The position numbers were made by a program, and so were the translations under genes. The notes below the pieces were generated by a model. That model was not told the DNA's origin, did no database searches, and was given only the letters and a program-made list of their open reading frames with translations. A stretch of DNA of 64,000 nt, taken from NCBI RefSeq assembly GCF_022919715.1, contig NZ_CP095042.1:3286001-3350000 (forward strand). Reading direction: 5' to 3'. The stretch comes from Agromyces sp. H17E-10 (lineage in GTDB: Bacteria; Actinomycetota; Actinomycetes; Actinomycetales; Microbacteriaceae). This document shows positions 1 to 64,000 of the stretch, piece after piece (position 1 is the first letter of the stretch; each line of letters opens with the position of its first letter).

Positions 1-788
1 TCCTCGACGGCCCGCTGCACCTCACCGAGGGGCAGCTGAACGAGTGGATGGCCAAGGCCGTCGAGACCGTCCAGGAGGACATGGGGATCATCTGGAGCGG
101 CGCGCTCTCGGTCGGCACGACGGTCGGCCACTTCCTCGCGGGGATGCTGCTCGCCCTCTTCGCGACGCTCTTCATGCTCATCGACGGCCGGGGCATCTGG
201 AACTGGCTCGTCGGCATCTTCCCCCGGCGCGCCCGCGCGGCCGTCGACGGCGCCGGCCAGGCCGGCTGGGAGACGCTGCAGAACTTCGTGAAGGTGCAGA
301 TCCTCGTCGCCACGATCGATGCCATCGGCATCGGACTCGGCGCCTGGCTGCTCGGGCTGCCGCTCGCGGTGCCGATCGCGATCCTCGTCTTCCTCGGGTC
401 GTTCATCCCGATCGTCGGCGCCGTCGTCACCGGCGCGCTCGCGGTGTTCGTCGCGCTCGTCTACAACGGGTTCTGGCCGGCCGTCATCATGCTCGGCATC
501 GTGCTGCTCGTGCAGCAGGTCGAGGGGCACGTGCTGCAGCCGCTCATCATGGGCACCGCGGTCAAGGTGCACCCGCTCGGCGTCGTCATCGCCGTCGCGA
601 CGGGATCGCTGCTCGCCGGCATCCCGGGCGCACTCTTCGCCGTGCCGGTCGCCGCCGTGGTCAACGTGATGATCCTGTACGTCTCGAGCGGCGTCTGGAA
701 GGACGACGCGCCACCCTCCACGGTCGCCGTGCGTTCCCCACTGTGGCGCACGGTGCCCCAGCGACCCGGCTTCCAACGAGGAGAATGA
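1..788 (+). CDS. AI-2E family transporter, C-terminal part
   Basis: Partial gene; its 5' end lies before the window (the frame is open from base 3). The visible 261 codons hold at least five hydrophobic segments, including a long one around 120-185 and the pairs around 345-450 and 470-520, and the conserved stretch L-V-Q-Q-V-E-G-H (about 506-530) followed by L-Q-P-L-I-M, which is characteristic of the AI-2E/PerM permease family (Pfam AI-2E_transport). Members are multi-pass inner-membrane proteins; most have unproven substrates, and true autoinducer-2 export has been shown only for TqsA, so the name is a family label. The stop codon overlaps the start of ilvA (ATGA), so the two genes are probably cotranscribed and translationally coupled. 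The charged C-terminal tail is cytoplasmic by prediction. Confidence 0.88.
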   Translation, partial: LDGPLHLTEGQLNEWMAKAVETVQEDMGIIWSGALSVGTTVGHFLAGMLLALFATLFMLIDGRGIWNWLVGIFPRRARAAVDGAGQAGWETLQNFVKVQILVATIDAIGIGLGAWLLGLPLAVPIAILVFLGSFIPIVGAVVTGALAVFVALVYNGFWPAVIMLGIVLLVQQVEGHVLQPLIMGTAVKVHPLGVVIAVATGSLLAGIPGALFAVPVAAVVNVMILYVSSGVWKDDAPPSTVAVRSPLWRTVPQRPGFQRGE

Positions 789-2032
789 ACGAGTTGAACC
801 ACACGATCGCCGGCCCAGCGCTCGCGGACTTCGAGGCCGCCCGCGCCGTGGTCGCCCGCGTCGCCCGCACGACCCCCATGGAGTCCTCCCGGTACCTCGA
901 GCGCGTGCTCGGAGCGCCGGTACGCCTCAAGTGCGAGAACCTGCAGCGCACGGGCTCGTACAAGCTGCGCGGCGCCTACCATCGCATGTCGTCGCTCACC
1001 GACGACGAGCGCGCGCGCGGCGTCGTCGCCGCGTCGGCGGGCAACCACGCCCAGGGCGTCGCGTTCGCCGCGCGCGAGCTCGGCATCCGGGCGACGATCT
1101 TCATGCCCGTCGGCGTCGCGCTGCCCAAGCTCGAGGCGACGAAGGCGTACGGCGCCGACGTCGTGCTCGCGGGCGCATCGGTCGGCGAGACGCTCGAGGC
1201 GGCCGCCGCGTTCGCGGCCGAGACCGGTGCCGTCGTCATCCCGCCGTTCGACCACGTCGACGTCGTCGCCGGCCAGGGCACGCTCGGCCTCGAGATCCTC
1301 GACCAGGCTCCGGATGCCGCGACCATCGTGGTGCCGATCGGCGGCGGCGGGCTCGCTGCCGGCATCGCGAGCGCCGCGAAGCAGCGCGCCGCCGCCGAGG
1401 GGCGCACGATCCGCGTCATCGGGGTGCAGTCCGAGAACGCCGCCCCGTACGTCGCCTCGCTCGCCGCCGGGTCGCCGCAGAGCGTGCCGGTCGTGCCGAC
1501 CATCGCCGACGGCATCGCCGTCTACCGGCCCGGCGAGCTCAACTTCGCGATCATCAGCGACGCGGTCGACGAGGTCGTGACGGTGACCGAGGACGACATC
1601 GCCCGCGCACTGCTCGTGCTCCTCGAACGCGCGAAGCTCGTCGTCGAGCCTGCCGGCGCCGTCGCCGTGGCGGCGATCATGAAGGGCGCCGTGCCGAACG
1701 ACGGCCCCGTCGTCGCGGTGCTGTCGGGCGGCAACATCGATCCGCTGCTCATGCAGCGCGTCATCGCGCACGGTCTCGCGGCCTCCGGCCGGTACCTGAC
1801 CGTTCGGGTCGGGTTGCCCGACCGGCCCGGTCAGCTCGTCCGCGTCGCCGAGCTGCTCGCCGGTTCGCACGCGAACGTCGTCGAGGTGCTGCACACCCGG
1901 CACGGCCGCGGCATGCAGATCTCCGAGGTCGAGATCGACATCTCCGTCGAGACCCGCGGACCCGAGCACCGGGCCGAGGTCGTCGAGGTGCTGCGCCGCG
2001 CCGGCTACGAGCCAGTCGTCCTCGACGACTGA
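785..2032 (+). CDS. ilvA: Threonine ammonia-lyase (threonine dehydratase)
   Basis: PLP enzyme converting L-threonine to 2-oxobutanoate and ammonia, the first step towards isoleucine. The 415-aa product has the PLP lysine in RTGSYKLRGA (K60), the SAGNHAQG loop (about 84-91) and the glycine-rich phosphate-binding loop PIGGGGL (about 184-190), then a C-terminal ACT-like regulatory region from about residue 335 (YLTVRVGLPDRPGQ). It is a short form with one ACT-like domain, so allosteric control may differ from the two-ACT enterobacterial IlvA; a catabolic TdcB-like role cannot be excluded from sequence alone. Start ATG 785 overlaps the upstream stop by 4 nt and is preceded by AACGAGGAG. It ends at a strong hairpin shared with convergent greA. 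Confidence 0.93.
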   Translation: MNELNHTIAGPALADFEAARAVVARVARTTPMESSRYLERVLGAPVRLKCENLQRTGSYKLRGAYHRMSSLTDDERARGVVAASAGNHAQGVAFAARELGIRATIFMPVGVALPKLEATKAYGADVVLAGASVGETLEAAAAFAAETGAVVIPPFDHVDVVAGQGTLGLEILDQAPDAATIVVPIGGGGLAAGIASAAKQRAAAEGRTIRVIGVQSENAAPYVASLAAGSPQSVPVVPTIADGIAVYRPGELNFAIISDAVDEVVTVTEDDIARALLVLLERAKLVVEPAGAVAVAAIMKGAVPNDGPVVAVLSGGNIDPLLMQRVIAHGLAASGRYLTVRVGLPDRPGQLVRVAELLAGSHANVVEVLHTRHGRGMQISEVEIDISVETRGPEHRAEVVEVLRRAGYEPVVLDD

Positions 2033-2063
2033 CGCGGCGGGGACGCGCCGGATCCGGAGACGC

Positions 2064-2095
2064 GAAGAGCGGATGCCCCGGGGCATCCGCTCTTC
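2064..2095. terminator. Bidirectional terminator between ilvA and greA
   Basis: Perfect 16-bp inverted repeat (arms 2064-2079 and 2080-2095, tip GCCCCGGGGC) placed between the convergent ends of ilvA and greA. There is no long T tract, as is usual for high-GC actinobacterial terminators. Confidence 0.8.
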
Positions 2096-2119
2096 AGGTC
2101 TGATCGACGACGGTCGCGC

Positions 2120-2611
2120 CTACTGGCCGCCCCAGGTCTCGACCGACGTGATCTCGACGGCGATCTCGCGACCGTTGGGTGCGGTGTAGCTCGTCTTCTC
2201 GCCCACCTTGAGGCCGAGGATCGCCGCGCCGAGCGGGCTCTGCTCGCTCCACACGTCGAGCTCGGAGTCGCCGGCGATCTCGCGGCTGCCGATGAGGAAG
2301 GTCTCCTCGTCGCCGGCGATCACCGCGGTGATGACGGTGCCCGACTCGACGATGCCCTTCGACGCGGGCGCCTCGCCCACCTCGGCGGTCTTCAGCAGCT
2401 CGGTGAGCTGGCGGATGCGGGCCTCCATCTTGCCCTGCTCGTCCTTCGCGGCGTGGTAGCCGCCGTTCTCCTTGAGGTCGCCCTCTTCACGCGCGGCCTC
2501 GATGCGCTTCGCGATCTCCTCGCGACCGGTCGTCGAGAGCTCGTTGAGCTCGCCGGCCAGGCGGTCGTAGGCGTCCTGGGTGAGCCAGGTGACAGTGGCG
2601 TCCTGCGCCAT
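2120..2611 (-). CDS. greA: Transcription elongation factor GreA
   Basis: Cleavage-stimulating factor that enters the RNA polymerase secondary channel and rescues backtracked complexes. The 163-aa product has the N-terminal antiparallel coiled coil (about 10-78, with the conserved acidic tip around REEGDLKENGGYHAAKD and the run EARIRQL) and the C-terminal FKBP-like domain ending in the motif SPLGAAILGLKVGEKTSYTAPNG. I chose ATG 2611 (MAQDATVTWL) because AGGAG lies 9 nt upstream; an in-frame ATG three codons earlier is less well spaced. The gene sits next to DUF4307, the same pairing as Rv1080c-Rv1081c in M. tuberculosis. Confidence 0.96.
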   Translation of the reverse strand: MAQDATVTWLTQDAYDRLAGELNELSTTGREEIAKRIEAAREEGDLKENGGYHAAKDEQGKMEARIRQLTELLKTAEVGEAPASKGIVESGTVITAVIAGDEETFLIGSREIAGDSELDVWSEQSPLGAAILGLKVGEKTSYTAPNGREIAVEITSVETWGGQ

Positions 2612-2699
2612 GATGCACACTCCTGTGTCGGGATACCCGACGCGGCCCGTTCGCGGGCAGGGAGCCCGTGATGCTGCGCCGGATAGACGTGTCGCCCCG

Positions 2700-2726
2700 A
2701 CATGGGTCGGGGCGAATGACCCATGT
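2700..2726 (-). terminator. Hairpin just after the DUF4307 gene
   Basis: Nine-bp perfect inverted repeat (ACATGGGTC / GACCCATGT, 9-nt loop) starting at the stop codon of the DUF4307 gene and lying upstream of greA. It may terminate or attenuate DUF4307 transcription, or shape the greA leader. Confidence 0.5.
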
Positions 2727-3124
2727 TAGGTGAGCCAGCAGCGGTAAATCAAACCCGTGTTCGCCTCCTGCGCGGTGCGGACGGTCTCGGTGAGCGCGCG
2801 GATGTGCTCGTTCGACGCGGGCACGATGATCGTCTTCCAGCCGACGACGGCGAAGTCGGCGTTGAGCGCCTGCACGATGCACGCGGTCTCGTTGCCGGGC
2901 GGCACCGAGAGGTTCCAGCTCACCTCGACGGCGCGTTCCTCGTTCATGAGCCGGTGCCCGGTGTCGGTGACCTCGACCATCGGCTTCTGGCCGTCGAGGC
3001 CCGCCCACACGACCCACGCCACGAGCACGACGGCCACGGCGACCGCGCCGGCGATGAGCAGCAGCCGATCACGCGAGCGATTGCGGCGGGTGCGGCCGTA
3101 GCGCTCGTCGAGAGAGGTGGTCAC
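2726..3124 (-). CDS. DUF4307 domain membrane protein
   Basis: 132-aa protein of the actinobacterial DUF4307 family: a short basic cytoplasmic N-terminus (DERYGRTRRNRSRDR), one transmembrane helix (about 21-43) and an extracytoplasmic domain of about 90 residues with a conserved pair of cysteines (IVQ neighbourhood, about C83, and the final CWLT). Function unknown. It lies directly upstream of greA on the same strand, as in M. tuberculosis (Rv1081c), where the next gene is normally mca, the mycothiol S-conjugate amidase; here that gene is absent. The start ATG is preceded by GGAG at a good distance. It diverges from the small membrane protein gene at 3213. Confidence 0.85.
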   Translation of the reverse strand: MTTSLDERYGRTRRNRSRDRLLLIAGAVAVAVVLVAWVVWAGLDGQKPMVEVTDTGHRLMNEERAVEVSWNLSVPPGNETACIVQALNADFAVVGWKTIIVPASNEHIRALTETVRTAQEANTGLIYRCWLT

Positions 3125-3212
3125 GGGGCTCCTTCGGAGGTGGATCGACTAGGCTGCTTCAAGCCTAAACCCGCCCCCTGAAGGCGAAATCCATGCTCTG
3201 AAAGGCTGGCTG

Positions 3213-3527
3213 ATGCTCGTCGACTCCGTCCGTTCCGTGCTGTTCTCGACGAGTTCGGTGCTCGCCGCGGACGACAAGGAGTTCGACCCGAACACGGTCA
3301 CCCCCGGCGTGTGGGGCTTCGTGGTGACGTTCCTCGTCATGGTGGCGGTCGTCCTGCTCGTGCTCGACATGGTGCGTCGCATCCGCCGCACCAAGTACCG
3401 GGCGCAGGTGCGCGCACAGATCGAGGCCGAGAACGAGGCGGCCGCGCGCGACGCCGAGCTCGGCTCGTACGACGAGGGCGAGGGGCCGGATGCCGCGGGC
3501 ACGACGCCCGACCGGCCGACCGAGTAG
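3213..3527 (+). CDS. Small single-pass membrane protein
   Basis: 104-aa hypothetical protein: a 28-residue N-terminal stretch ending in an acidic segment (ADDKEFDPNTV), one strong transmembrane helix (about 33-53, VWGFVVTFLVMVAVVLLVLD), then a basic stop-transfer cluster (RRIRRTKYR) and an acidic, low-complexity tail. The DPNTVTPG motif before the helix recurs in small membrane proteins next to mca in actinobacteria (position of Rv1083), so it is probably that orthologue. The start ATG has GAAAGG upstream. A TAGGCT box at 3152-3157 could be its promoter. Function unknown; it may be a partner of the neighbouring membrane proteins, which is inference. Confidence 0.75.
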   Translation: MLVDSVRSVLFSTSSVLAADDKEFDPNTVTPGVWGFVVTFLVMVAVVLLVLDMVRRIRRTKYRAQVRAQIEAENEAAARDAELGSYDEGEGPDAAGTTPDRPTE

Positions 3528-3539
3528 GGCGGCAGCCCG

Positions 3540-4349
3540 TCAGCCCAGGTGGTAGACGGGGTTCATCGCGATGAGCAGCGTCGCCGTCCAGTGGCACATG
3601 AACGCGAGCACCGTGCACACGTGGAAGATCTCGTGGAAGCCGAAGACGCCGGGCCACGGGTTCGGCTTCTTGATGCCGTAGACGACCGCGCCGATCGTGT
3701 AGAGCACGCCGCCGACGCAGACGAGCACCATCATCGCGACGTTCGCCTCCACGAGGTCGACGATGTACATCATCGCGGCCCAGCCGAGCAGCAGGTAGAT
3801 GGGCACGTAGAGCCAGCGCGGCGCGGTGATCCAGAACACGCGGAAGCCGATGCCGATGAGCGCGCCGGCCCACACGATCGCGAGCAGCGTCCAGCCCTTG
3901 GACGGCGGCAGCGCGAGGATCGCGAGCGGCGTGTACGTGCCCGCGATGAGCAGGAAGATGTTCGCGTGGTCGATGCGCTTGAGCACGACCTTCGTCTTCG
4001 GCTTCCAGTTGAACCGGTGGTAGAGGGCCGAGTTGCCGAACAGCAGCATCGACGTGAGCATGAAGACCGCCGACGCCCACTTGGCCGGCGCGCCCTGCGC
4101 GAGGCAGATGAGCACGATGCCGGCTGCGATGGTCACGGGGAACGTGCCGGCGTGGATCCAACCGCGCCACGTCGGCTTCACCTCGGCCGCCGCCTCGTGA
4201 CTGAGGGCGTCGTCGAGCAGCGGGATGTTCGGCAGGTCGGGACCGTGTTCGGCGCGTGAGACCGCGAGATCGCCGGGGTCGGCGGGGGCGATCGGCTGCG
4301 AGAGCTCGTCGACGAGATTCGCGGGATCGCGGGGGCGTTCTGGGGTCAT
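3540..4349 (-). CDS. trhA: TrhA/hemolysin III family (PAQR) membrane protein
   Basis: 269-aa seven-helix integral membrane protein of the bacterial hemolysin III / PAQR superfamily. Family hallmarks are visible: the SALYHRFNW motif near residue 107, KRIDHANIFLLIAGTYTPL (about 124-142), and the terminal GFHEIFHVCTVLAF histidine motif; these His/Asp residues form the putative metal site. Bacterial members have been linked to membrane energetics and fluidity; the hemolysin name is historical. About 80 N-terminal residues are polar and cytoplasmic. I choose ATG 4349 rather than GTG 4355 because a TACGCT -10 box (4356-4361, minus strand) ends 6 nt before it, implying a leaderless mRNA. Divergent from uppS, as Rv1085c/Rv1086. 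Confidence 0.88.
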   Translation of the reverse strand: MTPERPRDPANLVDELSQPIAPADPGDLAVSRAEHGPDLPNIPLLDDALSHEAAAEVKPTWRGWIHAGTFPVTIAAGIVLICLAQGAPAKWASAVFMLTSMLLFGNSALYHRFNWKPKTKVVLKRIDHANIFLLIAGTYTPLAILALPPSKGWTLLAIVWAGALIGIGFRVFWITAPRWLYVPIYLLLGWAAMMYIVDLVEANVAMMVLVCVGGVLYTIGAVVYGIKKPNPWPGVFGFHEIFHVCTVLAFMCHWTATLLIAMNPVYHLG

Positions 4350-4355
4350 GCTCAC

Positions 4356-4361
4356 AGCGTA
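4356..4361 (-). promoter_or_regulatory. -10 box of trhA (leaderless)
   Basis: TACGCT on the minus strand, 6 nt before ATG 4349, with no Shine-Dalgarno between. Predicted transcription start coincides with the start codon. Confidence 0.5.
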
Positions 4362-4412
4362 GGGCCTGCCCGATCACGGCAGCCTGTGAGTTCGAACCGG
4401 GGGCCGAGGGGG

Positions 4413-4418
4413 TAGCGT
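4413..4418 (+). promoter_or_regulatory. -10 box of uppS-like gene (leaderless)
   Basis: TAGCGT 6 nt before GTG 4425, no Shine-Dalgarno. Same geometry as other leaderless candidates in the window. Confidence 0.5.
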
Positions 4419-4424
4419 AGTGCC

Positions 4425-5210
4425 GTGCAGACGAGCGATCAGCCCCTCGGTCGCGGGATCCTCTACCGGCTCTACCAGAACCGGCTCCGTCGCGGACTCG
4501 ACCCCGCCGGCCTTCCCCGACACGTCGCGATGATCATCGACGGCAACCGTCGTTGGGCGAGGCAGCTCGGCTACCGCACGGCCGCCGACGGGCACCGCGC
4601 CGGCGCCGCCAAGATGCGCGAGTTCCTCGAGTGGTGCGACGACCTCGGCGTGAAGGTCGTGACGCTCTACCTGCTGTCGAGCGACAACCTCGGCAATCGC
4701 CCGAGCGACGAGCTCTCGGACCTCTTCGAGATCATCGCCGACCTCGCCGAGGAGCTCAGCCACTACCGCGACTGGCGGGTGCAGCACGTCGGCAGCGACA
4801 CCGGGCTGCCCGAGCCGCTCGTCGCCGCGCTCGACGCGGCCGAGCACCGCACGGCCGACAAGCGCGGGCTGCACGTCAACCTCGCGGTCGGGTACGGCGG
4901 CCGCAAGGAGATCACCGACGCGATGCGTTCGATCGTCGCCGCGCACCACGCCGAGGGCCGCAGCCTCGACGACCTGGCCGAGCGGCTCACCCCCGATCTC
5001 ATCGGCGAGCATCTCTACACCGTCGGGCAGCCCGATCCCGACCTGGTGATCCGCACCTCGGGCGAACAGCGCCTCAGCGACTTCATGCTGTGGCAGTCGG
5101 CGCACTCGGAGTTCTACTTCGTCGAGGCGCTCGGCCCCGACCTGCGCAAGGTCGACTTCCTCCGCGCGCTGCGCGACTACGCCAAGCGCCACCGCCGATT
5201 CGGCGGCTGA
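4425..5210 (+). CDS. Short-chain Z-isoprenyl diphosphate synthase (UppS family)
   Basis: 261-aa cis-prenyltransferase. Signature motifs: MIIDGNRRWA with the catalytic Asp (D39) and phosphate-binding Arg, the GHRAGA His at about 57, the hinge region LYLLSSDNLGNR, and the C-terminal RTSGEQRLSDFMLWQ plus SEFYF motifs (about 209-232). It condenses isopentenyl diphosphate in cis onto an allylic primer. Its length and its position beside trhA and greA match Rv1086 of M. tuberculosis, which makes omega,E,Z-farnesyl diphosphate rather than the long decaprenyl/undecaprenyl product; so it probably makes a short Z-product used by a second long-chain synthase elsewhere. That assignment rests on synteny. 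GTG start follows a -10 box directly, so the mRNA is probably leaderless. Confidence 0.9.
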   Translation: MQTSDQPLGRGILYRLYQNRLRRGLDPAGLPRHVAMIIDGNRRWARQLGYRTAADGHRAGAAKMREFLEWCDDLGVKVVTLYLLSSDNLGNRPSDELSDLFEIIADLAEELSHYRDWRVQHVGSDTGLPEPLVAALDAAEHRTADKRGLHVNLAVGYGGRKEITDAMRSIVAAHHAEGRSLDDLAERLTPDLIGEHLYTVGQPDPDLVIRTSGEQRLSDFMLWQSAHSEFYFVEALGPDLRKVDFLRALRDYAKRHRRFGG

Positions 5211-5289
5211 CCACCCGTTCTCGCGGCAGCTCGCTGCGAGGCATCCACCCGTTCTGTCAAGATGATCGACGGAGAAGGGGGCACGCAAC

Positions 5290-6408
5290 GTGACCATCGA
5301 CGATTTCACCGCCGGCTTCACCGAGGAGCCCGGCTACCTCGACTACGGCCGTGTGGGGCCGCTCTCGACGGCCGCCGCGGAGGAGACGCTGGCGTTCACG
5401 CAGGTGCTGCAGCGCGCGCGGCACGGCAGTCTCGACGCGTTCGGCGAGCAGAACCAGCGCGTGCGCGACGCCGCGGCGGCGCTCACGGGCTTCGCCGCCG
5501 ACCAGATCGTGTTCGAGCCGAACGCGACGACGGGCCTCATGCACGCGATGTTCGGCCTCACGGGTGGGGTGCTGCTCTCGCAGGAGGAGTTCCCGAGCCT
5601 GCCGATCGCCGCCGTGCGTGCACAGGAGGCGCTGCACACGGTGCAGCCCGTCTGGCTCGAGACCGACCACGGCAAGGTGACGCCCGGGCAGATCCGCGAG
5701 CAGCTCGAGCAGGGCGTCGTCGCCGTGGCCGTGAGCCTCGTCGACTCGCGAACCGGGTACCTCTGCGACATCGAGGGCATCCGGCAGGTCATCGGCGACC
5801 GGCTGCTCATCGTCGACGCGATCCAGGGCTTCGGCGTCGTCGACGCCCCGTGGCAGGTGGCCGACGTCGTCGTCACGGGCGGCCAGAAGTGGTGCCGCGC
5901 CGGCTGGGGCACGGGCATCATGGCGCTGTCCGATCGCGCGCTCGAACGCCTCACGCCCGTCTTCTCGGGCTTCAGCGCGACCGAGGAGGCCGAGCCGTGG
6001 GGGCACGTGCCACCGCCCGCCCCCGATGCGCGCGCCTACCGCGTCTCGAACCCCGACCCGCTCGCGCAGGCGCGCCTCGCCGCGGCGTTCGAGGAGATCG
6101 CCGCCGCGACCGTGCCGGCGATCAACGCGGCCGTCGCCGACCGCGTGAGCCGCGCGATCGAGCTCGCCGACGAGTACGCCATCCCGGTCTCGTCGTCGCG
6201 CGACGAGCAGGAGCGCGCCGGCATCGTCGTGCTCGAGCCGCCGGCCGACCAGGTGACCGTGCTCACCGCGTCGCTGCATAACCACGGCGTCACCGCGACC
6301 ACGCGACTCGGCACCGTGCGGCTGTCGATCCACGCCGCGACGAGCGACGAGACGCTCGAGATGCTGCGCGCGGCGTTCGTGTCGTACTCGACGGCCGCAT
6401 CGTACTGA
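5290..6408 (+). CDS. Aminotransferase class V-fold PLP enzyme
   Basis: 372-aa fold-type I PLP enzyme resembling NifS/isopenicillin N epimerase-like class V proteins. The PLP lysine sits in TGGQKWCRAGWG (about K198), preceded by the Asp that binds the pyridine nitrogen in LIVDAIQGFG (about 179-188). It lacks the loop cysteine of cysteine desulfurases, so sulfur transfer is unlikely; the true substrate (amino acid, kynurenine-like or serine-like) cannot be told. It opens with EEPGYLDYGRVGPLS, the substrate-side motif typical of this group. Start GTG 5290 follows AGAAGGGGG closely. It runs alone between uppS and a strong hairpin at 6415. Confidence 0.8.
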   Translation: MTIDDFTAGFTEEPGYLDYGRVGPLSTAAAEETLAFTQVLQRARHGSLDAFGEQNQRVRDAAAALTGFAADQIVFEPNATTGLMHAMFGLTGGVLLSQEEFPSLPIAAVRAQEALHTVQPVWLETDHGKVTPGQIREQLEQGVVAVAVSLVDSRTGYLCDIEGIRQVIGDRLLIVDAIQGFGVVDAPWQVADVVVTGGQKWCRAGWGTGIMALSDRALERLTPVFSGFSATEEAEPWGHVPPPAPDARAYRVSNPDPLAQARLAAAFEEIAAATVPAINAAVADRVSRAIELADEYAIPVSSSRDEQERAGIVVLEPPADQVTVLTASLHNHGVTATTRLGTVRLSIHAATSDETLEMLRAAFVSYSTAASY

Positions 6409-6414
6409 GCGAAG

Positions 6415-6452
6415 CGGATGCTGCGGGGTCGGCGCCGACCCCGCGGCATCCG
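6415..6452. terminator. Hairpin terminator after the class V enzyme
   Basis: Nineteen-bp stem (arms 6415-6433 and 6434-6452) with one G-T wobble, built around CGGATGC and GGCATCCG arms, 7 nt after the stop codon. Confidence 0.75.
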
Positions 6453-6597
6453 GTTCGCATCGAAGATGAACACCGCGTGACGAAACGCGTGTCGGTCGCG
6501 AAGATCGCGCGAGGCGGACGTAGGTTCGGCTCAACGGGCAGATCGCCCGTTCGGGTCGGCCTTCGGAACCGACTTCGGGAGGGACGGCGGCCGGCAC

Positions 6598-8016
6598 GTG
6601 AACCGGGCAGGAATGCTCGGGGCGGGAGCGGTTGTGGCGTCATCGGTTACTCCTGGATCGGTCGGTCGTTCCGAAGCGCGTGCGGCTGAGCACGCAGCTG
6701 CGGGCACGCGCGAGGGCCTCGCACAGGCGGAGCGCACGTACGTGCTCGACACCTCGGTGCTGCTCAGCGATCCGCGCGCACTCTTCAACTTCGCCGAACA
6801 CGCGGTGGTGCTGCCCGTGGTGGTCATCACCGAGCTCGAGGCGAAGCGCAACGACCCCGAGATCGGGTACTTCGCGCGGCAGTCGCTGCGCATCCTCGAC
6901 GAGCTGCGCGTCGCGCACGAGCGGCTCGACTTCCCCATCCCGGTCGGCGACGGCGGGTCGCTGCGGGTCGAGCTCAACCACTCTAACCCGAAGGTGCTGC
7001 CCTCGGGGCTGCAGCTCGGCGACAACGACTCGCGCATCCTCGCGTGCGCGGCGAACCTGCAGCAGGACGGCGTGCCCGTGACGGTCGTGTCCAAGGACCT
7101 GCCACTGCGCGTGAAGGCCGCCTCGATCGGCCTCGACGCCCAGGAGTACCGGCACGAGCTCGCGCTCGACTCGGGCTGGACCGGCATGGCCGAGCTCTCG
7201 CTCGGGTCGAACGACATGGCGAAGCTCTACGAGCACGAGTCGATGGTCACCACGGCGGTCGAGGGGCTGTCGGTCAACACGGGTCTCGTCATCCACTCCG
7301 ACCGGGGCTCGGCGCTCGGCCGCGTGGTCGGCGACGACGAGGTCAAGCTCGTGCGCGGCGACCGCGACGTCTTCGGGCTGCACGGGCGCTCGGCCGAGCA
7401 ACGGCTCGCGATCGACCTGCTGCTCGACCCCGAGATCGGCATCGTCTCGCTCGGGGGTCGCGCCGGCACCGGCAAGTCGGCGCTCGCGCTGTGCGCCGGA
7501 CTCGAGATGGTGCTCGAGCGCCAGCAGCACAAGAAGATCATGGTGTTCCGGCCGCTCTACGCGGTCGGCGGGCAGGAGCTCGGCTACCTGCCCGGCGACC
7601 AGGGCGAGAAGATGAACCCCTGGGGGCAGGCGGTCTTCGACACCCTCGGCTCGGTCGTCTCCGACAACGTGCTCGAGGAGGTCGTCGACCGGGGCATCCT
7701 CGAGGTGCTTCCGCTGACGCACATCCGCGGTCGGTCGCTGCACGACGCCTTCGTGATCGTCGACGAGGCGCAGTCCCTCGAGCGCAACGTGCTGCTCACG
7801 GTGCTCAGCCGAATCGGACAGAACTCGCGGGTCGTGCTCACCCATGACGTCGCCCAGCGCGACAACCTGCGCGTCGGCCGGCACGACGGCATCGCCAGTG
7901 TCATCGAGACGCTCAAGGACCACCCGCTGTTCGCCCACATCACGCTCACCCGCAGCGAGCGCTCGGCGATCGCGGCGCTCGTCTCGGAGCTGCTCGACGG
8001 GGCGGAGCTGGCCTGA
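6598..8016 (+). CDS. PIN-PhoH2 fusion RNA helicase/RNase
   Basis: 472-aa two-domain protein. After a variable 45-residue N-terminus comes a PIN nuclease domain ([11 protein letters not shown], first acidic residue D51; later acidic [12 protein letters not shown] near 140) and then a PhoH-like AAA-type ATPase (Walker [12 protein letters not shown] about 285-295, Walker B VIVDEAQS about 383-390). The architecture is that of PhoH2, shown in mycobacteria to be a sequence-specific RNA helicase and RNase encoded with antitoxin-like peptides. No separate antitoxin ORF is obvious upstream, but the first 45 residues, before the PIN domain, could include an upstream peptide read through from GTG 6598; internal starts such as ATG 6613 exist. 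It is followed by a 10-bp hairpin at 8102. Confidence 0.9.
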
Positions 8017-8101
8017 CCGGACCCGGCGGACGAGCGCCGGCTCGGGGGAGCACCGGCGCCGTCCTGTCGGGAGGCGATCGCGCGATCGGGAGGGGGACTC
8101 G

Positions 8102-8125
8102 CCTGGTCGGGCCCTCCCGACCGGG
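8102..8125 (+). terminator. Hairpin terminator after phoH2
   Basis: Ten-bp stem with one wobble (8102-8111 with 8116-8125, CCCT loop), 85 nt after the phoH2 stop. Confidence 0.55.
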
Positions 8126-8214
8126 CGAACTCCTCCGCACCGCGGCCGCGCAGCGGGCTGCGCGGGTGTGCTCGGCTGCGCGGTCATGTCGGCGGGGTGC
8201 GGAAGGATGCCCGC

Positions 8215-8613
8215 ATGGACGACATGACGAGCCCCGCCGATGTGATCGAAGCGCTCTGGACACGCATGCAGGCCCGCGACTGGGGCGGCGTGCGCGCGCT
8301 GCTGGCCGACGACCTCGTCGTCGAGTGGTTCGCGTCGCTCGAGCGCATCGTCGGCGCCGACGACTTCGTGGCGGTGAACGCCGAGTACCCCGAGGGGTGG
8401 TCGATCCGCATCCTTTCGGTCGTCGCCGACGGGGAGCACGTGGTGTCCGAGGTCGAGGTGCCGCAGGAGGGCGTCGGCGTTTTCCGGGCCGCTTCGTTCT
8501 GGACGGTGCGCGACGGACGGATCGTCGAGGGCCGCGAGTACTGGACGACGCGAGGCGGCGACCCGGCGCCCGGGTGGCGACGGCACCTCGTCGAGGTCAT
8601 GAGCGTCGAGTGA
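8215..8613 (+). CDS. SnoaL/NTF2-like domain protein
   Basis: 132-aa protein with the cone-shaped NTF2-like fold signature of the SnoaL family: helical start (DVIEALWTRMQARDWGGVRALLADD), then strands containing VEWFASLERIVGADDFVAVNAEYPEGW and a C-terminal DGRIVEGREYWTT motif. These small single-domain proteins are often isomerases, cyclases or of unknown role; no catalytic assignment is possible here. I chose ATG 8215 because GGAAGG lies 8 nt upstream (8201-8206); the GTG at 8197 would place that Shine-Dalgarno inside the gene. It converges on fumC across a perfect 17-bp hairpin. Confidence 0.82.
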   Translation: MDDMTSPADVIEALWTRMQARDWGGVRALLADDLVVEWFASLERIVGADDFVAVNAEYPEGWSIRILSVVADGEHVVSEVEVPQEGVGVFRAASFWTVRDGRIVEGREYWTTRGGDPAPGWRRHLVEVMSVE

Positions 8614-8673
8614 GGCGCCGGCGCCCCGCAAGGGGCGTGCGGCGCGACGGCGCGCCACCATCGCCCGAGACGA

Positions 8674-8710
8674 CGGATGCCCCGTGCCGAGACTCGGCAC
8701 GGGGCATCCG
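8674..8710. terminator. Bidirectional terminator between SnoaL-like gene and fumC
   Basis: Perfect 17-bp stem (8674-8690 with 8694-8710, GAC loop) between convergent genes; the outer arms are again CGGATGCCCC / GGGGCATCCG. Confidence 0.8.
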
Positions 8711-8721
8711 CGTTCGTGGTC

Positions 8722-10137
8722 CTACTTCGCCTGCGGCGGCCGCGTCATCGAGAGCAGGTCGAGGGCGGAGTCGAGCTGCTCGAGCGTGAGCTCGCCGCGC
8801 TCGACGTAGCCGAGGTCGATGACGGCCTCGCGCACCGTGATGCCCTTGGCGACCGAGTGCTTCGCGATCTTCGCCGCCGCTTCGTAGCCGATGAGCTTGT
8901 TGAGCGGGGTCACGATCGAGGGCGACATGCCGGCGAGTGCGGTCGCGCGCTCGACGTTGGCCTCGAGCCCGTCGATCGTCTTGTCGGCGAGCACGCGCAC
9001 CGAGTTCGCGAGCAGGCGGATCGACTCGAGGAGCGCGGTGCCCATGACGGGGATCTGCACGTTGAGCTCGAACGCACCCGAGGCGCCGCCCCATGCGATC
9101 GTCGCGTCGTTGCCGATGACCCGGGCGCACACCATGAGCACGGCCTCGGGCACGACGGGGTTGACCTTGCCGGGCATGATCGAGGAGCCGGGCTGCAGGT
9201 CGGGGATGTGCAGTTCGCCGAGGCCCGTGTTGGGGCCGGAGCCCATCCAGCGCAGGTCGTTGGCGATCTTCGTGAGGCTCACGGCGATCGTGCGCAGCGC
9301 GCTCGACGCGTCGACGAGGCCGTCGCGGTTCGCCTGTGCCTCGAAGTGGTCGGCCGCCTCGGTGATCGGCAGCTCGGTCTCGGTCTGCAGCAGTTCGATG
9401 ACGAGCTGCGGGAAGCCGGCCGGGGTGTTGATGCCCGTGCCGACGGCGGTGCCGCCGAGCGGCACCTCGGCGACGCGGGGGAGGGCCGAGCGGACGCGCT
9501 CGATGCCGAGGCGCACCTGGCGGGCGTAGCCGCCGAATTCCTGGCCGAGGGTCACGGGCGTCGCGTCCATCAGGTGCGTACGGCCGGCCTTCACGACGCC
9601 CGCCCACAGCTCGGCCTTCGCCTCGAGCGCGACGGCCAGGTGGTCGAGCGCGGGGATGAGGTCGTCGATGAGCGCAGCCGTGACGGCGATGTGCACCGAG
9701 GTCGGGAAGACGTCGTTCGACGACTGCGACGCGTTGACGTGGTCGTTCGGGTGCACGGCGCTGCCGAGCTTCGAGGTCGCGAGCGTCGCGAGCACCTCGT
9801 TCATGTTCATGTTCGAGCTCGTGCCCGAGCCGGTCTGGTAGACGTCGACCGGGAAGTGCTCGGTGAAGCCGTGCCGCCCCGAGATGACCTCGTCGGCGGC
9901 CGCGACGATCGCGTCGGCGATGGCCTGGTCGAGCACGCCGAGGCCGGCGTTGGCCTGCGCCGCGGCCTTCTTGATGCGGGCGAGCGCCTGGATCTGCTGG
10001 GGCTCGAGGCCCGAGCCGGAGATCGGGAAGTTCTCGACCGCGCGCTGCGTCTGCGCCCGGTACAGGGCCTGGGCGGGAACCCGCACCTCGCCCATCGTGT
10101 CGTGTTCGATGCGGTACTCGGCGGCGTTGTCCACCAC
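8722..10137 (-). CDS. fumC: Class II fumarate hydratase
   Basis: 471-aa fumarase of the TCA cycle (fumarate + water to L-malate), iron-sulfur independent and tetrameric. Recognised by the fumarate lyase signature [11 protein letters not shown] (about 325-335), [14 protein letters not shown] (about 105-118), the [15 protein letters not shown] motif with the catalytic His (about 192-206) and the [10 protein letters not shown] motif. Aspartase shares the fold; the sequence around [11 protein letters not shown] and overall length fit FumC better. Two adjacent GTG codons (10137 and 10134) can start; GAAAGGGAAACACC precedes them. The next gene upstream on this strand is a carbonic anhydrase 111 nt away, so they may be cotranscribed. 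In M. tuberculosis fumC (Rv1098c) lies in the same neighbourhood. Confidence 0.95.
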
Positions 10138-10248
10138 GGTGTGTTTCCCTTTCGGTTCTGCGATGCCGGTCTCAGGCCGGCGGTTCGACCGCGTCGTCCG
10201 CGGTATCGGGCCGACCGGGCCGGCCGGCGGATGCCGCTCGCGGCGGCG

Positions 10249-10905
10249 TCAGATGCGACCGATGACGATGTCGGTCTCGACGCGACCTTCGAACAGGCGG
10301 TAGTTCGCGCCGACGATAGCCAGCGTACCCGCTGCCACCGCGTCGCTGATCATCTCGGAGCTCTCGACGAGCTCGGTGACGGTGTTGCGCAGGTGCTCGC
10401 GGCCGACGAAGCCGGCGTCGACATGGGTCGGCTCGACCGGAGGTTCGCCCGCGACCTTCGTCACTGCGGGAATGATCTTCTCGACGAGCCCGGCGATGTG
10501 CGGGGGCAGCGGCGTCGCGTCGGCGGCCTGCGAGTCGATCGCGGCGCGCACCGCACCGCACTCGTCGTGGGCGAGCACGATCACCACGGGGACGTTCAGG
10601 ATCCCGACCGCGTACTCGATCGAGCCGAGCGCCGACGGGGTCACGACCTGGCCCGCGTTGCGGACGACGAACGCGTCGCCGAGGCCGACGTCGAAGATGA
10701 TCTCGGCCGCGAGACGGGAGTCGCTGCAACCGAAGATCGCGACGATCGGGCGTTGCGCGTGCGCGAGCGACGTGCGGCGGTCGATGTCCTGCCGGGGGTG
10801 CTCGGGCTTGCCGGCGATGAATCGTTCGTTGCCGCGGCGGAGTTCGCGCCAGGTGGCGGCCGGAGTGTCGGGACGGGGGCTGGGCACTGCGTTCGGCTCG
10901 GTCAC
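10249..10905 (-). CDS. Beta-class carbonic anhydrase
   Basis: 218-aa zinc enzyme interconverting CO2 and bicarbonate. Zinc ligands are visible: C60 and the paired D62/R64 in FGCSDSRL, then H113 and C116 in LAHDECGAV. The N-terminal ELRRGNERFIAGK motif and RNAGQVVTPS (about 82-91) are typical of the family. The GTG start at 10905 has GAGGAG 5 nt upstream on the minus strand and begins VTEPNAVPSP; an upstream extension of the frame runs antisense-free through the neighbouring DUF4245 gene and is not real. Next to fumC it may supply bicarbonate for anaplerosis, which is inference. Confidence 0.93.
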   Translation of the reverse strand: MTEPNAVPSPRPDTPAATWRELRRGNERFIAGKPEHPRQDIDRRTSLAHAQRPIVAIFGCSDSRLAAEIIFDVGLGDAFVVRNAGQVVTPSALGSIEYAVGILNVPVVIVLAHDECGAVRAAIDSQAADATPLPPHIAGLVEKIIPAVTKVAGEPPVEPTHVDAGFVGREHLRNTVTELVESSEMISDAVAAGTLAIVGANYRLFEGRVETDIVIGRI

Positions 10906-10919
10906 GTGGCTCCTCGTGG

Positions 10920-11561
10920 TCAGTCCTGCGCCTCGATCGTCGGCGTGATGGCCGTCGCGAAGGTGGCGAACTCTTCGGGGGTGGCCGTGCCGAGCAGCAC
11001 GAAGGTGCTGCCGCCCGACTCGGTGGTCAGTGCGTACCGCGCGTTGCCGACGTCGGCGTCGGACTTGCGGTTGTCGTAGATCGTCCAGTCGACGCCGTCG
11101 ATGTTCACGGTGCCGGTCGCGAGGGTGCGTGCGAGCAGGTTCGAGACCCAGGTCGGGTTCGCCTCGAAGCCCTGGTAGAGCCCGAGGTACTCGTCGGTCG
11201 GCGTGAGGTAGCCCGCGTACCACGCGGTCACACCGTCGGTCTTGTCGGTGCGGAGCTCGGCCGCGTTGGCCCGCCAGCCGTCGGGGAGCTCGGGCACCGC
11301 GATCGGCTCGTCGCGCACGGCCTGCACCTGCTCGGCGATGCCGGTGACGTCGACGGACCGGTCGAGCGGGGTGTCGCTGCGCGGCACCATGAGCACGATG
11401 ACGACGACGATCGCGAGGCTCGCGGCGAGCGCCAGCGCGAGGTTCTTGAGGGTCTGCCGCTGCCGGTGCTTGAGCGAGGCGTCGGCCTTGCGTGCCGCCG
11501 TCTCCTCGGGCGTCTCGGGGCGGCCGAGCTCGGCGACCACCCGGGGTGCGCGATCGGCCAT
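10920..11561 (-). CDS. DUF4245 domain membrane protein
   Basis: 213-aa protein with a 45-residue cytoplasmic N-terminus (starts [13 protein letters not shown]; charged, [14 protein letters not shown]), a single transmembrane helix (about 46-66) and an extracytoplasmic DUF4245 domain including the conserved segments [23 protein letters not shown] and [12 protein letters not shown]. Function unknown. Start ATG 11561 overlaps the xseB stop codon (ATGA), so it is translationally coupled to exonuclease VII. Rv1100 in the M. tuberculosis fumC-glpX region is the same family, supporting orthology by position. Confidence 0.86.
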
Positions 11562-11821
11562 CAGCGCTCGTCGCCCTCGGTCGAGCGGCTGCCCGGCGTG
11601 GATGCCGCGGCCCCGGCGCGAGCGGCATCGAGTCGTGCCTTCGCGCCGATCAGCCACTCCTCGCAGCGGGCCGCGAGCGCCTCGCCGCGCTCCCACAGCG
11701 CGAGCGACTGCTCGAGCGTGGCCGATCCCTGCTCGAGCTCGCCGACGACGCGCACGAGCTCGTCGCGTGCCTGCTCGTAGCTCAGCTCGGCGACATCAGG
11801 GGAGGAGGGCATGGTTGCCAT
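11561..11821 (-). CDS. xseB: Exodeoxyribonuclease VII small subunit
   Basis: 86-aa XseB. The family motif [37 protein letters not shown] is fully present: a pair of long helices with the E-L-E and L-E-x-S-L-x-L-W-E-R-G core. It binds several copies to XseA to form exonuclease VII, which degrades single-stranded DNA to oligonucleotides in both directions. Start either ATG 11821 or ATG 11812 (MPSSPDVAE); both are in frame. It lies 36 nt downstream of xseA and its stop overlaps the DUF4245 start, making a xseA-xseB-DUF4245 operon. Confidence 0.93.
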
Positions 11822-11857
11822 TGTATTCGGCGCCGCCGACGGTTCGATCCGACCCGG

Positions 11858-13075
11858 TCAGGCGGGCGGCTCGCCCTCGGAACGGGCGGAGAGCACGCCC
11901 TCGGCGAGGGTGATCGTGAGCGAGTCGCCCGCGGGAGCGGCGGCCGGCCCGGTCACGACGTGGCCCTCTGCGCCCTGCACGATCGCGTAGCCGCGGTCGA
12001 GCGTCGCCTGCGGCGAGAGCGCACGCAGGTGGCCGCGGAGCTCGCCGACGCGGTGCGTCTGCCGCTCGATCGAGCGCTCGACGAGCTCGGCGCCGCGGGC
12101 GACCCACCGGGTGAGCTCCTCGGCGCGGCGGTCGATGATCCACGACGTGTCGGCGAGTGCGGGGCGCGTGCGCAGGTGGCCGATGCGGTCGATCTCGTGC
12201 GCCACGAGCGTGCGCAGGCGCAGCGCGATGCGGGCGCGGGCCTGCTCGACGCGCAGCAGCTCCTCGCCGACGTCGGGCACGACGCGCTTGGCGGCGTCGG
12301 TCGGGGTCGACGCCCGCAGGTCGGCGACCTCGTCGAGGAGCGGTCGGTCGGCCTCGTGCCCGATGGCCGAGACGATCGGGGTGGATGCCTCGGCCGCAGC
12401 GCGCACGACGCGCTCGTCGCTGAACCCGAGCAGGTTCTGGAAGTCGCCGCCGCCGCGCGCGATGATGATGACCTCGACCTCGGGGTCGGCGTCGAGCCGC
12501 CTGATCGCCGCGACGACCTCGCCGGCGGTGCGGTCGCCCTGCACCGCGGCGTGCACGACGCGGAACTCGACCGCCGGCCAGCGCAGGCGCGCGTTGCGCA
12601 GCACGTCCTGCTCGGCGTCGCTGTCTTTTCCGGTCACGAGCCCGACGACACCCGGCAGGAACGGCAGCCGGCGCTTGCGGTCGAGATCGAAGAGCCCCTC
12701 GGCGCGCAGCTGCGCGCGCAGGCGCTCGAGCCGTTCGAGCAGGTCGCCGAGGCCGACGTGCTTCATCTCGAAGACCTGCATCGACAGCGAGCCGCCCTTG
12801 ACCCACCAATTGGGCTTCACGAGCGCGACGACGCGGTCGCCCTGTTTGAACTCCTCGCCGAGCCGGGCCTTCACCGACGACCAGATCTGGAACGACACGG
12901 TGGCGTCGCCGTCGAGGTCCTTCAGCTTGCCGTAGACGTTGCCGCCCGAGACGCCCCACTGCGTGAGCTCGCCCTCGACCCAGACCGTGCCGAGACGATC
13001 GATGTACTGCTTGATCTTCGTCGAGAGGAGGGCCACCGGCCATGGCGCGTCACGTGTCGCCGGAGCATCCGTCAC
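11858..13075 (-). CDS. xseA: Exodeoxyribonuclease VII large subunit
   Basis: 405-aa XseA. N-terminal OB-fold DNA-binding domain (about 12-105; [21 protein letters not shown]), then the catalytic region with [15 protein letters not shown] (about 141-155), [22 protein letters not shown] (about 205-226) and [27 protein letters not shown] (about 237-263), the metal-binding GHE-D and DLR-x-STPT motifs of the family. The long C-terminal coiled region binds XseB. GTG 13075 is preceded by GGGAGG. It is divergent from ispH, the starts being 48 nt apart, so promoters must overlap. An uninterrupted reading frame continues far upstream but overlaps ispH, ltrA and other genes and is an artefact of GC bias. 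Confidence 0.94.
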
Positions 13076-13110
13076 CGTGGCCTCCCAGCCGCCCGCCTGC
13101 GTGCGCCGCG

Positions 13111-13116
13111 TAGGAT
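13111..13116 (+). promoter_or_regulatory. -10 box of ispH (leaderless)
   Basis: TAGGAT ending 7 nt before GTG 13124; no Shine-Dalgarno. Lies within the 48-nt xseA-ispH divergent gap. Confidence 0.5.
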
Positions 13117-13123
13117 TGGCATC

Positions 13124-14197
13124 GTGACGAGCTTGACTGATGCCCCGCGGATCGACCTCGGCATGCCCAGAATCCCGAGCGTTCGCGGCCGGCTCAAGGA
13201 TAACCCGGTCGACCGACCCAAGAAGGTGCTGCTCGCGGCGCCCCGCGGCTACTGCGCCGGCGTCGACCGCGCCGTCATCGCCGTCGAGAAGGCGCTCGAG
13301 CACTACGGGGCGCCGGTGTACGTGCGCAAGCAGATCGTGCACAACATCCACGTCGTGACCGAGCTCGAGAAGCAGGGCGCGATCTTCGTCGACGAAGTCG
13401 ACGAGGTGCCCGAGGGCGCCCACATCGTGTTCAGCGCGCACGGCGTCTCGCCGGCAGTCGTGAACGCGGCATCCGACCGTGGGCTGCACGCGATCGACGC
13501 CACGTGCCCGCTGGTCACCAAGGTGCACCGCGAGGCCGTGCGCTTCGCGCGCGACGACTTCGAGATCCTGCTGATCGGCCACGAGGGCCACGAAGAGGTC
13601 GAGGGCACGGCGGGCGAGGCGCCCGACCACGTCACCCTCGTGAACAGCCCCGACGACGTGCCGAACATCGAAGTGCGCGACCCCGACAAGGTGGTGTGGC
13701 TCTCGCAGACGACGCTCTCGGTCGACGAGACGATGGAGACGGTGCGCCGACTGCGTGAGCGGTTCCCGAACCTGCAGGATCCGCCGAGCGACGACATCTG
13801 CTACGCCACCCAGAACCGCCAGGTCGCGATCAAGAAGGTCGCCCAGGAGGCGGAGCTCGTGATCGTGGTGGGCTCTGCGAACTCGTCGAACAGCGTGCGC
13901 CTCGTCGAGGTCGCGCTCGAGAACGGGGCGAAGGCCGCGTATCGGGTCGACTACTCGAGCGAGATCCGCCAGGAGTGGCTCGACGGGGTCGCCTCGGTCG
14001 GCGTCACGAGCGGCGCGTCGGTGCCCGAAGGGCTCGTGAAAGAGGTGCTGCAGGAGCTCGCCGACGCCGGCTACGCCGAGGTCGCCGAGGTGAAGACGGC
14101 CGAGGAGGACCTGATGTTCTCGCTCCCGAAGGAACTGCGCAAGGACCTGCAGGGCAACCGCGACGCCCGCGCGCTCGGCGGACGCAACCGCGCGTAG
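13124..14197 (+). CDS. ispH: 4-hydroxy-3-methylbut-2-enyl diphosphate reductase
   Basis: Last enzyme of the non-mevalonate (MEP) isoprenoid pathway: reduces HMBPP to isopentenyl and dimethylallyl diphosphate using a [4Fe-4S] cluster. The 357-aa product has the three cluster cysteines: [12 protein letters not shown] (C44), [11 protein letters not shown] (about C128) and [11 protein letters not shown] (about C226); the substrate-site motif [11 protein letters not shown] and VGSANSSNS are also present. GTG 13124 is the start if the transcript is leaderless (TAGGAT box 7 nt upstream); ATG 13163 is an alternative that removes a non-conserved 13-residue tail. Together with the Z-prenyl synthase at 4425 it supports isoprenoid synthesis in this neighbourhood. 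Order xseB-xseA-ispH is as in M. tuberculosis (Rv1107c, Rv1108c, Rv1110). Confidence 0.95.
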
Positions 14198-14202
14198 TCG
14201 CC

Positions 14203-15420
14203 CTAGGCGAGCGACGCAGCCGGCCGCCGGCTCGCGGCGGTCTCGGCGACGAGAGCCGCGGCCACGATCGCGATGACCGCGGCGAGTTGCACCGCGCCCG
14301 AGACCGCGGTGCCGAGGGGCACGGTCGCGAGCGCGAGCGCCGCCGCGCCGAGCCGCCAGGCGACCGGCCCGAGCGCGAGCGTGCGCCGGTAAGCGGCGTC
14401 GGCGACGAGGTAGACGGCGGTGCCGCCGGCGACGAGCCAGGCGCCGGATGCCTCGACCGGCGCGAACGCGTGACCGAGCACCTCGTGCAGGCCGGCCGCG
14501 ACCAGCACGAGGCCGAAGATCATCGCGAGGTGCTCGAGGTAGTACGCGACGAGCGCGAGGCGGGTGCGCTGCTCGCGCGGCGCCTCGGCGATCGCCCGCT
14601 CGGCGCGCTCGTCGTCGCCCGTGAAGTAGCACCACCAGAGCGAGGCGACGAGGCCGACGGCGAGCACCGCGCCGACGACGAGGGCGGGCTCGATCTCGTG
14701 GCCCGTGGCGCCGACGCCGACCGAGACGATCGACTCGCCGAACGCGATGATCATCACGAGCCCGTGGCGCTCGACGAAGTGCGTCGCGCCCGGGTCGAAG
14801 CCGCCGCGAGCACTGAGCGCGGCCGAGATGAAGAACAGTGCGAACGGCAAGGCGAAGAAGACCCAGTCGATCGGGCCCTCGACGAAGCCCGAGCAGACGA
14901 GCAGCACGCCGACGAGCACGTTCGACGGCCCGACGAACAGCATGCGCCGCGCGGCGGCTCGGCCGCCGCGATGGATGAACAGGGCGGCGTGGATCACCGC
15001 GACGACGATGTAGCTCGCGCCGAAGAGCACCCCGGTCGCACCGAACGCGTCGGGGATCGCGAGCGACATCACGAGGAACGCGGCCATCGCCCCGATGAGT
15101 GCGATGCGCACGAACGCGGTGTCGGGTGCCGCCTGGTTCGTGAGCCACGCGAAGGCGTCGTACATCCACCAGACGAGGCCGAGCACGAGTGCGGCCTGTG
15201 CGATGCCCGTCGCGTCGGGATGGTGCACGACGATCTCGGCGACACGGCTGATCGTGAAGACGAAGACGAGGTCGAAGAGCAGTTCGACCGTCGAGACCCG
15301 CGAGGCGATGCGGGCGATGCGGTCGGCGGGGAGGTCGCGGCTCGGCACGATCGCCACCGTAGCGCAGGGCGGCACGCAGGATCGCTCGCCCTCGGCGAAC
15401 ACGAATGAGTGAGCGCTCAC
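14203..15420 (-). CDS. LtrA family membrane protein
   Basis: Low-temperature-requirement A family protein, up to 405 aa, with about ten to twelve hydrophobic segments. The family opens with the motif STVELLFDLVFVFTISR (about 42-58) and contains HFVERHGLVMIIAFGESIVSVG (about 212-233) and the Y-Y-L-E-H motif (about 283-287), all present. Function is undefined; the name comes from a Listeria cold-growth mutant. The first 21 residues (GTG 15420) contain cysteines not seen in the family and overlap the TetR operator, so GTG 15357 (VAIVPSRDLPADR) is a likely real start. Divergent from tetR; the operator at 15406-15423 may therefore control it too. Confidence 0.85.
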   Translation of the reverse strand: MSAHSFVFAEGERSCVPPCATVAIVPSRDLPADRIARIASRVSTVELLFDLVFVFTISRVAEIVVHHPDATGIAQAALVLGLVWWMYDAFAWLTNQAAPDTAFVRIALIGAMAAFLVMSLAIPDAFGATGVLFGASYIVVAVIHAALFIHRGGRAAARRMLFVGPSNVLVGVLLVCSGFVEGPIDWVFFALPFALFFISAALSARGGFDPGATHFVERHGLVMIIAFGESIVSVGVGATGHEIEPALVVGAVLAVGLVASLWWCYFTGDDERAERAIAEAPREQRTRLALVAYYLEHLAMIFGLVLVAAGLHEVLGHAFAPVEASGAWLVAGGTAVYLVADAAYRRTLALGPVAWRLGAAALALATVPLGTAVSGAVQLAAVIAIVAAALVAETAASRRPAASLA

Positions 15421-15423
15421 TCA
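15406..15423. promoter_or_regulatory. Perfect TetR-type operator
   Basis: TGAGTGAGCGCTCACTCA, a perfect 18-bp palindrome, lies 5 nt before the -10 box of tetR and over the start of the divergent ltrA frame. This sequence is the common recognition pattern of TetR/AcrR repressors that bind TGAGTGA half-sites. It implies autoregulation of tetR and repression of the downstream ABC exporter. Confidence 0.85.
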
Positions 15424-15427
15424 GTGC

Positions 15428-15433
15428 TACGCT
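15428..15433 (+). promoter_or_regulatory. -10 box of tetR (leaderless)
   Basis: TACGCT ending 7 nt before ATG 15441, directly downstream of the operator, so repressor binding would cover the promoter spacer. Confidence 0.6.
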
Positions 15434-15440
15434 CGCGCTC

Positions 15441-16142
15441 ATGACCACCACGACGTCCGCCCGCAGCGCCGTCCCCGAGGGGGAGTCGACCCGCGCCAGA
15501 CCCGGCCGGGCGAAGCCCATGTCGGTCGACGACCGCAGGGCCGCGATCGCCGCCGCGACCGTGCCGCTGCTCTCCCAGTTCGGCCGCGACGTCACGACGC
15601 GGCAGATCGCCGAGGCGGCGGGCGTCGCCGAGGGCACGCTCTTCCGCGTCTTCGAGAACAAGGACGCGATCATCGACGCCGCCGTCGAGGCGTTCCTCGA
15701 CCCCGAGCCGTTCCGCGAGGCGCTGCGCCGCATCGATCCGAGCCTGCCGCTCGAGCTCAAGATGCAGCTCGTCATCGACCGGTTCCAAGACCGGTTCAGC
15801 GGCATCTTCGGCGTCTTCGCGGCACTCGGCAACCGGCCCCGCCCTCCGGCCGCACCGAACATCGAGATCATCGTGGGCATCTTCGAGCGACTGCTCGCCC
15901 CCGAACTCGACCGACTGCGCGTCCCTCCCGCCGACGTGTTCGCGTTCGTGCGCATCATCGCCTTCTCGTCGGCGATGCCGCAGTTCGGGCCGACGACGGG
16001 ACTCGACTCCGACCGGCTCGCCAACCTGATCGTGCACGGCATCGTCGGTCGCCCGAACGGCGCGGCCGAGGCATCCGCCGCCACCGAGACCCGACCCATC
16101 GCAGAACCGACCGCCCCGAGGGGAACCGAACCATGCTGCTGA
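15441..16142 (+). CDS. TetR family repressor of the ABC exporter
   Basis: 233-aa regulator. The helix-turn-helix domain spans about 28-80 (RRAAIAAATVPLLSQFGRDVTTRQIAEAAGVAEGTLFRVFENKDAIIDAAVEAF), with the recognition helix in TLFRVFENK. The ligand domain is unrelated to well-known families. I start at ATG 15441 because it sits 7 nt after a -10 box; the earlier in-frame GTG at 15405 lies inside the operator. The stop overlaps the first ABC gene by 10 nt, so repressor and exporter form one operon, a typical arrangement for drug-responsive export. The inducer is unknown. Confidence 0.92.
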   Translation: MTTTTSARSAVPEGESTRARPGRAKPMSVDDRRAAIAAATVPLLSQFGRDVTTRQIAEAAGVAEGTLFRVFENKDAIIDAAVEAFLDPEPFREALRRIDPSLPLELKMQLVIDRFQDRFSGIFGVFAALGNRPRPPAAPNIEIIVGIFERLLAPELDRLRVPPADVFAFVRIIAFSSAMPQFGPTTGLDSDRLANLIVHGIVGRPNGAAEASAATETRPIAEPTAPRGTEPCC

Positions 16143-17869
16143 AACTGCTGCGAACCTACCTGCGCCCCTATCGGTGGCTCGTCGTCGCCGTGATCTTCTT
16201 CCAGCTCGTGCAGTCGATCGCGTCGCTCTACCTGCCGAGCCTCAACGCCGACATCATCGACGACGGGGTCGCGACGGGCGACACGGGCTTCATCCTCTCG
16301 ACCGGCGCAGTCATGCTCGGCATCACGCTCGTGCAGGTCGCCGCGTCGATCACGGCCGTCTACTTCGGCGCGAAGACGGCGATGGGGCTCGGTCGCGACG
16401 TGCGCCGCTCGGTGTTCCGCCGGGTCGCCGACTTCAGCGAGCAGGAGGTGTCGCGGTTCGGTGCGCCGAGCCTCATCACCCGGTCGACGAACGACGTGCA
16501 GCAGGTGCAGATGCTCGTGCTCATGAGCTGCACGATCCTCGTCTCGGCGCCCATCCTCGCGATCGGCGGCGTGATCATGGCGCTCAAGGAGGACCTGGCC
16601 CTCTCGTGGATCATGGTCGTCGCCGTGCCCGTGCTGCTCATCTCGGTCGGGCTCATCATCAGCCGCATGGTGCCGCTGTTCCAGTCGATGCAGCGCAAGA
16701 TCGACGGCGTCAACCGGGTGCTTCGCGAGCAGCTCACCGGCATCCGCGTGATCCGTGCGTTCGTGCGCGAGGGCGTCGAGTCGGAGCGCTTCGACGACGC
16801 GAACGACGCGCTCACCGACACGGCGCTGAAGGCGGGGCGGCTGTTCGCGCTGGTCTTCCCGATCGTGATGCTCGTGCTCAACCTCTCGAGCATCGCGGTG
16901 CTGTGGTTCGGCGCGTTCCGCGTCGAGGACGGCTCGATGCAGGTGGGCTCGCTCACCGCCTTCCTCAGCTACCTCATCCAGATCCTCATGGCCGTCATGA
17001 TGGCGACGATGATCGCGTTCCTGCTGCCGCGAGCGGTCGTCTCGGCCGGCCGTATCGGCGAGGTGCTCGAGACCGAGTCGACCGTGCACGACCCCGCCCG
17101 GCCGGTCGCGAGCCTGACGGCACCGGGCACCCTCGAGTTCCGGGGCGTGAGCTTCGCGTACCCCGGCGCCGAGGAACCCGTGCTGCACGATCTCAGCTTC
17201 ACGGCACGGCCGGGCGAGGTGACGGCCATCATCGGCTCGACCGGCGTCGGCAAGACGACGATCGTGAACCTCGCCGCACGCCTCTTCGACGCGACGAGCG
17301 GCAGCGTGCTCGTCGGCGGCGTCGATGTGCGCGAGCTCGACCCCGAGGTGCTCAACGCGCAGTTCGGCCTCGTGCCCCAGAAGCCGTACCTGTTCGCGGG
17401 AACGGTGGCGTCGACCCTGCGGTACGGCGATCCGGATGCCTCGGACGACGAGCTGTGGGCGGCGCTCGAGACCGCCCAGGGGCGTGACTTCGTCGAGGCC
17501 ATGCCGGGCAAGCTCGACGCGCCCATCGCGCAGGGCGGCACCAACGTCTCGGGCGGCCAGCGCCAGCGGCTCTCGATCGCGCGGGCGCTCGTGAAACGGC
17601 CGCCGATCTACCTGTTCGACGACTCGTTCTCGGCGCTCGACACCGCCACCGACCAACGCTTGCGCGCCGCGCTCGACCGGGAGGTCGCCGACGCCACGAT
17701 GATCGTCGTCGCCCAGCGCGTCGCGACGATCACGGGCGCCGACCAGATCCTCGTCGTCGAGGACGGCCGCATCACGGCGCGCGGCACCCATGACGAACTG
17801 CTCGAGACCTCCCAGGCGTACGCCGAGATCGTCGAGAGCCAGCTGAGTGCAGCGGAGGCGGCAGCGTGA
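16133..17869 (+). CDS. ABC exporter half, degenerate-site subunit
   Basis: 578-aa half-transporter: six-helix exporter membrane domain (about 1-310) and ATPase domain (about 330-570). Walker A GSTGVGKTT (about 366-374), Q-loop FGLVPQKPYLF, canonical signature NVSGGQRQRL (about 465-474) are present, but Walker B reads IYLFDDSFSALD with Asp in place of the catalytic Glu, and the switch histidine is Gln in VVAQRVATI. These are hallmarks of the degenerate subunit of heterodimeric exporters such as TM287 or BmrC. Its partner is the next gene, overlapping by 4 nt. Substrate unknown; multidrug or lipid-like compounds are likely for the type. It overlaps the tetR stop by 10 nt. Confidence 0.93.
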   Translation: MLLKLLRTYLRPYRWLVVAVIFFQLVQSIASLYLPSLNADIIDDGVATGDTGFILSTGAVMLGITLVQVAASITAVYFGAKTAMGLGRDVRRSVFRRVADFSEQEVSRFGAPSLITRSTNDVQQVQMLVLMSCTILVSAPILAIGGVIMALKEDLALSWIMVVAVPVLLISVGLIISRMVPLFQSMQRKIDGVNRVLREQLTGIRVIRAFVREGVESERFDDANDALTDTALKAGRLFALVFPIVMLVLNLSSIAVLWFGAFRVEDGSMQVGSLTAFLSYLIQILMAVMMATMIAFLLPRAVVSAGRIGEVLETESTVHDPARPVASLTAPGTLEFRGVSFAYPGAEEPVLHDLSFTARPGEVTAIIGSTGVGKTTIVNLAARLFDATSGSVLVGGVDVRELDPEVLNAQFGLVPQKPYLFAGTVASTLRYGDPDASDDELWAALETAQGRDFVEAMPGKLDAPIAQGGTNVSGGQRQRLSIARALVKRPPIYLFDDSFSALDTATDQRLRAALDREVADATMIVVAQRVATITGADQILVVEDGRITARGTHDELLETSQAYAEIVESQLSAAEAAA

Positions 17870-19905
17870 GCGAGCAGAAGACCACCGAGACCGGTTCGAC
17901 GACCGCCGTCGCCCCGCGCCCGCCCATGCGGCGCGGTCCGATGGGCGGTGGCCCGATGGGCGGCATGGGCATGCCCGCCGAGAAGTCGATGAACTTCGGT
18001 CCGAGCGCCAAGCGCCTCATCGGGCGGCTGAAGCCCGAGCGTGCGCTCGTCGTGTTCGTCATCCTGCTCGGCGTCGTGAGCGTCGTGTTCAGCGTGCTCG
18101 GCCCGAAGATCCTCGGTCAGGCGACGAACATCATCTTCGAGGGCTTCGTCTCGCTGCAGATGCCGGCGGGCGTCACCCAGCAGCAGGCCGTCGACCAGTT
18201 GCGTGCCTCGGGCGACACCCAGCAGGCCGACATGATCGCGTCGATGCAGAACATCGTGCCCGGTCAGGGCATCGACTTCGGCGCGCTCGCCGCGGTACTC
18301 GGACTCGTGCTGCTGCTCTACGTGCTCGCGTCGCTGTTCGGGTGGGCGCAGGCGTACGTGCTGAACGGCGTCACCCAGCGCACGGTCTACCGACTGCGCC
18401 GCGAGGTCGAGGAGAAGATCCACCGCCTGCCGCTGTCGTACTTCGACAAGATGCAGCGCGGCGAACTGCTGTCGCGCGTCACCAACGACATCGACAACAT
18501 CTCGCAGACCCTGCAGCAGACCATGAGCCAGCTGCTCACGTCGCTGCTCACGGTCGTCGGCGTGCTCGTCATGATGTTCGTCATCTCGCCGCTGCTCGCG
18601 GTCATCGCGCTCGTCACGATCCCGTTGACCCTGCTCATCACGACGATCATCGCGAAGCGCTCGCAGAAGCAGTTCATCGCCCAGTGGACCCACACCGGCA
18701 CGCTCAACGCCCGCATCGAGGAGGCCTACTCGGGCCACGCCCTCGTGCGCGTGTTCGGCCGCCGCCGCGAGGTCGAGCAGTCGTTCGACGAGAAGAACGA
18801 AGAGCTCTACCAGGCGAGCTTCGGCGCCCAGTTCGTGAGCGGCATCATCATGCCCGCCATGATGTTCGTCGGCAACCTCGTGTACGTCGCGATCGCGGTC
18901 GTCGGCGGGCTCATGGTCGCGGGTGGAGCGATCTCGCTCGGCGACGTGCAGGCGTTCATCCAGTACTCGCGCCAGTTCACGCAGCCGCTCAGCCAGCTCG
19001 GCTCGATGGCGAACCTCCTGCAGTCGGGCGTCGCGAGCGCCGAGCGCGTGTTCGAGCTGCTCGACGCCGATGAAGAGGTCGCCGACCCCGACGAGCCCGA
19101 GGTGCCCGAGACCGTCGCCGGCGAGGCATCCGGTCGCCTGGTGTTCGACGACGTGTCGTTCAGCTACGACCCCGAGAAGCCGCTCATCGAGCACCTCTCG
19201 CTCGCCGCCGAGCCGGGCCAGTCGATCGCGATCGTCGGCCCGACGGGGGCCGGCAAGACGACGCTCGTGAACCTCATCATGCGGTTCTACGAGCTCGACG
19301 CGGGGCGCATCACCCTCGACGGCGTCGACATCACGAGGATGACACGCGACGAGCTGCGCGGGCGCATGGGCATGGTGCTGCAGGACACGTGGCTGTTCTC
19401 GGGCACGATCCGCGAGAACATCGCCTACGGCCGGCCGGATGCGACGGAGGAGGAGATCCTCGAGGCGGCCCGTGCGACCTACGTCGACCGCTTCGTGCGC
19501 ACCCTGCCCGACGGGTACGACACCGTGCTCGACGACGAGGCCTCGAACCTCTCGGCCGGCGAGCGGCAGCTCGTCACGATCGCTCGCGCGTTCCTCGCGC
19601 AACCGGCCGTGCTCATCCTCGACGAGGCGACGAGCTCGGTCGACACCCGCACCGAGCTGCTCCTGCAGCACGCGATGAACGCGCTACGGGCCGACCGCAC
19701 GTCGTTCGTCATCGCCCACCGGCTCTCGACCATCCGCGACGCCGACCTCATCCTCGTGATGGAGGCCGGACGGATCGTCGAGCAGGGCACGCACGCGGGC
19801 CTGCTCGCGGCGGGCGGTGCCTATGCACGGCTCTACGAGGCGCAGTTCGCGGCGCCTGTCGAGGGCGACGACACCGAAGGCGCGGAGGGCGGCGCAGCCG
19901 CCTGA
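17866..19905 (+). CDS. ABC exporter half, catalytic subunit
   Basis: 679-aa partner half-transporter with a Met/Gly-rich cytoplasmic N-terminus (PMRRGPMGGGPMGGMGMP), six helices (about 55-380; an extracytoplasmic insert of about 45 residues, rich in Gln, between helices 1 and 2) and an ATPase domain. Walker A GPTGAGKTT (about 460-468), Q-loop MGMVLQDTWLFSG, Walker B LILDEATSSVD with the catalytic Glu, and the switch His in VIAHRLST are intact; the signature is altered to NLSAGERQ. Paired with the upstream subunit, this gives one consensus ATP site (this Walker A/B with the partner's SGGQ) and one degenerate site. Start GTG 17866 overlaps the previous stop. A 14-bp hairpin follows 31 nt after the stop. 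Confidence 0.93.
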   Translation: MSEQKTTETGSTTAVAPRPPMRRGPMGGGPMGGMGMPAEKSMNFGPSAKRLIGRLKPERALVVFVILLGVVSVVFSVLGPKILGQATNIIFEGFVSLQMPAGVTQQQAVDQLRASGDTQQADMIASMQNIVPGQGIDFGALAAVLGLVLLLYVLASLFGWAQAYVLNGVTQRTVYRLRREVEEKIHRLPLSYFDKMQRGELLSRVTNDIDNISQTLQQTMSQLLTSLLTVVGVLVMMFVISPLLAVIALVTIPLTLLITTIIAKRSQKQFIAQWTHTGTLNARIEEAYSGHALVRVFGRRREVEQSFDEKNEELYQASFGAQFVSGIIMPAMMFVGNLVYVAIAVVGGLMVAGGAISLGDVQAFIQYSRQFTQPLSQLGSMANLLQSGVASAERVFELLDADEEVADPDEPEVPETVAGEASGRLVFDDVSFSYDPEKPLIEHLSLAAEPGQSIAIVGPTGAGKTTLVNLIMRFYELDAGRITLDGVDITRMTRDELRGRMGMVLQDTWLFSGTIRENIAYGRPDATEEEILEAARATYVDRFVRTLPDGYDTVLDDEASNLSAGERQLVTIARAFLAQPAVLILDEATSSVDTRTELLLQHAMNALRADRTSFVIAHRLSTIRDADLILVMEAGRIVEQGTHAGLLAAGGAYARLYEAQFAAPVEGDDTEGAEGGAAA

Positions 19906-19936
19906 GCCGCAGGCGCGACCACGTCGCGGAGAGGCG

Positions 19937-19968
19937 GAACGGGGCCGGGCGAAAGCCCGGCCCCGTTC
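19937..19968. terminator. Bidirectional terminator after ABC operon
   Basis: Perfect 14-bp stem (19937-19950 with 19955-19968) with a GAAA tetraloop, between the ABC operon and the convergent fba/DUF6264-like operon. Confidence 0.85.
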
Positions 19969-19997
19969 ACGCGTCGAGGCGTTCGATGGCGCGATCG

Positions 19998-20696
19998 TCA
20001 GGAGGAGGAGGTGGTCGTCGGCGGCGTCAGGAAGAACTCCACGATCGCCGGATCGCTGAAGATCACCAGGTACGTCACGATCATGACGACGATGGCCGCG
20101 GCGACACCTGCGAGGAGCGGGATCCACCACGAGCTCGCGCCCGCCCGCATGCGTGCTCGTGACCAGAGCAGTGCACCCGCCCAGAGCGCGAACTGTGCGA
20201 TCACGCCGACGGCGATCGCGCCCGGCACTGCGGGCCCGGGCGTGAACTCCGTCGGCGGGGTGCTGCCGAGCATGGTCGCCGTGAGCTCCAACGACCTGAG
20301 CATGTTCGCCGGCAGGCCGATCAGTTGGATCGCGTTGTAGACGGCGCCCATCGCCCCGAAGACGAGCAGGGCGACCGTCCAGGCGCGGTCGGCCGACCGC
20401 GTCGGCGCGGCGCCGTCGGCGCGACCCTGCGCACCGGCCGGCGTGCCGCCCCACGGGTTCGCGGCGGCGTGCTGGGATGCCGCGGCCTCGGTCGCGGCAT
20501 CCGGCTCGACGCTCGACGCGCCCGAGTACGGGTCGTTCGCCGGCGGCGTCCAGGTCCACCCCTCGGGGGCGTACTCGCCGTACCGCGGACGGGGCCGCTC
20601 GTCGGGCGTCGGCGCCTGGGGCTGCACCGGCGGCTGCGGAGCCGCCAGGTCGCGCCGGGCGTCGTCGGGCGTACGAGCGGCCTCGTCGTTCGTCAT
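19998..20696 (-). CDS. DUF6264-like membrane protein
   Basis: 232-aa protein: a Pro/Ala-rich cytoplasmic first half (about 1-105) containing the aromatic motif YGEYAPEGWTWTPP, then four predicted transmembrane helices (about 110-132, 155-180, 190-212 with an intervening Arg-rich loop SRARMRAG, ending near 220). The layout matches DUF6264-type proteins annotated in Microbacteriaceae; that family name is from memory and should be checked. It begins 8 nt after the aldolase stop, in the same operon. Function unknown. Confidence 0.7.
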   Translation of the reverse strand: MTNDEAARTPDDARRDLAAPQPPVQPQAPTPDERPRPRYGEYAPEGWTWTPPANDPYSGASSVEPDAATEAAASQHAAANPWGGTPAGAQGRADGAAPTRSADRAWTVALLVFGAMGAVYNAIQLIGLPANMLRSLELTATMLGSTPPTEFTPGPAVPGAIAVGVIAQFALWAGALLWSRARMRAGASSWWIPLLAGVAAAIVVMIVTYLVIFSDPAIVEFFLTPPTTTSSS

Positions 20697-20704
20697 CCGG
20701 TGCC

Positions 20705-21739
<1,035 letters not shown>

Positions 21740-21825
21740 GGTGCTCCTTCGATGACGACGGTGGGTTCGGCACGAGTCTAACGACTCGCGAGCAAGGCTC
21801 ACCTGTGGTGTCGGGCCACGGCAGG

Positions 21826-22914
21826 ATGAAGGGCGTGATCGTTTCGCAGGATGTCGATGCCCTTGCCGACGCGCTCCGGCACGCCGTGGTCGCTGCCGCC
21901 GCGGCGTGCCTTCCGCACGTCGGTTCGGGCGACGGACATGCCGTCGACGCCGCTGCGGTCGCCGCGATGCGCGCCGCGCTCGCCGACGCCCCCGTCGACG
22001 GCCGGGTCGTCGTCGGCGAAGGAGAGAAGGACGAAGCTCCGATGCTGCACCTGGGGGAGCGGTTCGGCCGGGCGCGTGCCGGCGACCCCGCGATCGACAT
22101 CGCCGTCGACCCGGTCGACGGCACCCGGCTCGCCGCCTCGGGGCGGCCCGGCGCGATGGCCGTCATGGCCGTCGCCCCGCGCGACGGCCTGTTCGACCTC
22201 GGCCCGGCGCACTACCTCGAGAAGCTCGTCACCTGGGTGCCCGGGTTCACGGCTGCGGATGCCTCGGCCGGAGGCATCCTCGGATCGTTGCCGCAGCTCG
22301 TCGAGCGCGTCGCCGCGCTGCGCGGGGTGGCGCCCGACGCGGTGCGCATCGCCGTGCAGGACCGGCCCCGCAATCGCGCCTACGTGGATGCGGTCGAGGC
22401 GGCCGGGGCACGCGTCGAGCTCTTCGAGCACGGCGACGTCGAACGGAGCCTGCGGGCGCTGCACGGCGGCCCGGCGCCCGATGCGGGTGGGCTCGACTCG
22501 GTCGGGCTCGAGCCGAATGGCCTCGACGCGGTCGTGGGCATCGGCGGCGCGCCCGAGGGTGTGATCGTCGCGGCGGGTGCGCGGGCGCTCGGCGGCTCGA
22601 TGCTGGCCCGCTTCATGCCGCAGTCGGCGAGCGAGCGCGACCGCGTGCTCGCGCACCTCGGCCGGAATGCCGGTGACCTGCGCGATGACGGTGCCGGCGG
22701 TGCCGGTGCCGGTGCCGCGCTCGAGGTCGTCGTCGACCTCGACTCGCTCTGCCCGGCGCCGGCGGGCGAGGTCGACCTGCTCGTCGCCGCCGTCACCGAG
22801 TGCGAGATCGGCGTCTCGCTTCCCGGCGTCGCGACGCGGGAGGACGGCGTCAGCGTGCACCACTGGAGTGCCTCCGCCCGTGCGGGCGGAGGAGTCGACT
22901 TGCCTGCGCGTTAA
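21826..22914 (+). CDS. Class II fructose-bisphosphatase paralogue 1 (divergent)
   Basis: 362-aa GlpX-type phosphatase (Li-sensitive phosphomonoesterase fold). Metal and substrate motifs are present: VGEGEKDEAPMLHLGE (about 65-80), IDIAVDPVDGTRLAASG (about 88-104) and GIGGAPEGV (about 239-247). Compared with the tandem paralogue at 23058 it is about 30 residues longer and has looser, repeat-rich segments (AGGLDSVGLEPNGLDAV and DDGAGGAGAGAALEV), so it may be a divergent copy, with fructose 1,6-bisphosphatase or sedoheptulose-bisphosphatase activity. Start ATG 21826 has only a weak AGG just upstream; GTG 21835 is an alternative. Confidence 0.82.
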   Translation: MKGVIVSQDVDALADALRHAVVAAAAACLPHVGSGDGHAVDAAAVAAMRAALADAPVDGRVVVGEGEKDEAPMLHLGERFGRARAGDPAIDIAVDPVDGTRLAASGRPGAMAVMAVAPRDGLFDLGPAHYLEKLVTWVPGFTAADASAGGILGSLPQLVERVAALRGVAPDAVRIAVQDRPRNRAYVDAVEAAGARVELFEHGDVERSLRALHGGPAPDAGGLDSVGLEPNGLDAVVGIGGAPEGVIVAAGARALGGSMLARFMPQSASERDRVLAHLGRNAGDLRDDGAGGAGAGAALEVVVDLDSLCPAPAGEVDLLVAAVTECEIGVSLPGVATREDGVSVHHWSASARAGGGVDLPAR

Positions 22915-23057
22915 GAATCGACGAACTTGCGCGTCGGATCGGGTCGAACTTCGGTCGATCGCGGAATCTGCTCGTTAGGCTCGAAACGGCGGGATCACCG
23001 CCGATCGGCGCGCCGGGGCACGACTGCGGCGCAGACGCGTCCTGGAGGACCCCGCTC

Positions 23058-24047
23058 ATGAGCAACGAAGGCAGCCTGTTCCACCACCCCGATCGCAACC
23101 TCGCGCTCGAGCTCGTGCGGGCGACCGAAGCGGCGGCGATCCGTGCGGTGCCGTGGATCGGCAAGGGCGACAAGAACGCGGCCGACGGCGCCGCGGTCGA
23201 CGCGATGCGCGCCTTCCTCGCGACCGTCGACTTCGACGGCGTCATCGTCATCGGCGAGGGCGAGAAGGACGAAGCGCCCATGCTGTTCAACGGCGAACGC
23301 GTCGGCTCGGGCAACGGCCCCGCGTGCGACATCGCGGTCGACCCGATCGACGGCACCTCGCTCACGGCCGCGGGCCGTTCGCACGCGCTGTCGGTGCTCG
23401 CCGTGTCCGACCGCGGCACCATGCTCGACGCCTCGAGCGTCTTCTACATGGACAAGATCGTCACCGGTCCGCTCGGCCACGGGGTCGTCGACATCCGCAA
23501 GCCGATCGGCGACAACATCCGGGCGTTCGCCGCCGCCGCGGGCAAGGACGTCGGTGACGTCCTCGTCGCCGTGCTCGACCGTCCGCGACACGAGCAGCTC
23601 ATCTCCGACATCCGAGCGGCGGGCGCCGGCACCCGCCTCATCCTCGACGGTGACGTCGCCGGCGGCATCAACGCCGCGCGCAGCGGCAGCCGCATCGACA
23701 TGTGCGTCGGCATCGGCGGCAGCCCCGAGGGCATCACGACCGCATGCGCGGTCAAGGCGCTCGGCGGATTCATGCAGGGCCGGCTGGCCCCGAAGGACGA
23801 CGCGGAGCGCGAGCGCGGCATCGCCGTCGGCCTCGACGTCGACGCGGTCCTCGAGATCGACGACATGGTGCGCGGCGACAACACGTTCTTCGTCGCGACC
23901 GGCGTCACCGACGGTGCGCTCGTCGCCGGCGTGAAGCGCGAGGGCGACTACATCGTCACCGAGTCGGTCGTGCTGCGCTCGAAGTCGGGCACGCTGCGCC
24001 GCATCCAGGCGGAGCACCTCGCGTCGAAGTGGCTCGACGAGGACTGA
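23058..24047 (+). CDS. glpX: Class II fructose-bisphosphatase (GlpX)
   Basis: 329-aa FBPase II that hydrolyses fructose 1,6-bisphosphate to fructose 6-phosphate in gluconeogenesis. Canonical motifs: WIGKGDKNAADGAAVDAMR (about 33-51), VIGEGEKDEAPMLFNGE (about 67-83), CDIAVDPIDGTSLTAAG (about 92-108), SSVFYMDKIVTGP (about 128-140) and GIGGSPEGI (about 217-225). Length and conservation match M. tuberculosis GlpX (Rv1099c), the essential FBPase, so this is probably the housekeeping copy. ATG 23058 has GGAGG 9 nt upstream. It lies 143 nt after the paralogue on the same strand; a separate promoter is possible. Confidence 0.95.
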   Translation: MSNEGSLFHHPDRNLALELVRATEAAAIRAVPWIGKGDKNAADGAAVDAMRAFLATVDFDGVIVIGEGEKDEAPMLFNGERVGSGNGPACDIAVDPIDGTSLTAAGRSHALSVLAVSDRGTMLDASSVFYMDKIVTGPLGHGVVDIRKPIGDNIRAFAAAAGKDVGDVLVAVLDRPRHEQLISDIRAAGAGTRLILDGDVAGGINAARSGSRIDMCVGIGGSPEGITTACAVKALGGFMQGRLAPKDDAERERGIAVGLDVDAVLEIDDMVRGDNTFFVATGVTDGALVAGVKREGDYIVTESVVLRSKSGTLRRIQAEHLASKWLDED

Positions 24048-24080
24048 TCCGTCCGGTCCGCCACCGCCCCCCGGAAAGCG

Positions 24081-24110
24081 TCGACGTCGACGTCGACGTC
24101 GACGTCGACG
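24081..24110. repeat. Hexanucleotide repeat TCGACG x5
   Basis: Five perfect tandem copies of TCGACG (30 bp) followed by two TCGGCG-like units, in the 164-bp gap between glpX and the VOC gene. Non-coding; possible slippage site. Confidence 0.9.
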
Positions 24111-24211
24111 TCGGCGTCGGCATCGCCGAGACATTGCCGCCGTGCGCGCGAGGTGCGAGGCTCGGCGCAGGGTGCGGTCATCGGGAGCGCACCCGGAAGC
24201 GAGGGTGAACG

Positions 24212-24601
24212 ATGGTGCAGATGCTGGACGCCTTTCCGGGGCTCGCGGTCGATGACATCGAGGCGGCGCGAGCGTTCTACCGTGACGTGATCGGGCTCGA
24301 CGTCGCCGATGAGATGGGCGCCCTCCGGCTGAGCCTGCCGTCGGGCCAGACGGTGTTCGTGTACGGCAAGCCCGATCACGAACCCGCCGGGTTCACGGTG
24401 CTCAACTTCGTCGTCGCCGACATCGACGCCGCGGTCGACGAGCTCAACGCCGCCGGCGTGGTGACGAAGATCTACACGGGCGACGCCGACTTCGGCACCG
24501 ACGAACGCGGCATCGCGCACGGACGGGCCGCAGGCATGGGCCCCGACATCTGCTGGTTCCGCGACCCGGCGGGCAACGTGCTCAGCGTGCTGCGCCCCTA
24601 G
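24212..24601 (+). CDS. VOC (glyoxalase/bleomycin resistance) family protein
   Basis: 129-aa single VOC-fold protein made of two beta-alpha-beta-beta-beta modules: FPGLAVDDIEAARAFYRDVIGLDV at the start and VLNFVVADIDAAVDELNAAGV from about 62, ending in the typical ICWFRDPAGNVLSVL. The metal-ligand positions of true glyoxalase I are not clearly filled (no His at strand 1; Phe instead), so enzymatic activity is uncertain; many such small proteins bind drugs or metabolites. GAGG precedes ATG 24212. Confidence 0.85.
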   Translation: MVQMLDAFPGLAVDDIEAARAFYRDVIGLDVADEMGALRLSLPSGQTVFVYGKPDHEPAGFTVLNFVVADIDAAVDELNAAGVVTKIYTGDADFGTDERGIAHGRAAGMGPDICWFRDPAGNVLSVLRP

Positions 24602-24655
24602 GCGGGCGGTCTCGTCCAGCGGACGGACGCGGGTTCGCGCGCGCGACGTTCGGAG

Positions 24656-25552
24656 CTATCCGGTGACCGAGCCGGGAACGACCACGACCGGCACGGGTGA
24701 GTTGCGCAGGATCTTCGACGCGCTCGATCCCAGGAACACCTGTGCGAGGCGGTGCGTCGACGATGAGCCGACGACGAGGAGGTCGCCATCCGACCAGCCG
24801 ACGGCCGACACCGCCGTCTTCCAGTCGCTCTCCGCCGTCACGCTGAAGGTCAGTTCGTCGTCCGAGAACCCCAGCGATTCGAGATGCACGGCGGCCTCCT
24901 GCTGGGCCGCCGTGACCTGCGCGGTCCAGAGGTCGAGCACCTGCGTCTGCGCGTGGCTGACACTGCTCGTGACCGGTCGTCTCGGTGGCTCGACGAGGAA
25001 CGTCACGATGCGCAGTTCCGCGCCGATCCGCCGGCACATCTCGGCGACGCGATTGAGCAGCGACCAGCTCGCGTCGTCGTCGCGGAAGCCGACCGTGACG
25101 CGAGTGACTGCGCTGGACGTACGGTAGCCGCGCGGCGCGATCGCGACCGGCAGCGTCGACGAGTGCAGGAGGCGATCGGTCTTCGAGCTCAGGCGCACGC
25201 GGCCGTCGTCGGCGTCGCTCGCCGACCCGACGACGAGCATCCACGCGTTGCGTTCGTGCGCCTGCTCGAGGAGCACCTGCGGTACCGACCGCCCGGGAAC
25301 CCACACCGCCGATCCGTCGACCCCGGGATGGGAGCGGAAGTCGGACATCGCCGCCTCGGTGCTCGCCCGGCCCTCCGCTGCGGCCCAGCCCTCGAACTCG
25401 CGATCCGAGCCGCCGGCGACGGGAGTGCCCCACCCCTTGGGCACCACCGACACCGCGACGACCGGTTCGGGATGGCTCACGGCGAGCTGGCACGCCAGCT
25501 CGATCGCACTGCGATCGTTGTTGTGAGGGCCGTACCCGACCACGTAGGTCAC
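24656..25552 (-). CDS. Universal stress protein, tandem Usp domains
   Basis: 298-aa protein with two Usp (UspA) domains, about 1-140 and 150-298. Each starts with a beta strand and Asp position (YVVGYGPHNNDRSAIELA; RVTVGFRDDDASWSLLNRV); the ATP-binding loop pattern G-x2-G/S-x9-G-S/T is seen in the second (VVGSSSTHRLAQVFLGSSAS, then SPVPVVVVPG). It probably binds ATP and modulates a partner. GTG 25552 overlaps the stop of the amino acid permease gene by 4 nt, so the two are coupled; Usp proteins coupled to transporters commonly regulate them, which is inference here. Confidence 0.9.
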   Translation of the reverse strand: MTYVVGYGPHNNDRSAIELACQLAVSHPEPVVAVSVVPKGWGTPVAGGSDREFEGWAAAEGRASTEAAMSDFRSHPGVDGSAVWVPGRSVPQVLLEQAHERNAWMLVVGSASDADDGRVRLSSKTDRLLHSSTLPVAIAPRGYRTSSAVTRVTVGFRDDDASWSLLNRVAEMCRRIGAELRIVTFLVEPPRRPVTSSVSHAQTQVLDLWTAQVTAAQQEAAVHLESLGFSDDELTFSVTAESDWKTAVSAVGWSDGDLLVVGSSSTHRLAQVFLGSSASKILRNSPVPVVVVPGSVTG

Positions 25553-27027
25553 TGCTCCTCCTCGGGGTGGATCGGCTCCGAGATCTCCTCGTCGGAGGTG
25601 TAGGAGTTCAAGGTCGCGTGCTTGCGGCCGTACAGCGCGTAGTACAACAGGACGATCGCGATCCACGAACCGAAGATCACCCACGTGATGGCGGCGAGAC
25701 CCGACAGGATGTACACGCACGCGGCGATCGTGAGGATCGGCACGACGGGGTAGAGCGGGACGCGGAACGGTCGCTCCAGCTCGGGCTTCGTGCGGCGCAG
25801 CACGATGACGGCGAGGGCGACGACGCTGAACGCCATCAGGGTGCCGATCGAGACGGTATCCCACAGATAGTCCGATGGAACGAAGCCGGCGATGATCGCC
25901 ACGATGACCGAGACGACGATCGTGTTGTACACCGGGCTCAGCGTGCGGGGGTTCACTCGTTGGAACTTCTCGGGGACGAGGCCGTCGCGCGAGATCGAGA
26001 ACAGGATTCGCGTCTGGCCGTACAGTGTGACGAGCGTCACGGAGAAGATCGAGATCACGGCGCCGGCGGCGAGGATGGTGCCCCAGACGGTCGTGCCGGT
26101 GATGTTCTCCAGGATCTTGGCCAAGCCTGCTTCGCCGGCCTCCGCCGAGCTGAAGAAGCCGACGGGCTCGGCCGCCAGACCCGCGATCGCGACGAGGATG
26201 TAGACGCTCGAGACGATGATGAGTGCGCCGATGATCGCGCGCGGGAGGGCCTTCTGCGGATTCCGCACCTCTTCACCGGCGGTCGCGACGGCGTCGAGCC
26301 CGATGAACGAGAAGAAGATGGTGCCGGCTGCCGCACTGATGCCCGCGGCGCCGAACTCGAAGAAGTTCTCGAAGTGGTCGGCGTTGAACGCGCTGAATCC
26401 GATCACGATGAACAGCAGCAGGACGCCGAGCTTGATGAGCACCATGATCGTGTTGACCGTCGCCGACTCGGCCACGCCCCGGATGAGCAGCAGCATGCAC
26501 AGCAGGACGAGGACGACGGCTGGGAGGTTGATCACCCCGCCGGTCGCGGCGCCGTCGCTGCCGGGGACGAACGACACCGAGAGCGCCTCGGGCAACCTGA
26601 AGCCGAGCGTGTTCTGGAGCAGCTCGTTGAAGTATCCGCTCCAGCCCACGGCGACGGCCGACACGGCGACGCCGTACTCGAGCAGCACGCAACCCGCGAT
26701 GATCACCGCCCAGATCTCACCGAGCGCGTGATAGGTGTACGAGTACGTCGAGCCGCTGACGGGGATCGCCGACGAGAGCTCGGCGTAGCAGAGAGCTGAG
26801 AGCCCGGCGCAGATCGCTGCGACGATGAACGAGATGATGACGGCCGGCCCCGCCTTGGGGATCGACTCGCTGAGGACGAAGAAGATGCCGGTGCCGACGG
26901 TGGCGCCGACACCGAACATCATGAGCTGGAAGGTGCCCAGCTTGCGAGCGAGCTCGTGGCCCTTGTGGTGCCGTTGCTGGATGATGATCGGCTTGCGCCG
27001 GAGCAGTTGCTCCTTGAGCTGAACCAT
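25549..27027 (-). CDS. APC family amino acid permease (YfnA/CAT type)
   Basis: 492-aa, 12-helix secondary transporter of the cationic amino acid transporter branch. Family marks: GATVGTGIFFVLSESIPKAGPAV (about 40-62, the unwound helix 1 binding motif G-x-G-T-G-I), ELSSAIPVSGSTYSYTYHALGEIWA (about 83-107), FSFIGLDAVATAGEEVRNPQKALPRAI (about 238-264) and YGQTRILFSISRDGLVPEKF. Likely takes up a basic or neutral amino acid by proton symport. ATG 27027 (MVQLKEQ) has GGGAG 5 nt upstream. First gene of a two-gene operon with a Usp protein. Confidence 0.92.
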   Translation of the reverse strand: MVQLKEQLLRRKPIIIQQRHHKGHELARKLGTFQLMMFGVGATVGTGIFFVLSESIPKAGPAVIISFIVAAICAGLSALCYAELSSAIPVSGSTYSYTYHALGEIWAVIIAGCVLLEYGVAVSAVAVGWSGYFNELLQNTLGFRLPEALSVSFVPGSDGAATGGVINLPAVVLVLLCMLLLIRGVAESATVNTIMVLIKLGVLLLFIVIGFSAFNADHFENFFEFGAAGISAAAGTIFFSFIGLDAVATAGEEVRNPQKALPRAIIGALIIVSSVYILVAIAGLAAEPVGFFSSAEAGEAGLAKILENITGTTVWGTILAAGAVISIFSVTLVTLYGQTRILFSISRDGLVPEKFQRVNPRTLSPVYNTIVVSVIVAIIAGFVPSDYLWDTVSIGTLMAFSVVALAVIVLRRTKPELERPFRVPLYPVVPILTIAACVYILSGLAAITWVIFGSWIAIVLLYYALYGRKHATLNSYTSDEEISEPIHPEEEQ

Positions 27028-27197
27028 GTCGCTCCCACGTGTCGCCCGGGCCCCGACGCCCGAGAGAACCTCAGTCTCGTGCGAGGCGTGAGTCCGGGGC
27101 AACACTCGTCGACCGGCTGGAGTCCGGGATCACAGACGATCGGCGGCCTCCGACAGGAGGGAACGCTGGGCCGCTCGAGCGCGACCGGGACGACGCG

Positions 27198-28685
27198 TCA
27201 GTTCGAGGCCGAGCGCACCTCGGGGTCGATGTCGGCGCCGTCGAAGGCGTCGTCGAGCGGCAGCAGCGCGTCGTCGTCTGCACGCGATGATGACGAGACC
27301 TCGGCCGGTTCGGTGGAGAACGAGTCATCGCCGGCCGCGGCAGCCGGGTCGGACTCGGTCAGTTCGGGCGAGGTGAGCCGACGGGGCGACTCGTGGATCG
27401 ACTGCGGCTCGGCGACCGATTCGAGCTTCGCCTCGTTGATGCCCGGGAACTGTCGTGCGGTCACGAGCACGCGCGACTCGAGCGAGCTCGCGAACTTGTT
27501 GTAGCTGTCGACCGTGCGCTCGATCGCCTTTCGCAGTCCGTCGGCGTGGCCGGCGAGCACGCCGATGCGCTGGTAGAGGGTGTTGCCGAGGTCGAAGAGC
27601 TTCTTGGCCTCGTCGGAGACGGCCTGCTGCTGCCACGCGTAGTCGATCGTCTTCAGCACCGCGAAGAGGTTGACCGGCGATGCGAGCGCAACGCGGCGCT
27701 CGAACGCGTAGTTGAGGAGCGTCGCGTCGGCCTCGAGCGCAGCCGAGAGCAGCGACTCGTTCGGGATGAACGCGATCACGAACTCGGGTGAGGCGTCGAA
27801 GCCCTGCCAGTAGGTCTTCTTCGAGAGCGCGTCGATGTGCAGTCGCACCGCTTTCACGTGCCGTTCGATGAGCGACTTGCGACGCGCCGCTTCTTCACCC
27901 ACCGCCGTCTCGGGGATCGACGAGGCCTCGATGTAGTGCTCGAGCGGCACCTTCGAGTCGAGCGGGATGTACTTGCCGCCCGGGAGGTAGACGACCATGT
28001 CGGGACGGCCGCGACCGGCATCGGTCGAGATCGAGTGCTGCACGCCGAAGTCGACGTGCTCGATGAGGCCGGCGGCCTCGACGACGCGACGCAGCTGCGT
28101 CTCGCCCCACACGCCGCGCGTGCTGTTCGATCGGAGCGCGCTCGCGAGCGACTCGGTCGTGGCGCGCAGCCGCTCGTCGGCGGCCTGCGCCTGCTTCAGC
28201 TGCTCGGCGAGTGAGCCGTACTGGGCGCTGCGCTGCTGCTCGAGTTCTGAGACCTTCTGCTGCATGTTGGCGAGCGTCTCGCGCACCGGGCTGAGCGCCT
28301 GCAGCACCGCACTCTCTCGCCGTTCGCGCTCGGCGCGCTCGGCCTGGTCGAGGCGTTGCTGCTCGGCGGCGTCGCGCTGCTGGGCCCGCTGCTGCTCGAG
28401 CTGCTCACGGAGGGCGTCGGCCGCGGTCGACGCGGCGGCGAGGTCGGCACGCAGTTCGGCCTGGGTCTGCTGCTCGACGGCGACGGCCCGGGCGAGCGCG
28501 GCATCGGCCGCGGCGCGCACCTCGAGGAGCTCGCGCTCGTGCCGTGCGGCGACGAGTGCGGGGTCTTCGACGACGGCCGCCTCGACCGGGCGCACGTCGG
28601 CACGTCGCTGCGCGATGAACCAGGCGCCGAGGGCGCCGAGCGCGATGCCGACGACGAGGCCGATGACCAGCAGCAGGATCTCCAT
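27198..28685 (-). CDS. rmuC: DNA recombination protein RmuC homologue
   Basis: 495-aa protein with an N-terminal membrane anchor (LLLVIGLVVGIALGALGAWF), a long Ala/Glu/Gln-rich coiled coil (about 40-185) and the RmuC nuclease-like domain (about 190-410) with GVWGETQLRRVVEAAGL, GRPDMVVYLPGGKYIPLDSKVPL and WQGFDASPEFVIAFIPNESLL. RmuC limits DNA inversions in E. coli and has a predicted PD-(D/E)XK-like fold; the D-x-K of LDSKVPL fits. The C-terminal 80 residues are acidic and low-complexity. Monocistronic by spacing (about 170 nt upstream, 96 nt to the exonuclease gene). Confidence 0.92.
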   Translation of the reverse strand: MEILLLVIGLVVGIALGALGAWFIAQRRADVRPVEAAVVEDPALVAARHERELLEVRAAADAALARAVAVEQQTQAELRADLAAASTAADALREQLEQQRAQQRDAAEQQRLDQAERAERERRESAVLQALSPVRETLANMQQKVSELEQQRSAQYGSLAEQLKQAQAADERLRATTESLASALRSNSTRGVWGETQLRRVVEAAGLIEHVDFGVQHSISTDAGRGRPDMVVYLPGGKYIPLDSKVPLEHYIEASSIPETAVGEEAARRKSLIERHVKAVRLHIDALSKKTYWQGFDASPEFVIAFIPNESLLSAALEADATLLNYAFERRVALASPVNLFAVLKTIDYAWQQQAVSDEAKKLFDLGNTLYQRIGVLAGHADGLRKAIERTVDSYNKFASSLESRVLVTARQFPGINEAKLESVAEPQSIHESPRRLTSPELTESDPAAAAGDDSFSTEPAEVSSSSRADDDALLPLDDAFDGADIDPEVRSASN

Positions 28686-28761
28686 GCCTCGAGTGTCGCA
28701 GGGGCCTCCGACATCGCAGGTGAGGCGCTCGGGGGAGCGGGGTTCCGGCGGCGGTTGCGGG

Positions 28762-28794
28762 GGTCTCGATACGCGCCGGCGCTACTCGGCCACC
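28762..28794. repeat. Imperfect palindromic intergenic element overlapping exonuclease stop
   Basis: A GGTCTCGATACG ... CTACTCGGCCACC element with a CGCCGGCG centre. From memory this type of GGTTTCGATAC/CTACTC palindrome is dispersed in Microbacteriaceae genomes. It supplies the stop codon and last few residues of the exonuclease gene. Only this copy was seen here. Confidence 0.45.
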
Positions 28795-29387
28795 GGGGCG
28801 GGAGCGGGTACCGCACGCGGGGTGCCGAGCGCCCCGACGCGCACGCCAGTGATGCGCGCGAGCGCGTCGAGGTCGTCGGCGTCGTGCCGGCGCGCGGCGT
28901 GCGCCATGATCGCGGCGCACGCCTCGGCGTCGTCGAGCGCGTTGTGGTGCGAGAAGTCCTCGAACCCGGCGGCCATCGCGGCGACGGGCAGCCGGTACGA
29001 GTCGAGGTGATAGGTCTTGCGGGCGACCTGCAGGCTGCAGAGGTAGCGGTGCACGGGCACCTCGAGCCCGAACGCCTCCGACGACTTCGCGATGACGCCC
29101 ATGTCGAACGTCGCGTTGTGCGCGACGAGCCAGTCGTCGCCAGTGAACTCGCGGAACTCGTCGAGGCGGGCGGCCCAGCTCGTCGCATCCGCGACCATGT
29201 CGGGGGTGATGCCGTGGATGCGGACGTTCCACTCGTTGAACTCGTCGTGCGGGAACGGCGGCCGCAGCAGCCAGTACGCCCGGTCGACGACGCGCCCGTC
29301 GCGCACCTTCACGAGCCCGACCGAACACGCCGAAGCGCCCGAGGAGTTCGCGGTCTCGAAGTCGATGGCGGTGAATTCCACGGGCAT
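28782..29387 (-). CDS. DnaQ-like 3'-5' exonuclease (DEDDh)
   Basis: 201-aa single-domain exonuclease. Motif Exo I with catalytic Asp and Glu is FTAIDFETANSS (D8, E10 region), Exo II is WLVAHNATFDMGVI (about 84-97) and Exo III is HHNALDDAEACA (His and Asp about 146-155), so the DEDDh set is complete. Likely acts in DNA repair or RNA/DNA processing, as stand-alone epsilon-like proteins do. ATG 29387 (MPVEFTAIDFE) is the first start adjoining the domain; 41 residues of upstream frame are non-conserved. The last residues (PAPAPVAE) come from a palindromic intergenic element. Confidence 0.9.
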   Translation of the reverse strand: MPVEFTAIDFETANSSGASACSVGLVKVRDGRVVDRAYWLLRPPFPHDEFNEWNVRIHGITPDMVADATSWAARLDEFREFTGDDWLVAHNATFDMGVIAKSSEAFGLEVPVHRYLCSLQVARKTYHLDSYRLPVAAMAAGFEDFSHHNALDDAEACAAIMAHAARRHDADDLDALARITGVRVGALGTPRAVPAPAPVAE

Positions 29388-29452
29388 GCGGGCATCGTCG
29401 CACGGCCCGCCGACGGTTGACGGATGCCTCGCCGCTGCCGTGGAATGGGGGC

Positions 29453-30199
29453 ATGGATCACCTCGGCCCGGAGAACGAGCACGCGGCGCGGTCGTTCGGC
29501 TCCGCGGCATCCGTCTATCACGCGGCGAGGCCGGGCTACCCGGCCGAGGCCGTCGCCTGGCTCATCGGCGACGCGACGCGCGTGCTCGACCTCGGCGCCG
29601 GCACCGGCAAACTCACCGAGGTGCTCGTCGGGCTCGACCGCGAGGTCATCGCGGTCGACCCCGTGGAGGAGATGCTCGACGAGCTCGAGATCGCGGTGCC
29701 CGGGGTGCCGCGCATCCTCGGCACGGCCGAGGACATCCCGATCGAGGACGACGCCGTCGACGCGGTCGTGGTCGGGCAGGCGTGGCACTGGTTCATCCCC
29801 GAGCGGGCGGTGCCCGAGATCGCCCGCGTGCTGCGCCCGGGCGGCGTGCTCGGGCTGGTGTGGAACAGCCGCGACACGAGCGTCGGCTGGCTGCGCGAGG
29901 CGGGTGACATCATGCACGAGCGACACGACGCGAGCGCGAGCTTCGAGGGGTACGTGCGCATCGGGGCGCCGTTCGGGCCCATCGAGGAGCACACGGTCGC
30001 CTGGTCGGCGACGATGAACCGCGAGCGGTTCCTCGACCTCGTGCGTTCGCGCTCGTACTTCATCACCGCGTCGGCCGACGAGCAGCGCGAGACGATCGCG
30101 AAGCTCGAGCAGCTGCTGGCGGAGCATCCCGATCTCGTCGGCCGCGACGAACTCGAGGTGCCGTACCTGACCCGCTGCTTCCGCGCCCGGCTGGCCTGA
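29453..30199 (+). CDS. Class I SAM-dependent methyltransferase
   Basis: 248-aa UbiE/Methyltransf_11-type enzyme. SAM motif I VLDLGAGTGKLTEVL (about 44-58), motif II VIAVDPVEEML (acidic end of strand 2), post-motif VVVGQAWHWF (about 107-116) and LRPGGVLGLVWN (about 127-138) are all clear. Similar proteins are annotated as ubiquinone/menaquinone or small-molecule methyltransferases; substrate unknown. ATG 29453 has GGGGG just upstream. Divergent from the exonuclease. Confidence 0.87.
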   Translation: MDHLGPENEHAARSFGSAASVYHAARPGYPAEAVAWLIGDATRVLDLGAGTGKLTEVLVGLDREVIAVDPVEEMLDELEIAVPGVPRILGTAEDIPIEDDAVDAVVVGQAWHWFIPERAVPEIARVLRPGGVLGLVWNSRDTSVGWLREAGDIMHERHDASASFEGYVRIGAPFGPIEEHTVAWSATMNRERFLDLVRSRSYFITASADEQRETIAKLEQLLAEHPDLVGRDELEVPYLTRCFRARLA

Positions 30200-30259
30200 C
30201 GCGCGGGCGGGCCGCCGCATCCGGTGCGGGGATGCCGCTGCCCGACGGACCCGTGGCGG

Positions 30260-30742
30260 TCAGGCTGCGGCGGCGAACCTGCCGAGCACGTATTCCCAAC
30301 CGGTGACGTAGCGCGCGTGCAGGTCGTCGTCGGCGTCGCGGCGCTTCGCCCAGCCCGTGTGCACGAGGGTGACGGTGCTGCCATCCGCGTCGGGGCTGAA
30401 CGTGACCGACACATCGGTCGCCTCCTCGGGGCCGTTGCCCGGATGCCACGTGAACGCGAGTTCGTGCGGGGGAGCCCAGCGCGTCACGGTGCCCCAGACG
30501 CTCGTCGATCCGTCGCCCAGCGTCTCGACGACGAGGCCGCCGACGTGACCATCGATCGCGACCGAGACCGCGTCGAGGCCACCGGCGGAGTGGGTGGCGA
30601 GCGGCCACCACTCGGCCATGCGGGCGGTGAAGAGCTCGAACGCCCGGTCGGGGGCGAGCGGCACGTGCACGGTCTTCACGATCGCATCGCTCGGCAGGGC
30701 GGTCTCGCTGCGAGCCTCGTCGCCCAGGACTTCGTCGTTCAC
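30260..30742 (-). CDS. SRPBCC (AHSA1/START-like) protein
   Basis: 160-aa helix-grip protein: starts strand TALPSDAIVKTVHVPLAPDRAFELFTARMAEWW, followed by FTWHPGNGPEEATDVSVTFSPDADGSTVTLVHTGW, hallmark of the AHSA1 sub-family, and the long C-terminal helix region. Hydrophobic cavity, no catalytic residues identifiable. Its ATG overlaps the ArsR stop by 4 nt; ArsR-AHSA1 pairs are frequent in actinobacteria and are thought to sense or handle hydrophobic compounds or stress, but no function has been shown for this one. Confidence 0.88.
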   Translation of the reverse strand: MNDEVLGDEARSETALPSDAIVKTVHVPLAPDRAFELFTARMAEWWPLATHSAGGLDAVSVAIDGHVGGLVVETLGDGSTSVWGTVTRWAPPHELAFTWHPGNGPEEATDVSVTFSPDADGSTVTLVHTGWAKRRDADDDLHARYVTGWEYVLGRFAAAA

Positions 30743-31056
30743 GATGACTCCTTCGATTCGCGCTCCGCCGCCTCGGCGAAGCGGGTCAATGCGGCCGACC
30801 AGAACTCGTCGAGCCAGCCGCGCAGCGCCTTGGCGCCGCGGTCGTCGAGGCGGTAGATGTTGCGCGTGCCGACGGCCTCGTGCACGACGAGTCCGCTGCC
30901 GCCGAGCACACGCAGGTGCTGCGAGACGGCGGGCCGGCTCACGGGCAGGCGGCTCGCGAGTTCGCCCACCGAGAGCGGGCCCGACGTGGCGAGCAGCTCG
31001 ACGATGCGCCGCCGGGTCGGGTCGCCGAGGGCGTCCAACACTTGGTAAGCCTCCAC
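30739..31056 (-). CDS. ArsR family winged-helix regulator
   Basis: 105-aa repressor. HTH at about 26-50 in LSVGELASRLPVSRPAVSQHLRVLGGSGLV, wing YRLDDRGAKAL. No metal-binding cysteine motif (ELCVCDL) is present, so it is a non-metal sensor. First gene of a two-gene unit with the SRPBCC protein. Start GTG 31056 lies just inside a GGTAAG/CTTACC inverted repeat, which is the expected autoregulatory operator; the only purine-rich run (AAGGAG) is about 13 nt away, within that operator. Confidence 0.92.
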   Translation of the reverse strand: MEAYQVLDALGDPTRRRIVELLATSGPLSVGELASRLPVSRPAVSQHLRVLGGSGLVVHEAVGTRNIYRLDDRGAKALRGWLDEFWSAALTRFAEAAERESKESS

Positions 31057-31060
31057 GAAC

Positions 31061-31078
31061 GGTAAGTTACTCCTTACC
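31061..31078. promoter_or_regulatory. Probable ArsR operator
   Basis: GGTAAG, 6-nt spacer, CTTACC, immediately upstream of the ArsR start; a further GGTAAG half-site occurs at 31044, just inside the gene. Confidence 0.6.
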
Positions 31079-31156
31079 TATCCTGGCCGCAACGCGCGAC
31101 AAGGGGCATCCAGCCGCCGCGGCTCGAACCCGATCGACGGCCCGAGACCGGGCAAC

Positions 31157-31849
31157 TCAGAACGGGTAGTACGAGAGCACTGGCGCCGTGAGCATGACGA
31201 TTGTGGTGTCGCTCTCGTCAGGACGGAGCCCCACCATGTCGGTGATGTCGCCCCGCGGAGGGGTGGGCGGGATGAGCGACGGATCCTCGGGGTCGATTCG
31301 ATAGTCGGCCTCGTCGTGAACGAGGGGCGACACAGCGGCGACCTCGCTCGTCGGCGATCCGACGGTCGGGCCGCTCGCGCTGCGCACCGCGATGCCCTCG
31401 ACCTCGGGTGCGGTGACTTCCACGAGCGACGGCAGGAAGTAGTCGGTGCGGGGCTTCTCGAGGCCGACGGCATCGCCGAGGGTGAACTCGCCCCACGTGT
31501 AGAGGTCGAAGTCGACGTAGTGCCCACCGGATCCGTCACGAACCGAGGTCACCGGGTCGGCGCCGAACGCATCGGTGAGTGCCGCGACCGCCGCGTCGAC
31601 TTCGTCGGCCCACAGGTGGGTGAAGGTCGTTGTGCCCTCGGTGTCGACGAGGCTGAAGCCGGTGCCGTCCACGACGATCTCGGCTATCTCGGGTTCGGCA
31701 GGCTCGGGCGCCTCGCTGGTGGCGGCAGGCGTCTCGGTCTGGGACGGCGCCTGCGTCGCCGAAGGGGGCGCGCTCGCCGTGCAGCCGGCGAGTGCGACTG
31801 CGGCGAGGGCGATGAGCGCGAAGCGGAGCATCCTCATGCATTTGAGCAT
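31157..31849 (-). CDS. Secreted lipoprotein, unknown function
   Basis: 230-aa protein with a lipoprotein signal peptide: basic start, hydrophobic core FALIALAAVALAG and lipobox LAGC (C about 23), then a Thr/Pro/Ala-rich linker (about 24-55) and a globular region with no family I recognise (contains YVDFDLYTWGEF and DITDMVGLRPDESDTTIVML). Several ATGs (31849, 31837, 31831) could start it. It is anchored on the outer face of the membrane by prediction. Confidence 0.78.
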   Translation of the reverse strand: MLKCMRMLRFALIALAAVALAGCTASAPPSATQAPSQTETPAATSEAPEPAEPEIAEIVVDGTGFSLVDTEGTTTFTHLWADEVDAAVAALTDAFGADPVTSVRDGSGGHYVDFDLYTWGEFTLGDAVGLEKPRTDYFLPSLVEVTAPEVEGIAVRSASGPTVGSPTSEVAAVSPLVHDEADYRIDPEDPSLIPPTPPRGDITDMVGLRPDESDTTIVMLTAPVLSYYPF

Positions 31850-31934
31850 GCCCGACCGTGCGGCAACGATGGGTGACGCTCCGATAACGAATCAGCGGGG
31901 GCCTGCGCCGATCCGACGATCGGCCGCTCACCGG

Positions 31935-31940
31935 TAGACT
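31935..31940 (+). promoter_or_regulatory. -10 box of ychF (leaderless)
   Basis: TAGACT, 8 nt before GTG 31949, with no Shine-Dalgarno between. Confidence 0.5.
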
Positions 31941-31948
31941 GTGCCCCC

Positions 31949-33022
31949 GTGGCACTCACCATCGGAATCGTCGGTCTCCCGAACGTCGGCAAGTCGACCC
32001 TCTTCAACGCCCTCACCAAGAACCAGGTGCTCGCGGCGAACTACCCGTTCGCGACGATCGAGCCCAACATCGGCGTGGTGAACCTGCCCGATCCGCGACT
32101 CGAGCAGCTCGCGGCGATCTTCGGGTCCGAGCGCATCCTGCCGGCCGCCGTGTCGTTCGTCGACATCGCGGGCATCGTGCGCGGCGCCTCGGAGGGCGAG
32201 GGGCTCGGCAACAAGTTCCTCGCGAACATCCGCGAGGCCGACGCGATCGCGCAGGTCGTGCGCGGCTTCGAGGACGGCGACGTCGTGCACGTCGACGGCA
32301 AGGTCGACCCGAAGTCCGACATGGAGACGATCAACACCGAGCTCATCCTCGCCGACCTCGAGACCCTCGAGCGCGCGATCACGCGCTACGAGAAGGAGGT
32401 CAAGGGCAAGAAGCTCGACCCCTCGGTGCTCGCGGCGGCCGTCGAAGCCCGCGACGTGCTCCAGGCCGGCACCCCGCTCTCGGCGTCGAAGGTCGACCTC
32501 GCGCCGATCAAGGAACTCGGGCTGCTCACGGCCAAGCCCTTCATCTACGTGTTCAACGTCGACGAGTCGGTGCTCACGGATGCCGCGAAGAAAGCGTCGC
32601 TCGCTGAGCTCGTGGCGCCGGCCGAGGCGGTGTTCCTCGACGCGAAGATCGAGTCGGAGCTCATCGACCTCGACCCCGAGGATGCGGCCGAGCTCCTCGC
32701 CTCGACCGGTCAGGAGGAGTCGGGCCTCGACCAGCTCGCCCGGGTCGGCTTCGATACGCTCGGCCTGCAGACCTACCTCACCGCGGGCCCCAAGGAGTCG
32801 CGCGCGTGGACGATCCACAAGGGCGACAAGGCCCCGCAGGCCGCCGGCGTCATCCACACCGACTTCGAGCGCGGCTTCATCAAGGCCGAGGTGATCTCGT
32901 TCGCCGACCTCGTCGAGACCGGCTCGGTCGCCGAGGCCCGCGCGAAGGGCAAGGCCCGCATGGAGGGCAAGGACTACGTCATGCAGGACGGCGACGTGGT
33001 GGAGTTCCGCTTCAACGTGTAG
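31949..33022 (+). CDS. ychF: Redox-regulated ATPase YchF
   Basis: 357-aa Obg-related protein. P-loop GLPNVGKST (about 8-16), switch [30 protein letters not shown] (Walker B DxxG region, about 71-90), and N-V-D-E (in YVFNVDESV) in place of the NKxD GTP-specificity motif, which explains ATP preference in this family. The C-terminal TGS-like domain ends FRFNV. It binds ribosomes and modulates translation and oxidative stress responses. GTG 31949 follows TAGACT by 8 nt. Its last 25 bp recur twice downstream, at 33931 and 34406, around small accessory genes. Position matches Rv1112. Confidence 0.95.
32998..33022 (+). repeat. ychF 3'-end repeat, copy 1 (native gene end)
   Basis: The last 25 bp of ychF. 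Core GTTCCGCTTCAACG is repeated at 33957-33970 and, with one change, near 34431-34445. Confidence 0.85.
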
Positions 33023-33046
33023 TCGCGCACGAGGAGGTCGAATCGC

Positions 33047-33484
33047 ATGCTCGAGATCGAGCCGGGAGGGGACGTCGTCGAAGCGACCTGCGACCATTGC
33101 GGGCAGCCGATGACCCGGGTGACCGGCTTCGTCTACCAGGATGGCGATGCGCACGCGATCTACATCGCCTCGTGCTATCACCACGACGGTCACGAAGTCT
33201 GGATCGACGGCGTGTTCTCACCGACCTGGGCTGACGACGCTGATGACCACTTCACATTCGGTTGTCGCGTCGGCCCGGTCGAGGGACAGGCTGAGCCGGG
33301 GGCGTCACTCGTGGCGGCGGCTGCTCCTTTCAGTGACTCCGCCACGTTCGGGCACAAGTTGACCCGGGACGAAGCGTTGGCGCACCCGAGGCTCGGTGAT
33401 TTTTGGGCGCTGGTCGATCATCTCCTCACGAACGACGCGGTCGTGTCGGCTCACATGTACGGGCCAGCGGCGGAGCTCGATTGA
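33047..33484 (+). CDS. Hypothetical CxxC protein in ychF-end accessory patch
   Basis: 145-aa protein of unknown function. N-terminal zinc-knuckle-like pair C-x2-C (ATCDHCGQ, about 17-22) followed by a domain rich in Tyr/His (YIASCYHHDGHEVWIDGVFSPTW) and a C-terminal helix (LTRDEALAHPRLGDFWALVDHLLTNDAVVSAHMYG). It is soluble, no signal. Base use is less GC-biased than neighbours at third positions, consistent with recent acquisition. ATG 33047 has GAGGAGG at a good distance. Comparable orphan proteins often sit beside toxin or immunity genes, but no toxin is visible here. Confidence 0.72.
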   Translation: MLEIEPGGDVVEATCDHCGQPMTRVTGFVYQDGDAHAIYIASCYHHDGHEVWIDGVFSPTWADDADDHFTFGCRVGPVEGQAEPGASLVAAAAPFSDSATFGHKLTRDEALAHPRLGDFWALVDHLLTNDAVVSAHMYGPAAELD

Positions 33485-33515
33485 CAGATCGAGTTTCGGT
33501 CCAACATCACGGCTC

Positions 33516-33905
33516 CTACCGAGTCGAGCGCCAGAAGGTTGGTCGCCACCAGTAGAGCGTCGTGAGGTCGTCCGGCCACTCGGCGTCACGATCGTCTTCT
33601 GCTTCGAACGAGTCCTGTTCGTGATCGATGGGTCGCCATCCGGAATCCAGGGGCTCTTGGTCAGTCGCCGAGCGGACCAGCCCCACGAATCGATCCTCGA
33701 TCGCTCCGTGCTCCGCATACGCGCGCTGCGAGTCGATGAGGCAAGGACGATTGGCGCCGCCTCTGTACTCCGGCCACCGGAGTTGGACAGCGTCGTCTTC
33801 CCAGAAGCACACGGCGCATATCTCGTATGATCCCGGTCGTTCGCTCAGTGTCAGATGGCCGCAGCACGGACACGGGTACGCAGCTGAGATGTTCGAGTCG
33901 GGCAC
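33516..33905 (-). CDS. CPCC family cysteine-rich protein
   Basis: 129-aa protein starting with the CPCC motif (AYPCPCCGHLTLSERPGSYEICAVCFWEDD): four cysteines in CPCC and ICAVC form a zinc-ribbon-like site, as in the Pfam CPCC family, followed by the family motif DDAVQLRWPEYRGGANRPCLIDSQRAYAEHGA. Such proteins are small, scattered across bacteria and frequent beside contact-dependent toxin/immunity loci; their function is unproven. It is in opposite orientation to its neighbours within the lower-GC ychF-end patch. Start ATG 33905; GC content below neighbours. Confidence 0.85.
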   Translation of the reverse strand: MPDSNISAAYPCPCCGHLTLSERPGSYEICAVCFWEDDAVQLRWPEYRGGANRPCLIDSQRAYAEHGAIEDRFVGLVRSATDQEPLDSGWRPIDHEQDSFEAEDDRDAEWPDDLTTLYWWRPTFWRSTR

Positions 33906-33930
33906 GACGCCACATTAGGCGCCGCCATAC

Positions 33931-33976
33931 GCCTATTCGCAACGGAATCCGGTGGGAGTTCCGCTTCAACGCGTGA
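33931..33976 (+). repeat. ychF 3'-end repeat, copy 2
   Basis: About 46 bp, sharing GGTGG-GAGTTCCGCTTCAACG with the ychF end and a longer stretch (TTCGCAACG ... CGCTTCAACG) with copy 3. Confidence 0.75.
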
Positions 33977-34036
33977 CCTGCTCCGGTCGTTGAGCGAGCG
34001 CGACGAGACGAAACGTCGACTTGTAAGCTCCCTCGC

Positions 34037-34369
34037 ATGAAGGGTGCTCCGGCTCGGCGCGTGATTCGCCTCTTCCCCGAATATGGGCGCGACTGGCCGC
34101 TGTGGGAGAACTCGACGCCGACGTGGGATGTCGGGTACACGACCACACCGGAGATGTACGGGTTGTCGGATGACCTCACGCGTCACATCGCCGAGTGGAA
34201 CGCGCTCTGGAACGCGAACTTCGATCCGTTCGATGGCTGGAAGGACGATGCGGCGCGCGAGCGATGGCGCGAGGAGGGCGTCGCCATCGCGGGGCGACTC
34301 GCTGCAGAGGTCGCTGACTTCGCCGATGTGTCGTACGAGCCTTGGCCGCTGCTGAGCCCGGACGAATAG
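34037..34369 (+). CDS. Hypothetical protein in ychF-end accessory patch
   Basis: 110-aa soluble protein of unknown function: RVIRLFPEYGRDWPLWENSTPTWDVGYTTTPEMYGLSDDL then an amphipathic helical half (HIAEWNALWNANFDPFDGWKDDAARERWREEGVAIAGRLAAEVADF). Rich in Trp. Related small proteins occur singly in actinobacterial genomes, in variable places; I recall no assigned role. It is flanked by the two best-matched ychF-end repeats (33931 and 34406), so it looks like a single-gene cassette. No clear Shine-Dalgarno (AGCTCCC precedes). Confidence 0.7.
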   Translation: MKGAPARRVIRLFPEYGRDWPLWENSTPTWDVGYTTTPEMYGLSDDLTRHIAEWNALWNANFDPFDGWKDDAARERWREEGVAIAGRLAAEVADFADVSYEPWPLLSPDE

Positions 34370-34405
34370 CCGACTCATGCGGCATCATCACGCACCGTCG
34401 GTGAG

Positions 34406-34450
34406 GCCTCTTCGCAACGTAACTCGGTGGAGGTCCGCTTCAACGTGTAG
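34406..34450 (+). repeat. ychF 3'-end repeat, copy 3
   Basis: About 45 bp: TTCGCAACG, then GGTGGAGGTCCGCTTCAACGTGTAG; ends in the same stop-codon sequence as the real ychF end. Confidence 0.75.
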
Positions 34451-34489
34451 CAGCGGGGCCGGATCGGAGCGACGTGGGAGGATGCTCGG

Positions 34490-35038
34490 ATGACCCTACC
34501 GACCCCGACCCTGGAGACCGAACGGCTCCTGGTCCGCCCGTTCGCCGACGCCGACGCCGACGATCTCTTCGCCCTGAACAGCGATGCGCACGTGCTGCGT
34601 TACTGGGACTCCCCGCCGTGGACCGACCGCGCCTCGATCTCGCGATTCATGGCCGGCTGCGAGCGGATGGCCGAGGACGGAACGGGCGCGCGAGTTGCGA
34701 TCGATCGTGCATCGGACGGCGCATTCCTCGGCTGGTGCACCTTCAACAGCTGGGACCCCGACTTCCGAAGCGCGTCGCTGGGCTTCTGCCTCACGCAGGC
34801 TGCCTGGGGCCAGGGCTATGCGACCGAGGCGGCCCGCGCCGTGCTGCAGTGGGCCTTCGACGCGCTCGACCTGAACCGCGTCCAGGCCGAGTGCGACACC
34901 CGCAACGCGGCATCCGCCCGGGTGCTCGAGAAGCTCGGTTTCGTGCGCGAGGGCACGCTCCGCGAAGACTGCATCGTCAACGGCGACGTGTCCGACAGCT
35001 GGGTGTACGGCCTCCTGCGGCGTGACTGGGTGGCCTGA
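34490..35038 (+). CDS. GNAT acetyltransferase (RimJ/RimL type)
   Basis: 182-aa acetyltransferase of the RimJ/RimL-like branch (Acetyltransf_3): TERLLVRPFADADADDLFAL start, acetyl-CoA pyrophosphate loop AWGQGYATEAARAVLQWAF (about 104-122; Q/R-x-x-G-x-G/A) and C-terminal NRVQAECDTRNAASARVLEKLGFVREG. Probably acetylates a small molecule or N-terminus. GGGAGG precedes ATG 34490. First gene of normal base composition after the ychF-end patch. Confidence 0.9.
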   Translation: MTLPTPTLETERLLVRPFADADADDLFALNSDAHVLRYWDSPPWTDRASISRFMAGCERMAEDGTGARVAIDRASDGAFLGWCTFNSWDPDFRSASLGFCLTQAAWGQGYATEAARAVLQWAFDALDLNRVQAECDTRNAASARVLEKLGFVREGTLREDCIVNGDVSDSWVYGLLRRDWVA

Positions 35039-35059
35039 GCCCCCGAATGGTGAGGGGCC

Positions 35060-35806
35060 TCAGGCGGCCGCGAGCACGGGCGCCGCGTCGAGCGCGAGGG
35101 CCGCGGCACGGCGTCCTTCGGCGATGAGGCGCGGGGCATCCGACATCGTCCACTGCGCCATGCCCTCCATCTCGGGCTGGACGAGCACGACCGAGGGGTC
35201 GTGCACGAGATCGGCAGTGCGGCTCACGGTGCGCATCATGCGGACGTTCTCGAACTTGGCGTGCAGGCGCACGACGACGACGTCAGAGGCGCCGAGCTCG
35301 CGCGCGGCGGCGAACGGCACGTTGTCGACCATGCCGCCGTCGGCGAGGAGCGCACCGCGGCGGCGGACGGGTGCGAGCAGGCCCGGCACCGCGATGGTCG
35401 CCCGCAGAGCGACGCTCAGCGGGCCGCGGTCGATGGTCACGGCGCGACGGGTGCGGAGATCGGTGGCGACCGCGCCGAAGCGTCGCGGGAGCTCTTCGAT
35501 CAGCGGATCGCAGCCGAACACGCGTCGTACGCCGTCGTCGATGGCACGGGAGTCGAGCAGGCCCAGTCGCGGAGCGAACGACCAGCGGGCGATCTCTCGC
35601 CAACGGAACGCGAGGGCGGCGCGCTCGATCTCCGCCGCGTCGAAGCCGGCCGCGTAGGCGGCGGCGATCAAGGCGCCCGAGCTGGTCCCGACGGCGATGC
35701 CGGGGCGGATGCCGCGGGCCTCGAGCTCGTGCAGCACGCCGATGTGCGCCGCCCCGAACGCGGCGCCGCCGCTCAGTGTGAGGCCGAGGGCGGGGTCGTC
35801 GCGCAT
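35060..35806 (-). CDS. Patatin-like phospholipase (RssA type)
   Basis: 248-aa serine hydrolase. Oxyanion-hole motif GLTLSGGAAFGAAHIGVL (about 7-24), nucleophile Ser in GTSSGAL (G-x-S-x-G, about 40-46) and catalytic Asp in DGGMVDNVP (D-G-G, about 159-167): the Ser-Asp dyad is complete. Small single-domain patatins of this kind act as lipases or esterases of unknown target. ATG 35806 (MRDDPALG) chosen as nearest to the domain. Confidence 0.9.
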   Translation of the reverse strand: MRDDPALGLTLSGGAAFGAAHIGVLHELEARGIRPGIAVGTSSGALIAAAYAAGFDAAEIERAALAFRWREIARWSFAPRLGLLDSRAIDDGVRRVFGCDPLIEELPRRFGAVATDLRTRRAVTIDRGPLSVALRATIAVPGLLAPVRRRGALLADGGMVDNVPFAAARELGASDVVVVRLHAKFENVRMMRTVSRTADLVHDPSVVLVQPEMEGMAQWTMSDAPRLIAEGRRAAALALDAAPVLAAA

Positions 35807-35928
35807 GATCACGTAGGGTTCTCCGATCTGTCTGCGGGTCGACCGTAACTCGCCCGTTCGCGGCGACGCTGTGTGGCCGCAGTGAGAACCCTGAGCGCCG
35901 TGCAACGCCTCTCCGACGGGAGCTTCGG

Positions 35929-35934
35929 TACCGT
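35929..35934 (+). promoter_or_regulatory. -10 box of phnA-like gene (leaderless)
   Basis: TACCGT ending 6 nt before ATG 35941. Confidence 0.4.
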
Positions 35935-35940
35935 AGGGGC

Positions 35941-36300
35941 ATGAGCGTCACCCTTCCCGTCTGCCCCGAGTGCGGCAGCGAGCACGCCTACGAGATGGGC
36001 GCACTGCTCGTCTGCCCGATGTGCGGGCACGAGTGGGCGCCTGCCGACGGCGATGCGGATGCCGCGACCGACGCAGGGCTGCGCGAGATCCGCGACGCGG
36101 TCGGCAACGTGCTCGCCGACGGCGACACCGTGACGATCGTCAAGGACCTCAAGGTCAAGGGCGCATCGGGCACCGTCAAGGTCGGCACGAAGGTGCGCGG
36201 CATCCGCCTCATCGACGGCGTCGGCGACCACGACATCGACGGCAAGGTCGAGGGGTTCGGGCAGCTGCAGTTGAAGTCGAGCGTCGTCAAGAAGGCGTGA
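35941..36300 (+). CDS. PhnA/YjdM family zinc-ribbon protein
   Basis: 119-aa protein with an N-terminal zinc ribbon (C-x2-C ... C-x2-C: VCPECGSEHAYEMGALLVCPMCGHEW) and the PhnA C-terminal SH3-like domain (VGNVLADGDTVTIVKDLKVKGASGTVKVGTKVRGIRL ... DGKVEGFGQLQLKSSVVKK). Annotated as alkylphosphonate uptake protein because of an old location near phn genes in E. coli, but true function is unknown. Its stop overlaps the following methyltransferase start (GTGA), so the pair is coupled. Confidence 0.93.
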   Translation: MSVTLPVCPECGSEHAYEMGALLVCPMCGHEWAPADGDADAATDAGLREIRDAVGNVLADGDTVTIVKDLKVKGASGTVKVGTKVRGIRLIDGVGDHDIDGKVEGFGQLQLKSSVVKKA

Positions 36301-36911
36301 GCGTGGCGCCGAACAGCGAAGTGCGCGCCGCGTACGGCGCGCGGGCCGACGAGTACACCGCGCTCCTCGGCTCGGTCGAGGCGATGGCCGCTCCCGACCG
36401 GGAGACCATCGAAGGCTGGGCGCGTTCGCTCGACGGCCGGGCGCTCGACGTGGGCTGCGGACCCGGGCACTGGACCCAGCACGTGCGCGGGCTCGGCGTC
36501 GACATCACCGGTGTCGACCTGGTGCCCGAGTTCGTCGAGGGTGCACGTCGTCGGTTTCCCGATGTCCCATTCGAGCTCGGCGACCTCGAGGCGCTTCCGG
36601 CCGCGGATGACTCGCTCGGCGGCATCCTCGCCTGGTATTCCGTCATCCACACGCCGCCGGCCGACGTGCCCGGCATACTCGGCGAGTTCGCCCGCTGCAT
36701 CCGCCCCGGAGGCTCACTGCTCATCGGGTTCTTCGACGGTGAGCGGGTCGAGCCGTTCGACCACGCGGTCGTCACCGCCTACTACTGGCCGGTGGTCGAG
36801 ATGGCCGGGCTGCTCGTCGAGACGGGGTTCGACGTCGTCGAGACCCACACACGTACCGATCCGGGGCATCGCCCGTACGGTGCGATCCTCGCGCGGCGCA
36901 TCGCTGTGTAG
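36297..36911 (+). CDS. Class I SAM-dependent methyltransferase
   Basis: 204-aa Methyltransf_11/25-type protein: SAM motif I ALDVGCGPGHWTQHV (about 44-58), acidic motif GVDLVPEFVEGARRRFPDV, post-motif ILAWYSVIHTPPADVP (about 103-118) and CIRPGGSLLIGFF (about 128-140). Substrate unknown. Two in-frame GTGs (36297, 36303) can start; 36297 overlaps the phnA-like stop codon and has AAGAAGG upstream. Confidence 0.88.
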   Translation: MSVAPNSEVRAAYGARADEYTALLGSVEAMAAPDRETIEGWARSLDGRALDVGCGPGHWTQHVRGLGVDITGVDLVPEFVEGARRRFPDVPFELGDLEALPAADDSLGGILAWYSVIHTPPADVPGILGEFARCIRPGGSLLIGFFDGERVEPFDHAVVTAYYWPVVEMAGLLVETGFDVVETHTRTDPGHRPYGAILARRIAV

Positions 36912-37037
36912 GAACTTCTGCGGTCGAGACGGCGTGTCGCGGCGGCCGGCACGGCGTGTCGGTGGTTCTTCCTGCAGTCGGGGACGCGTCCCGCGGAGCG
37001 ATTGCCGCCGACGGGTGCCGACCGGTAGGAAAGAGGG

Positions 37038-37577
37038 ATGCTGCGCGGCAAGACGATCGGGCTCCGAGCCCGGCACGACGACGACATCCCGATCCTCCTG
37101 GCCGAGCTCTACGACGACCCGGTCAATTCGGCGCGCGCCGAAGGGCGGCCATGGCGCCCGCTGACTCCGGGTACGAAAGACCGTCGGCTGGTGGTGGACG
37201 AGTCGGCCGAGGGCCTCGTGCAGTTCTCGGTCGTCGAGCTCGAGGGCGGCACCCTCGTCGGTTCGGCGACGTTCTGGGGCATCGACACCCACAACCGGAG
37301 TGCCCACATCGGCCTCGGCCTGCTGCCGTCCACGCGCGGCAAGGGTTATGGCACCGATGTGGTTGCGACGCTCTGCGAGTACGGATTCGCATTCCGTGGC
37401 ATGCACCGGCTGCAGATCGAGACGCTCGCCGACAACCATGCGATGCTGCGCGCCGCCGAGCACAACGGCTTCGTGCGCGAGGGCGTGCTCCGCTCGTCGG
37501 CGTGGGTCGTCGGCGAGCACCTCGACGAGGTGATCCTCGGTCTGCTCGCCGACGAGTGGCGCGCGCGACAGGCGTAG
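37038..37577 (+). CDS. GNAT acetyltransferase
   Basis: 179-aa RimL/YkwB-like acetyltransferase: LRGKTIGLRARHDDDIPILLAELYDDPV start, acetyl-CoA loop STRGKGYGTDVVATLCEYGF (about 97-116) and HRLQIETLADNHAMLRAAEHNGFVREGVLR. Similar proteins include aminoglycoside- and spermidine-type transferases; substrate unknown. AAAGAGGG precedes ATG 37038 closely. It stops 4 nt before the convergent acyltransferase. Confidence 0.9.
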   Translation: MLRGKTIGLRARHDDDIPILLAELYDDPVNSARAEGRPWRPLTPGTKDRRLVVDESAEGLVQFSVVELEGGTLVGSATFWGIDTHNRSAHIGLGLLPSTRGKGYGTDVVATLCEYGFAFRGMHRLQIETLADNHAMLRAAEHNGFVREGVLRSSAWVVGEHLDEVILGLLADEWRARQA

Positions 37578-37580
37578 GCC

Positions 37581-38159
37581 TCAGACCCGCAGTGCCGACT
37601 CCTCGCGGAGGCGCGGCTCGACGCGCTGGTCGGGGCGCACGCCCGCCTTGTCGGCGTAGAACTCGCGGATCCGGTCCATGTCGGCGGCGACGTCGCCGGT
37701 GAGGTCCATCGTCGGCCCGAGACCCGTCGTCATCGTCGTGCGGTCGACGTAGCCGAGCGTGACCGGCATGCCCGTCTCGCGCGCGATGCGATAGAAGCCC
37801 GACTTCCAGTACTCGTGGGCGCCGCGGGTGCCGTCGGGCGTCACGACGAGCCCGAACACCTCGCCGGCGCGGACGCGCGCGACGACTTCGTCGACGACAC
37901 GACTCGGGTCAGTGCGGTCGACTGGGATGCCGCCGAGTGCACGCATGATGGGTCCGCGCCATCCTGCGAACAGGCTCTTCTTGCCGAGCCAGCGCACGTC
38001 GATGCCGAGCCGCCAAGCGATGCCGAGCATGAGCACGAAGTCCCAGTTCGACGTGTGCGGTGCGCCGATGAGCACCGAGGGACGGTCGGGAGCGGGCTCG
38101 CTCCGGAAGGTCCACCGGCTGAGAGCCCAGTAGACGCGGGAGACGAGGCGACGCAGCAT
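37581..38159 (-). CDS. Lysophospholipid acyltransferase (PlsC-like) family
   Basis: 192-aa small acyltransferase of the AGPAT/1-acyl-glycerol type. Catalytic H-x4-D is seen as APHTSNWDFVLML (H and D about 34-39); block II LGKKSLFAGWRG and PVDRTDPSRVVDEVV, and VVTPDGTRG (E/D-G-T-R motif, about 120-128) follow. It probably acylates lysophosphatidic acid or a related lipid; the N-terminal Arg-rich helix may sit at the membrane. ATG 38159 follows TACGGT by 6 nt (leaderless); longer frames start inside the divergent gene. Confidence 0.88.
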   Translation of the reverse strand: MLRRLVSRVYWALSRWTFRSEPAPDRPSVLIGAPHTSNWDFVLMLGIAWRLGIDVRWLGKKSLFAGWRGPIMRALGGIPVDRTDPSRVVDEVVARVRAGEVFGLVVTPDGTRGAHEYWKSGFYRIARETGMPVTLGYVDRTTMTTGLGPTMDLTGDVAADMDRIREFYADKAGVRPDQRVEPRLREESALRV

Positions 38160-38165
38160 CCCGCA

Positions 38166-38171
38166 ACCGTA
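38166..38171 (-). promoter_or_regulatory. -10 box of acyltransferase gene (leaderless)
   Basis: TACGGT on the minus strand, 6 nt before ATG 38159; it abuts the palindrome at 38170-38183. Confidence 0.5.
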
Positions 38172-38183
38172 TGCGATCGCATA
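38170..38183. promoter_or_regulatory. 14-bp palindrome between divergent genes
   Basis: TATGCGATCGCATA, perfect, overlapping the acyltransferase -10 box; candidate operator. Confidence 0.4.
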
Positions 38184-38247
38184 TGTCCGTTTCGGTATGA
38201 GTCGCGCCGGTCGCCGTGACATCGTCGCATGCAGCAGGATGTCTCGG

Positions 38248-38562
38248 ATGAGCAACCCCGTCACCGTACATCTGCGCTATGAGATCGACCCCGACAAGAT
38301 CGCCGAGTTCCGCGAGTACGGCGAGCGCTGGATCAGACTCGTGAACCGGCTCGGGGGCATGCACCACGGATACTTCCTGCCCAGCGAAGGCGACAGCGAC
38401 GAGGCGTTCGCACTGTTCACGTTCCCGTCGCTCGCCGCCTACGAGCAGTACCGCCTCGCGTCGGCGGACGATGCCGAGTGCATCGAGGCGTTCCGCTACG
38501 CCGCCGAGACGAAGTGCATCCGCAGGTACGAGCGCCGCTTCCTCGCGCCCGTCTTCGAGTAG
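38248..38562 (+). CDS. NIPSNAP family dimeric alpha-beta barrel protein
   Basis: 104-aa ferredoxin-like barrel of the NIPSNAP type: VTVHLRYEIDPDKIAEFREYGERWIRLVNRLGGMHHGYFLPSEG then ALFTFPSLAAYEQYRLAS. Small monodomain members are of unknown function, possibly monooxygenases or stress proteins. The start ATG 38248 (MSNPVTVHL) has AGGA 8 nt upstream; a longer frame overlaps the palindromic control region. It is divergent from the acyltransferase. Confidence 0.88.
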   Translation: MSNPVTVHLRYEIDPDKIAEFREYGERWIRLVNRLGGMHHGYFLPSEGDSDEAFALFTFPSLAAYEQYRLASADDAECIEAFRYAAETKCIRRYERRFLAPVFE

Positions 38563-38586
38563 GCGGCACTCGGAGCCTGCGCTGAC

Positions 38587-38592
38587 TAGGGT
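38587..38592 (+). promoter_or_regulatory. -10 box of ABC-F gene (leaderless)
   Basis: TAGGGT ending 6 nt before GTG 38599. Confidence 0.5.
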
Positions 38593-38598
38593 TGTCCG

Positions 38599-40281
38599 GT
38601 GACTGCAACACTCGTGGCCCAGGGACTCGCGGGCGGATACGCCCATCGCACGCTGTTCGAGGACCTCGACCTCACGGTCGCGCCGGGCGACGTGGTCGGC
38701 GTCGTCGGCGCCAACGGCGCCGGCAAGTCGACGCTGCTCGGCATCCTCGGCGGGGCGGTCGCACCACTCTCCGGCACCGTCTCGCTCGCGCCGTCGGACG
38801 CATTCGTCGGCTGGCTGCCGCAGGAGCACGAGCGGGTCGACGGCGAGACGATCGCGCAGTACGTCGCCCGGCGCACGGGTTGCGCCGAGGCATCCGCCCG
38901 CTTGGATGCGGCAGCCGAACTGCTCGCCCTGGCCGAGCCGCCCGCCGGCACGGACCCGGCCGACGAGTACTCGATCGCACTCGAGCGCTGGCTCGCCTCG
39001 GGCGCGGCCGATCTCGACGACCGGCTGCCGGCCGTGCTCGCCGAGCTCGGGCTCGCGGTCGGCGACGGCGAGACCGCCGACGGCACGACGCTCTCACCCG
39101 ATTCGCTCATGACCGGGCTCTCGGGCGGGCAGGCCGCGCGCGTCGGCCTCGCTGCGCTCATCTGCTCGCGCTTCGACATCGTCTTGCTCGACGAACCGAC
39201 GAACGACCTCGACCTCGACGGGCTCGCCCGGCTCGAGTCGTTCGTCGCGGGCCTGCGCGGCGGGGTCGTGCTCGTGAGCCACGACCGGGAGTTCCTCGCC
39301 CGCACGGTCACGAAGGTGCTCGAGCTCGACCTCGCCCAGCACTCCAACCGGGTCTACGGCGGCGGCTACGACGCCTACCTCGAGGAACGCGAGACGGTGC
39401 GACGTCACGCCCGCGAGGACTACGAGGAGTTCGCCGCGAAGAAGGCCGATCTCGTCGCCCGCGCCCGCGTGCAGCGGGAGTGGTCGAGCCAGGGCGTGCG
39501 CAACGCCATGAAGAAGTCGCCCGACAACGACAAGATCCGCCGCAAGGCCGCCACCGAGTCGAGCGAGAAGCAGGCGCAGAAGGTGCGCCAGATGGAGAGC
39601 CGCATCGCCCGCCTCGAGGAGGTCGAGGAGCCGCGCAAGGAGTGGAAGCTCGAGTTCACCATCGGGCAGGCGCCGCGTTCGTCGTCGGTCGTCGCCACGC
39701 TGGACGCGGCATCCGTCACCCGTGGCGACTTCACGCTGGGACCGGTGTCGCTGCAGGTGTCGGCGGGCGACCGCATCGGCATCACCGGGCCGAACGGCGC
39801 GGGCAAGTCGACGCTGCTCGCCCTGCTGCTCGGGCGCATCGCGCCCGACGGCGGGCGCGCGAGCCTCGGCTCGTCGGTCGCGATCGGCGAGATCGACCAG
39901 GCTCGGTCGCAGCTCGCCGGACCCACGCCGCTCGCCGACGCCTTCGAGTCGCTCGTGCCCGAGCTCAACGCGGGCGAGGTGCGCACCCTGCTCGCGAAGT
40001 TCGGGCTCAAGGCCGACCACGTGCTGCGGCCCGTCGACGACCTGTCGCCCGGCGAGCGCACGCGCGCGGGCATGGCGCTGCTGCAGGCGCGCGGGGTCAA
40101 CGTGCTCGTGCTCGACGAGCCCACGAACCATCTCGACCTGCCCGCGATCGAGCAGCTCGAGGAGGCGATCGAGGGCTACGGGGGCACGTTGCTGCTCGTG
40201 ACCCACGACCGCCGGATGCTGGAGCACGTGCGGCTCGACCGGCGCTGGCACGTCGAGGCGGGCCGCGTCACCGAGGTTTGA
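38599..40281 (+). CDS. ABC-F family ATPase (ribosome-associated)
   Basis: 560-aa soluble tandem ATPase, no membrane helices. Domain 1: Walker A VVGANGAGKSTLL (about 33-45), signature LSGGQAARVGLAAL, Walker B IVLLDEPTNDLDLD; domain 2: Walker A ITGPNGAGKSTLL (about 394-406), signature DLSPGERTRAGMALL, Walker B VLVLDEPTNHLDLP. The linker (about 240-345) is highly charged and helical, as in ABC-F proteins that enter the ribosomal E site. Possible roles are antibiotic-ribosome protection or translation control. The divergent signature of domain 2 (SPGE rather than SGGQ) is common in this group. GTG 38599 follows TAGGGT. Confidence 0.92.
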   Translation: MTATLVAQGLAGGYAHRTLFEDLDLTVAPGDVVGVVGANGAGKSTLLGILGGAVAPLSGTVSLAPSDAFVGWLPQEHERVDGETIAQYVARRTGCAEASARLDAAAELLALAEPPAGTDPADEYSIALERWLASGAADLDDRLPAVLAELGLAVGDGETADGTTLSPDSLMTGLSGGQAARVGLAALICSRFDIVLLDEPTNDLDLDGLARLESFVAGLRGGVVLVSHDREFLARTVTKVLELDLAQHSNRVYGGGYDAYLEERETVRRHAREDYEEFAAKKADLVARARVQREWSSQGVRNAMKKSPDNDKIRRKAATESSEKQAQKVRQMESRIARLEEVEEPRKEWKLEFTIGQAPRSSSVVATLDAASVTRGDFTLGPVSLQVSAGDRIGITGPNGAGKSTLLALLLGRIAPDGGRASLGSSVAIGEIDQARSQLAGPTPLADAFESLVPELNAGEVRTLLAKFGLKADHVLRPVDDLSPGERTRAGMALLQARGVNVLVLDEPTNHLDLPAIEQLEEAIEGYGGTLLLVTHDRRMLEHVRLDRRWHVEAGRVTEV

Positions 40282-40304
40282 GGCGAGACATTCGTCGCGC
40301 AGGC

Positions 40305-40342
40305 GTGCAAGACTCGCGGCACGGGCGACACAAGCAGGGTGT
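40305..40342 (+). promoter_or_regulatory. Candidate sigma-factor promoter, copy 1
   Basis: GTGCAAG (40305) and AAGCAGGGTGT (40332) spaced 27 nt start to start, matching 41021-41059 before the next gene. ATG 40392 lies about 50 nt downstream. Likely autoregulated promoter of the sigma factor. Confidence 0.5.
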
Positions 40343-40391
40343 GAGGAATGCCGATGCCACCGTCGCCGACGAGCCGACCGAGGGAGTGGCG

Positions 40392-41003
40392 ATGCCCGTG
40401 AGCGCCGACCCGTCCGAGCCGTCGGGCCCGTCGGGTCCGTCGAATCGGCCTGATCGGGGCGTCGATGCGGGCGACGAGCCCGCAGCCGACCCGCTGCACG
40501 GCGTCGCGACGAGCGACGACGCCGCCTGGTTCACGGCACTCGTGCACGCCCATGCGACGGCCCTCGTGCGCTACTTCGCGCGGCGCGGTCCCCGCCAGGA
40601 CGCCGAGGACCTCGCGTCAGAGGTCTTCGCGACCGCCTGGCGCCGCAGAGACGACGTGCCGCGCGACGCGGCGCTGCCGTGGCTGTATCGCACGGCGGGG
40701 TTCACGCTCGCGAACCATCGGCGCAAGCACGTCGACCTTCCGGTCGAAGACGTGCCCGAGGCGGGCGCCGTCCGCGTCGCGGACGACCCCGAGCTGAGCG
40801 CGCTCTTCGACGCCGAACTGCGCGGCGCCCTCGCGAGCGTCGGCGAGCGCGATAGGCGCATCCTCCTGCTGCACGCATGGGAGGGCCTCGACGGCGAGGA
40901 GCTCGCACAGGTGCTCGGCATCTCGAGATCGGGTGCGGATGCCGCGCTCTCACGTGCACGCAAGCGCCTGCGCGAGGCGTGGGGCGAGCGTCTGACCTTC
41001 TGA
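40392..41003 (+). CDS. ECF-like RNA polymerase sigma factor
   Basis: 203-aa sigma-70 family protein. A Ser/Pro-rich N-terminus (about 1-40), then region 2 (ALVHAHATALVRYFARRGPRQDAEDLASEVFATAWRRR ... LYRTAGFTLANHRRKH, about 52-115) and region 4 (ELRGALASVGERDRRILLLHAWEGLDGEELAQVLGISRSGADAALSRARKRLREAW, about 143-198) including the HTH. Regions 1 and 3 are missing, as in ECF sigmas. ATG 40392 is preceded by GGGAG; a GTG at 40341 would lie in the promoter. A matching promoter element is found before the next gene, whose product resembles a membrane anti-sigma partner. Confidence 0.9.
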   Translation: MPVSADPSEPSGPSGPSNRPDRGVDAGDEPAADPLHGVATSDDAAWFTALVHAHATALVRYFARRGPRQDAEDLASEVFATAWRRRDDVPRDAALPWLYRTAGFTLANHRRKHVDLPVEDVPEAGAVRVADDPELSALFDAELRGALASVGERDRRILLLHAWEGLDGEELAQVLGISRSGADAALSRARKRLREAWGERLTF

Positions 41004-41020
41004 CCCGAGAACGCGCGCAG

Positions 41021-41059
41021 GTGCAAGGTTCGGTGGGCGAGGCACATAAGCAGGGTGTA
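41021..41059 (+). promoter_or_regulatory. Candidate sigma-factor promoter, copy 2
   Basis: GTGCAAG (41021) and AAGCAGGGTGT (41049) spaced 28 nt start to start; GCAAG and CACA(T)AAGCAGGGTGT match 40305-40342. Drives the gene at 41098. Confidence 0.5.
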
Positions 41060-41097
41060 CGCGGATCGACGGCGTACCCAGACGGAGGCAGATCGAC

Positions 41098-42543
41098 ATG
41101 AACGACGAGCGGGACACGAGCGAGCCGGGCGACGAGCGTGACGCCGTCGACGCCGGAAACGAGCGCGACGCGGTCGCGCGGCTGCGCGCGGCCGACCCGG
41201 CTGCCGGCCTCGAGGCTCGCGAGGGCTTCGCCGACGAGGTGGTCGCCCGGTCGATGGGGGGCGACGCGGTCGTCGCGCCGGGCGCGGTGGGCGATTCGGT
41301 GCGCGCTCCGGTCGCCGACTTGGACGCTGAGCGGACGCGACGTCGCCCGCGATGGATCGCGGTCGCTGCCGTCGCCGCTTCGCTCGTCGTCGTCGGCGGC
41401 GCCGGATTCGCGGCGGGCGCGGTGACAAACGCGGATTCGACCGTGGCCGGGCCGGCCGCGGCCCCGCCGATCTCACTGCAGGGCGGGCAGGCGGGGGCCT
41501 CGGGCGGCGGAGGCGCCGAGTCGACCGCCGGTCAAGCGATGCAGGGGCCGGTCGCGATGGATGCCTCGGGCAGCGCGTCGGGCAAGATGGCCGCCGACGC
41601 CTCGTACCCGTACGGCTTCGGCTACGGACGGAACGTCTTCACTGCGACGGGACTCGCGAGCGACGCCGGGACGGCGAAGGGATACGGGTTCGACGCGCGC
41701 TCCGCATCGAACCCCGAGACGGTCGGGGCGCTCGCGACGGCGCTCGGTGTCGACGGGACTCCCGAGCTCGTCGACGGGATGTGGCAGGTCGGGCCGAACG
41801 ACGGAACGGCCCCGTCGGTCGGGGTGACGCTCGACGGCATGCTGAGCTTCTGGTACAACGACCCGGCACTCGACCCGTGGGCCGAGTGCAACAAGCTCCT
41901 CGAGACCGGCAACACCGATCAGCCGTGCGAACCGTCGCCCGATGAACTGCCGAGCCCCGACGCCGCCATCGCATCGATGAAGGCGCTCATCGCCGACGTC
42001 GGACAGGATCCGAACGCGTTCGAGTACAGTTCCGACGGCACGGAGGGCGTCTACACCAGATCGGTGCAGGCGTGGCCGGTCGTCGACGGTCAGCGACTCG
42101 ACGTGGCGTGGTCGATGGAGGTGCTCGGCGAAGGAATCTACAGCGTGAGCGGGACGCTCGCGCCCGTCGTCTCCCTCGGCGACTACGGGATCGTGAGCGA
42201 GCAGGCCGCGTTCGAGCGACTCTCCGACCCGCGCTTCGGCGCCCAGATGACGGCCATGCCCTACCTGGCGCGGGCGGGCGGCGTGGCAGAAGGCGATGCG
42301 ATCGCCTCGCCCGAACCGTACGTACCGCCGACCGAGCCGCCTGCGACGCCGGCGAAGGGCACGGCCGTCTCGCGGCCCGTGAACGAGGTCGAGATCGTCG
42401 ACGCACGACTCGGGCTCGCGAGCCAGTGGCAGCCGGACGGCAGCGTCCTGGTGGTCCCGGCGTACGAGTTCACCGACGCGAACGGCGGCACCTGGTCGGT
42501 GATCGCGGTCGCCGACGAGGAGCTCGACTTCTCGGTCGAGTAG
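41098..42543 (+). CDS. Single-pass membrane protein, possible anti-sigma partner
   Basis: 481-aa protein: Asp/Glu-rich cytoplasmic N-terminus (about 1-78, no zinc-binding anti-sigma motif seen), one transmembrane helix (about 85-107, WIAVAAVAASLVVVGGAGFAAGAV) and a large extracytoplasmic part with a Gly/Ser-rich linker. The outer domain contains YGFGYGRNVFTATGLAS and WYNDPALDPWAECNKLLETG and two cysteines (about 262 and 275). It directly follows the sigma gene, from which it is separated by 94 nt with a copy of the same promoter element. The layout is that of sigma factor-membrane regulator pairs, but no known anti-sigma family is recognised. GGAGG precedes ATG 41098. Confidence 0.78.
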   Translation: MNDERDTSEPGDERDAVDAGNERDAVARLRAADPAAGLEAREGFADEVVARSMGGDAVVAPGAVGDSVRAPVADLDAERTRRRPRWIAVAAVAASLVVVGGAGFAAGAVTNADSTVAGPAAAPPISLQGGQAGASGGGGAESTAGQAMQGPVAMDASGSASGKMAADASYPYGFGYGRNVFTATGLASDAGTAKGYGFDARSASNPETVGALATALGVDGTPELVDGMWQVGPNDGTAPSVGVTLDGMLSFWYNDPALDPWAECNKLLETGNTDQPCEPSPDELPSPDAAIASMKALIADVGQDPNAFEYSSDGTEGVYTRSVQAWPVVDGQRLDVAWSMEVLGEGIYSVSGTLAPVVSLGDYGIVSEQAAFERLSDPRFGAQMTAMPYLARAGGVAEGDAIASPEPYVPPTEPPATPAKGTAVSRPVNEVEIVDARLGLASQWQPDGSVLVVPAYEFTDANGGTWSVIAVADEELDFSVE

Positions 42544-42615
42544 ACGGCGTCGCGTACGGGCGGCCCCCGGCGGTTGACGCTGGCGGGCCGCCCGTCGTCG
42601 TGCGAGGCTGGGCGC

Positions 42616-43464
42616 ATGCCCGAGTCGCCAGAGGTCCAAGCGCTCGCCGACGAGCTCGACGAGCGACTCCGCGGACATGAGATCACCGCGGTCGACGTCG
42701 TCGAGTTCCGCACCGTCAAGACGCGCACCGAACCGCCGTCGGCCCTCGTCGGCGAACGTGTCGAGAGCGTCGCCCGGCACGGCAAGCTGCTCGACTTCTC
42801 GTTCGCGACGGCCCACCTCGTCGTCTCGCTCGGCCGTCACGGCTGGGCCCGGTACGCGGCCGACGGGCCGATGGATGCCTCGGACGACGGCCGTCCGCCG
42901 GCGCTCGCGATCGTCGAGTTCGACGACGGGACCGTCCTCGAGTTCACCGACGCCGGGGAGTGGGTCTCGCTCGGGATGTGGGTCGTCGACGATCCGATCG
43001 CCGTGCCCGCGGTCGCGAAGCTCGGCCCCGACCCGGCGGACCCGCTGTTCACGCGGGCCGACTTCGATGCCGCGGTCGCCGGCCGACGCAAGCAGGTGAA
43101 GGCCGTGCTGCAGGAGCAGGAGTCGCTCGCCGGCATCGGCAACGCGTACTCCGACGAGATCCTGCACACGGCGAAGCTGTCGCCGATCGGCCATGCCGCC
43201 GCCCTCGACGAGACCGAACTCGACGGACTCTACGCGAGCACGGTCGGGGTCCTGAGCGCCGCGATCGGCGATCGCCGGGGCGTGCCGATCGACCGCCTCA
43301 AGGCCGAGAAGGTCGCGTCGATGCGGGTGCACGGCCGCGCGGGGGAGGCGTGTCCCGTGTGCGGGGACACCGTACGGGACTTCACCTTCGCGAGCACGAC
43401 GGCGCAGTACTGCCCGACCTGTCAGACCCGCGGTGAGGCGCTGCCCCTGCGCTCGACCGACTAG
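42616..43464 (+). CDS. Fpg/Nei family DNA glycosylase-lyase, paralogue A
   Basis: 282-aa base-excision repair enzyme. Catalytic Pro2-Glu3 at the mature N-terminus (MPESPEV), beta-clamp Lys in ARHGKLLDF (about 55), helix-two-turn-helix ESLAGIGNAYSDEILHTAKLSPIG (about 172-195) and a C-terminal zinc finger CPVCGDTV ... YCPTCQT with the four cysteines. Removes oxidised purines or pyrimidines and nicks the strand by beta,delta-elimination. Residues around M-P-E-S replace the usual MPELPEV. A second copy lies at 50247. Tail-to-tail with the next gene: the TAG stops of both share CTAG. Confidence 0.92.
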   Translation: MPESPEVQALADELDERLRGHEITAVDVVEFRTVKTRTEPPSALVGERVESVARHGKLLDFSFATAHLVVSLGRHGWARYAADGPMDASDDGRPPALAIVEFDDGTVLEFTDAGEWVSLGMWVVDDPIAVPAVAKLGPDPADPLFTRADFDAAVAGRRKQVKAVLQEQESLAGIGNAYSDEILHTAKLSPIGHAAALDETELDGLYASTVGVLSAAIGDRRGVPIDRLKAEKVASMRVHGRAGEACPVCGDTVRDFTFASTTAQYCPTCQTRGEALPLRSTD

Positions 43465-44177
43465 CTTTCGGTGGTGACGCAGACGACGTCGTCGATCCAG
43501 CCGTACTCGTGGTCGTCGTCGCCGAAGATCACCGGCTCGGGCAGCCCGCGCGCGATGCTGCCCAGGGTTCGTCGTTCGGTGCGTTCCGGCCCTCCGGATT
43601 CCGACGACGAGAAGGCCAGTTCCACCTCGAGGCTCGCGCAGTCGGCGTCGGTGATGATCGCCGTCTGCCAGCAGCCGAGTTCGAACTCGGCAGGACACTC
43701 GTCGTCGTACCGTCCGTCGAAATAGGCCTCGATCGCCGCCGGGAAGCTGAAGCCGGTCTCGTCGGCGCTGAGGTGCTCGACCGGCGGCTGTTCGGCCTCG
43801 GGCTCCTCGCCCGACGCGGACGAGATGTTCGCCGTCGCCTGCCGGGAGATGGATGCGGCGGCGAAGCCCGCTGCCGCGCCGGCGCCGCCGACGACGAGGG
43901 TCGCGGCCACCGAGACGGCCACGATGGCCCCCGCCCCCATGCGCCGAGGGGTCGCAGGTGGCGCGGCGTGGAAGCCCGTCGATTCCGCGATCAGCGCGGC
44001 TCGTGCCGTCGCGAGCGTTGCGGCCCAGACCTCGGCAGCGGCACGATCGGCCGCGTCGTGGTACCTCGCAGGATGGCGCGCGTCGACGGCGTCGCGGTAC
44101 GCGGCGTCGACGAGCTCGGGCGTCACGACGGCCGAAGGTGCGAGGCCCAGGGCGGCGCGGGCGGTGATGGGATCCAC
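43461..44177 (-). CDS. Membrane protein with degenerate J-domain-like N-terminus
   Basis: 238-aa protein. The first 65 residues (ARAALGLAPSAVVTPELVDAAYRDAVDARHPARYHDAADRAAAEVWAATLATARAALI) resemble the helices of a J domain, but the HPD motif of true DnaJ is not conserved (HPARY). A transmembrane helix (about 81-105, AIVAVSVAATLVVGGAGAAAGFA) leads to an acidic extracytoplasmic domain with three or four cysteines (DECPAEFELGC, DADCASLEVEL, VVCVTTES). Function unknown. Stop codon shares CTAG with the convergent glycosylase. Confidence 0.75.
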   Translation of the reverse strand: MDPITARAALGLAPSAVVTPELVDAAYRDAVDARHPARYHDAADRAAAEVWAATLATARAALIAESTGFHAAPPATPRRMGAGAIVAVSVAATLVVGGAGAAAGFAAASISRQATANISSASGEEPEAEQPPVEHLSADETGFSFPAAIEAYFDGRYDDECPAEFELGCWQTAIITDADCASLEVELAFSSSESGGPERTERRTLGSIARGLPEPVIFGDDDHEYGWIDDVVCVTTES

Positions 44178-44232
44178 GACGCGATCATAGGACGCGGGCG
44201 CGCCCGGTCGGAACGCCGGAACCGGCGCGGTC

Positions 44233-44448
44233 TCAGGCGGCGAGCGGAGCGTGGTCGACCCGCACCCGGCTGATCGCGTCGGGCGCTGCGGTGAACCTGC
44301 CCGGCCGGCCGTCGGGCGTGACGTACTGCACGCGGATGCCGCGACCGACTCGCGTGATCTTCGTGACCTCGTAGGCGCGGTCGGCGGAGCTCACGAGCGT
44401 GTCGCCGACGTGCAGCTCGCGGGTCTGCCGCAGTTCTGTGACCTCCAT
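44233..44448 (-). CDS. Small hypothetical protein
   Basis: 71-aa soluble protein: MEVTELRQTRELHVGDTLVSSADRAYEVTKITRVGRGIRVQYVTPDG ... RVDHAPLAA, a short all-beta pattern (SH3-like by eye). No family recognised. Start ATG lies 34 nt before the GntR gene's far end, on the same strand, so it is probably cotranscribed with it. Confidence 0.62.
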   Translation of the reverse strand: MEVTELRQTRELHVGDTLVSSADRAYEVTKITRVGRGIRVQYVTPDGRPGRFTAAPDAISRVRVDHAPLAA

Positions 44449-44482
44449 AGTGAGATCGTCTCAGCACCCACCGACATCGCCG

Positions 44483-45154
44483 TCAGTCGGTGAGCACGTC
44501 GGCGAGCGCCGCGAGGATGGGAGCGCGCCCGAGCTCGATGTGCGCGTAGGCCAAGGATGCGGCGAGTTCGGCGTTGCCCGCGACGAGCGCGTCGAGGATC
44601 CGCTCGTGCTCGTGCGCCTGCTCCTCGTCGCGGGCCTCGTGCGTGAGGCGGAACACCCATTCCATGCGGCCGAGCATCGGCTCGAGACTGCGGATGAGCA
44701 GGTCGTTTCCCGAGAGCCGGACGATCTCGGCGTGGATGCGCAGGTTCGCCGAGATCCCCGCCGACTCGTCGCCGGCCGAGAACAGGTCCTCCGACTGCTC
44801 GACGAGCGCGGCGAGACGGTCGGGCGATTCGAGTCCCTGGGCGATGCGGCGCGCGGCCCGCCCGGTCGCGAACGGCTCGATGCAGAGGCGGGCGTCGAAG
44901 AGCTGCTCGAGGTCGCCGCGGGTGAAGAGCCGCACGACCGCCCCGCGACGCGGCTCGGTGACGACGAAGCCCTCGGACTCGAGCCGCTGCAGCGCGTGCC
45001 GGACGGGCACCCGCGACACCTCGTAGCGCTCGGCGAGCTCGCGTTCGATGAGCCGTGAGCCGGGCCGCGGGTCGCCGGCGATGATCGCCTGCAGGAGCGC
45101 TCGGTACACGACGTCGGCGAGCGCCTCGTCGGTGCGTTCGTTCGGTTCGCCCAT
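44483..45154 (-). CDS. GntR family regulator (FadR/VanR branch)
   Basis: 223-aa regulator: winged HTH (about 9-75; VYRALLQAIIAGDPRPGSRLIERELAERYEVSRVPVRHALQRLESEGFV) and the all-helical FCD domain (about 85-220) with the metal-ligand Asp/His pattern (DARLCIEPFATGRAARR; HAEIVRLSGNDLLIRSL; HERILDALVAG). FadR-branch regulators usually respond to carboxylic-acid ligands. AAGGAG 8 nt before ATG 45154. Twin TTGGTATAC palindromes between the divergent hydrolase genes are its likely operators, making it the local repressor of the pathway. Confidence 0.92.
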   Translation of the reverse strand: MGEPNERTDEALADVVYRALLQAIIAGDPRPGSRLIERELAERYEVSRVPVRHALQRLESEGFVVTEPRRGAVVRLFTRGDLEQLFDARLCIEPFATGRAARRIAQGLESPDRLAALVEQSEDLFSAGDESAGISANLRIHAEIVRLSGNDLLIRSLEPMLGRMEWVFRLTHEARDEEQAHEHERILDALVAGNAELAASLAYAHIELGRAPILAALADVLTD

Positions 45155-45209
45155 GGATGGCTCCTTCCGATCTCCGATCATGCCCCACGGGCCGCGTCGA
45201 GTGCTCGCC

Positions 45210-46676
45210 TCAGGCGATGGGGTAGACGGGCGGGAAGAGCTCGTCGGGCGACCCGTGGCGTGCGTCGCGGTCGGTGTAGCCGGCGCGCAGCTTCGCGAAG
45301 AGGTCGCGGGTGTCGGCGCGCACGGCGTCGAGGTCGATGCCGGGGAGCCGGCCGTCGCGCATGACCACCCGGCCGCCGACCATCGTGAGGCACGCGTCGC
45401 GGGCGGAGCCGTTGAGCACGAGCGTGCGGATCGGGTCCTCGATCGGTCCCATGCGCACGTCGTCGAGCCGGAAGGCGGTGAGGTCGGCGGTCGCCCCGGT
45501 CTCGATCCGTCCGAGGTCGGGGCGGTGCAGGGCGCGCGCACCGCCGAGGGTCGCCGCGTCGACGTAGGCGGCGAGGTCGCCCTTGGCGAGGTCGCCGTGC
45601 TGCACCTTCGCCGCCGAGACCCCGGTGTCGATGCCGCGGATCAGGTCGGGCGGGAACGAGTCGGTGCCGAGCGCGAAGTTCACACCGGCGTCGCGGTAGC
45701 GCGCGAAGTCCCACAGCTCGTCGCCGTAGCGGGCGTTGGTGAGCGCGCAGTGCACGATCGAGACGCCGGCGGCGACCAGCCGACCGAGATCACCCCGGTC
45801 CTCGCCGTGCACGTGTGGATTGATGTCGATGACGACGCCGTGCGGCACGATGACGCGATCGTGCAGCAACCCGTGCGCCTCGAGGTGGTCGAGGGGGGTG
45901 TGCCCGTACCGGCCCATCACGTACTCGCGTTCGGCATCGCCCTGCAGCGCATGGATGCGCACGAGCGCCCCGCGCTCCTGGGCGGCGGCCGCGGTGGCCT
46001 CCATCAGTTCGGGGGTGAGCGTCTCGATGCGGCAGGGCAGGAAGACGCCGGTGAGCAGCGGGTCGTCGAGGGCCTCGATCCGGTCGACGAAGGCGATCGC
46101 GTCGGCCAGGCCGGCGCGGCCCTCGGCCTCGATGAACCGGATGTCGCGGGCACCGGCCCCGGTGACGACGGGGACGCCCGATCGATACGACGGGCCCAGG
46201 AACCCGCGCAGGCCGATCCGGCTCGAGAACTCGGCCATCGCCATCAGGTCGTCGGCCGATTCCGCCCAGGCCGAGTGGATCTCCGAGGCGATGGGCATGT
46301 AGGACGTGATGCCGTGCAGCGCGAGCTGCACGAGCGCGATCTCGCGGATGCGATGGCGTTCCGCCTCGGTGAAGACGTGCGCGCGCCGGTCGAAGTACTC
46401 GGTCGACCACTGCAGTCGAGGGCCGTCCTCACCGCCCGACCAGGAGTCGAGGATGAGGTGGTCGATGTCGGTGAGCGCGTCGAGGTCGATGAGACCGGGC
46501 ATGACGAGGCTCTCACCGAGGTCGATGCGCTCGTCGTGGTCGAGCCCGCGGGCACCGGCGACGGGGCCCGCGTAGACGATGCGGTCGTCGTCGGTGACGA
46601 CGGCTCCGTCGCGGATCTCGACATGGCCCGTCCCGTCGAAGGCGAGCAGGTGATCGGCGGTGATCAGCGTGCGCAC
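45210..46676 (-). CDS. Amidohydrolase family protein lacking the HxH metal motif
   Basis: 488-aa protein of the TRZ/ATZ-like amidohydrolase superfamily: beta-sandwich start MRTLITADHLLAFDGTGHVEIRDG, then PGLIDLDALTDIDHLILDSW where the canonical H-x-H of metal-dependent members (normally PGLIDxHxH) is replaced by D-x-D-A. The other ligands are present: His in ALVRIHALQGDAE (about 252) and VIVPHGVVIDIN (about 291), Asp in FALGTDSFPPD (about 352). The C-terminal sandwich carries GATADLTAFRLDDVRMG. It may hydrolyse a cyclic amide or amidine, use one metal only or be inactive. Start GTG 46676 with GAAAGGAA just upstream. Divergent from the deaminase-like gene and probably regulated by the GntR protein. 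Confidence 0.8.
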   Translation of the reverse strand: MRTLITADHLLAFDGTGHVEIRDGAVVTDDDRIVYAGPVAGARGLDHDERIDLGESLVMPGLIDLDALTDIDHLILDSWSGGEDGPRLQWSTEYFDRRAHVFTEAERHRIREIALVQLALHGITSYMPIASEIHSAWAESADDLMAMAEFSSRIGLRGFLGPSYRSGVPVVTGAGARDIRFIEAEGRAGLADAIAFVDRIEALDDPLLTGVFLPCRIETLTPELMEATAAAAQERGALVRIHALQGDAEREYVMGRYGHTPLDHLEAHGLLHDRVIVPHGVVIDINPHVHGEDRGDLGRLVAAGVSIVHCALTNARYGDELWDFARYRDAGVNFALGTDSFPPDLIRGIDTGVSAAKVQHGDLAKGDLAAYVDAATLGGARALHRPDLGRIETGATADLTAFRLDDVRMGPIEDPIRTLVLNGSARDACLTMVGGRVVMRDGRLPGIDLDAVRADTRDLFAKLRAGYTDRDARHGSPDELFPPVYPIA

Positions 46677-46697
46677 GGGTTTCCTTTCGATGGCATG

Positions 46698-46709
46698 TTG
46701 GTATACAAA
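46698..46709. promoter_or_regulatory. GntR operator candidate 1
   Basis: TTGGTATACAAA; palindromic core around GTATAC, 22 nt upstream of the amidohydrolase start. Matches the FadR/VanR-type TNGTATACNA pattern. Confidence 0.65.
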
Positions 46710-46782
46710 AGATAGCAGCAAGCTGGTAGCCCTCGACCGCATCGCCCGGAACCGCGGCGATTCGATCGCCGCTGATTGCGTT

Positions 46783-46793
46783 TTGGTATACGA
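46783..46793. promoter_or_regulatory. GntR operator candidate 2
   Basis: TTGGTATACGA; same core as the site at 46698, centres 85 bp apart (about eight helical turns), 35 nt before the deaminase start. Confidence 0.65.
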
Positions 46794-46827
46794 GATTGTC
46801 GAATACTCCTCGGAAGGAGCACCGCTC

Positions 46828-48036
46828 ATGCTCATCAGTGATGTCCGCCCGTGGGGTGGCGACGCCGTCGACCTCGTGATCGAGGGCTCGCGCATCAGCG
46901 AGGTCCGACCGCACGACGCGAGCGCGGCCGCGCGCACCGACGTCGACGGCCGCGGCCGACTCGCACTGCCCGCGTTCAGCGACGTCCACGTGCACCTCGA
47001 CTCGAGTCGCATCGGGCTGCCCTTTCGCCCGCACACCGGCCGACCGGGCGTCTGGGGCATGATGCTGAACGACCGGGAGCACTGGCGCGACACCGACGTG
47101 CCGCACGCGGAGATCGTCGCCGGCACCCTCGAACGCATGATCGCCAACGGCACCACCCGGGTGCGCTCCTACGCGCAGGTCGACATCGACTGCCGGCTCG
47201 AGAAGTTCGACTCGGTCCTGGCTGCGAAGGAGCGGTTCGCGGAGCATGCCGACGTGCAGGTCATGACCTTCCCGCAGGCCGGCATCCTGCGCGAGCCCGG
47301 CACCGTCGCGCTCCTCGAGGAGTCGCTCAAGCAGGGCGCCGACGTCATGGGCGGCATCGACCCCAGCCAGCTCGACCGCGACCCGGCCAGGCACCTCGAC
47401 ATCGTGTTCGGCCTCGCCGAGAAGTATCAGGTCGAGATCGACATCCACCTGCACGAGCCGGGCGAGCTCGGCGTGTTCAGCACCGAGCTCGTGCTCGAGC
47501 GCACGCGTGCGCTCGGCATGCAGGGCAAGGTCACGATGTCGCACGCCTACGACCTCGGCTCGGTCTCCGAGACGGTCAGTCGTCGCCTGATCGACGAGTT
47601 CGCCGAGCTCGATGTCGCGATGGCGACCGTGGCCCCCTCGACGACGGGCCACCTGCGACTCGTCGACCTCGTCGAGGCGGGCGTGCGCGTCGGCCTCGGC
47701 GAGGACGGCCAGCGCGACTACTGGAGCCCGTACGGCAACTGCGACATGCTCGACCGCACGTGGCAGTTGGCGTTCGTCAACGGCTTCCGGCGCGACGACC
47801 ACGTCGAGCTCGCGCTCGCCGTGGCCACCATGGGCGGTGCGAGCATCATGTCGCACGCGTCGCCGCGCGTCGCGGGGGTCGGCGGCCGGCCGGGCGTCGC
47901 GGTCGGCGACCGTGCCGATCTCGTGCTCGTCGACGGCGAGACGCCGACGAGCGCCGTCATGGACCGGGGCGTCGACCGCACCGTCATCCACGACGGCCGC
48001 GTCGTCGCCGATGGTCTCCGTGTCGTCGGCCGCTGA
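46828..48036 (+). CDS. Cytosine-deaminase-like amidohydrolase
   Basis: 402-aa metal-dependent deaminase/hydrolase of the CodA branch (cytosine deaminase and related). Complete metal site: AFSDVHVHLDSSR (H-x-H, about 54-58), VEIDIHLHEPGELGVFS (about 209-225), SHAYDLG (His about 240) and GLGEDGQRDYWSPYGN (Asp about 292, with the substrate-side D-x-W-x-P-Y-G pattern). Substrate probably a pyrimidine, creatinine-like or N-heterocyclic compound; context with an MFS carrier and GntR regulator suggests uptake and breakdown of such a compound. GGAAGGAG 8 nt before ATG 46828. It overlaps the MFS gene. Confidence 0.88.
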   Translation: MLISDVRPWGGDAVDLVIEGSRISEVRPHDASAAARTDVDGRGRLALPAFSDVHVHLDSSRIGLPFRPHTGRPGVWGMMLNDREHWRDTDVPHAEIVAGTLERMIANGTTRVRSYAQVDIDCRLEKFDSVLAAKERFAEHADVQVMTFPQAGILREPGTVALLEESLKQGADVMGGIDPSQLDRDPARHLDIVFGLAEKYQVEIDIHLHEPGELGVFSTELVLERTRALGMQGKVTMSHAYDLGSVSETVSRRLIDEFAELDVAMATVAPSTTGHLRLVDLVEAGVRVGLGEDGQRDYWSPYGNCDMLDRTWQLAFVNGFRRDDHVELALAVATMGGASIMSHASPRVAGVGGRPGVAVGDRADLVLVDGETPTSAVMDRGVDRTVIHDGRVVADGLRVVGR

Positions 48037-49291
48037 GCGGCACCCCGCGCGGCCCGGTCGCCGCGCGGCCCGCGCCCGCCCGCCCGTCGCCGGCGTCGCG
48101 GGGCGGGGTGCCGGGCTCGTCGCCGCGCTGCTGATCGGCGTGAACCTCCGCCCCGCCATCACGGGCGTCGCGGCCCTGCTCGACGAGACGCGGGTCGCCT
48201 ACGGCCTGAGCACGGCCGACGCGACCGTGCTCGCGACCCTGCCCGTCATCGCGTTCGGGCTCACCGCGCCCATCGGCCCCTGGCTGGCCCGTCGGTTGGG
48301 CGTGGCGCGGGCGCTGGCGTGGTCGATGGCTGCCCTCGCGGCGGCGCTCGTCGTGCGGGTCGTCGCCTCGGTGCTGCTGCTGCCCGGCACCTTCCTCGCG
48401 GGCGTCGCGATCATGGCCGCCGGCACGCTGTTGCCGCAGTACCTGAAGGAGCTTCGCGCCTCCGGCCTCTGGATCGGCCTCAGCAGCATGTCGTTCGGCG
48501 TCGGCGCCGCCCTCGGTGCAGGCCTCGTCGTGCCGGCCTACACCGCGACCGGCGGCTCGGCACCCCTCGCGCTCGGAGCCTGGGCGCTGCTCGCCGTCGC
48601 GGCTGCGAGCGCCACGGCGTTCGCCGCTCTGCGCGGCGGCGAACCTCGCAGCACCGGCGCGCAGCCGCGGCTGCGGCTGCCCAGGGGCGGGGGAGTGACC
48701 ATCGGTCTCGTGACCGCGGTGTTCGGTCTCCAGGCGCTGCTCTACTTCGCGGTCACCGCGTGGCTTCCGCAGTTCCTCGCCGATCGAGGCGAACCGCCCG
48801 CCGTGCGGGGAGCCCTCCTCGCGTGGTTCAGCATCGCCGGATTCGTGCCGACGCTCGTGACGCCGGTGCTCGCCCGCATGCCACGGGTGCTGCGGTGGTT
48901 CGGGCCCGGCCTCGGCATCGCGATCGCGATCGGTCTCGGCCTCCTCTACCTCGCCTCGGGCGATCGATTCGTGCTCGTCGTCGGCGTGCTCGGAGCCGTG
49001 CAGAGCGCCGCCTTCGGGCTCGGCATCACCCTCATCGTCAACCTGTCGGCGAACACGCCGTCGGCCGGGGTCGTCTCGGCGATCGCGCAGGGCGGCGGCT
49101 ACGCGATCGCCGGAGCGGGATCGTTGCTGATCGGCGTCGTGCACGAGGCATCCGGCGGGTGGGAGGCGAGCTTCGCGCTCATGGCCGTCGTCGCCGTCGC
49201 GTTCGCGGTCGCGGTCGCCCTCGTCATCCGGCGCGCACCGGTCGACCTCGTCGAGGCCGACCGGGCGGTCCCCGAGCCGGCCGGTCGTTGA
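48011..49291 (+). CDS. CynX/NimT-type MFS transporter
   Basis: 426-aa, 12-helix major-facilitator protein. The CynX/NimT signature is the start LLIGVNLRPAITGVAALLDE (about 36-55), followed by FGLTAPIGPWLARRLG and LPQYLKELRASGLWIGLSSMSFGVGAALG. This branch includes cyanate (CynX) and nitroimidazole carriers. It likely moves the substrate or product of the adjacent deaminase pathway. ATG 48011 and GTG 48020 both lie inside the deaminase gene (26 or 17-nt overlap), so translation is coupled. Confidence 0.88.
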   Translation: MVSVSSAAERHPARPGRRAARARPPVAGVAGRGAGLVAALLIGVNLRPAITGVAALLDETRVAYGLSTADATVLATLPVIAFGLTAPIGPWLARRLGVARALAWSMAALAAALVVRVVASVLLLPGTFLAGVAIMAAGTLLPQYLKELRASGLWIGLSSMSFGVGAALGAGLVVPAYTATGGSAPLALGAWALLAVAAASATAFAALRGGEPRSTGAQPRLRLPRGGGVTIGLVTAVFGLQALLYFAVTAWLPQFLADRGEPPAVRGALLAWFSIAGFVPTLVTPVLARMPRVLRWFGPGLGIAIAIGLGLLYLASGDRFVLVVGVLGAVQSAAFGLGITLIVNLSANTPSAGVVSAIAQGGGYAIAGAGSLLIGVVHEASGGWEASFALMAVVAVAFAVAVALVIRRAPVDLVEADRAVPEPAGR

Positions 49292-49380
49292 ACGGCACCG
49301 GCGGGCCCGACCGCCGAACGGCCGACGGCGTCGATCGGATGCCGGGCCGCGAGCCCGCCCGAATGGGCCATCATGGGACG

Positions 49381-50169
49381 ATGACCGACGCCGCCGCCCT
49401 GTTGCGCGCCTACGACGACCAGCTCCGCACCGACGCCGAGACCGCGAACGCCGTCTTCGCCTCGCGGCGAGGTCCGCTGCGCCTGGCTGTGTTCGCGGGC
49501 GGCTACGGCTTCGTGAGCTATCGCGACCTGGAGGGGTTCGACGCCGCGGCGATCGACGGGCTCGTCGGCGACGCGCTCGCGCAGTTCGAGGCCGACCCCG
49601 CCGTCACCGCGGTCGAGTGGAAGACCCGGGCGCACGACCGCGCGCCCGGGCTCATCGAGTCGCTGCTCGCGCACGGCTTCGCGGCCGAGGAGCCCGAGTC
49701 GATCATGATCGGCGAGGCCGCGCTGCTCGTCGCCGACGTCCGGCTTCCCGACGGGGTCGTCGTGCGTCGCGCCCTCGACGAGCGCGATGTGCGGGCGATG
49801 AGCGCCATGCAGGACGAGGTCTTCGGGGATCCGGTCTCGATCGAGCGCGCCGACGACCTCGTGCAGCGCCTCGACGGCGACGACGGCACCGAGCTCTGGA
49901 TCGCCGAGGTCGACGGGGTCATCGTGAGCGCGGGACGGCTGCAACCCGTCGAGGGGTCGGAGTTCGCCGGGATCTGGGGCGGCGCGACGCGCGAGGAATG
50001 GCGGGGCCGCGGCATCTACCGCGCGTTGACCGCGGCGAGGGCGCGGTCGGCGCTCGCCCTCGGCAAGCGCTACATCAACAGCGACTCGACGGAGTTCTCG
50101 CGGCCGATCCTCGAGCGGTCGGGGCTCGTGAAGGTCTCGATGACGACGCCATACATCTGGCGGCGGTGA
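49381..50169 (+). CDS. GNAT acetyltransferase with N-terminal extension
   Basis: 262-aa protein: an N-terminal half (about 1-120, unrelated to the core; includes RRGPLRLAVFAGGYGFVSYRDL) and a C-terminal GNAT domain with RRALDERDVRAMSAMQDEVFG, WGGATREEWRGRGIYRALTAARARSALA (acetyl-CoA loop about 203-230) and DSTEFSRPILERSGLVKVSM. Two-domain GNATs of this pattern are common in actinobacteria; substrate unknown. ATG 49381 preceded by ATGGGAC only, so the ribosome site is weak. Confidence 0.85.
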   Translation: MTDAAALLRAYDDQLRTDAETANAVFASRRGPLRLAVFAGGYGFVSYRDLEGFDAAAIDGLVGDALAQFEADPAVTAVEWKTRAHDRAPGLIESLLAHGFAAEEPESIMIGEAALLVADVRLPDGVVVRRALDERDVRAMSAMQDEVFGDPVSIERADDLVQRLDGDDGTELWIAEVDGVIVSAGRLQPVEGSEFAGIWGGATREEWRGRGIYRALTAARARSALALGKRYINSDSTEFSRPILERSGLVKVSMTTPYIWRR

Positions 50170-50246
50170 GCGCGGCGGCCCGTCGCGCGCCCTCGGGCAC
50201 GAGGCGGACGGGTGCGGATGTCGCCCGTCGGTGACAGGATGCCTCT

Positions 50247-51107
50247 GTGCCCGAGCTTCCCGAAGTGCAGGCGCTCGTCGCGTTCCTCGACGAGCGGCTG
50301 AGCGGCCATGCCTTCGCCTCGTTGCGGGTCGCGGCGATCTCGGCGCTGAAGACGTTCGACCCACCCCTGTCGTCGCTCGAGGGCGAGTCCATCACGGGTG
50401 TGCGCCGGCATGGCAAGTTCGTCGACGTCGAGACTGGCGGAGCGCACCTCGTGTTCCACCTCGCGCGCGCCGGTTGGCTGCGCTGGTACGACGAGGTGCC
50501 GAAGACCCCGGTCAAACCGGGCCGGTCGCCGCTCGCGCTGCGGACGAGACTCGACGACGGTGCGGGGTTCGACCTCACCGAGGCGGGCACGAAGAAATCC
50601 CTCGCGGTGTACGTCGTCCGCGACGTGGCCGAGGTGCCGGGCATTGCGCGGCTCGGTCCCGACCCGACGGCCGACGACTTCACGCTCGACGACTTCGCGG
50701 GCATCCTCGCGGGGCGTCGCACGCAGATCAAGGGGCTGCTGCGCGACCAGTCCGTGTTCGCCGGCATCGGCAACGCCTACTCCGACGAGATCCTGCACGC
50801 GGCCAAGCTCTCGCCCTACCTGCTCGCAGCGAAGCTCACGCCCGAGCAGACCGGGGTGCTCTACCGTGCGATGCGCGACACGCTCGCCGAGGCGGTGGCC
50901 GTGGCATCCGGTCGCCCGCCTGCTGAGCTGAAAGACGCCAAGCGCCGCGCGATGCGGGTCCACGGTCGCACCGGCGAGACGTGCGAGGTATGCGGCGACA
51001 CGATCAGGCAGGTCATCTTCGCCGACTCCACGTTCCAGTACTGCCCGACCTGCCAGACGGGCGGCAAGCCGCTCGCCGACCGGGTGCTGTCGCGGCTCGT
51101 GAAGTAG
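50247..51107 (+). CDS. Fpg/Nei family DNA glycosylase-lyase, paralogue B
   Basis: 286-aa repair glycosylase. Catalytic Pro2-Glu3 (MPELPEV after GTG start), beta-clamp Lys (RRHGKFVDV, about 56), helix-two-turn-helix VFAGIGNAYSDEILHAAKLSPY and zinc finger CEVCGDTI ... YCPTCQTGG. It is about 40-45% like the copy at 42616 by eye, so the pair are paralogues with probably different lesion preference (Fpg versus Nei). GTG 50247 has GACAGGAT a short way upstream, weak for a Shine-Dalgarno. Neighbours are acetyltransferases, giving no functional clue. Confidence 0.92.
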   Translation: MPELPEVQALVAFLDERLSGHAFASLRVAAISALKTFDPPLSSLEGESITGVRRHGKFVDVETGGAHLVFHLARAGWLRWYDEVPKTPVKPGRSPLALRTRLDDGAGFDLTEAGTKKSLAVYVVRDVAEVPGIARLGPDPTADDFTLDDFAGILAGRRTQIKGLLRDQSVFAGIGNAYSDEILHAAKLSPYLLAAKLTPEQTGVLYRAMRDTLAEAVAVASGRPPAELKDAKRRAMRVHGRTGETCEVCGDTIRQVIFADSTFQYCPTCQTGGKPLADRVLSRLVK

Positions 51108-51162
51108 CGGCAGGCCACCGGTCGGGTGGCATGCGGGTGCCGGGTGCTGATAGGCAGGACTG

Positions 51163-51765
51163 ATGACGACTTCCGATGTGGCCTGGCCGCGGCAGGCCGG
51201 CCCGATCGAACTGCGGCTCCCGACCCGTGAGCTGCTCGACGAGGTGCTGGTGTGGCGCAACCGGCCCGAGGTGACGCGATGGCTGCTGCGCACCGAGGTC
51301 GAGCCCGACGCCTTCCGCAAGGCTTGGCTCGACGGCGTCGACGACCCGCTCGACCACTCGGCGATCGCGGTGCTCGACGGCGAGGTCGTCGGCACCGGCT
51401 CGCTGTGGATCACCGACGCGATGGGCCAGACGCATGGCGATCCAGACCGGTACGTACGCGCCGAGGCCGGCATCGGCTACGGCGTCGCCCCCGCCCACGC
51501 GGGCCGCGGCTTCGCCACCGAGATCGCCACGTCGCTGATCGACCTCGCGGTCGACGAGCTGGGCGTGCACCGGGTGACCGCGGGCTGCTTCGCCGACAAC
51601 ATCGCCTCGTGGAAGGTCATGGAGCGGATCGGCATGCGGCGCGAGCAGCACGGCGTGCGCGACTCGTGGCACGCCGAGCTCGGCTGGATCGACGGGTACA
51701 CCTACGCGATCCTCGCCGACGAGTGGCGCGAGCGCCGGGCCGCCGAGCGGGAAGCAGCGGACTGA
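51163..51765 (+). CDS. GNAT acetyltransferase (RimJ/RimL type)
   Basis: 200-aa RimJ/L-like acetyltransferase: IELRLPTRELLDEVLVWRNRPEVTRWLLRTEV, AGIGYGVAPAHAGRGFATEIATSLIDLAV (acetyl-CoA loop with HAGRGFAT, about 108-128) and HRVTAGCFADNIASWKVMERIGMRREQHG. Substrate unknown. ATG 51163 preceded by TAGGCA then GGACTG. Confidence 0.88.
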   Translation: MTTSDVAWPRQAGPIELRLPTRELLDEVLVWRNRPEVTRWLLRTEVEPDAFRKAWLDGVDDPLDHSAIAVLDGEVVGTGSLWITDAMGQTHGDPDRYVRAEAGIGYGVAPAHAGRGFATEIATSLIDLAVDELGVHRVTAGCFADNIASWKVMERIGMRREQHGVRDSWHAELGWIDGYTYAILADEWRERRAAEREAAD

Positions 51766-51817
51766 GCAGTACGACGGACCGGCACGACGAGTCGGCACGA
51801 CGAACGGGCGGAGCGAG

Positions 51818-52279
51818 ATGGACCTCGGGGCGAAGATCCTGACCACGCGATGGGCGGTGCGGCTGCCCATCCCGATGTTCAAGACGGGGTTCGGCTTCGT
51901 GTTCCTCGGCAGGCTGCTCATGCTCGAGCACCGCGGCCGGGTGAGCGGTGAGCGCCGGTACGTCGTGATCGAAGCCGCCGAGCACGAGTCGCATGATCGC
52001 ATCGTCGTCGCCTCGGGATTCGGCAGGAGCGCGCAGTGGTATCGCAACCTCGAGGCCGAGCCGCGTTGCGGGGTGAGCGTCGGTTGGCGTCGACGGGTGC
52101 CTGCGCGCGCCGAACTGCTCGACGCCGACGAGAGCCGGGCACTGCTCGAGCGCTACGCCGCCCGGTACCCGAAGGCCTGGGCCGCGCTGCACCGATCGAT
52201 CGTGGACGCCACGGGCGAGACCGACCCCGAGATCCCGATGGTCAGGCTGCACCTCGAGTCGGCGCGGCCGCCCCGCTGA
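51818..52279 (+). CDS. Ddn-like deazaflavin-dependent nitroreductase family (DUF385)
   Basis: 153-aa split-barrel protein of the F420-dependent Ddn/DUF385 family: LMLEHRGRVSGERRYVVIEA (about 34-53, the T/S-G-x-x-R-Y core), DRIVVASGFGRSAQWYRNLEAEPRCGVSVGWRRR (about 60-93), ending in VRLHLESARP. Such proteins reduce quinones and nitro compounds with coenzyme F420, so they suggest this organism makes F420; however some members prefer FMN or heme. Its last 38 bp overlap the end of convergent trpEG, a notable antisense overlap. Confidence 0.85.
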   Translation: MDLGAKILTTRWAVRLPIPMFKTGFGFVFLGRLLMLEHRGRVSGERRYVVIEAAEHESHDRIVVASGFGRSAQWYRNLEAEPRCGVSVGWRRRVPARAELLDADESRALLERYAARYPKAWAALHRSIVDATGETDPEIPMVRLHLESARPPR

Positions 52280-54161
52280 CACCGGCCGTGCCCAGCGCGC
52301 CGTCGACGAGCCGCCCGAGCGTCGCGAGCCCGTCGATCGAGAGCACCGACTCGAGGTGCCCCTGTACCGAAGCGACGCCTGAGCCGCGCAAGGCGTGCAC
52401 GGCACCGGTGCGCGGGTCGGACGCGATCGCGAGGCCGTGCCGGGGCGTGCGCTCGAGGCCCGCGTCGTACGCCGTGAACGTGTTGTAGTACCCGATCGTC
52501 GCCGTCTCGCCGAAGATCGCGACCTCGCGCTGCACCCCCTGCTGGGGAGCTGCGAGCGGTGCGACGGCGAGGCCCGAGAGCCGCGCGAGCACCTGGTGGC
52601 TGAGACACACCGCGAGCATCGGCCGCTGCTGCCCGAGTCGCGCGGCGATGAGCTCGTGCAATCGGAAGATGCGCGGCTCACCGGTCTCGCGCGGGTCGCC
52701 GGGGCCCGGGCCGAACACCACGAGATCCTCCTCGGCCTCGACCGGCGCGTCCTGCCACGGCACGATGCGCGCCGCGACCCCGAGGTGGCGCAGTTGATGC
52801 GCGAGCATCGTCGTGAAGTCGTCGCCGGCGTCGACGACGAGCGCCGAGACGCCGCGGGGCGCGGCGCCCGGCTGCGGTGAGATCCAGAACGGCGCGAGGT
52901 GCGCATTGCGTTCGGCGAGCACCGTCGACACGGATGCCTCGGGGCCGGCGTCGCCGCGGGCGGCATCGGCGTCGGGTCCGGCGTCGGCGCCGGAGCATCC
53001 GACCCGCCCCGCGCCCGCCCGGGGGAGCGCACCGAGCGCCGTGAGCACGCCCGCTGCCTTCGCGTGGGTCTCGGCGACCTCGCCCGCTGGGTCGGAATGC
53101 CGCACGAGGGTCGCGCCGACCGGTATGCGAACGGTACCGGCGTCGTCGAGGTAGGCGGTGCGGATGAGGATCGGCGCGTCGAGGTCGTAACCCGCCCCGG
53201 TCGGCGTGAACCGCGCGAAGACGCCCGCGTAGTAGCCGCGCGGCGACGCCTCGTGCCGGGTGATGACCGTGCAGGCGTTGCCCATCGGCGAGCCCGTGAC
53301 GGTCGGGGCGAACATGGTGCGGCGCAGCACCTCGCGCGGGTCGAGGTCGCTCGTGCCCTCGAGTACGTACTCCGTGTGCGTGAGCCGCGACATGCGCTTG
53401 AGGAACGGCCCGCGGATGCGGCCGCCGTCGGGGCAGACGGCGCTCATCATCTTGAGCTCCTCGTCGACGACCATCACGAGCTCCTCGCGCTCCTTGACGT
53501 CGGCGAGGAACGCGGCGAGGGCATCGCGCGACGGCGGCCCGTCGAGGTGGCGGAAGGTGCCGCTGATGGGGTTCATCGTGACGAGGCCGCCCTCGCTCGA
53601 GACATGGCGTTCGGGTGTCGCCCCGGCTGCCGAGAGGCCGGGCGTGTGCACCGCGAACGTCCAGTACGCGCCGCGTTCGTGCTCGAGCAGCGCCCGCAGC
53701 CAGCCGAGCACCGCCGTCGACGCAGGCGCCTCGGTCGACCCCCTGAACTCGCGCCGGATCACGAAGTCGGCGCCCTCGCCACGCCCGATCTCGTGCTCGA
53801 TCACGCGCCGGACGACGGCGGCGTACTCGTCGTCGGCGAGGTCGACCCGCAGGTCGTCGACGGCGACGGGATGCCGCGGCAGTAGGCCGATCGCGGCGTC
53901 GACGGGCACCCGCTCGCGCTCGCGGACGACGAGGCACCGCAACGGTGCGCCGTCGTCGTGGGCGGCGAAGCCGCGCTCGCGCACCTGCCGGAACGGCACG
54001 AGCGCGAGCACCTCGGCCCCGTCGAGCGGGATGTCGGCGAGGCGCTCGACGTCGACGACGTCGCCTGTGAGCACGTCGAGCGTCGGTTCGTGCTCGCGCC
54101 GGACGACGGCGAACGCGGGCGGCTCGCTCGCGGCGAGCAGGGCGGTGAGGAGTTTCGTCAT
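52242..54161 (-). CDS. trpEG: Fused anthranilate synthase (TrpE-TrpG)
   Basis: 639-aa fusion of a chorismate-utilising TrpE-like domain (about 1-420) and a class I glutamine amidotransferase domain (about 440-620). TrpE half: LVTMNPISGTFRHL (about 181-194), REELVMVVDEELKMMSAVCPDGG (about 211-233), FAPTVTGSPMGNAC (about 272-285) and the RGYYAGVFARF motif near 300. GATase half: VVFGPGPGDP, nucleophile in AVCLSHQVL (Cys, with Ser where TrpG has Gly) and VQGHLES with the catalytic His-Glu. The fusion resembles PhzE, but a trp leader peptide upstream argues for tryptophan synthesis, as for the fused actinomycete TrpE. ATG 54161 (MTKLLTALL). Confidence 0.88.
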   Translation of the reverse strand: MTKLLTALLAASEPPAFAVVRREHEPTLDVLTGDVVDVERLADIPLDGAEVLALVPFRQVRERGFAAHDDGAPLRCLVVRERERVPVDAAIGLLPRHPVAVDDLRVDLADDEYAAVVRRVIEHEIGRGEGADFVIRREFRGSTEAPASTAVLGWLRALLEHERGAYWTFAVHTPGLSAAGATPERHVSSEGGLVTMNPISGTFRHLDGPPSRDALAAFLADVKEREELVMVVDEELKMMSAVCPDGGRIRGPFLKRMSRLTHTEYVLEGTSDLDPREVLRRTMFAPTVTGSPMGNACTVITRHEASPRGYYAGVFARFTPTGAGYDLDAPILIRTAYLDDAGTVRIPVGATLVRHSDPAGEVAETHAKAAGVLTALGALPRAGAGRVGCSGADAGPDADAARGDAGPEASVSTVLAERNAHLAPFWISPQPGAAPRGVSALVVDAGDDFTTMLAHQLRHLGVAARIVPWQDAPVEAEEDLVVFGPGPGDPRETGEPRIFRLHELIAARLGQQRPMLAVCLSHQVLARLSGLAVAPLAAPQQGVQREVAIFGETATIGYYNTFTAYDAGLERTPRHGLAIASDPRTGAVHALRGSGVASVQGHLESVLSIDGLATLGRLVDGALGTAGVSGAAAPTRGAA

Positions 54162-54207
54162 GGTGTCTCCGGTCGGGCCCCCGGACGGGACCCTCCGCAA
54201 ACACGGA

Positions 54208-54229
54208 ACGACCGCCCTCGGGCGGTCGT
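54208..54229 (-). terminator. Trp attenuator hairpin
   Basis: Ten-bp stem ACGACCGCCC / GGGCGGTCGT (2-nt centre) followed on the minus strand by TTCCGTGTTT, between the leader peptide and trpEG. Candidate terminator of transcription attenuation. Confidence 0.7.
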
Positions 54230-54252
54230 GAGTCGTCGAAAACGCGGGCCGC

Positions 54253-54291
54253 CTAGGAGGCGGGCCACCAGTTGCGGTTCGACGCGGTCAT
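54253..54291 (-). CDS. trpL: trp operon leader peptide
   Basis: Twelve-codon ORF: MTASNRNWWPAS, with two adjacent Trp codons (TGG TGG), 91 nt before trpEG and followed by an attenuator hairpin. This is the classic arrangement for tryptophan attenuation: ribosome stalling at Trp codons when charged tRNA-Trp is low prevents terminator formation. The leader has no Shine-Dalgarno but a TATGGT box 7 nt upstream, so it is probably read from a leaderless transcript; an in-frame ATG 12 nt further upstream exists. Similar W-W or W-W-W leaders precede trpE in Streptomyces and Corynebacterium. Confidence 0.85.
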   Translation of the reverse strand: MTASNRNWWPAS

Positions 54292-54298
54292 GTCGAGC

Positions 54299-54304
54299 AC
54301 CATA
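54299..54304 (-). promoter_or_regulatory. -10 box of trp leader
   Basis: TATGGT on the minus strand, 7 nt before ATG of the leader peptide. The rest of the 333-nt gap (54162-54494) holds the attenuator; nothing else was recognised. Confidence 0.5.
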
Positions 54305-54494
54305 CGGCATCCGCCGCCGGCTGCGCCATCCGATGACGTCGATGCCGCACCGGCGACGCGGCGCCGGATTCACGCGATCGACATGATGCCTCCCCGGAGC
54401 CGAACCGATTCGATCGAAGGTGGGGGGCTCGCGTCCCCGCGTACTCGACGAGTCGCAGAGCGCACTCGACGGGTCGAGCCGAAACGAGGAGAGC

Positions 54495-55955
54495 ATGAAC
54501 GACCAGGTCCAGCCCGGATACAACACGCCGATTCCCGCGAAGATCACGACGCCCGCCCGAGTATCGACCCGCATCGGCGAACTGCAGTTCGCCGACGGCG
54601 TGCCCACGGTCGACACCGCGGCGAAGCTGTACGACCACCTCGACTTCCTACGCGGCGTCGAGGCCTTCCTGAACGCCGTGCCGGCAGCCTCGATGGAGGG
54701 CCTGCGCAGGGGTCTCGCCGGGCAGGGCGTCGACGCCGCACACAAGGCGGGCATCACCGATCGGCTGATGGACGCGAACCCGCTGTTCCTCACAGGCAAC
54801 ACCGACACCGTGTACGCCGTCGCGATGCTCGACATCGAGCGCGACGGGCCCACCGTGATCGAGGTGCCGCCCGGGTGCGGGCCCGGCACCGTCGACGACG
54901 CCTGGTTCCGGTTCGTCGTCGACCTCGGTGCGCCCGGCCCCGACCGCGGAGCGGGCGGTACCTACCTCATCGTCCCTCCGGGCTACGACGGCGAGCGGCC
55001 CGAGGGCTGGTTCGTCGCCGAGAGCCCCAGCGCCGTCAACCTCGTGATCATCCGCGGCTTCCTCGTCGACGGCAAGCCCGACCACTCGACGCAGCTGTTC
55101 GAGTCCGGCGTCAAGGTGTATCCGTTCTCGACCCGCGACGACCCGCCGGCCATGGAGTGGTCGTCGCTCTCGGGCAAGGTCATGAACACGGTGCACGCGA
55201 ACGACTTCAGCTTCTACGAAGAGGTCGACCACGTCATCCAGAAGGAGCCGCTCGGCGTCATAGACGACGAGACCCGGGGCCTGCTCGCCTCGATCGGCAT
55301 CATCAAGGGCTCGCCGTTCGCGCCAGACGAGCGGATGCGCGACATTCTCACCGATGCCGTCGCGGTCGGCAACGGCACCGCGCGCGCGATCTCGTTCCGT
55401 GCGCGCGAGCAGGAGTTCCTGCTCTACGACGACCGCAAGTGGCTCAATCCCATGCCGGGCGGAGACTACCGCTTCCAGCGCGCCGGCGGCGACGGCGGCC
55501 GGTTCCTCGACGCCCGGACCGCGTTCTTCTACATCGCGACCGTGAACACGCCCGCGATGGCGCTCAAGATGGTGGGCAAGGGCTCGCAGTACGGGTTCGT
55601 CGCGCTCGACTCGACCGGCGTGCCGTTCGACGGCGCGAAGCGCTACCGGTTGCGGCTGCCGGCCGACGTTCCGGCCGCCGATTTCTGGTCGATCGTCGTG
55701 TACGACCCGCAGACCCGCTCCGAGTTGCAGACCGGTCAGCACCTGCCGAGCCGCAACAGCAAGCGCGACGCACTGACGTACAACGACGACGGCTCGGTCG
55801 ACATCGTCTTCGGGCCCGAGGAGCCGGCCGAACTCGCGTCGAACTGGGTGCAGACCGTGCCCGGCAAGGGCTGGTTCGTGCTGCTCCGCCTGTACGGCCC
55901 GCTCGAGACCTGGTTCGACGGATCGTGGAAGCCGGGTGACATCGAACCGAGCTGA
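54495..55955 (+). CDS. DUF1254/DUF1214 domain protein
   Basis: 486-aa protein with the two domains usual in this family: DUF1254 (about 20-190; FADGVPTVDTAAKLYDHLDFLRGVEAFLN, GNTDTVYAVAMLDIERDGPTVIEVPPG, GGTYLIVPPGYDGERPEGWF) and DUF1214 (about 360-470; KRYRLRLPADVPAADFWSIVVYDPQTRSELQTGQHLPSRNS, then NWVQTVPGKGWFVLLRLYGPLETWFDGSWKPGDIE). No signal peptide. Function unproven. GAGGAGAGC precedes ATG 54495. Monocistronic by appearance. Confidence 0.9.
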   Translation: MNDQVQPGYNTPIPAKITTPARVSTRIGELQFADGVPTVDTAAKLYDHLDFLRGVEAFLNAVPAASMEGLRRGLAGQGVDAAHKAGITDRLMDANPLFLTGNTDTVYAVAMLDIERDGPTVIEVPPGCGPGTVDDAWFRFVVDLGAPGPDRGAGGTYLIVPPGYDGERPEGWFVAESPSAVNLVIIRGFLVDGKPDHSTQLFESGVKVYPFSTRDDPPAMEWSSLSGKVMNTVHANDFSFYEEVDHVIQKEPLGVIDDETRGLLASIGIIKGSPFAPDERMRDILTDAVAVGNGTARAISFRAREQEFLLYDDRKWLNPMPGGDYRFQRAGGDGGRFLDARTAFFYIATVNTPAMALKMVGKGSQYGFVALDSTGVPFDGAKRYRLRLPADVPAADFWSIVVYDPQTRSELQTGQHLPSRNSKRDALTYNDDGSVDIVFGPEEPAELASNWVQTVPGKGWFVLLRLYGPLETWFDGSWKPGDIEPS

Positions 55956-55965
55956 CCCGGCGCAG

Positions 55966-55971
55966 TACGAT
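55966..55971 (+). promoter_or_regulatory. -10 box of PrmC-like gene (leaderless)
   Basis: TACGAT ending 6 nt before ATG 55978. Confidence 0.5.
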
Positions 55972-55977
55972 GCGGGG

Positions 55978-56829
55978 ATGCCCGCCGCAGTCGATCCCGC
56001 GCTCGTCGCGCGCCTGCGCGCCGCGGGTTGCGTCTTCGCCGAGGCCGAGGCCGAACTGCTGGTCGCCGCAGCAGGCGACGACGACACTCGACTGGAATCG
56101 CTCGTCGCCCGCCGGGTCGCCGGCGAACCGATCGAGTACGTCGTCGGCTGGGCGGAGTTCGCCGGCCTCCGCCTCGACGTCGAACCCGGTGCGTTCGTGC
56201 CCCGGCACCGCACCGAACTGCTCGCCGCCGAGGCGACCCGCCTCGCCCGTGCGGCGTCGGGCGCACACGGCCGGCCGGCGGTCGTCGTCGACCTCTGCTG
56301 CGGCGTCGGAGCCATCGGCGCGGTCATCCTCGAGTCGGCCGGCGAGGTCGAGCTCTTCGCCGCCGACCTCGATCCGGCGGCCGTGCGCGCGGCGCGTCGC
56401 AACCTCGAGCCGCGCGGCGGACGGGTGTTCGAGGGCGACCTCTACGATGCGCTGCCCGCCGGCCTCGTCGGCCGCATCGACGTGCTCGCCGTGAACGCGC
56501 CGTACGTGCCCTCCGACGCGATCGCGCTCATGCCGCCCGAGGCCCGCGAGCACGAGGCGCTGCTCGCACTCGACGGCGGCGACGACGGGCTCGACGTGCA
56601 CCGCCGGGTCGTCGCATCCGCCCGACGTCGGCTCGCGCCCGGGGGCGCCCTCGTCATCGAGACGAGCGAGGACCAGGCCGAGACGGCCGTCGCCCTCATG
56701 CGGCGCGGCGGACTGGAGCCGCGGCTCGTGCCGAGCGACGACGTCGACGACGACACCGTCGTCGTGGTGGGAGTGCGGGGGGGATGGCGCCGGACCGAGA
56801 CGCCGGAAACCCGGACGCGCTGCCGGTGA
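55978..56829 (+). CDS. Putative protein N5-glutamine methyltransferase
   Basis: 283-aa class I methyltransferase of the HemK/PrmC type. N-terminal helical cap ALVARLRAAGCVFAEAEAELLVAAAGD, substrate loop GEPIEYVVGWAEFAGLRLDVEPGAFVPRHRTE (about 47-78), SAM motif I VVDLCCGVGAIGAVIL (about 102-117) and the active-site motif read as VNAPYVPS (N-A-P-Y instead of N-P-P-Y). This matches an actinobacterial PrmC-like subgroup. PrmC proper methylates release-factor glutamine; the target here is uncertain. Its stop touches the next gene's stop (TGATCA). Confidence 0.85.
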   Translation: MPAAVDPALVARLRAAGCVFAEAEAELLVAAAGDDDTRLESLVARRVAGEPIEYVVGWAEFAGLRLDVEPGAFVPRHRTELLAAEATRLARAASGAHGRPAVVVDLCCGVGAIGAVILESAGEVELFAADLDPAAVRAARRNLEPRGGRVFEGDLYDALPAGLVGRIDVLAVNAPYVPSDAIALMPPEAREHEALLALDGGDDGLDVHRRVVASARRRLAPGGALVIETSEDQAETAVALMRRGGLEPRLVPSDDVDDDTVVVVGVRGGWRRTETPETRTRCR

Positions 56830-57498
56830 TCACCGGCGCCGGCGTTCCGCGAGCAGGCGAACGACCTCGTCGTCGCTCGTCTGCGCGAAGTCGAGGTAGT
56901 GCATCCCCACCGCCATGAATTCGGGCGGGGTCGACAGGCACACGATCGCGTCGACGTCGGGGGAGCCCTGCAGCTCGGCGAGGCTGTCAGGTGCGGCGAC
57001 GGGGGTCGCCACGACGATCCGGGCGGCGCCGCGGGCGCGCGCGACGCGACACGCGACGCGCATGGTGGCACCCGTCGCGATGCCGTCGTCGACGATCACG
57101 ACGTGACGGCCGGCGAGCGGGACGGGCGGCACCCCGCCGCGGAATCGTGCGACTCTCGCGTCGAGCTCGACCCGCTCGCGGTCCCGTACCTCGTCGAAGG
57201 TGCGCCGGTCGACGCGCGACATCGCGATGACGTCGTCGTTGCGCACGAGCGCGCCCTCCTCGCCGATCGCGCCCATCGCGAGCTCGGGCCGCCCGGGAGT
57301 GCCGAGCTTCCGCACGACGAGGACGTCGAGCGGCGCATCGAGCGACTCGGCCACCGGCGCCGCCACGGGCACGCCGCCGCGCGGCAGGCCGAGCACGACG
57401 GGCGCGTGCAGGACCAGGCCCGTGGCGGCACGCGAGTCGTCGAGGAGGCGGGCGGCGAGTCGCTCGCCCGCCTCGACGCGGTTCGCGAAGTGCTCCAT
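56830..57498 (-). CDS. Phosphoribosyltransferase domain protein
   Basis: 222-aa type I PRTase-fold protein: the PRPP-binding loop VVIVDDGIATGATM (about 134-147; acidic pair then G-x-A-T-G-A-T) and the flanking VLVVRKLGTPGRPELAMGAIGEEG are clear. This subgroup (often called phosphoribosyltransferase or erythromycin-esterase-associated) is not an established purine-salvage enzyme. No operon partner. Confidence 0.87.
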   Translation of the reverse strand: MEHFANRVEAGERLAARLLDDSRAATGLVLHAPVVLGLPRGGVPVAAPVAESLDAPLDVLVVRKLGTPGRPELAMGAIGEEGALVRNDDVIAMSRVDRRTFDEVRDRERVELDARVARFRGGVPPVPLAGRHVVIVDDGIATGATMRVACRVARARGAARIVVATPVAAPDSLAELQGSPDVDAIVCLSTPPEFMAVGMHYLDFAQTSDDEVVRLLAERRRR

Positions 57499-57621
57499 GA
57501 CGATCTCGGGATGCCTCGTGGCGGTGCCTCCACACCCTGACTAGTCCCGCGTGCGCCGGGCGTCAACCCCGGTGCGAACCGCCGAAAGCCGAGGGGACTT
57601 CGCGTTCGCGGCGTCGTCGCC

Positions 57622-57627
57622 TACACT
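57622..57627 (+). promoter_or_regulatory. -10 box of the VWA gene
   Basis: TACACT about 90 nt before GTG 57715; implies a leader of about 80 nt. Confidence 0.45.
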
Positions 57628-57633
57628 GGTGCA

Positions 57634-57679
57634 AATCCTTCCCCGGGCTCCCCGGCCCGTGGGAACCCGTTCAAGGATT
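57634..57679 (+). promoter_or_regulatory. Structured 5' leader before the VWA gene
   Basis: AATCCTT (57634-57640) pairs with AAGGATT (57673-57679), enclosing C/G-rich sequence that can form inner stems. No known riboswitch class was matched. Confidence 0.4.
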
Positions 57680-57714
57680 CGGCGGGCCCCCGACCCCGTC
57701 TGCTTGGAGAACCC

Positions 57715-59376
57715 GTGGGACGTCATACCGTCGCGGTGCAGGTGAAGAAGCCCGCCCGCAAATTCGTCATGTCCATCATCGGCGCGGTCGCCGTCGTCGC
57801 CGTCGTCGGCACGGGCGTCTTCCTCTGGATCGGCGGCCACCTCGATCCACTGCTCGCCTCGGCCGACGCCGGCTGCAGCGACCCGCAGAAGCTCGTCGTC
57901 GTCGCCGACCGCGCCATCGCCCCCGCCGTCGCCGAGGTCGCCGACGAGTTCGACCGTTCGTCGGAGCACTGCGTCACCACGGAGGTGACGCCCCAGGACT
58001 CGGCCGACACCTCGGCCGTGCTCGCGGCGGGCACCGTCGACGCCGACGCGTGGGTACCCGAGTCCAGCGTGTGGCTCGATCGCATGAACGCGACGGCCGC
58101 GTCGCTCGGTCAGCCGGCGCCCGTCGTCGACGCCGGTGACTCGGTCGCCTCCACGCCGATCGTGTTCGCCGCAGCCGCGACCGACGCGACGGCGCTCGCG
58201 AGCGAGCCGGTCAGCTGGGCGCGCGTGCTGCGCGGCGCGCTGCCGACGATCCTGCCCGACCCCGAGGCGTCCGCGGCGAGCCTCGCGGGCCTGCTCGCCC
58301 TCCGGGGGCATTCCCCGGCCGATGACCCGCGGCAGTTCGCCGGTGCGATGCTCGCCCTCGGCAAGTCGATCCCGGCGTCGACGAGCGCCGCATTCGGCGC
58401 GCTCGGCGTCGGAGACGCCCCCGCCGTCGTCATCACGAGCGAGGCGCAGGTCGCCGCGTACAACCAGGAGGACCCGGCGGAGCCGCTCGTCGCCGCTTAC
58501 CCGGCAGACGGTACCGTGGCGCTCGACTATCCCTTCGTGCACCTCACGCTCGACAAGGACAAGCGGAAGCTCCTCGGCGACTTCGGCACGGCGCTCGCGG
58601 GCGCCCGGGAGACGTTCGCGAAGCACGGCTTCCGCGACCCCGACGGCGGCGGCAAGCTCGACCTCGCCGGCGTCGGCGCCTCCGGACCGGGGGCCGAACC
58701 CGCTCGCGACGGCGCCGCCCAGCTCGAGATCCTTCGCGCGTGGAGCGTGCTCACGCTGCGGTCGCGCATGCTGACCGTCATCGACGTGTCGGGTTCGATG
58801 GAGGAGCCGGCCGACAACGGCCTGCGTCGTATCGACGTCTTCCAGCAGGCGGCCATGGGGGCGATGGAGAAGTTCTCGGGCGAGGTCGAGCTCGGGGTCT
58901 GGCTCTTCTCGACGGCGCGCAACGGCGAGCTGGACTACGAGGACGTCTCGCCGATCGCCCCGCTCGCCGACGCGGCGCACACCCAGCAGATCGCGGGCAT
59001 CATCCAGTCGCTGCCCGACCGGCTCGGCGGCGCCACGGGCCTCTACGACACGACGCTCGCCGCCGTGAAGCGGGTGCGCGACACCTACGACCCCGACAAG
59101 GTCAACTCGGTGCTGCTCATCACCGACGGGCGCAACGAGGACGAGAACGGCATCGACCTCGACACGCTGCTCGCCGAGCTGAAGAAGCTCGACGACCCGT
59201 CGAAGCCCGTGCCGGTCATCATGATCGGCTTCGGGCCCGACACCGACCTCGCCGCGATGCAGCAGATCGCGCAGGTCACCAAGGGCGCCGCGTACTCGGC
59301 GACGAAGCCCGAAGACCTCTCGACGGTGCTCGTCGACGCGCTCTCGCAGCGCAGCTGCCGGCCGAACTGCGGCTGA
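57715..59376 (+). CDS. Solute-binding-like/VWA domain fusion protein
   Basis: 553-aa protein. Positively charged start then a transmembrane or signal helix (about 19-38, SIIGAVAVVAVVGTGVFLWI), an extracytoplasmic solute-binding-protein-like region (about 55-325; KLVVVADRAIAPAVAEVADEFD, WVPESSVWLDRM, VASTPIVFAAA) and a von Willebrand type A domain (about 345-545) with the MIDAS start VIDVSGSMEEP (D-x-S-x-S), then SVLLITDGRNEDENG. The cysteines at the end (RSCRPNCG) may form a disulfide. Such ABC-substrate/VWA fusions occur in actinobacteria; ligand unknown. GTG 57715 has GGAGA just before. Ends at a 22-bp hairpin. Confidence 0.85.
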   Translation: MGRHTVAVQVKKPARKFVMSIIGAVAVVAVVGTGVFLWIGGHLDPLLASADAGCSDPQKLVVVADRAIAPAVAEVADEFDRSSEHCVTTEVTPQDSADTSAVLAAGTVDADAWVPESSVWLDRMNATAASLGQPAPVVDAGDSVASTPIVFAAAATDATALASEPVSWARVLRGALPTILPDPEASAASLAGLLALRGHSPADDPRQFAGAMLALGKSIPASTSAAFGALGVGDAPAVVITSEAQVAAYNQEDPAEPLVAAYPADGTVALDYPFVHLTLDKDKRKLLGDFGTALAGARETFAKHGFRDPDGGGKLDLAGVGASGPGAEPARDGAAQLEILRAWSVLTLRSRMLTVIDVSGSMEEPADNGLRRIDVFQQAAMGAMEKFSGEVELGVWLFSTARNGELDYEDVSPIAPLADAAHTQQIAGIIQSLPDRLGGATGLYDTTLAAVKRVRDTYDPDKVNSVLLITDGRNEDENGIDLDTLLAELKKLDDPSKPVPVIMIGFGPDTDLAAMQQIAQVTKGAAYSATKPEDLSTVLVDALSQRSCRPNCG

Positions 59377-59388
59377 GCGGTAGCTCGA

Positions 59389-59436
59389 ACACGACGGAGG
59401 GCGAGGGAGCGAACGCTCCCTCGCCCTCCGTCGTGT
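59389..59436. terminator. Bidirectional terminator
   Basis: Perfect 22-bp stem (59389-59410 with 59415-59436, GAAC loop) between convergent VWA and MFS genes; the strongest hairpin in the window. Confidence 0.9.
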
Positions 59437-59442
59437 GCGTGG

Positions 59443-60981
59443 TCAGTGGCCGACCGGTGCGCCGTGCTCCATGTCAGCGGGTCGCCGAATGAGGAACGCG
59501 CCAACGATCGCGAAGAGCGACAGGATCGCCCCGACCATGAACGCCGAACTGATGCCGGTCGCGTTGGCGGCGATGGCGGAGGCCCCGTTCGCCTCGGCCA
59601 CGGCGGTGCGCGAGGTCATCACGGTGATGAACAGCGCCGTGCCCGCTGCACCCGCGACCTGCTGCACGGTGCCGACGATCGCCGATCCGTGCGAGTAGAA
59701 CCGCGGCTCGACCGAGCCGAGCGCCGAGGTGAACAGCGGCGTGAACATGAACGCGAGGGCGGCCGACATCACCATGTGCGCCACGAGGACGAGCCAGGGA
59801 GAGGTCTGGTCGGTCACCATCGTGAGGCTCCACAGCACGCCCGACACGACGATGGAGCCCGGCACGAGCAGCGGCGTCGGGCCGAACCGGTCGTAGAGGC
59901 GACCGACCGTCGGGCCGAGCAGACCCATGATGAGCCCGCCCGGCAGCAGCAGGAGACCCGTGTAGAGCGGCTCGAGCCCGAGCACGTCCTGCAGGTAGAT
60001 GGGCAGCAGGATGATCGTGCCGAACAGCGCCGCCATCATGACGACCATGAGTGCGACCGAGAGGGCGAAGTTGCGCGACGTGAAGGTGCGGAGGTCGAGC
60101 AGCGCGCGGTCGCGGCGCTGCAGCAGGAGCTGGCGCACGATGAACGCGGCGATGCCGACGACGCCCACGGCCAGCGAGATCCACATCGCGGGCGCGTCGG
60201 CCGCACTGCGACCGCTGACGACCCCGCCGACGAGGCTGAGGCCGTAGACGAGCCCGCCGAAGCCGAACGCCGAGAGGATCACCGAGAACACGTCGATCGG
60301 CAGCTTGCGGGTCTCGCTCACGTTCTCGACCTTGCGGATACCGATCACGAGCATGGCGACGGCGATCGGCAGCACGAGCCAGAACATGAACCGCCACGTC
60401 AGGAAGTTCAGGATCAGGCCCGAGATCGTCGGCCCGATCGCGGGCGCCACCGACATGACGATCGAGACCCGCCCCATGAACCGACCGCGGTCGGAGGGGG
60501 CGACGAGCGTCATGAGCGTCGTCATGAGCAGCGGCATCATGATCGCGGTACCGGTCGCCTGCACGACGCGGGCGCCGAGCAGCACCTCGAAGCCGGGCGC
60601 GAGCGCGGCCATCAGCGTGCCCGCCGAGAACAGGCTCATTGCCGTGATGAAGATCGGCCTGGTCGGGAACCGCTGCAGCAGGAAGCCCGTGATCGGGATG
60701 ACGACGGCCATCGTCAGCATGAACGCGGTCGTCAGCCACTGCGCTGCGGTGAGGGTGATGTGCAGGTCGTCGACGAGATGCGGGATCGCGACGCCCATGA
60801 TCGTCTCGTTGAGGAAGACGACGAAGGTCGCGGCGAGCAGCAGCCAGATGACGCGCGTGTTGTTCGCGCCGTGGGCGGGCTGGTGGGCGACGACGGCCGC
60901 GTCCTGGGCGGCGGCGTCTGGACCGACCGCGGGCGTCGAGGCGGTCGAGGGGTCGAGGTCGGATACGGCGCGTTCGGTCAC
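59443..60981 (-). CDS. DHA2-type MFS drug exporter
   Basis: 512-aa, 14-helix MFS exporter of the EmrB/LfrA branch. Motif A-like FLNETIMGVAIPHLVDDLHIT, motif C-type SVAPAIGPTISGLILNFLTWRFMFW (about 178-202) and the segment LDLRTFTSRNFALSVALMVVM are typical. Exports dyes or drugs by proton antiport in general. GTG 60981; upstream bases GAACTCCTCT. No dedicated regulator is next to it. Confidence 0.9.
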   Translation of the reverse strand: MTERAVSDLDPSTASTPAVGPDAAAQDAAVVAHQPAHGANNTRVIWLLLAATFVVFLNETIMGVAIPHLVDDLHITLTAAQWLTTAFMLTMAVVIPITGFLLQRFPTRPIFITAMSLFSAGTLMAALAPGFEVLLGARVVQATGTAIMMPLLMTTLMTLVAPSDRGRFMGRVSIVMSVAPAIGPTISGLILNFLTWRFMFWLVLPIAVAMLVIGIRKVENVSETRKLPIDVFSVILSAFGFGGLVYGLSLVGGVVSGRSAADAPAMWISLAVGVVGIAAFIVRQLLLQRRDRALLDLRTFTSRNFALSVALMVVMMAALFGTIILLPIYLQDVLGLEPLYTGLLLLPGGLIMGLLGPTVGRLYDRFGPTPLLVPGSIVVSGVLWSLTMVTDQTSPWLVLVAHMVMSAALAFMFTPLFTSALGSVEPRFYSHGSAIVGTVQQVAGAAGTALFITVMTSRTAVAEANGASAIAANATGISSAFMVGAILSLFAIVGAFLIRRPADMEHGAPVGH

Positions 60982-61164
60982 AGAGGAGTTCCAATCGAGA
61001 TCGGCGCTGGAGCAGCACCGGAACGTGCGTCGAGATGAAGGTGCGGAAGAAACGGAACAGGTGGGTCAACCCGCAGCGGGCGACGCGCTATTCCCGATTG
61101 CCGAGATCGATCGGAACGCATGGAACACGGTCGAACCGGCGACCGTGTTCACGAAGGCTCGGGA

Positions 61165-61183
61165 CCCGGCTCAGGGAGCCGGG
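61165..61183 (-). terminator. Hairpin at the end of the nad operon
   Basis: CCCGGCTC / GAGCCGGG (3-nt loop) overlapping the stop codon of the small acidic protein. Confidence 0.5.
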
Positions 61184-61326
61184 GCCGGACCGTCGGTCGG
61201 CGTGGCGCGCGGCAGCCAGCCCTCGAGAATGGACTCTTCGGGGGCGAGCTCGTCGTCGAGCCGGCCGTCGCGAGCGGCGGTGTCGTCGTCGGCAGCGTCG
61301 GCAGGGGTCGGAGTCGAATCGCTCAT
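61171..61326 (-). CDS. Small acidic protein in NAD operon
   Basis: 51-aa hydrophilic, acidic protein: MSDSTPTPADAADDDTAARD, then a short conserved-looking region LDDELAPEESILEGWLPRATP. No family recognised. ATG 61326 overlaps the cysteine desulfurase stop by 4 nt (ATGA) and a hairpin overlaps its stop. That coupling is the main evidence that it is real. Confidence 0.68.
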   Translation of the reverse strand: MSDSTPTPADAADDDTAARDGRLDDELAPEESILEGWLPRATPTDGPAPAP

Positions 61327-62468
61327 GATGTCACGATAGCGCGCACCGCCGACACGGCCCGTGAGACGGCGGTGGCGGCATCCTCGATCTCGTCGGACGT
61401 CGTCGCGGAGCCGAGGGTGAACCGCACTGCCGTCTGGGCGATCTCGGCGGGCACGCCCATCGCCGTGAGCACGTGTGACGGGTCGTCGCGGCCTGCCGCG
61501 CACGCCGAGCCGCTCGAGCAGACGACGCCGTCGCGCTCGAGCTCCAGCAGCACCGCTTCGCCGCTCGTACCGGGGAAGACGAACGAGACGGTGCCGGGGA
61601 GGCGTGCGTCGACGGCGCCCGTGAGGCGGGCCTCGGGCACCTCGGCGAGCACGCGCTCGACGAGCCGCGCGCTCAGCGCGCCGACCCGCTCCGCGGTCTC
61701 GACGCGTTCGGCCTCCGCGAGCCGGAGGGCCGTCGCGAACGCGACCGCGCCCGCGACGTTCTCGGTGCCCGACCGGCGCCCGCGCTCCTGCCCGCCGCCG
61801 TGCAGCACCGGTTCGAGGGGGAGTCGCCCGCGCACGACGAGCACGCCCGTGCCCTTCGGCGCGCCGATCTTGTGCCCCGCGAGCGACAGCGCGTCGACGC
61901 CGAGCGCGTCGAGCGAGAGGGGGAGCCGGCCCGCGGCCTGCACCGCGTCGGTGTGCACGAGCGCGCCGACCCTGCGAGCGAGGGCGGCGAGCTCGGCGAC
62001 GGGCTGCACGGTGCCGACCTCGTTGTTGGCGAGCTGCGCCGAGACGAGCGTCGTGTCGGGGCGGAGCACCGCCGCGAGGAGGTCGGGCGACACCCGCCCG
62101 GCGCCGTCGACCGCGACCTCGTCGAGCGCGAACCCGTGGAGCCTGGCGAGGGCGCGCGCCGACTCGAGCACCGCCTCGTGCTCGACGGCCGAGACGACGA
62201 CGTGCCGGCCGCGCGGGTTCGCGAGCGCGAGCCCCGTGACCGCGAGGTTGTCGGCCTCGGTGCCGCCGCTCGTGAAGATCACGTCGCCCGGGCGGCAGCC
62301 GACGACCTCGGCGACGCTCGCGCGCGCGTCGCCGAGCGCCCGCGCGGCCTCGTCGCCGAGGCCGTGCCGGCTCGACGGGTTGCCGAAGGCGCCGGTCAGG
62401 TAGGGCCACATCGCCTCGAGCACCTCGCGGCGCACGGGCGTGGTCGCCGCGTGGTCGAGGAAGATCAC
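61323..62468 (-). CDS. Cysteine desulfurase (NifS/IscS family)
   Basis: 381-aa PLP enzyme moving sulfur from cysteine to an acceptor, leaving alanine. N-terminal FLDHAATTPVRREV, His-Glu in SAVEHEAVLESA (about 91-102), PLP Lys in LAGHKIGAPKG (about K197) and loop Cys in VCSSGSACAAG (about 315-325). Position after nadC and nadB suggests it supplies the iron-sulfur cluster to quinolinate synthase NadA, as NifS-type enzymes beside nad genes do in Bacillus (inference). GTG 62468 overlaps the nadC stop by 4 nt. Confidence 0.92.
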   Translation of the reverse strand: MIFLDHAATTPVRREVLEAMWPYLTGAFGNPSSRHGLGDEAARALGDARASVAEVVGCRPGDVIFTSGGTEADNLAVTGLALANPRGRHVVVSAVEHEAVLESARALARLHGFALDEVAVDGAGRVSPDLLAAVLRPDTTLVSAQLANNEVGTVQPVAELAALARRVGALVHTDAVQAAGRLPLSLDALGVDALSLAGHKIGAPKGTGVLVVRGRLPLEPVLHGGGQERGRRSGTENVAGAVAFATALRLAEAERVETAERVGALSARLVERVLAEVPEARLTGAVDARLPGTVSFVFPGTSGEAVLLELERDGVVCSSGSACAAGRDDPSHVLTAMGVPAEIAQTAVRFTLGSATTSDEIEDAATAVSRAVSAVRAIVTS

Positions 62469-63379
62469 GGATGCCCCGCTGGCACGCCGGCGTCGGCGTC
62501 GGCGTCGGCCGCGCGCTGGTCTCCGGGTGCTTCGACGACGACGTCCAGCCCGAGGTCGAGCGAGCGCACCGAGTGGGTGAGCGCGCCGACCGAGACGACG
62601 TCGACTCCCGTCGCGGCGATCGCCGCGACGGTGTCGAGGTTCACGCCGCCCGAGGCCTCGACGACCGCGCGCCCGTCGATGAGCGCGACGCCCTCGCGCA
62701 GCTCGTCGACGGTGAAGTTGTCGAGCATGATCGTGTCGGCGCCGCCGTCGAGCACGGCCGCGATCTGGTCGATGCGATCGACCTCGACCTCGAGGTGCGC
62801 GGTGTGCGGCATCCGGTCACGGGCTGCCCGCAGCGCGGTCGCGAGATCGACGCCGCCCGCGGTGAGCACGGCGAGGTGGTTGTCCTTCGCCATGATCGCG
62901 TCCGACAGCGAGCGGCGGTGGTTGCGGCCGCCGCCGTCGCGCACGGCCTGGCGTTCGAGGCTGCGCAGGCCGGGGGTCGTCTTGCGCGTGTCGACGATGC
63001 GGGCGCGGGTACCGTCGACCGCAGCGACGTAGCGCGCGGTGAGCGTCGCGATGCCCGACATGCGCTGGAGCAGGTTGAGGGCGACGCGCTCGGCGCGGAG
63101 GATGCCGCGGGCGGGACCCTGCACCGTCGCGAGCACGGCGCCCGCGGCGAACGGCTCACCGTCGCGGGCGAGCGGCTCGACCGCGATGCTCGGGTCGACC
63201 AGGCGGAACGCCGCTGCGAACACGTCGACGCCGCTGAGCACCCCCGGCTCGCGCGCGACGAGTTCGGCGGTCGCGGTGGCGTCGGCGGGGATGAGCGTCT
63301 CGCCGGTGAGGTCTCCCCACGGGGCGTCCTCGTCGAGGGCGGCGGAGACGATGCGCTCGATCTCGCGGGTGTCGGTCAT
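62465..63379 (-). CDS. nadC: Nicotinate-nucleotide diphosphorylase (carboxylating)
   Basis: 304-aa quinolinate phosphoribosyltransferase of de novo NAD synthesis: quinolinate + PRPP to nicotinate mononucleotide + CO2. Family motifs RAERVALNLLQRMSGIAT (about 92-109), RIVDTRKTTPGLRSLERQAVRDGGGRNHR (about 121-149), MAKDNHL and LEVEVDRIDQI (about 189-199), DTIMLDNF (about 207-214) and EASGGVNLDTV. The C-terminal 20 residues (AADADADAGVPAGHP) are repetitive and arise from a GTCGGC run. Start ATG 63379, one nt overlap with the nadB stop. Confidence 0.95.
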   Translation of the reverse strand: MTDTREIERIVSAALDEDAPWGDLTGETLIPADATATAELVAREPGVLSGVDVFAAAFRLVDPSIAVEPLARDGEPFAAGAVLATVQGPARGILRAERVALNLLQRMSGIATLTARYVAAVDGTRARIVDTRKTTPGLRSLERQAVRDGGGRNHRRSLSDAIMAKDNHLAVLTAGGVDLATALRAARDRMPHTAHLEVEVDRIDQIAAVLDGGADTIMLDNFTVDELREGVALIDGRAVVEASGGVNLDTVAAIAATGVDVVSVGALTHSVRSLDLGLDVVVEAPGDQRAADADADAGVPAGHP

Positions 63380-64000
63380 CAGGCGGCCTCCTCGAGGTCT
63401 GGGCGGGTGGTGGTGGTCGGACGGCCGGTCGATGCCGAGGATGCCGCCGTCGGGGGGACCGACGCGGTCGGGTCGTCGGTGCGGAAGTGCGCGCCGACGC
63501 TCTCGCGGCGGGCCTGCGCCGCCGCGACCGTCAGCCGTGCGAGGCCGAGCAGGTTGCGGTCCTCGGCGGATCGTCGGTCGACGGGCGCGGGGGCGCTCCA
63601 CGCGTCGAGCCGTTCGGCGGCCTCGGCGAGTCCGCGCGCGTCGCGCTCGAGGCCCACCCGGTTCCACATGAGCTCCTGCAGGGCTACCCGGTCGACCCGG
63701 GCCCCGGCCATTCCTGCGGATATACGATCCGCCGCGCCGGGCGTCGGGCCCGAAACCTCGGGGTGGCGGATCGTATATCCGCGATGCTGCTCGGCGGGAG
63801 CGGAGGGGCGGAGAGCAGCAGGCGTCGTGGGAGCGGCAGGGGCAGGAGCCGTAGCGCGGGGCGCACCGCCCGTGATCGCGCGGGCGGCGCGCTCGCCGAA
63901 GACGGCCGCCTCGAGCAGCGAGTTCGACGCGAGTCGGTTCGCGCCGTGCACCCCGGTGCAGGCGCACTCGCCGACGGCGTACAGCCCCGGAAGGCTCGCC
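63379..64000 (-). CDS. nadB: L-aspartate oxidase, C-terminal part
   Basis: Partial; the 5' end is beyond the window. It shows [37 protein letters not shown], the FAD-side motif of the NadB/SdhA-like family, then the C-terminal helical region [26 protein letters not shown]. NadB oxidises L-aspartate to iminoaspartate, which NadA condenses to quinolinate for NadC, so nadB-nadC-desulfurase form one operon. Between them, residues around [20 protein letters not shown] are encoded by a perfect 18-bp inverted repeat, an in-frame insertion not expected in the family. Confidence 0.9.
63716..63782. repeat. 18-bp inverted repeat inserted in nadB
   Basis: Arms GCGGATATACGATCCGCC (63716-63733) and its exact complement (63765-63782), 31-bp centre, in frame within nadB. 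AT-rich tips contrast with the surrounding GC-rich DNA; looks like a palindromic mobile element. Confidence 0.8.

Follow-up and report, generated by a model that had tools for sequence, protein, structure and literature searches.

Probable mobile-cassette array at the 3′ end of ychF in Agromyces, with a large serine integrase acting in trans as its likely source

The chromosome of Agromyces sp. H17E-10 carries, directly behind ychF, what is very probably an array of mobile cassettes that a large serine integrase integrated in trans at the 3′ end of the gene. The array occupies positions 33023–34450 of the window, the whole 64,000-nucleotide stretch of DNA that was analysed (NZ_CP095042.1, 3,286,001–3,350,000). 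Comparison with relatives identifies a 49-bp site that contains the end of ychF, arrays of such sites with changing cargo between them, and a serine integrase encoded beside the site on larger elements of the same kind. We infer that this integrase performs the reaction and is the recombinase missing from the window. The features of the array are as follows.

31949..33022, + strand: ychF, the anchor gene (open reading frame); the right half of the first site consists of its final codons (from about +2)
32974..33022, + strand: ychF-end site (attB/attL- or attI-like), 55 bits in the 49-bp matrix; predicted crossover GT at 32999–33000
33047..33484, + strand: cargo gene for a 145-aa CxxC protein (open reading frame)
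33488..33507, + strand: possible decayed extra tail copy, 16 of 20 bases, a hint only
33516..33905, − strand: cargo gene for a Cys_rich_CPCC protein (PF14206, E 1.9e-30)
33927..33976, + strand: cassette-end site 2 (attR/attC-like), partly decayed, 24 bits in the matrix
34037..34369, + strand: cargo gene for a 110-aa Trp-rich protein (open reading frame)
34402..34450, + strand: cassette-end site 3 (attR/attC-like), 54 bits in the matrix; predicted crossover GT at 34427–34428
34490..35038, + strand: GNAT-type acetyltransferase (open reading frame, named from sequence and not by scan), the first gene after the array and part of the chromosomal flank

The tail of ychF, GGTGGAGTTCCGCTTCAACG, starts at 32998 and recurs on the ychF strand at 33952 (two mismatches) and 34426 (one mismatch). 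A sequence-only reading of the window had reported both recurrences, and the tail is found nowhere else: a search of the whole 4.25-Mb genome with the 20-mer gave no fourth copy at up to two mismatches, and the reversed-pattern control gave 0 matches. The same reading described CxxC, CPCC and Trp-rich genes of lower G+C between the copies, and this is borne out by values of 63.4% and 64.3%, against 71.1% for the window (ychF itself has 68.0%). Pfam scans returned nothing above the cut-off for the CxxC protein and no match for the Trp-rich protein; the best relatives of the former are 76–82% identical (Enemella evansiae, for example, 79%). Both inner sites are altered, and each altered base would change the end of YchF. 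Site 2 has one extra base in its tail (GTGGGAG), which would shift the ychF frame, and site 3 has a single changed base (TTC to GTC). The stretch at 33488–33507, between the first two cargo genes, scores below 16 bits in the 49-bp matrix scan and is possibly a decayed further tail copy. Homologues of the flanking acetyltransferase, 79–84% identical, lie 2–4 kb behind ychF in seven other loci of the genus (G013, G014, G016, G019, G024, G027 and G035). No untouched ychF–acetyltransferase junction that could represent the window genome was found among 59 loci, the nearest close homologue elsewhere lying ∼2 kb behind ychF.

Alignment of 111 distinct distal copies from relatives defines the repeated unit as 49 bp, from −25 to +23, where position 0 is the first G of GTGGAG; information drops abruptly outside these borders. 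The recurrence of the 25-bp ychF tail stands, and this alignment refines the repeat unit to the longer site. Read as codons, the right half spells the end of YchF, V E F R F N V stop, and the left half has the consensus AGAGGTTnnTCnGnnnCGGAACGTG in distal sites and differs from the native GACGGCGACGTG. Together the two halves make an inverted repeat, CGGAAC..GTTCCG, in the distal consensus that is absent from the native one. The ∼45 bp that the second and third copies were said to share with each other are accounted for in the same way, as a cassette-type left half plus the tail. Distal right halves vary mostly in a codon-like manner (GTG/GTC, CGC/CGG/AGG, TTC/TTT, AAC/AAT, GTN), as expected if each once served as the end of ychF. 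A weight matrix of the 49-bp site gives 141 distal matches of at least 16 bits in the genus and family loci, and none of at least 14 bits in 3.3 million positions of reversed sequence; as the matrix was trained on these same sites, only the background figure is independent.

All 60 genus genomes encode a close homologue of ychF (87–100% identity). Fifty-nine of these loci were examined, three of them with only ∼1.5 kb downstream and the sixtieth genome (G050) left out, and 15, the window included, have one or more distal sites of at least 16 bits behind ychF. The three cargo genes of the window had been proposed as newcomers, which would be ancestral if conserved at this place in relatives. 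They are missing from the 58 other loci, in which mostly ∼13–15 kb of DNA behind ychF was compared; two weak matches to the Trp-rich protein (35–38% identity) lie 2.9 and 5.5 kb away. Repeats flanking other cargo had also been anticipated, and sites are indeed present in 14 of these 58 loci, mostly with different cargo, and occur class-wide. A RhuM/Fic-type gene is common to G028 and G036, and phnA stands behind ychF in both G014 and G046; otherwise the cargo mostly differs between genus loci. The distal site of G014 is letter-identical to that of an Agromyces cerinus contig (L290).

Sites likewise stand behind ychF in further genomes of the family, where loci were mostly picked for carrying tail copies, so that their counts are not prevalences. 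A scan of the species genomes of genome_contigs with an exact pattern for the cassette-type site, which overlooks altered sites such as the window's own, returned 109 stretches. All come from Actinomycetes and represent seven orders: 85 Micrococcales, 9 Propionibacteriales, 6 Mycobacteriales, 3 Pseudonocardiales, 2 Actinomycetales, and one each of Glycomycetales and Streptosporangiales, with two stretches lacking an order. The same pattern had 0 matches in viral contigs. Its 122 matches include 52 downstream of ychF on the same strand, at distances of 0.45–6.1 kb, with 2 upstream and 0 in opposite orientation; for the other 68, the examined piece held no ychF end. At least two sites of 28 bits, the ychF end counted, occur in 83 of the 109 stretches. 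The arrays carry one site per cassette in one orientation, the exceptions with minus-strand sites being G158 and G060 of the family set.

Cassettes shared between otherwise different loci reveal where exchange occurs within the site. Crossover mapping used 438 distinct sites, 150 of them native-like, and yielded two groups of pairs: (i) 18 distal pairs with the same cassette before the site and different DNA behind it; (ii) 45 pairs with the reverse arrangement. The pairs are not phylogenetically independent. In the 18-pair group, mismatch fractions are 0–0.22 from −8 to +1 and then rise to 0.39 at +2, 0.39 at +9, 0.56 at +11 and 0.61 at +20. In the 45-pair group, the left side falls from 0.58 at −3 to 0.47 at −2 and 0.20 at −1, reaches zero at 0 and +1, and the right side stays lower, at 0.09 at +2, 0.18 at +9 and up to 0.38 at +11. 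These opposite jumps place the switch at or beside the nearly invariant GT. Individual pairs depart from the average: G428b and L221 differ even at 0 and +1, a pair within L227 shows no difference at all on the right, and several pairs of the 45-pair group have identical last ten bases of the left half.

Comparison also shows the exchange of a whole cassette between distant hosts. Thermocrispum municipale (Pseudonocardiales) and Brachybacterium massiliense (Micrococcales) share a complete cassette of ∼1.88 kb at 99.0% identity, with different neighbours on both sides and both ends inside sites. The two starts differ at −3 and agree from −2, and the ends are alike as far as +10. A block of 3.5 kb is shared at 95.5% identity by Brachybacterium equifaecis and Kocuria soli; it ends at a site, and the first difference in the right half is at +2. 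Blocks of 1.3–3.5 kb that are 95–99% identical between different families or orders end at the site in this manner. Fifteen shared-cassette pairs were compared, of which G428/L235, where a different pair of sites was picked up, and G199/L250 are alike on both sides and uninformative on the switch.

The sequence-only reading saw a cassette array without any visible recombinase. The window array indeed has no integrase gene, and the integrase is carried on elements of relatives. In the G372 array, a 442-aa large serine integrase (PF00239 and PF07508) is read away from a site that lies 1 bp from its start; it was this array that led to the enzyme. In a family search, 171 of 398 genomes proved to encode serine-recombinase relatives. 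Among 34 serine-integrase loci compared, nine have the site on the opposite strand, within 0–30 bp of the integrase start: L111, L188, L189, L186, L119, L187 (truncated), L237 from Nonomuraea, L253 from Nocardia and L268 from Brevibacterium. Six of the nine came from the integrase search; L237, L253 and L268 were found via the site scan and are thus selected for the association. The other 25 loci have no site of at least 14 bits in the examined piece. A class-wide search gave matches in 80 of 394 genomes at E values up to 1e-40 and added 29 loci. In three of these, among the best matches, 6 bp separate the site from the integrase start, and a fourth integrase (G806) starts 34 bp behind ychF itself with no site beside it; the examined pieces of the other 25 held neither site nor ychF. 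Taking both sets together, 12 of 63 integrase loci have the site within 0–30 bp of the start of the integrase.

In an integrase tree, the nine site-linked enzymes and that of G368 form one group with support of 81/99, its 81% bootstrap value falling short of firm. Label changes along the tree number 2, against a mean of 8.0 after shuffling, and 0 of 500 shuffles gave a value as low. The G368 integrase has no adjoining site and lies ∼3 kb before the nearest one. Most of the profile's matches in the PDB are to serine integrases, transposon recombinases and resolvases, and they include TP901-1, A118 and phiC31. The elements that run from the ychF end as far as the integrase and its site measure ∼3.6 kb (G383), ∼7.0 kb (G372), ∼7.7 kb (G135) and ∼12.7 kb (G093); the G315 element extends ∼24 kb from the end of ychF.

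These comparisons suggest how the arrays may be built. A cassette circle would carry a single site of 49 bp. The left half of this site would close with ..CGGAAC and three further bases, and the right half would supply a functional ychF tail (GTG GAG TTC CGC TTC AAC GTN stop). The integrase would exchange strands at the central GT. ychF would thereby gain the tail of the incoming cassette and stay intact, and the old tail would end up at the distal border of the cassette, following the cassette left half. With interchangeable right halves, the ychF junction would stay a target, and cassettes could accumulate in one orientation, much as in an integron. In autonomous relatives, the integrase would sit immediately next to the site at the end of the cassette. 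The catalytic role of the integrase, the order of insertion, mobilization in trans and helper-free reversibility are what we infer from this scheme. The earlier proposal of successive site-specific insertions at a gene end, each bringing a replacement tail, gains support from the comparison across relatives. The window array may have been fed by transient elements in the past and is now probably an orphan, since both of its inner sites are altered and the family and class-wide searches (with 4 of 18 and 4 of 14 first-look candidates scored) gave no match to a ychF-type integrase in the window genome. That genome has a single weak Resolvase match, far from ychF.

If each insertion replaces the tail of ychF, the final codons should bear its trace. 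In class-A cassettes, a class defined by eye from the letters downstream of the stop (cgttattgacg or similar), T occurs at +14 (TTT) in 13 of 15 sites, compared with 18 of 204 other sites. Among ychF genes with <8% A/T third positions in the body, to which the comparison was limited, the last seven sense codons have A or T in third position in 18 of 196 cases for 28 array-bearing genes, as against 4 of 315 for 45 genes that lack distal sites (Fisher p 4.5e-5, with codons and species not independent). Unfiltered counts are 31 of 343 in 49 array genes and 11 of 385 in 55 genes without. The 28 codons upstream of these show a weaker difference (47 of 784 and 30 of 1260, respectively), so the tail contrast may partly reflect which species bear arrays. 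Codon use thus suggests that the final codons of ychF travel with the cassette behind them.

Two other routes could leave direct repeats of a gene end. In one, a circular or linear molecule that contained part of ychF recombined homologously into the gene, an alternative that the sequence-only reading had also allowed. Longer ychF repeats in two genus loci fit this route, one of 57 residues at 93% identity within a 64-residue frame (G054) and one of ∼28 residues (G020). However, the conservation of the 111 distal copies stops at the 49-bp borders, the cassette left half is not ychF sequence, and the copies have mostly one orientation. Shared cassettes, moreover, lose their likeness inside the 49-bp site, and homologous insertion is accordingly very unlikely. 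It is likewise very unlikely that the arrays are residues of prophages or conjugative islands shrunk by deletion, with the small cassettes as remnants and not mobile units. Larger integrase-bearing elements do occupy the same place, and the altered sites of the window would suit such decay. Yet the near-identical blocks shared across families and orders end at the site, the Thermocrispum–Brachybacterium block has both of its ends in sites, and viral contigs lack the exact pattern. As for a phage or plasmid vector, a candidate that was set aside, integrase matches in phage and plasmid records are all <60% identical, and viral contigs again had no exact site pattern.

We give almost no credence to a true integron, with the tyrosine integrase IntI and attC sites, despite one site per cassette, the mostly uniform orientation and a small cargo of toxin–antitoxin, defence and acetyltransferase genes. 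The enzyme beside the site is a serine integrase, and a phmmer comparison of three host tyrosine recombinases, with no IntI profile, against 356 array frames gave no match. A tyrosine recombinase as agent was likewise rejected: the window genome has six PF00589 matches, the nearest ∼0.38 Mb from ychF, and the array frames have none. PF00589 occurs in 60 of 60 genus genomes among the matches listed. L036, a third PF00589 protein that recurs in the genus, was a trans-acting candidate and was dropped after the serine integrase was found. An attC geometry, with folding of a single strand and a GTTRRRY core, was dropped upon inspection by eye, as the arm order looks reversed.

Among known systems, SCC/ECC at rlmH and the ssrA islands of Dehalococcoides come closest to the ychF arrays. 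Tyrosine-integrase integrons are the textbook route for shuffling single-gene cassettes, and both integrons and integrase-less cassette clusters have small one-site cassettes, orphan arrays and similar cargo. The ychF arrays differ in using a serine rather than a tyrosine integrase, in an anchor that is the end of a housekeeping gene which each cassette must rebuild, and in a palindromic site that we assume to be double-stranded. To our knowledge, integrons are poorly represented in Actinomycetes. The ssrA islands of Dehalococcoides stand in tandem behind a single-copy gene, with direct repeats of the gene end and a CcrB-like serine recombinase on some elements (PMC3146451). Gene-end repeats and a serine recombinase present on some elements and absent from others are common to both. 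The islands differ in their ssrA target, and a second small recombinase, a six-gene integration module and 20-bp repeats are described for them; all islands lie within 100 kb behind ssrA in one genus (PMC3146451), whereas ychF arrays occur in many families of one class and consist of many cassettes of ∼0.5–3 kb with a 49-bp site.

SCC/ECC elements insert at the 3′ end of rlmH rather than ychF, and ECC sizes are given as 21 kb and above, with ccrAB on complete elements (PMC6222049). Their ∼50-bp att sites, with an inverted repeat in attR, are matched by the 49-bp site with CGGAAC..GTTCCG. The ychF arrays instead appear to depend on a single integrase, absent from most arrays seen, and have small cassettes and longer arrays. 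A pneumococcal prophage also integrates near ychF, upstream of the gene with 14-bp repeats, and alters the ychF promoter; the available part of that report describes no cassettes (PMC6375853). As tested here, the ychF arrays work like SCC/ECC and the ssrA islands, are laid out like an integron, and fall outside those families by target and enzyme. New are minimal, mostly recombinase-less, integron-like cassettes akin to these two, and a search of the PubMed Central open subset found no description of ychF cassettes.

More broadly, we think it fairly likely that a counterpart of the integron, built on a serine integrase, is common to Actinomycetes: cassettes of one to a few genes would form a floating pool, be traded between orders and have one address in the last eight codons of ychF. 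The codon choice of the tail would then record the last cassette to arrive, since every cassette must rebuild the end of YchF. If this is true, a serine-enzyme route would explain the spread of small defence, toxin–antitoxin and unknown genes in Actinomycetes. It would also provide a fixed chromosomal address at which actinomycete genomes could be searched for new cargo, and would highlight integrases possibly capable of writing into the end of a conserved gene while leaving the gene unbroken.

The cargo itself is diverse. Array frames were called by a simple rule, and some are spurious; of 356 called, 260 passed a codon-bias score, and 36 of these were removed by hand, among them integrases, most of a long first stretch in G347 and the G292 set. 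The remaining 224 proteins (four sets) were scanned with Pfam and 179 of them (three sets) with PADLOC. Among the families listed, the 25 commonest in each set, are antitoxins of HTH and other types, toxins such as HigB and zeta-like ones, HepT, PIN, Fic/RhuM and Abi proteins, as well as type I and MamI restriction, TPR, ATPase, acetyltransferases, ABC exporters and many DUFs. Of 306 class genomes, 16 encode the CxxC protein, among them that of the window, and its relatives in the 15 others have no site within ∼1.5 kb. Homologues of the Trp-rich protein occur in 25 of 319 family genomes, again counting the window's. The next homologues after the closest two, G130 and G210, have neither site nor ychF in the 8–14 kb examined, and the rest have no site within ∼1.5 kb. 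The closest two come from other genera: one (G290), 76% identical, lies ∼0.5 kb behind the last site of a ychF array on the other strand, and one from a third genus (G292), 65–66% identical, lies ∼0.12 kb behind ychF and before a site.

At 15 sites, class A cassettes behind ychF carry a promoter-like start, cgttattgacg..cgttatacactggt..gtgatca, directly 3′ of the stop codon. In one relative's genome (G363), this start stands before a gene pair that, by inspection, reads like HigB/HigA. Some cassettes in G411, G026, G255 and other genomes, termed class C, begin with a degenerate second tail, TCGCGTTCCGGTTCAACCTCT, which lies 23 bp behind the first, so that the half sites form a tandem repeat.

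Within the window array, positions 33488–33507 match the ychF tail at 16 of 20 bases. This segment lies between the CxxC gene (33047–33484, + strand) and the cysteine-rich CPCC gene (33516–33905, − strand), and its sequence may represent a decayed further site. If so, the first block of the array splits into two cassettes.

The C-terminus of YchF itself is changed in the array-bearing genomes G026, G033, G038 and G292 (locus L374), with ends such as VEFRHS and VEFRFSRA in place of the usual VEFRFNV. These altered termini suggest that imprecise ychF tails are tolerated.

Two tail sites meet head-to-head in locus L105 (G158), at approximately +2091 to +2113, producing a near-perfect palindrome. 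In G060 (L114 and L140, on contigs C1 and C2), the ychF end and its downstream start recur in inverted orientation ∼16 kb away, and again near the beginning of the second contig; this is either an assembly duplication or a real repeat. The phnA gene of L051 (G014), as of L290 from Agromyces cerinus, occupies two places: directly behind ychF, where it overlaps ychF at ATGA, and again behind the distal site. This doubling looks as if a cassette had captured or duplicated the adjacent gene. Finally, among the Phage_integrase matches listed for the genus, L036 (G000:C1:2839140) is the third protein with a comparable score that appears to recur in many genomes.
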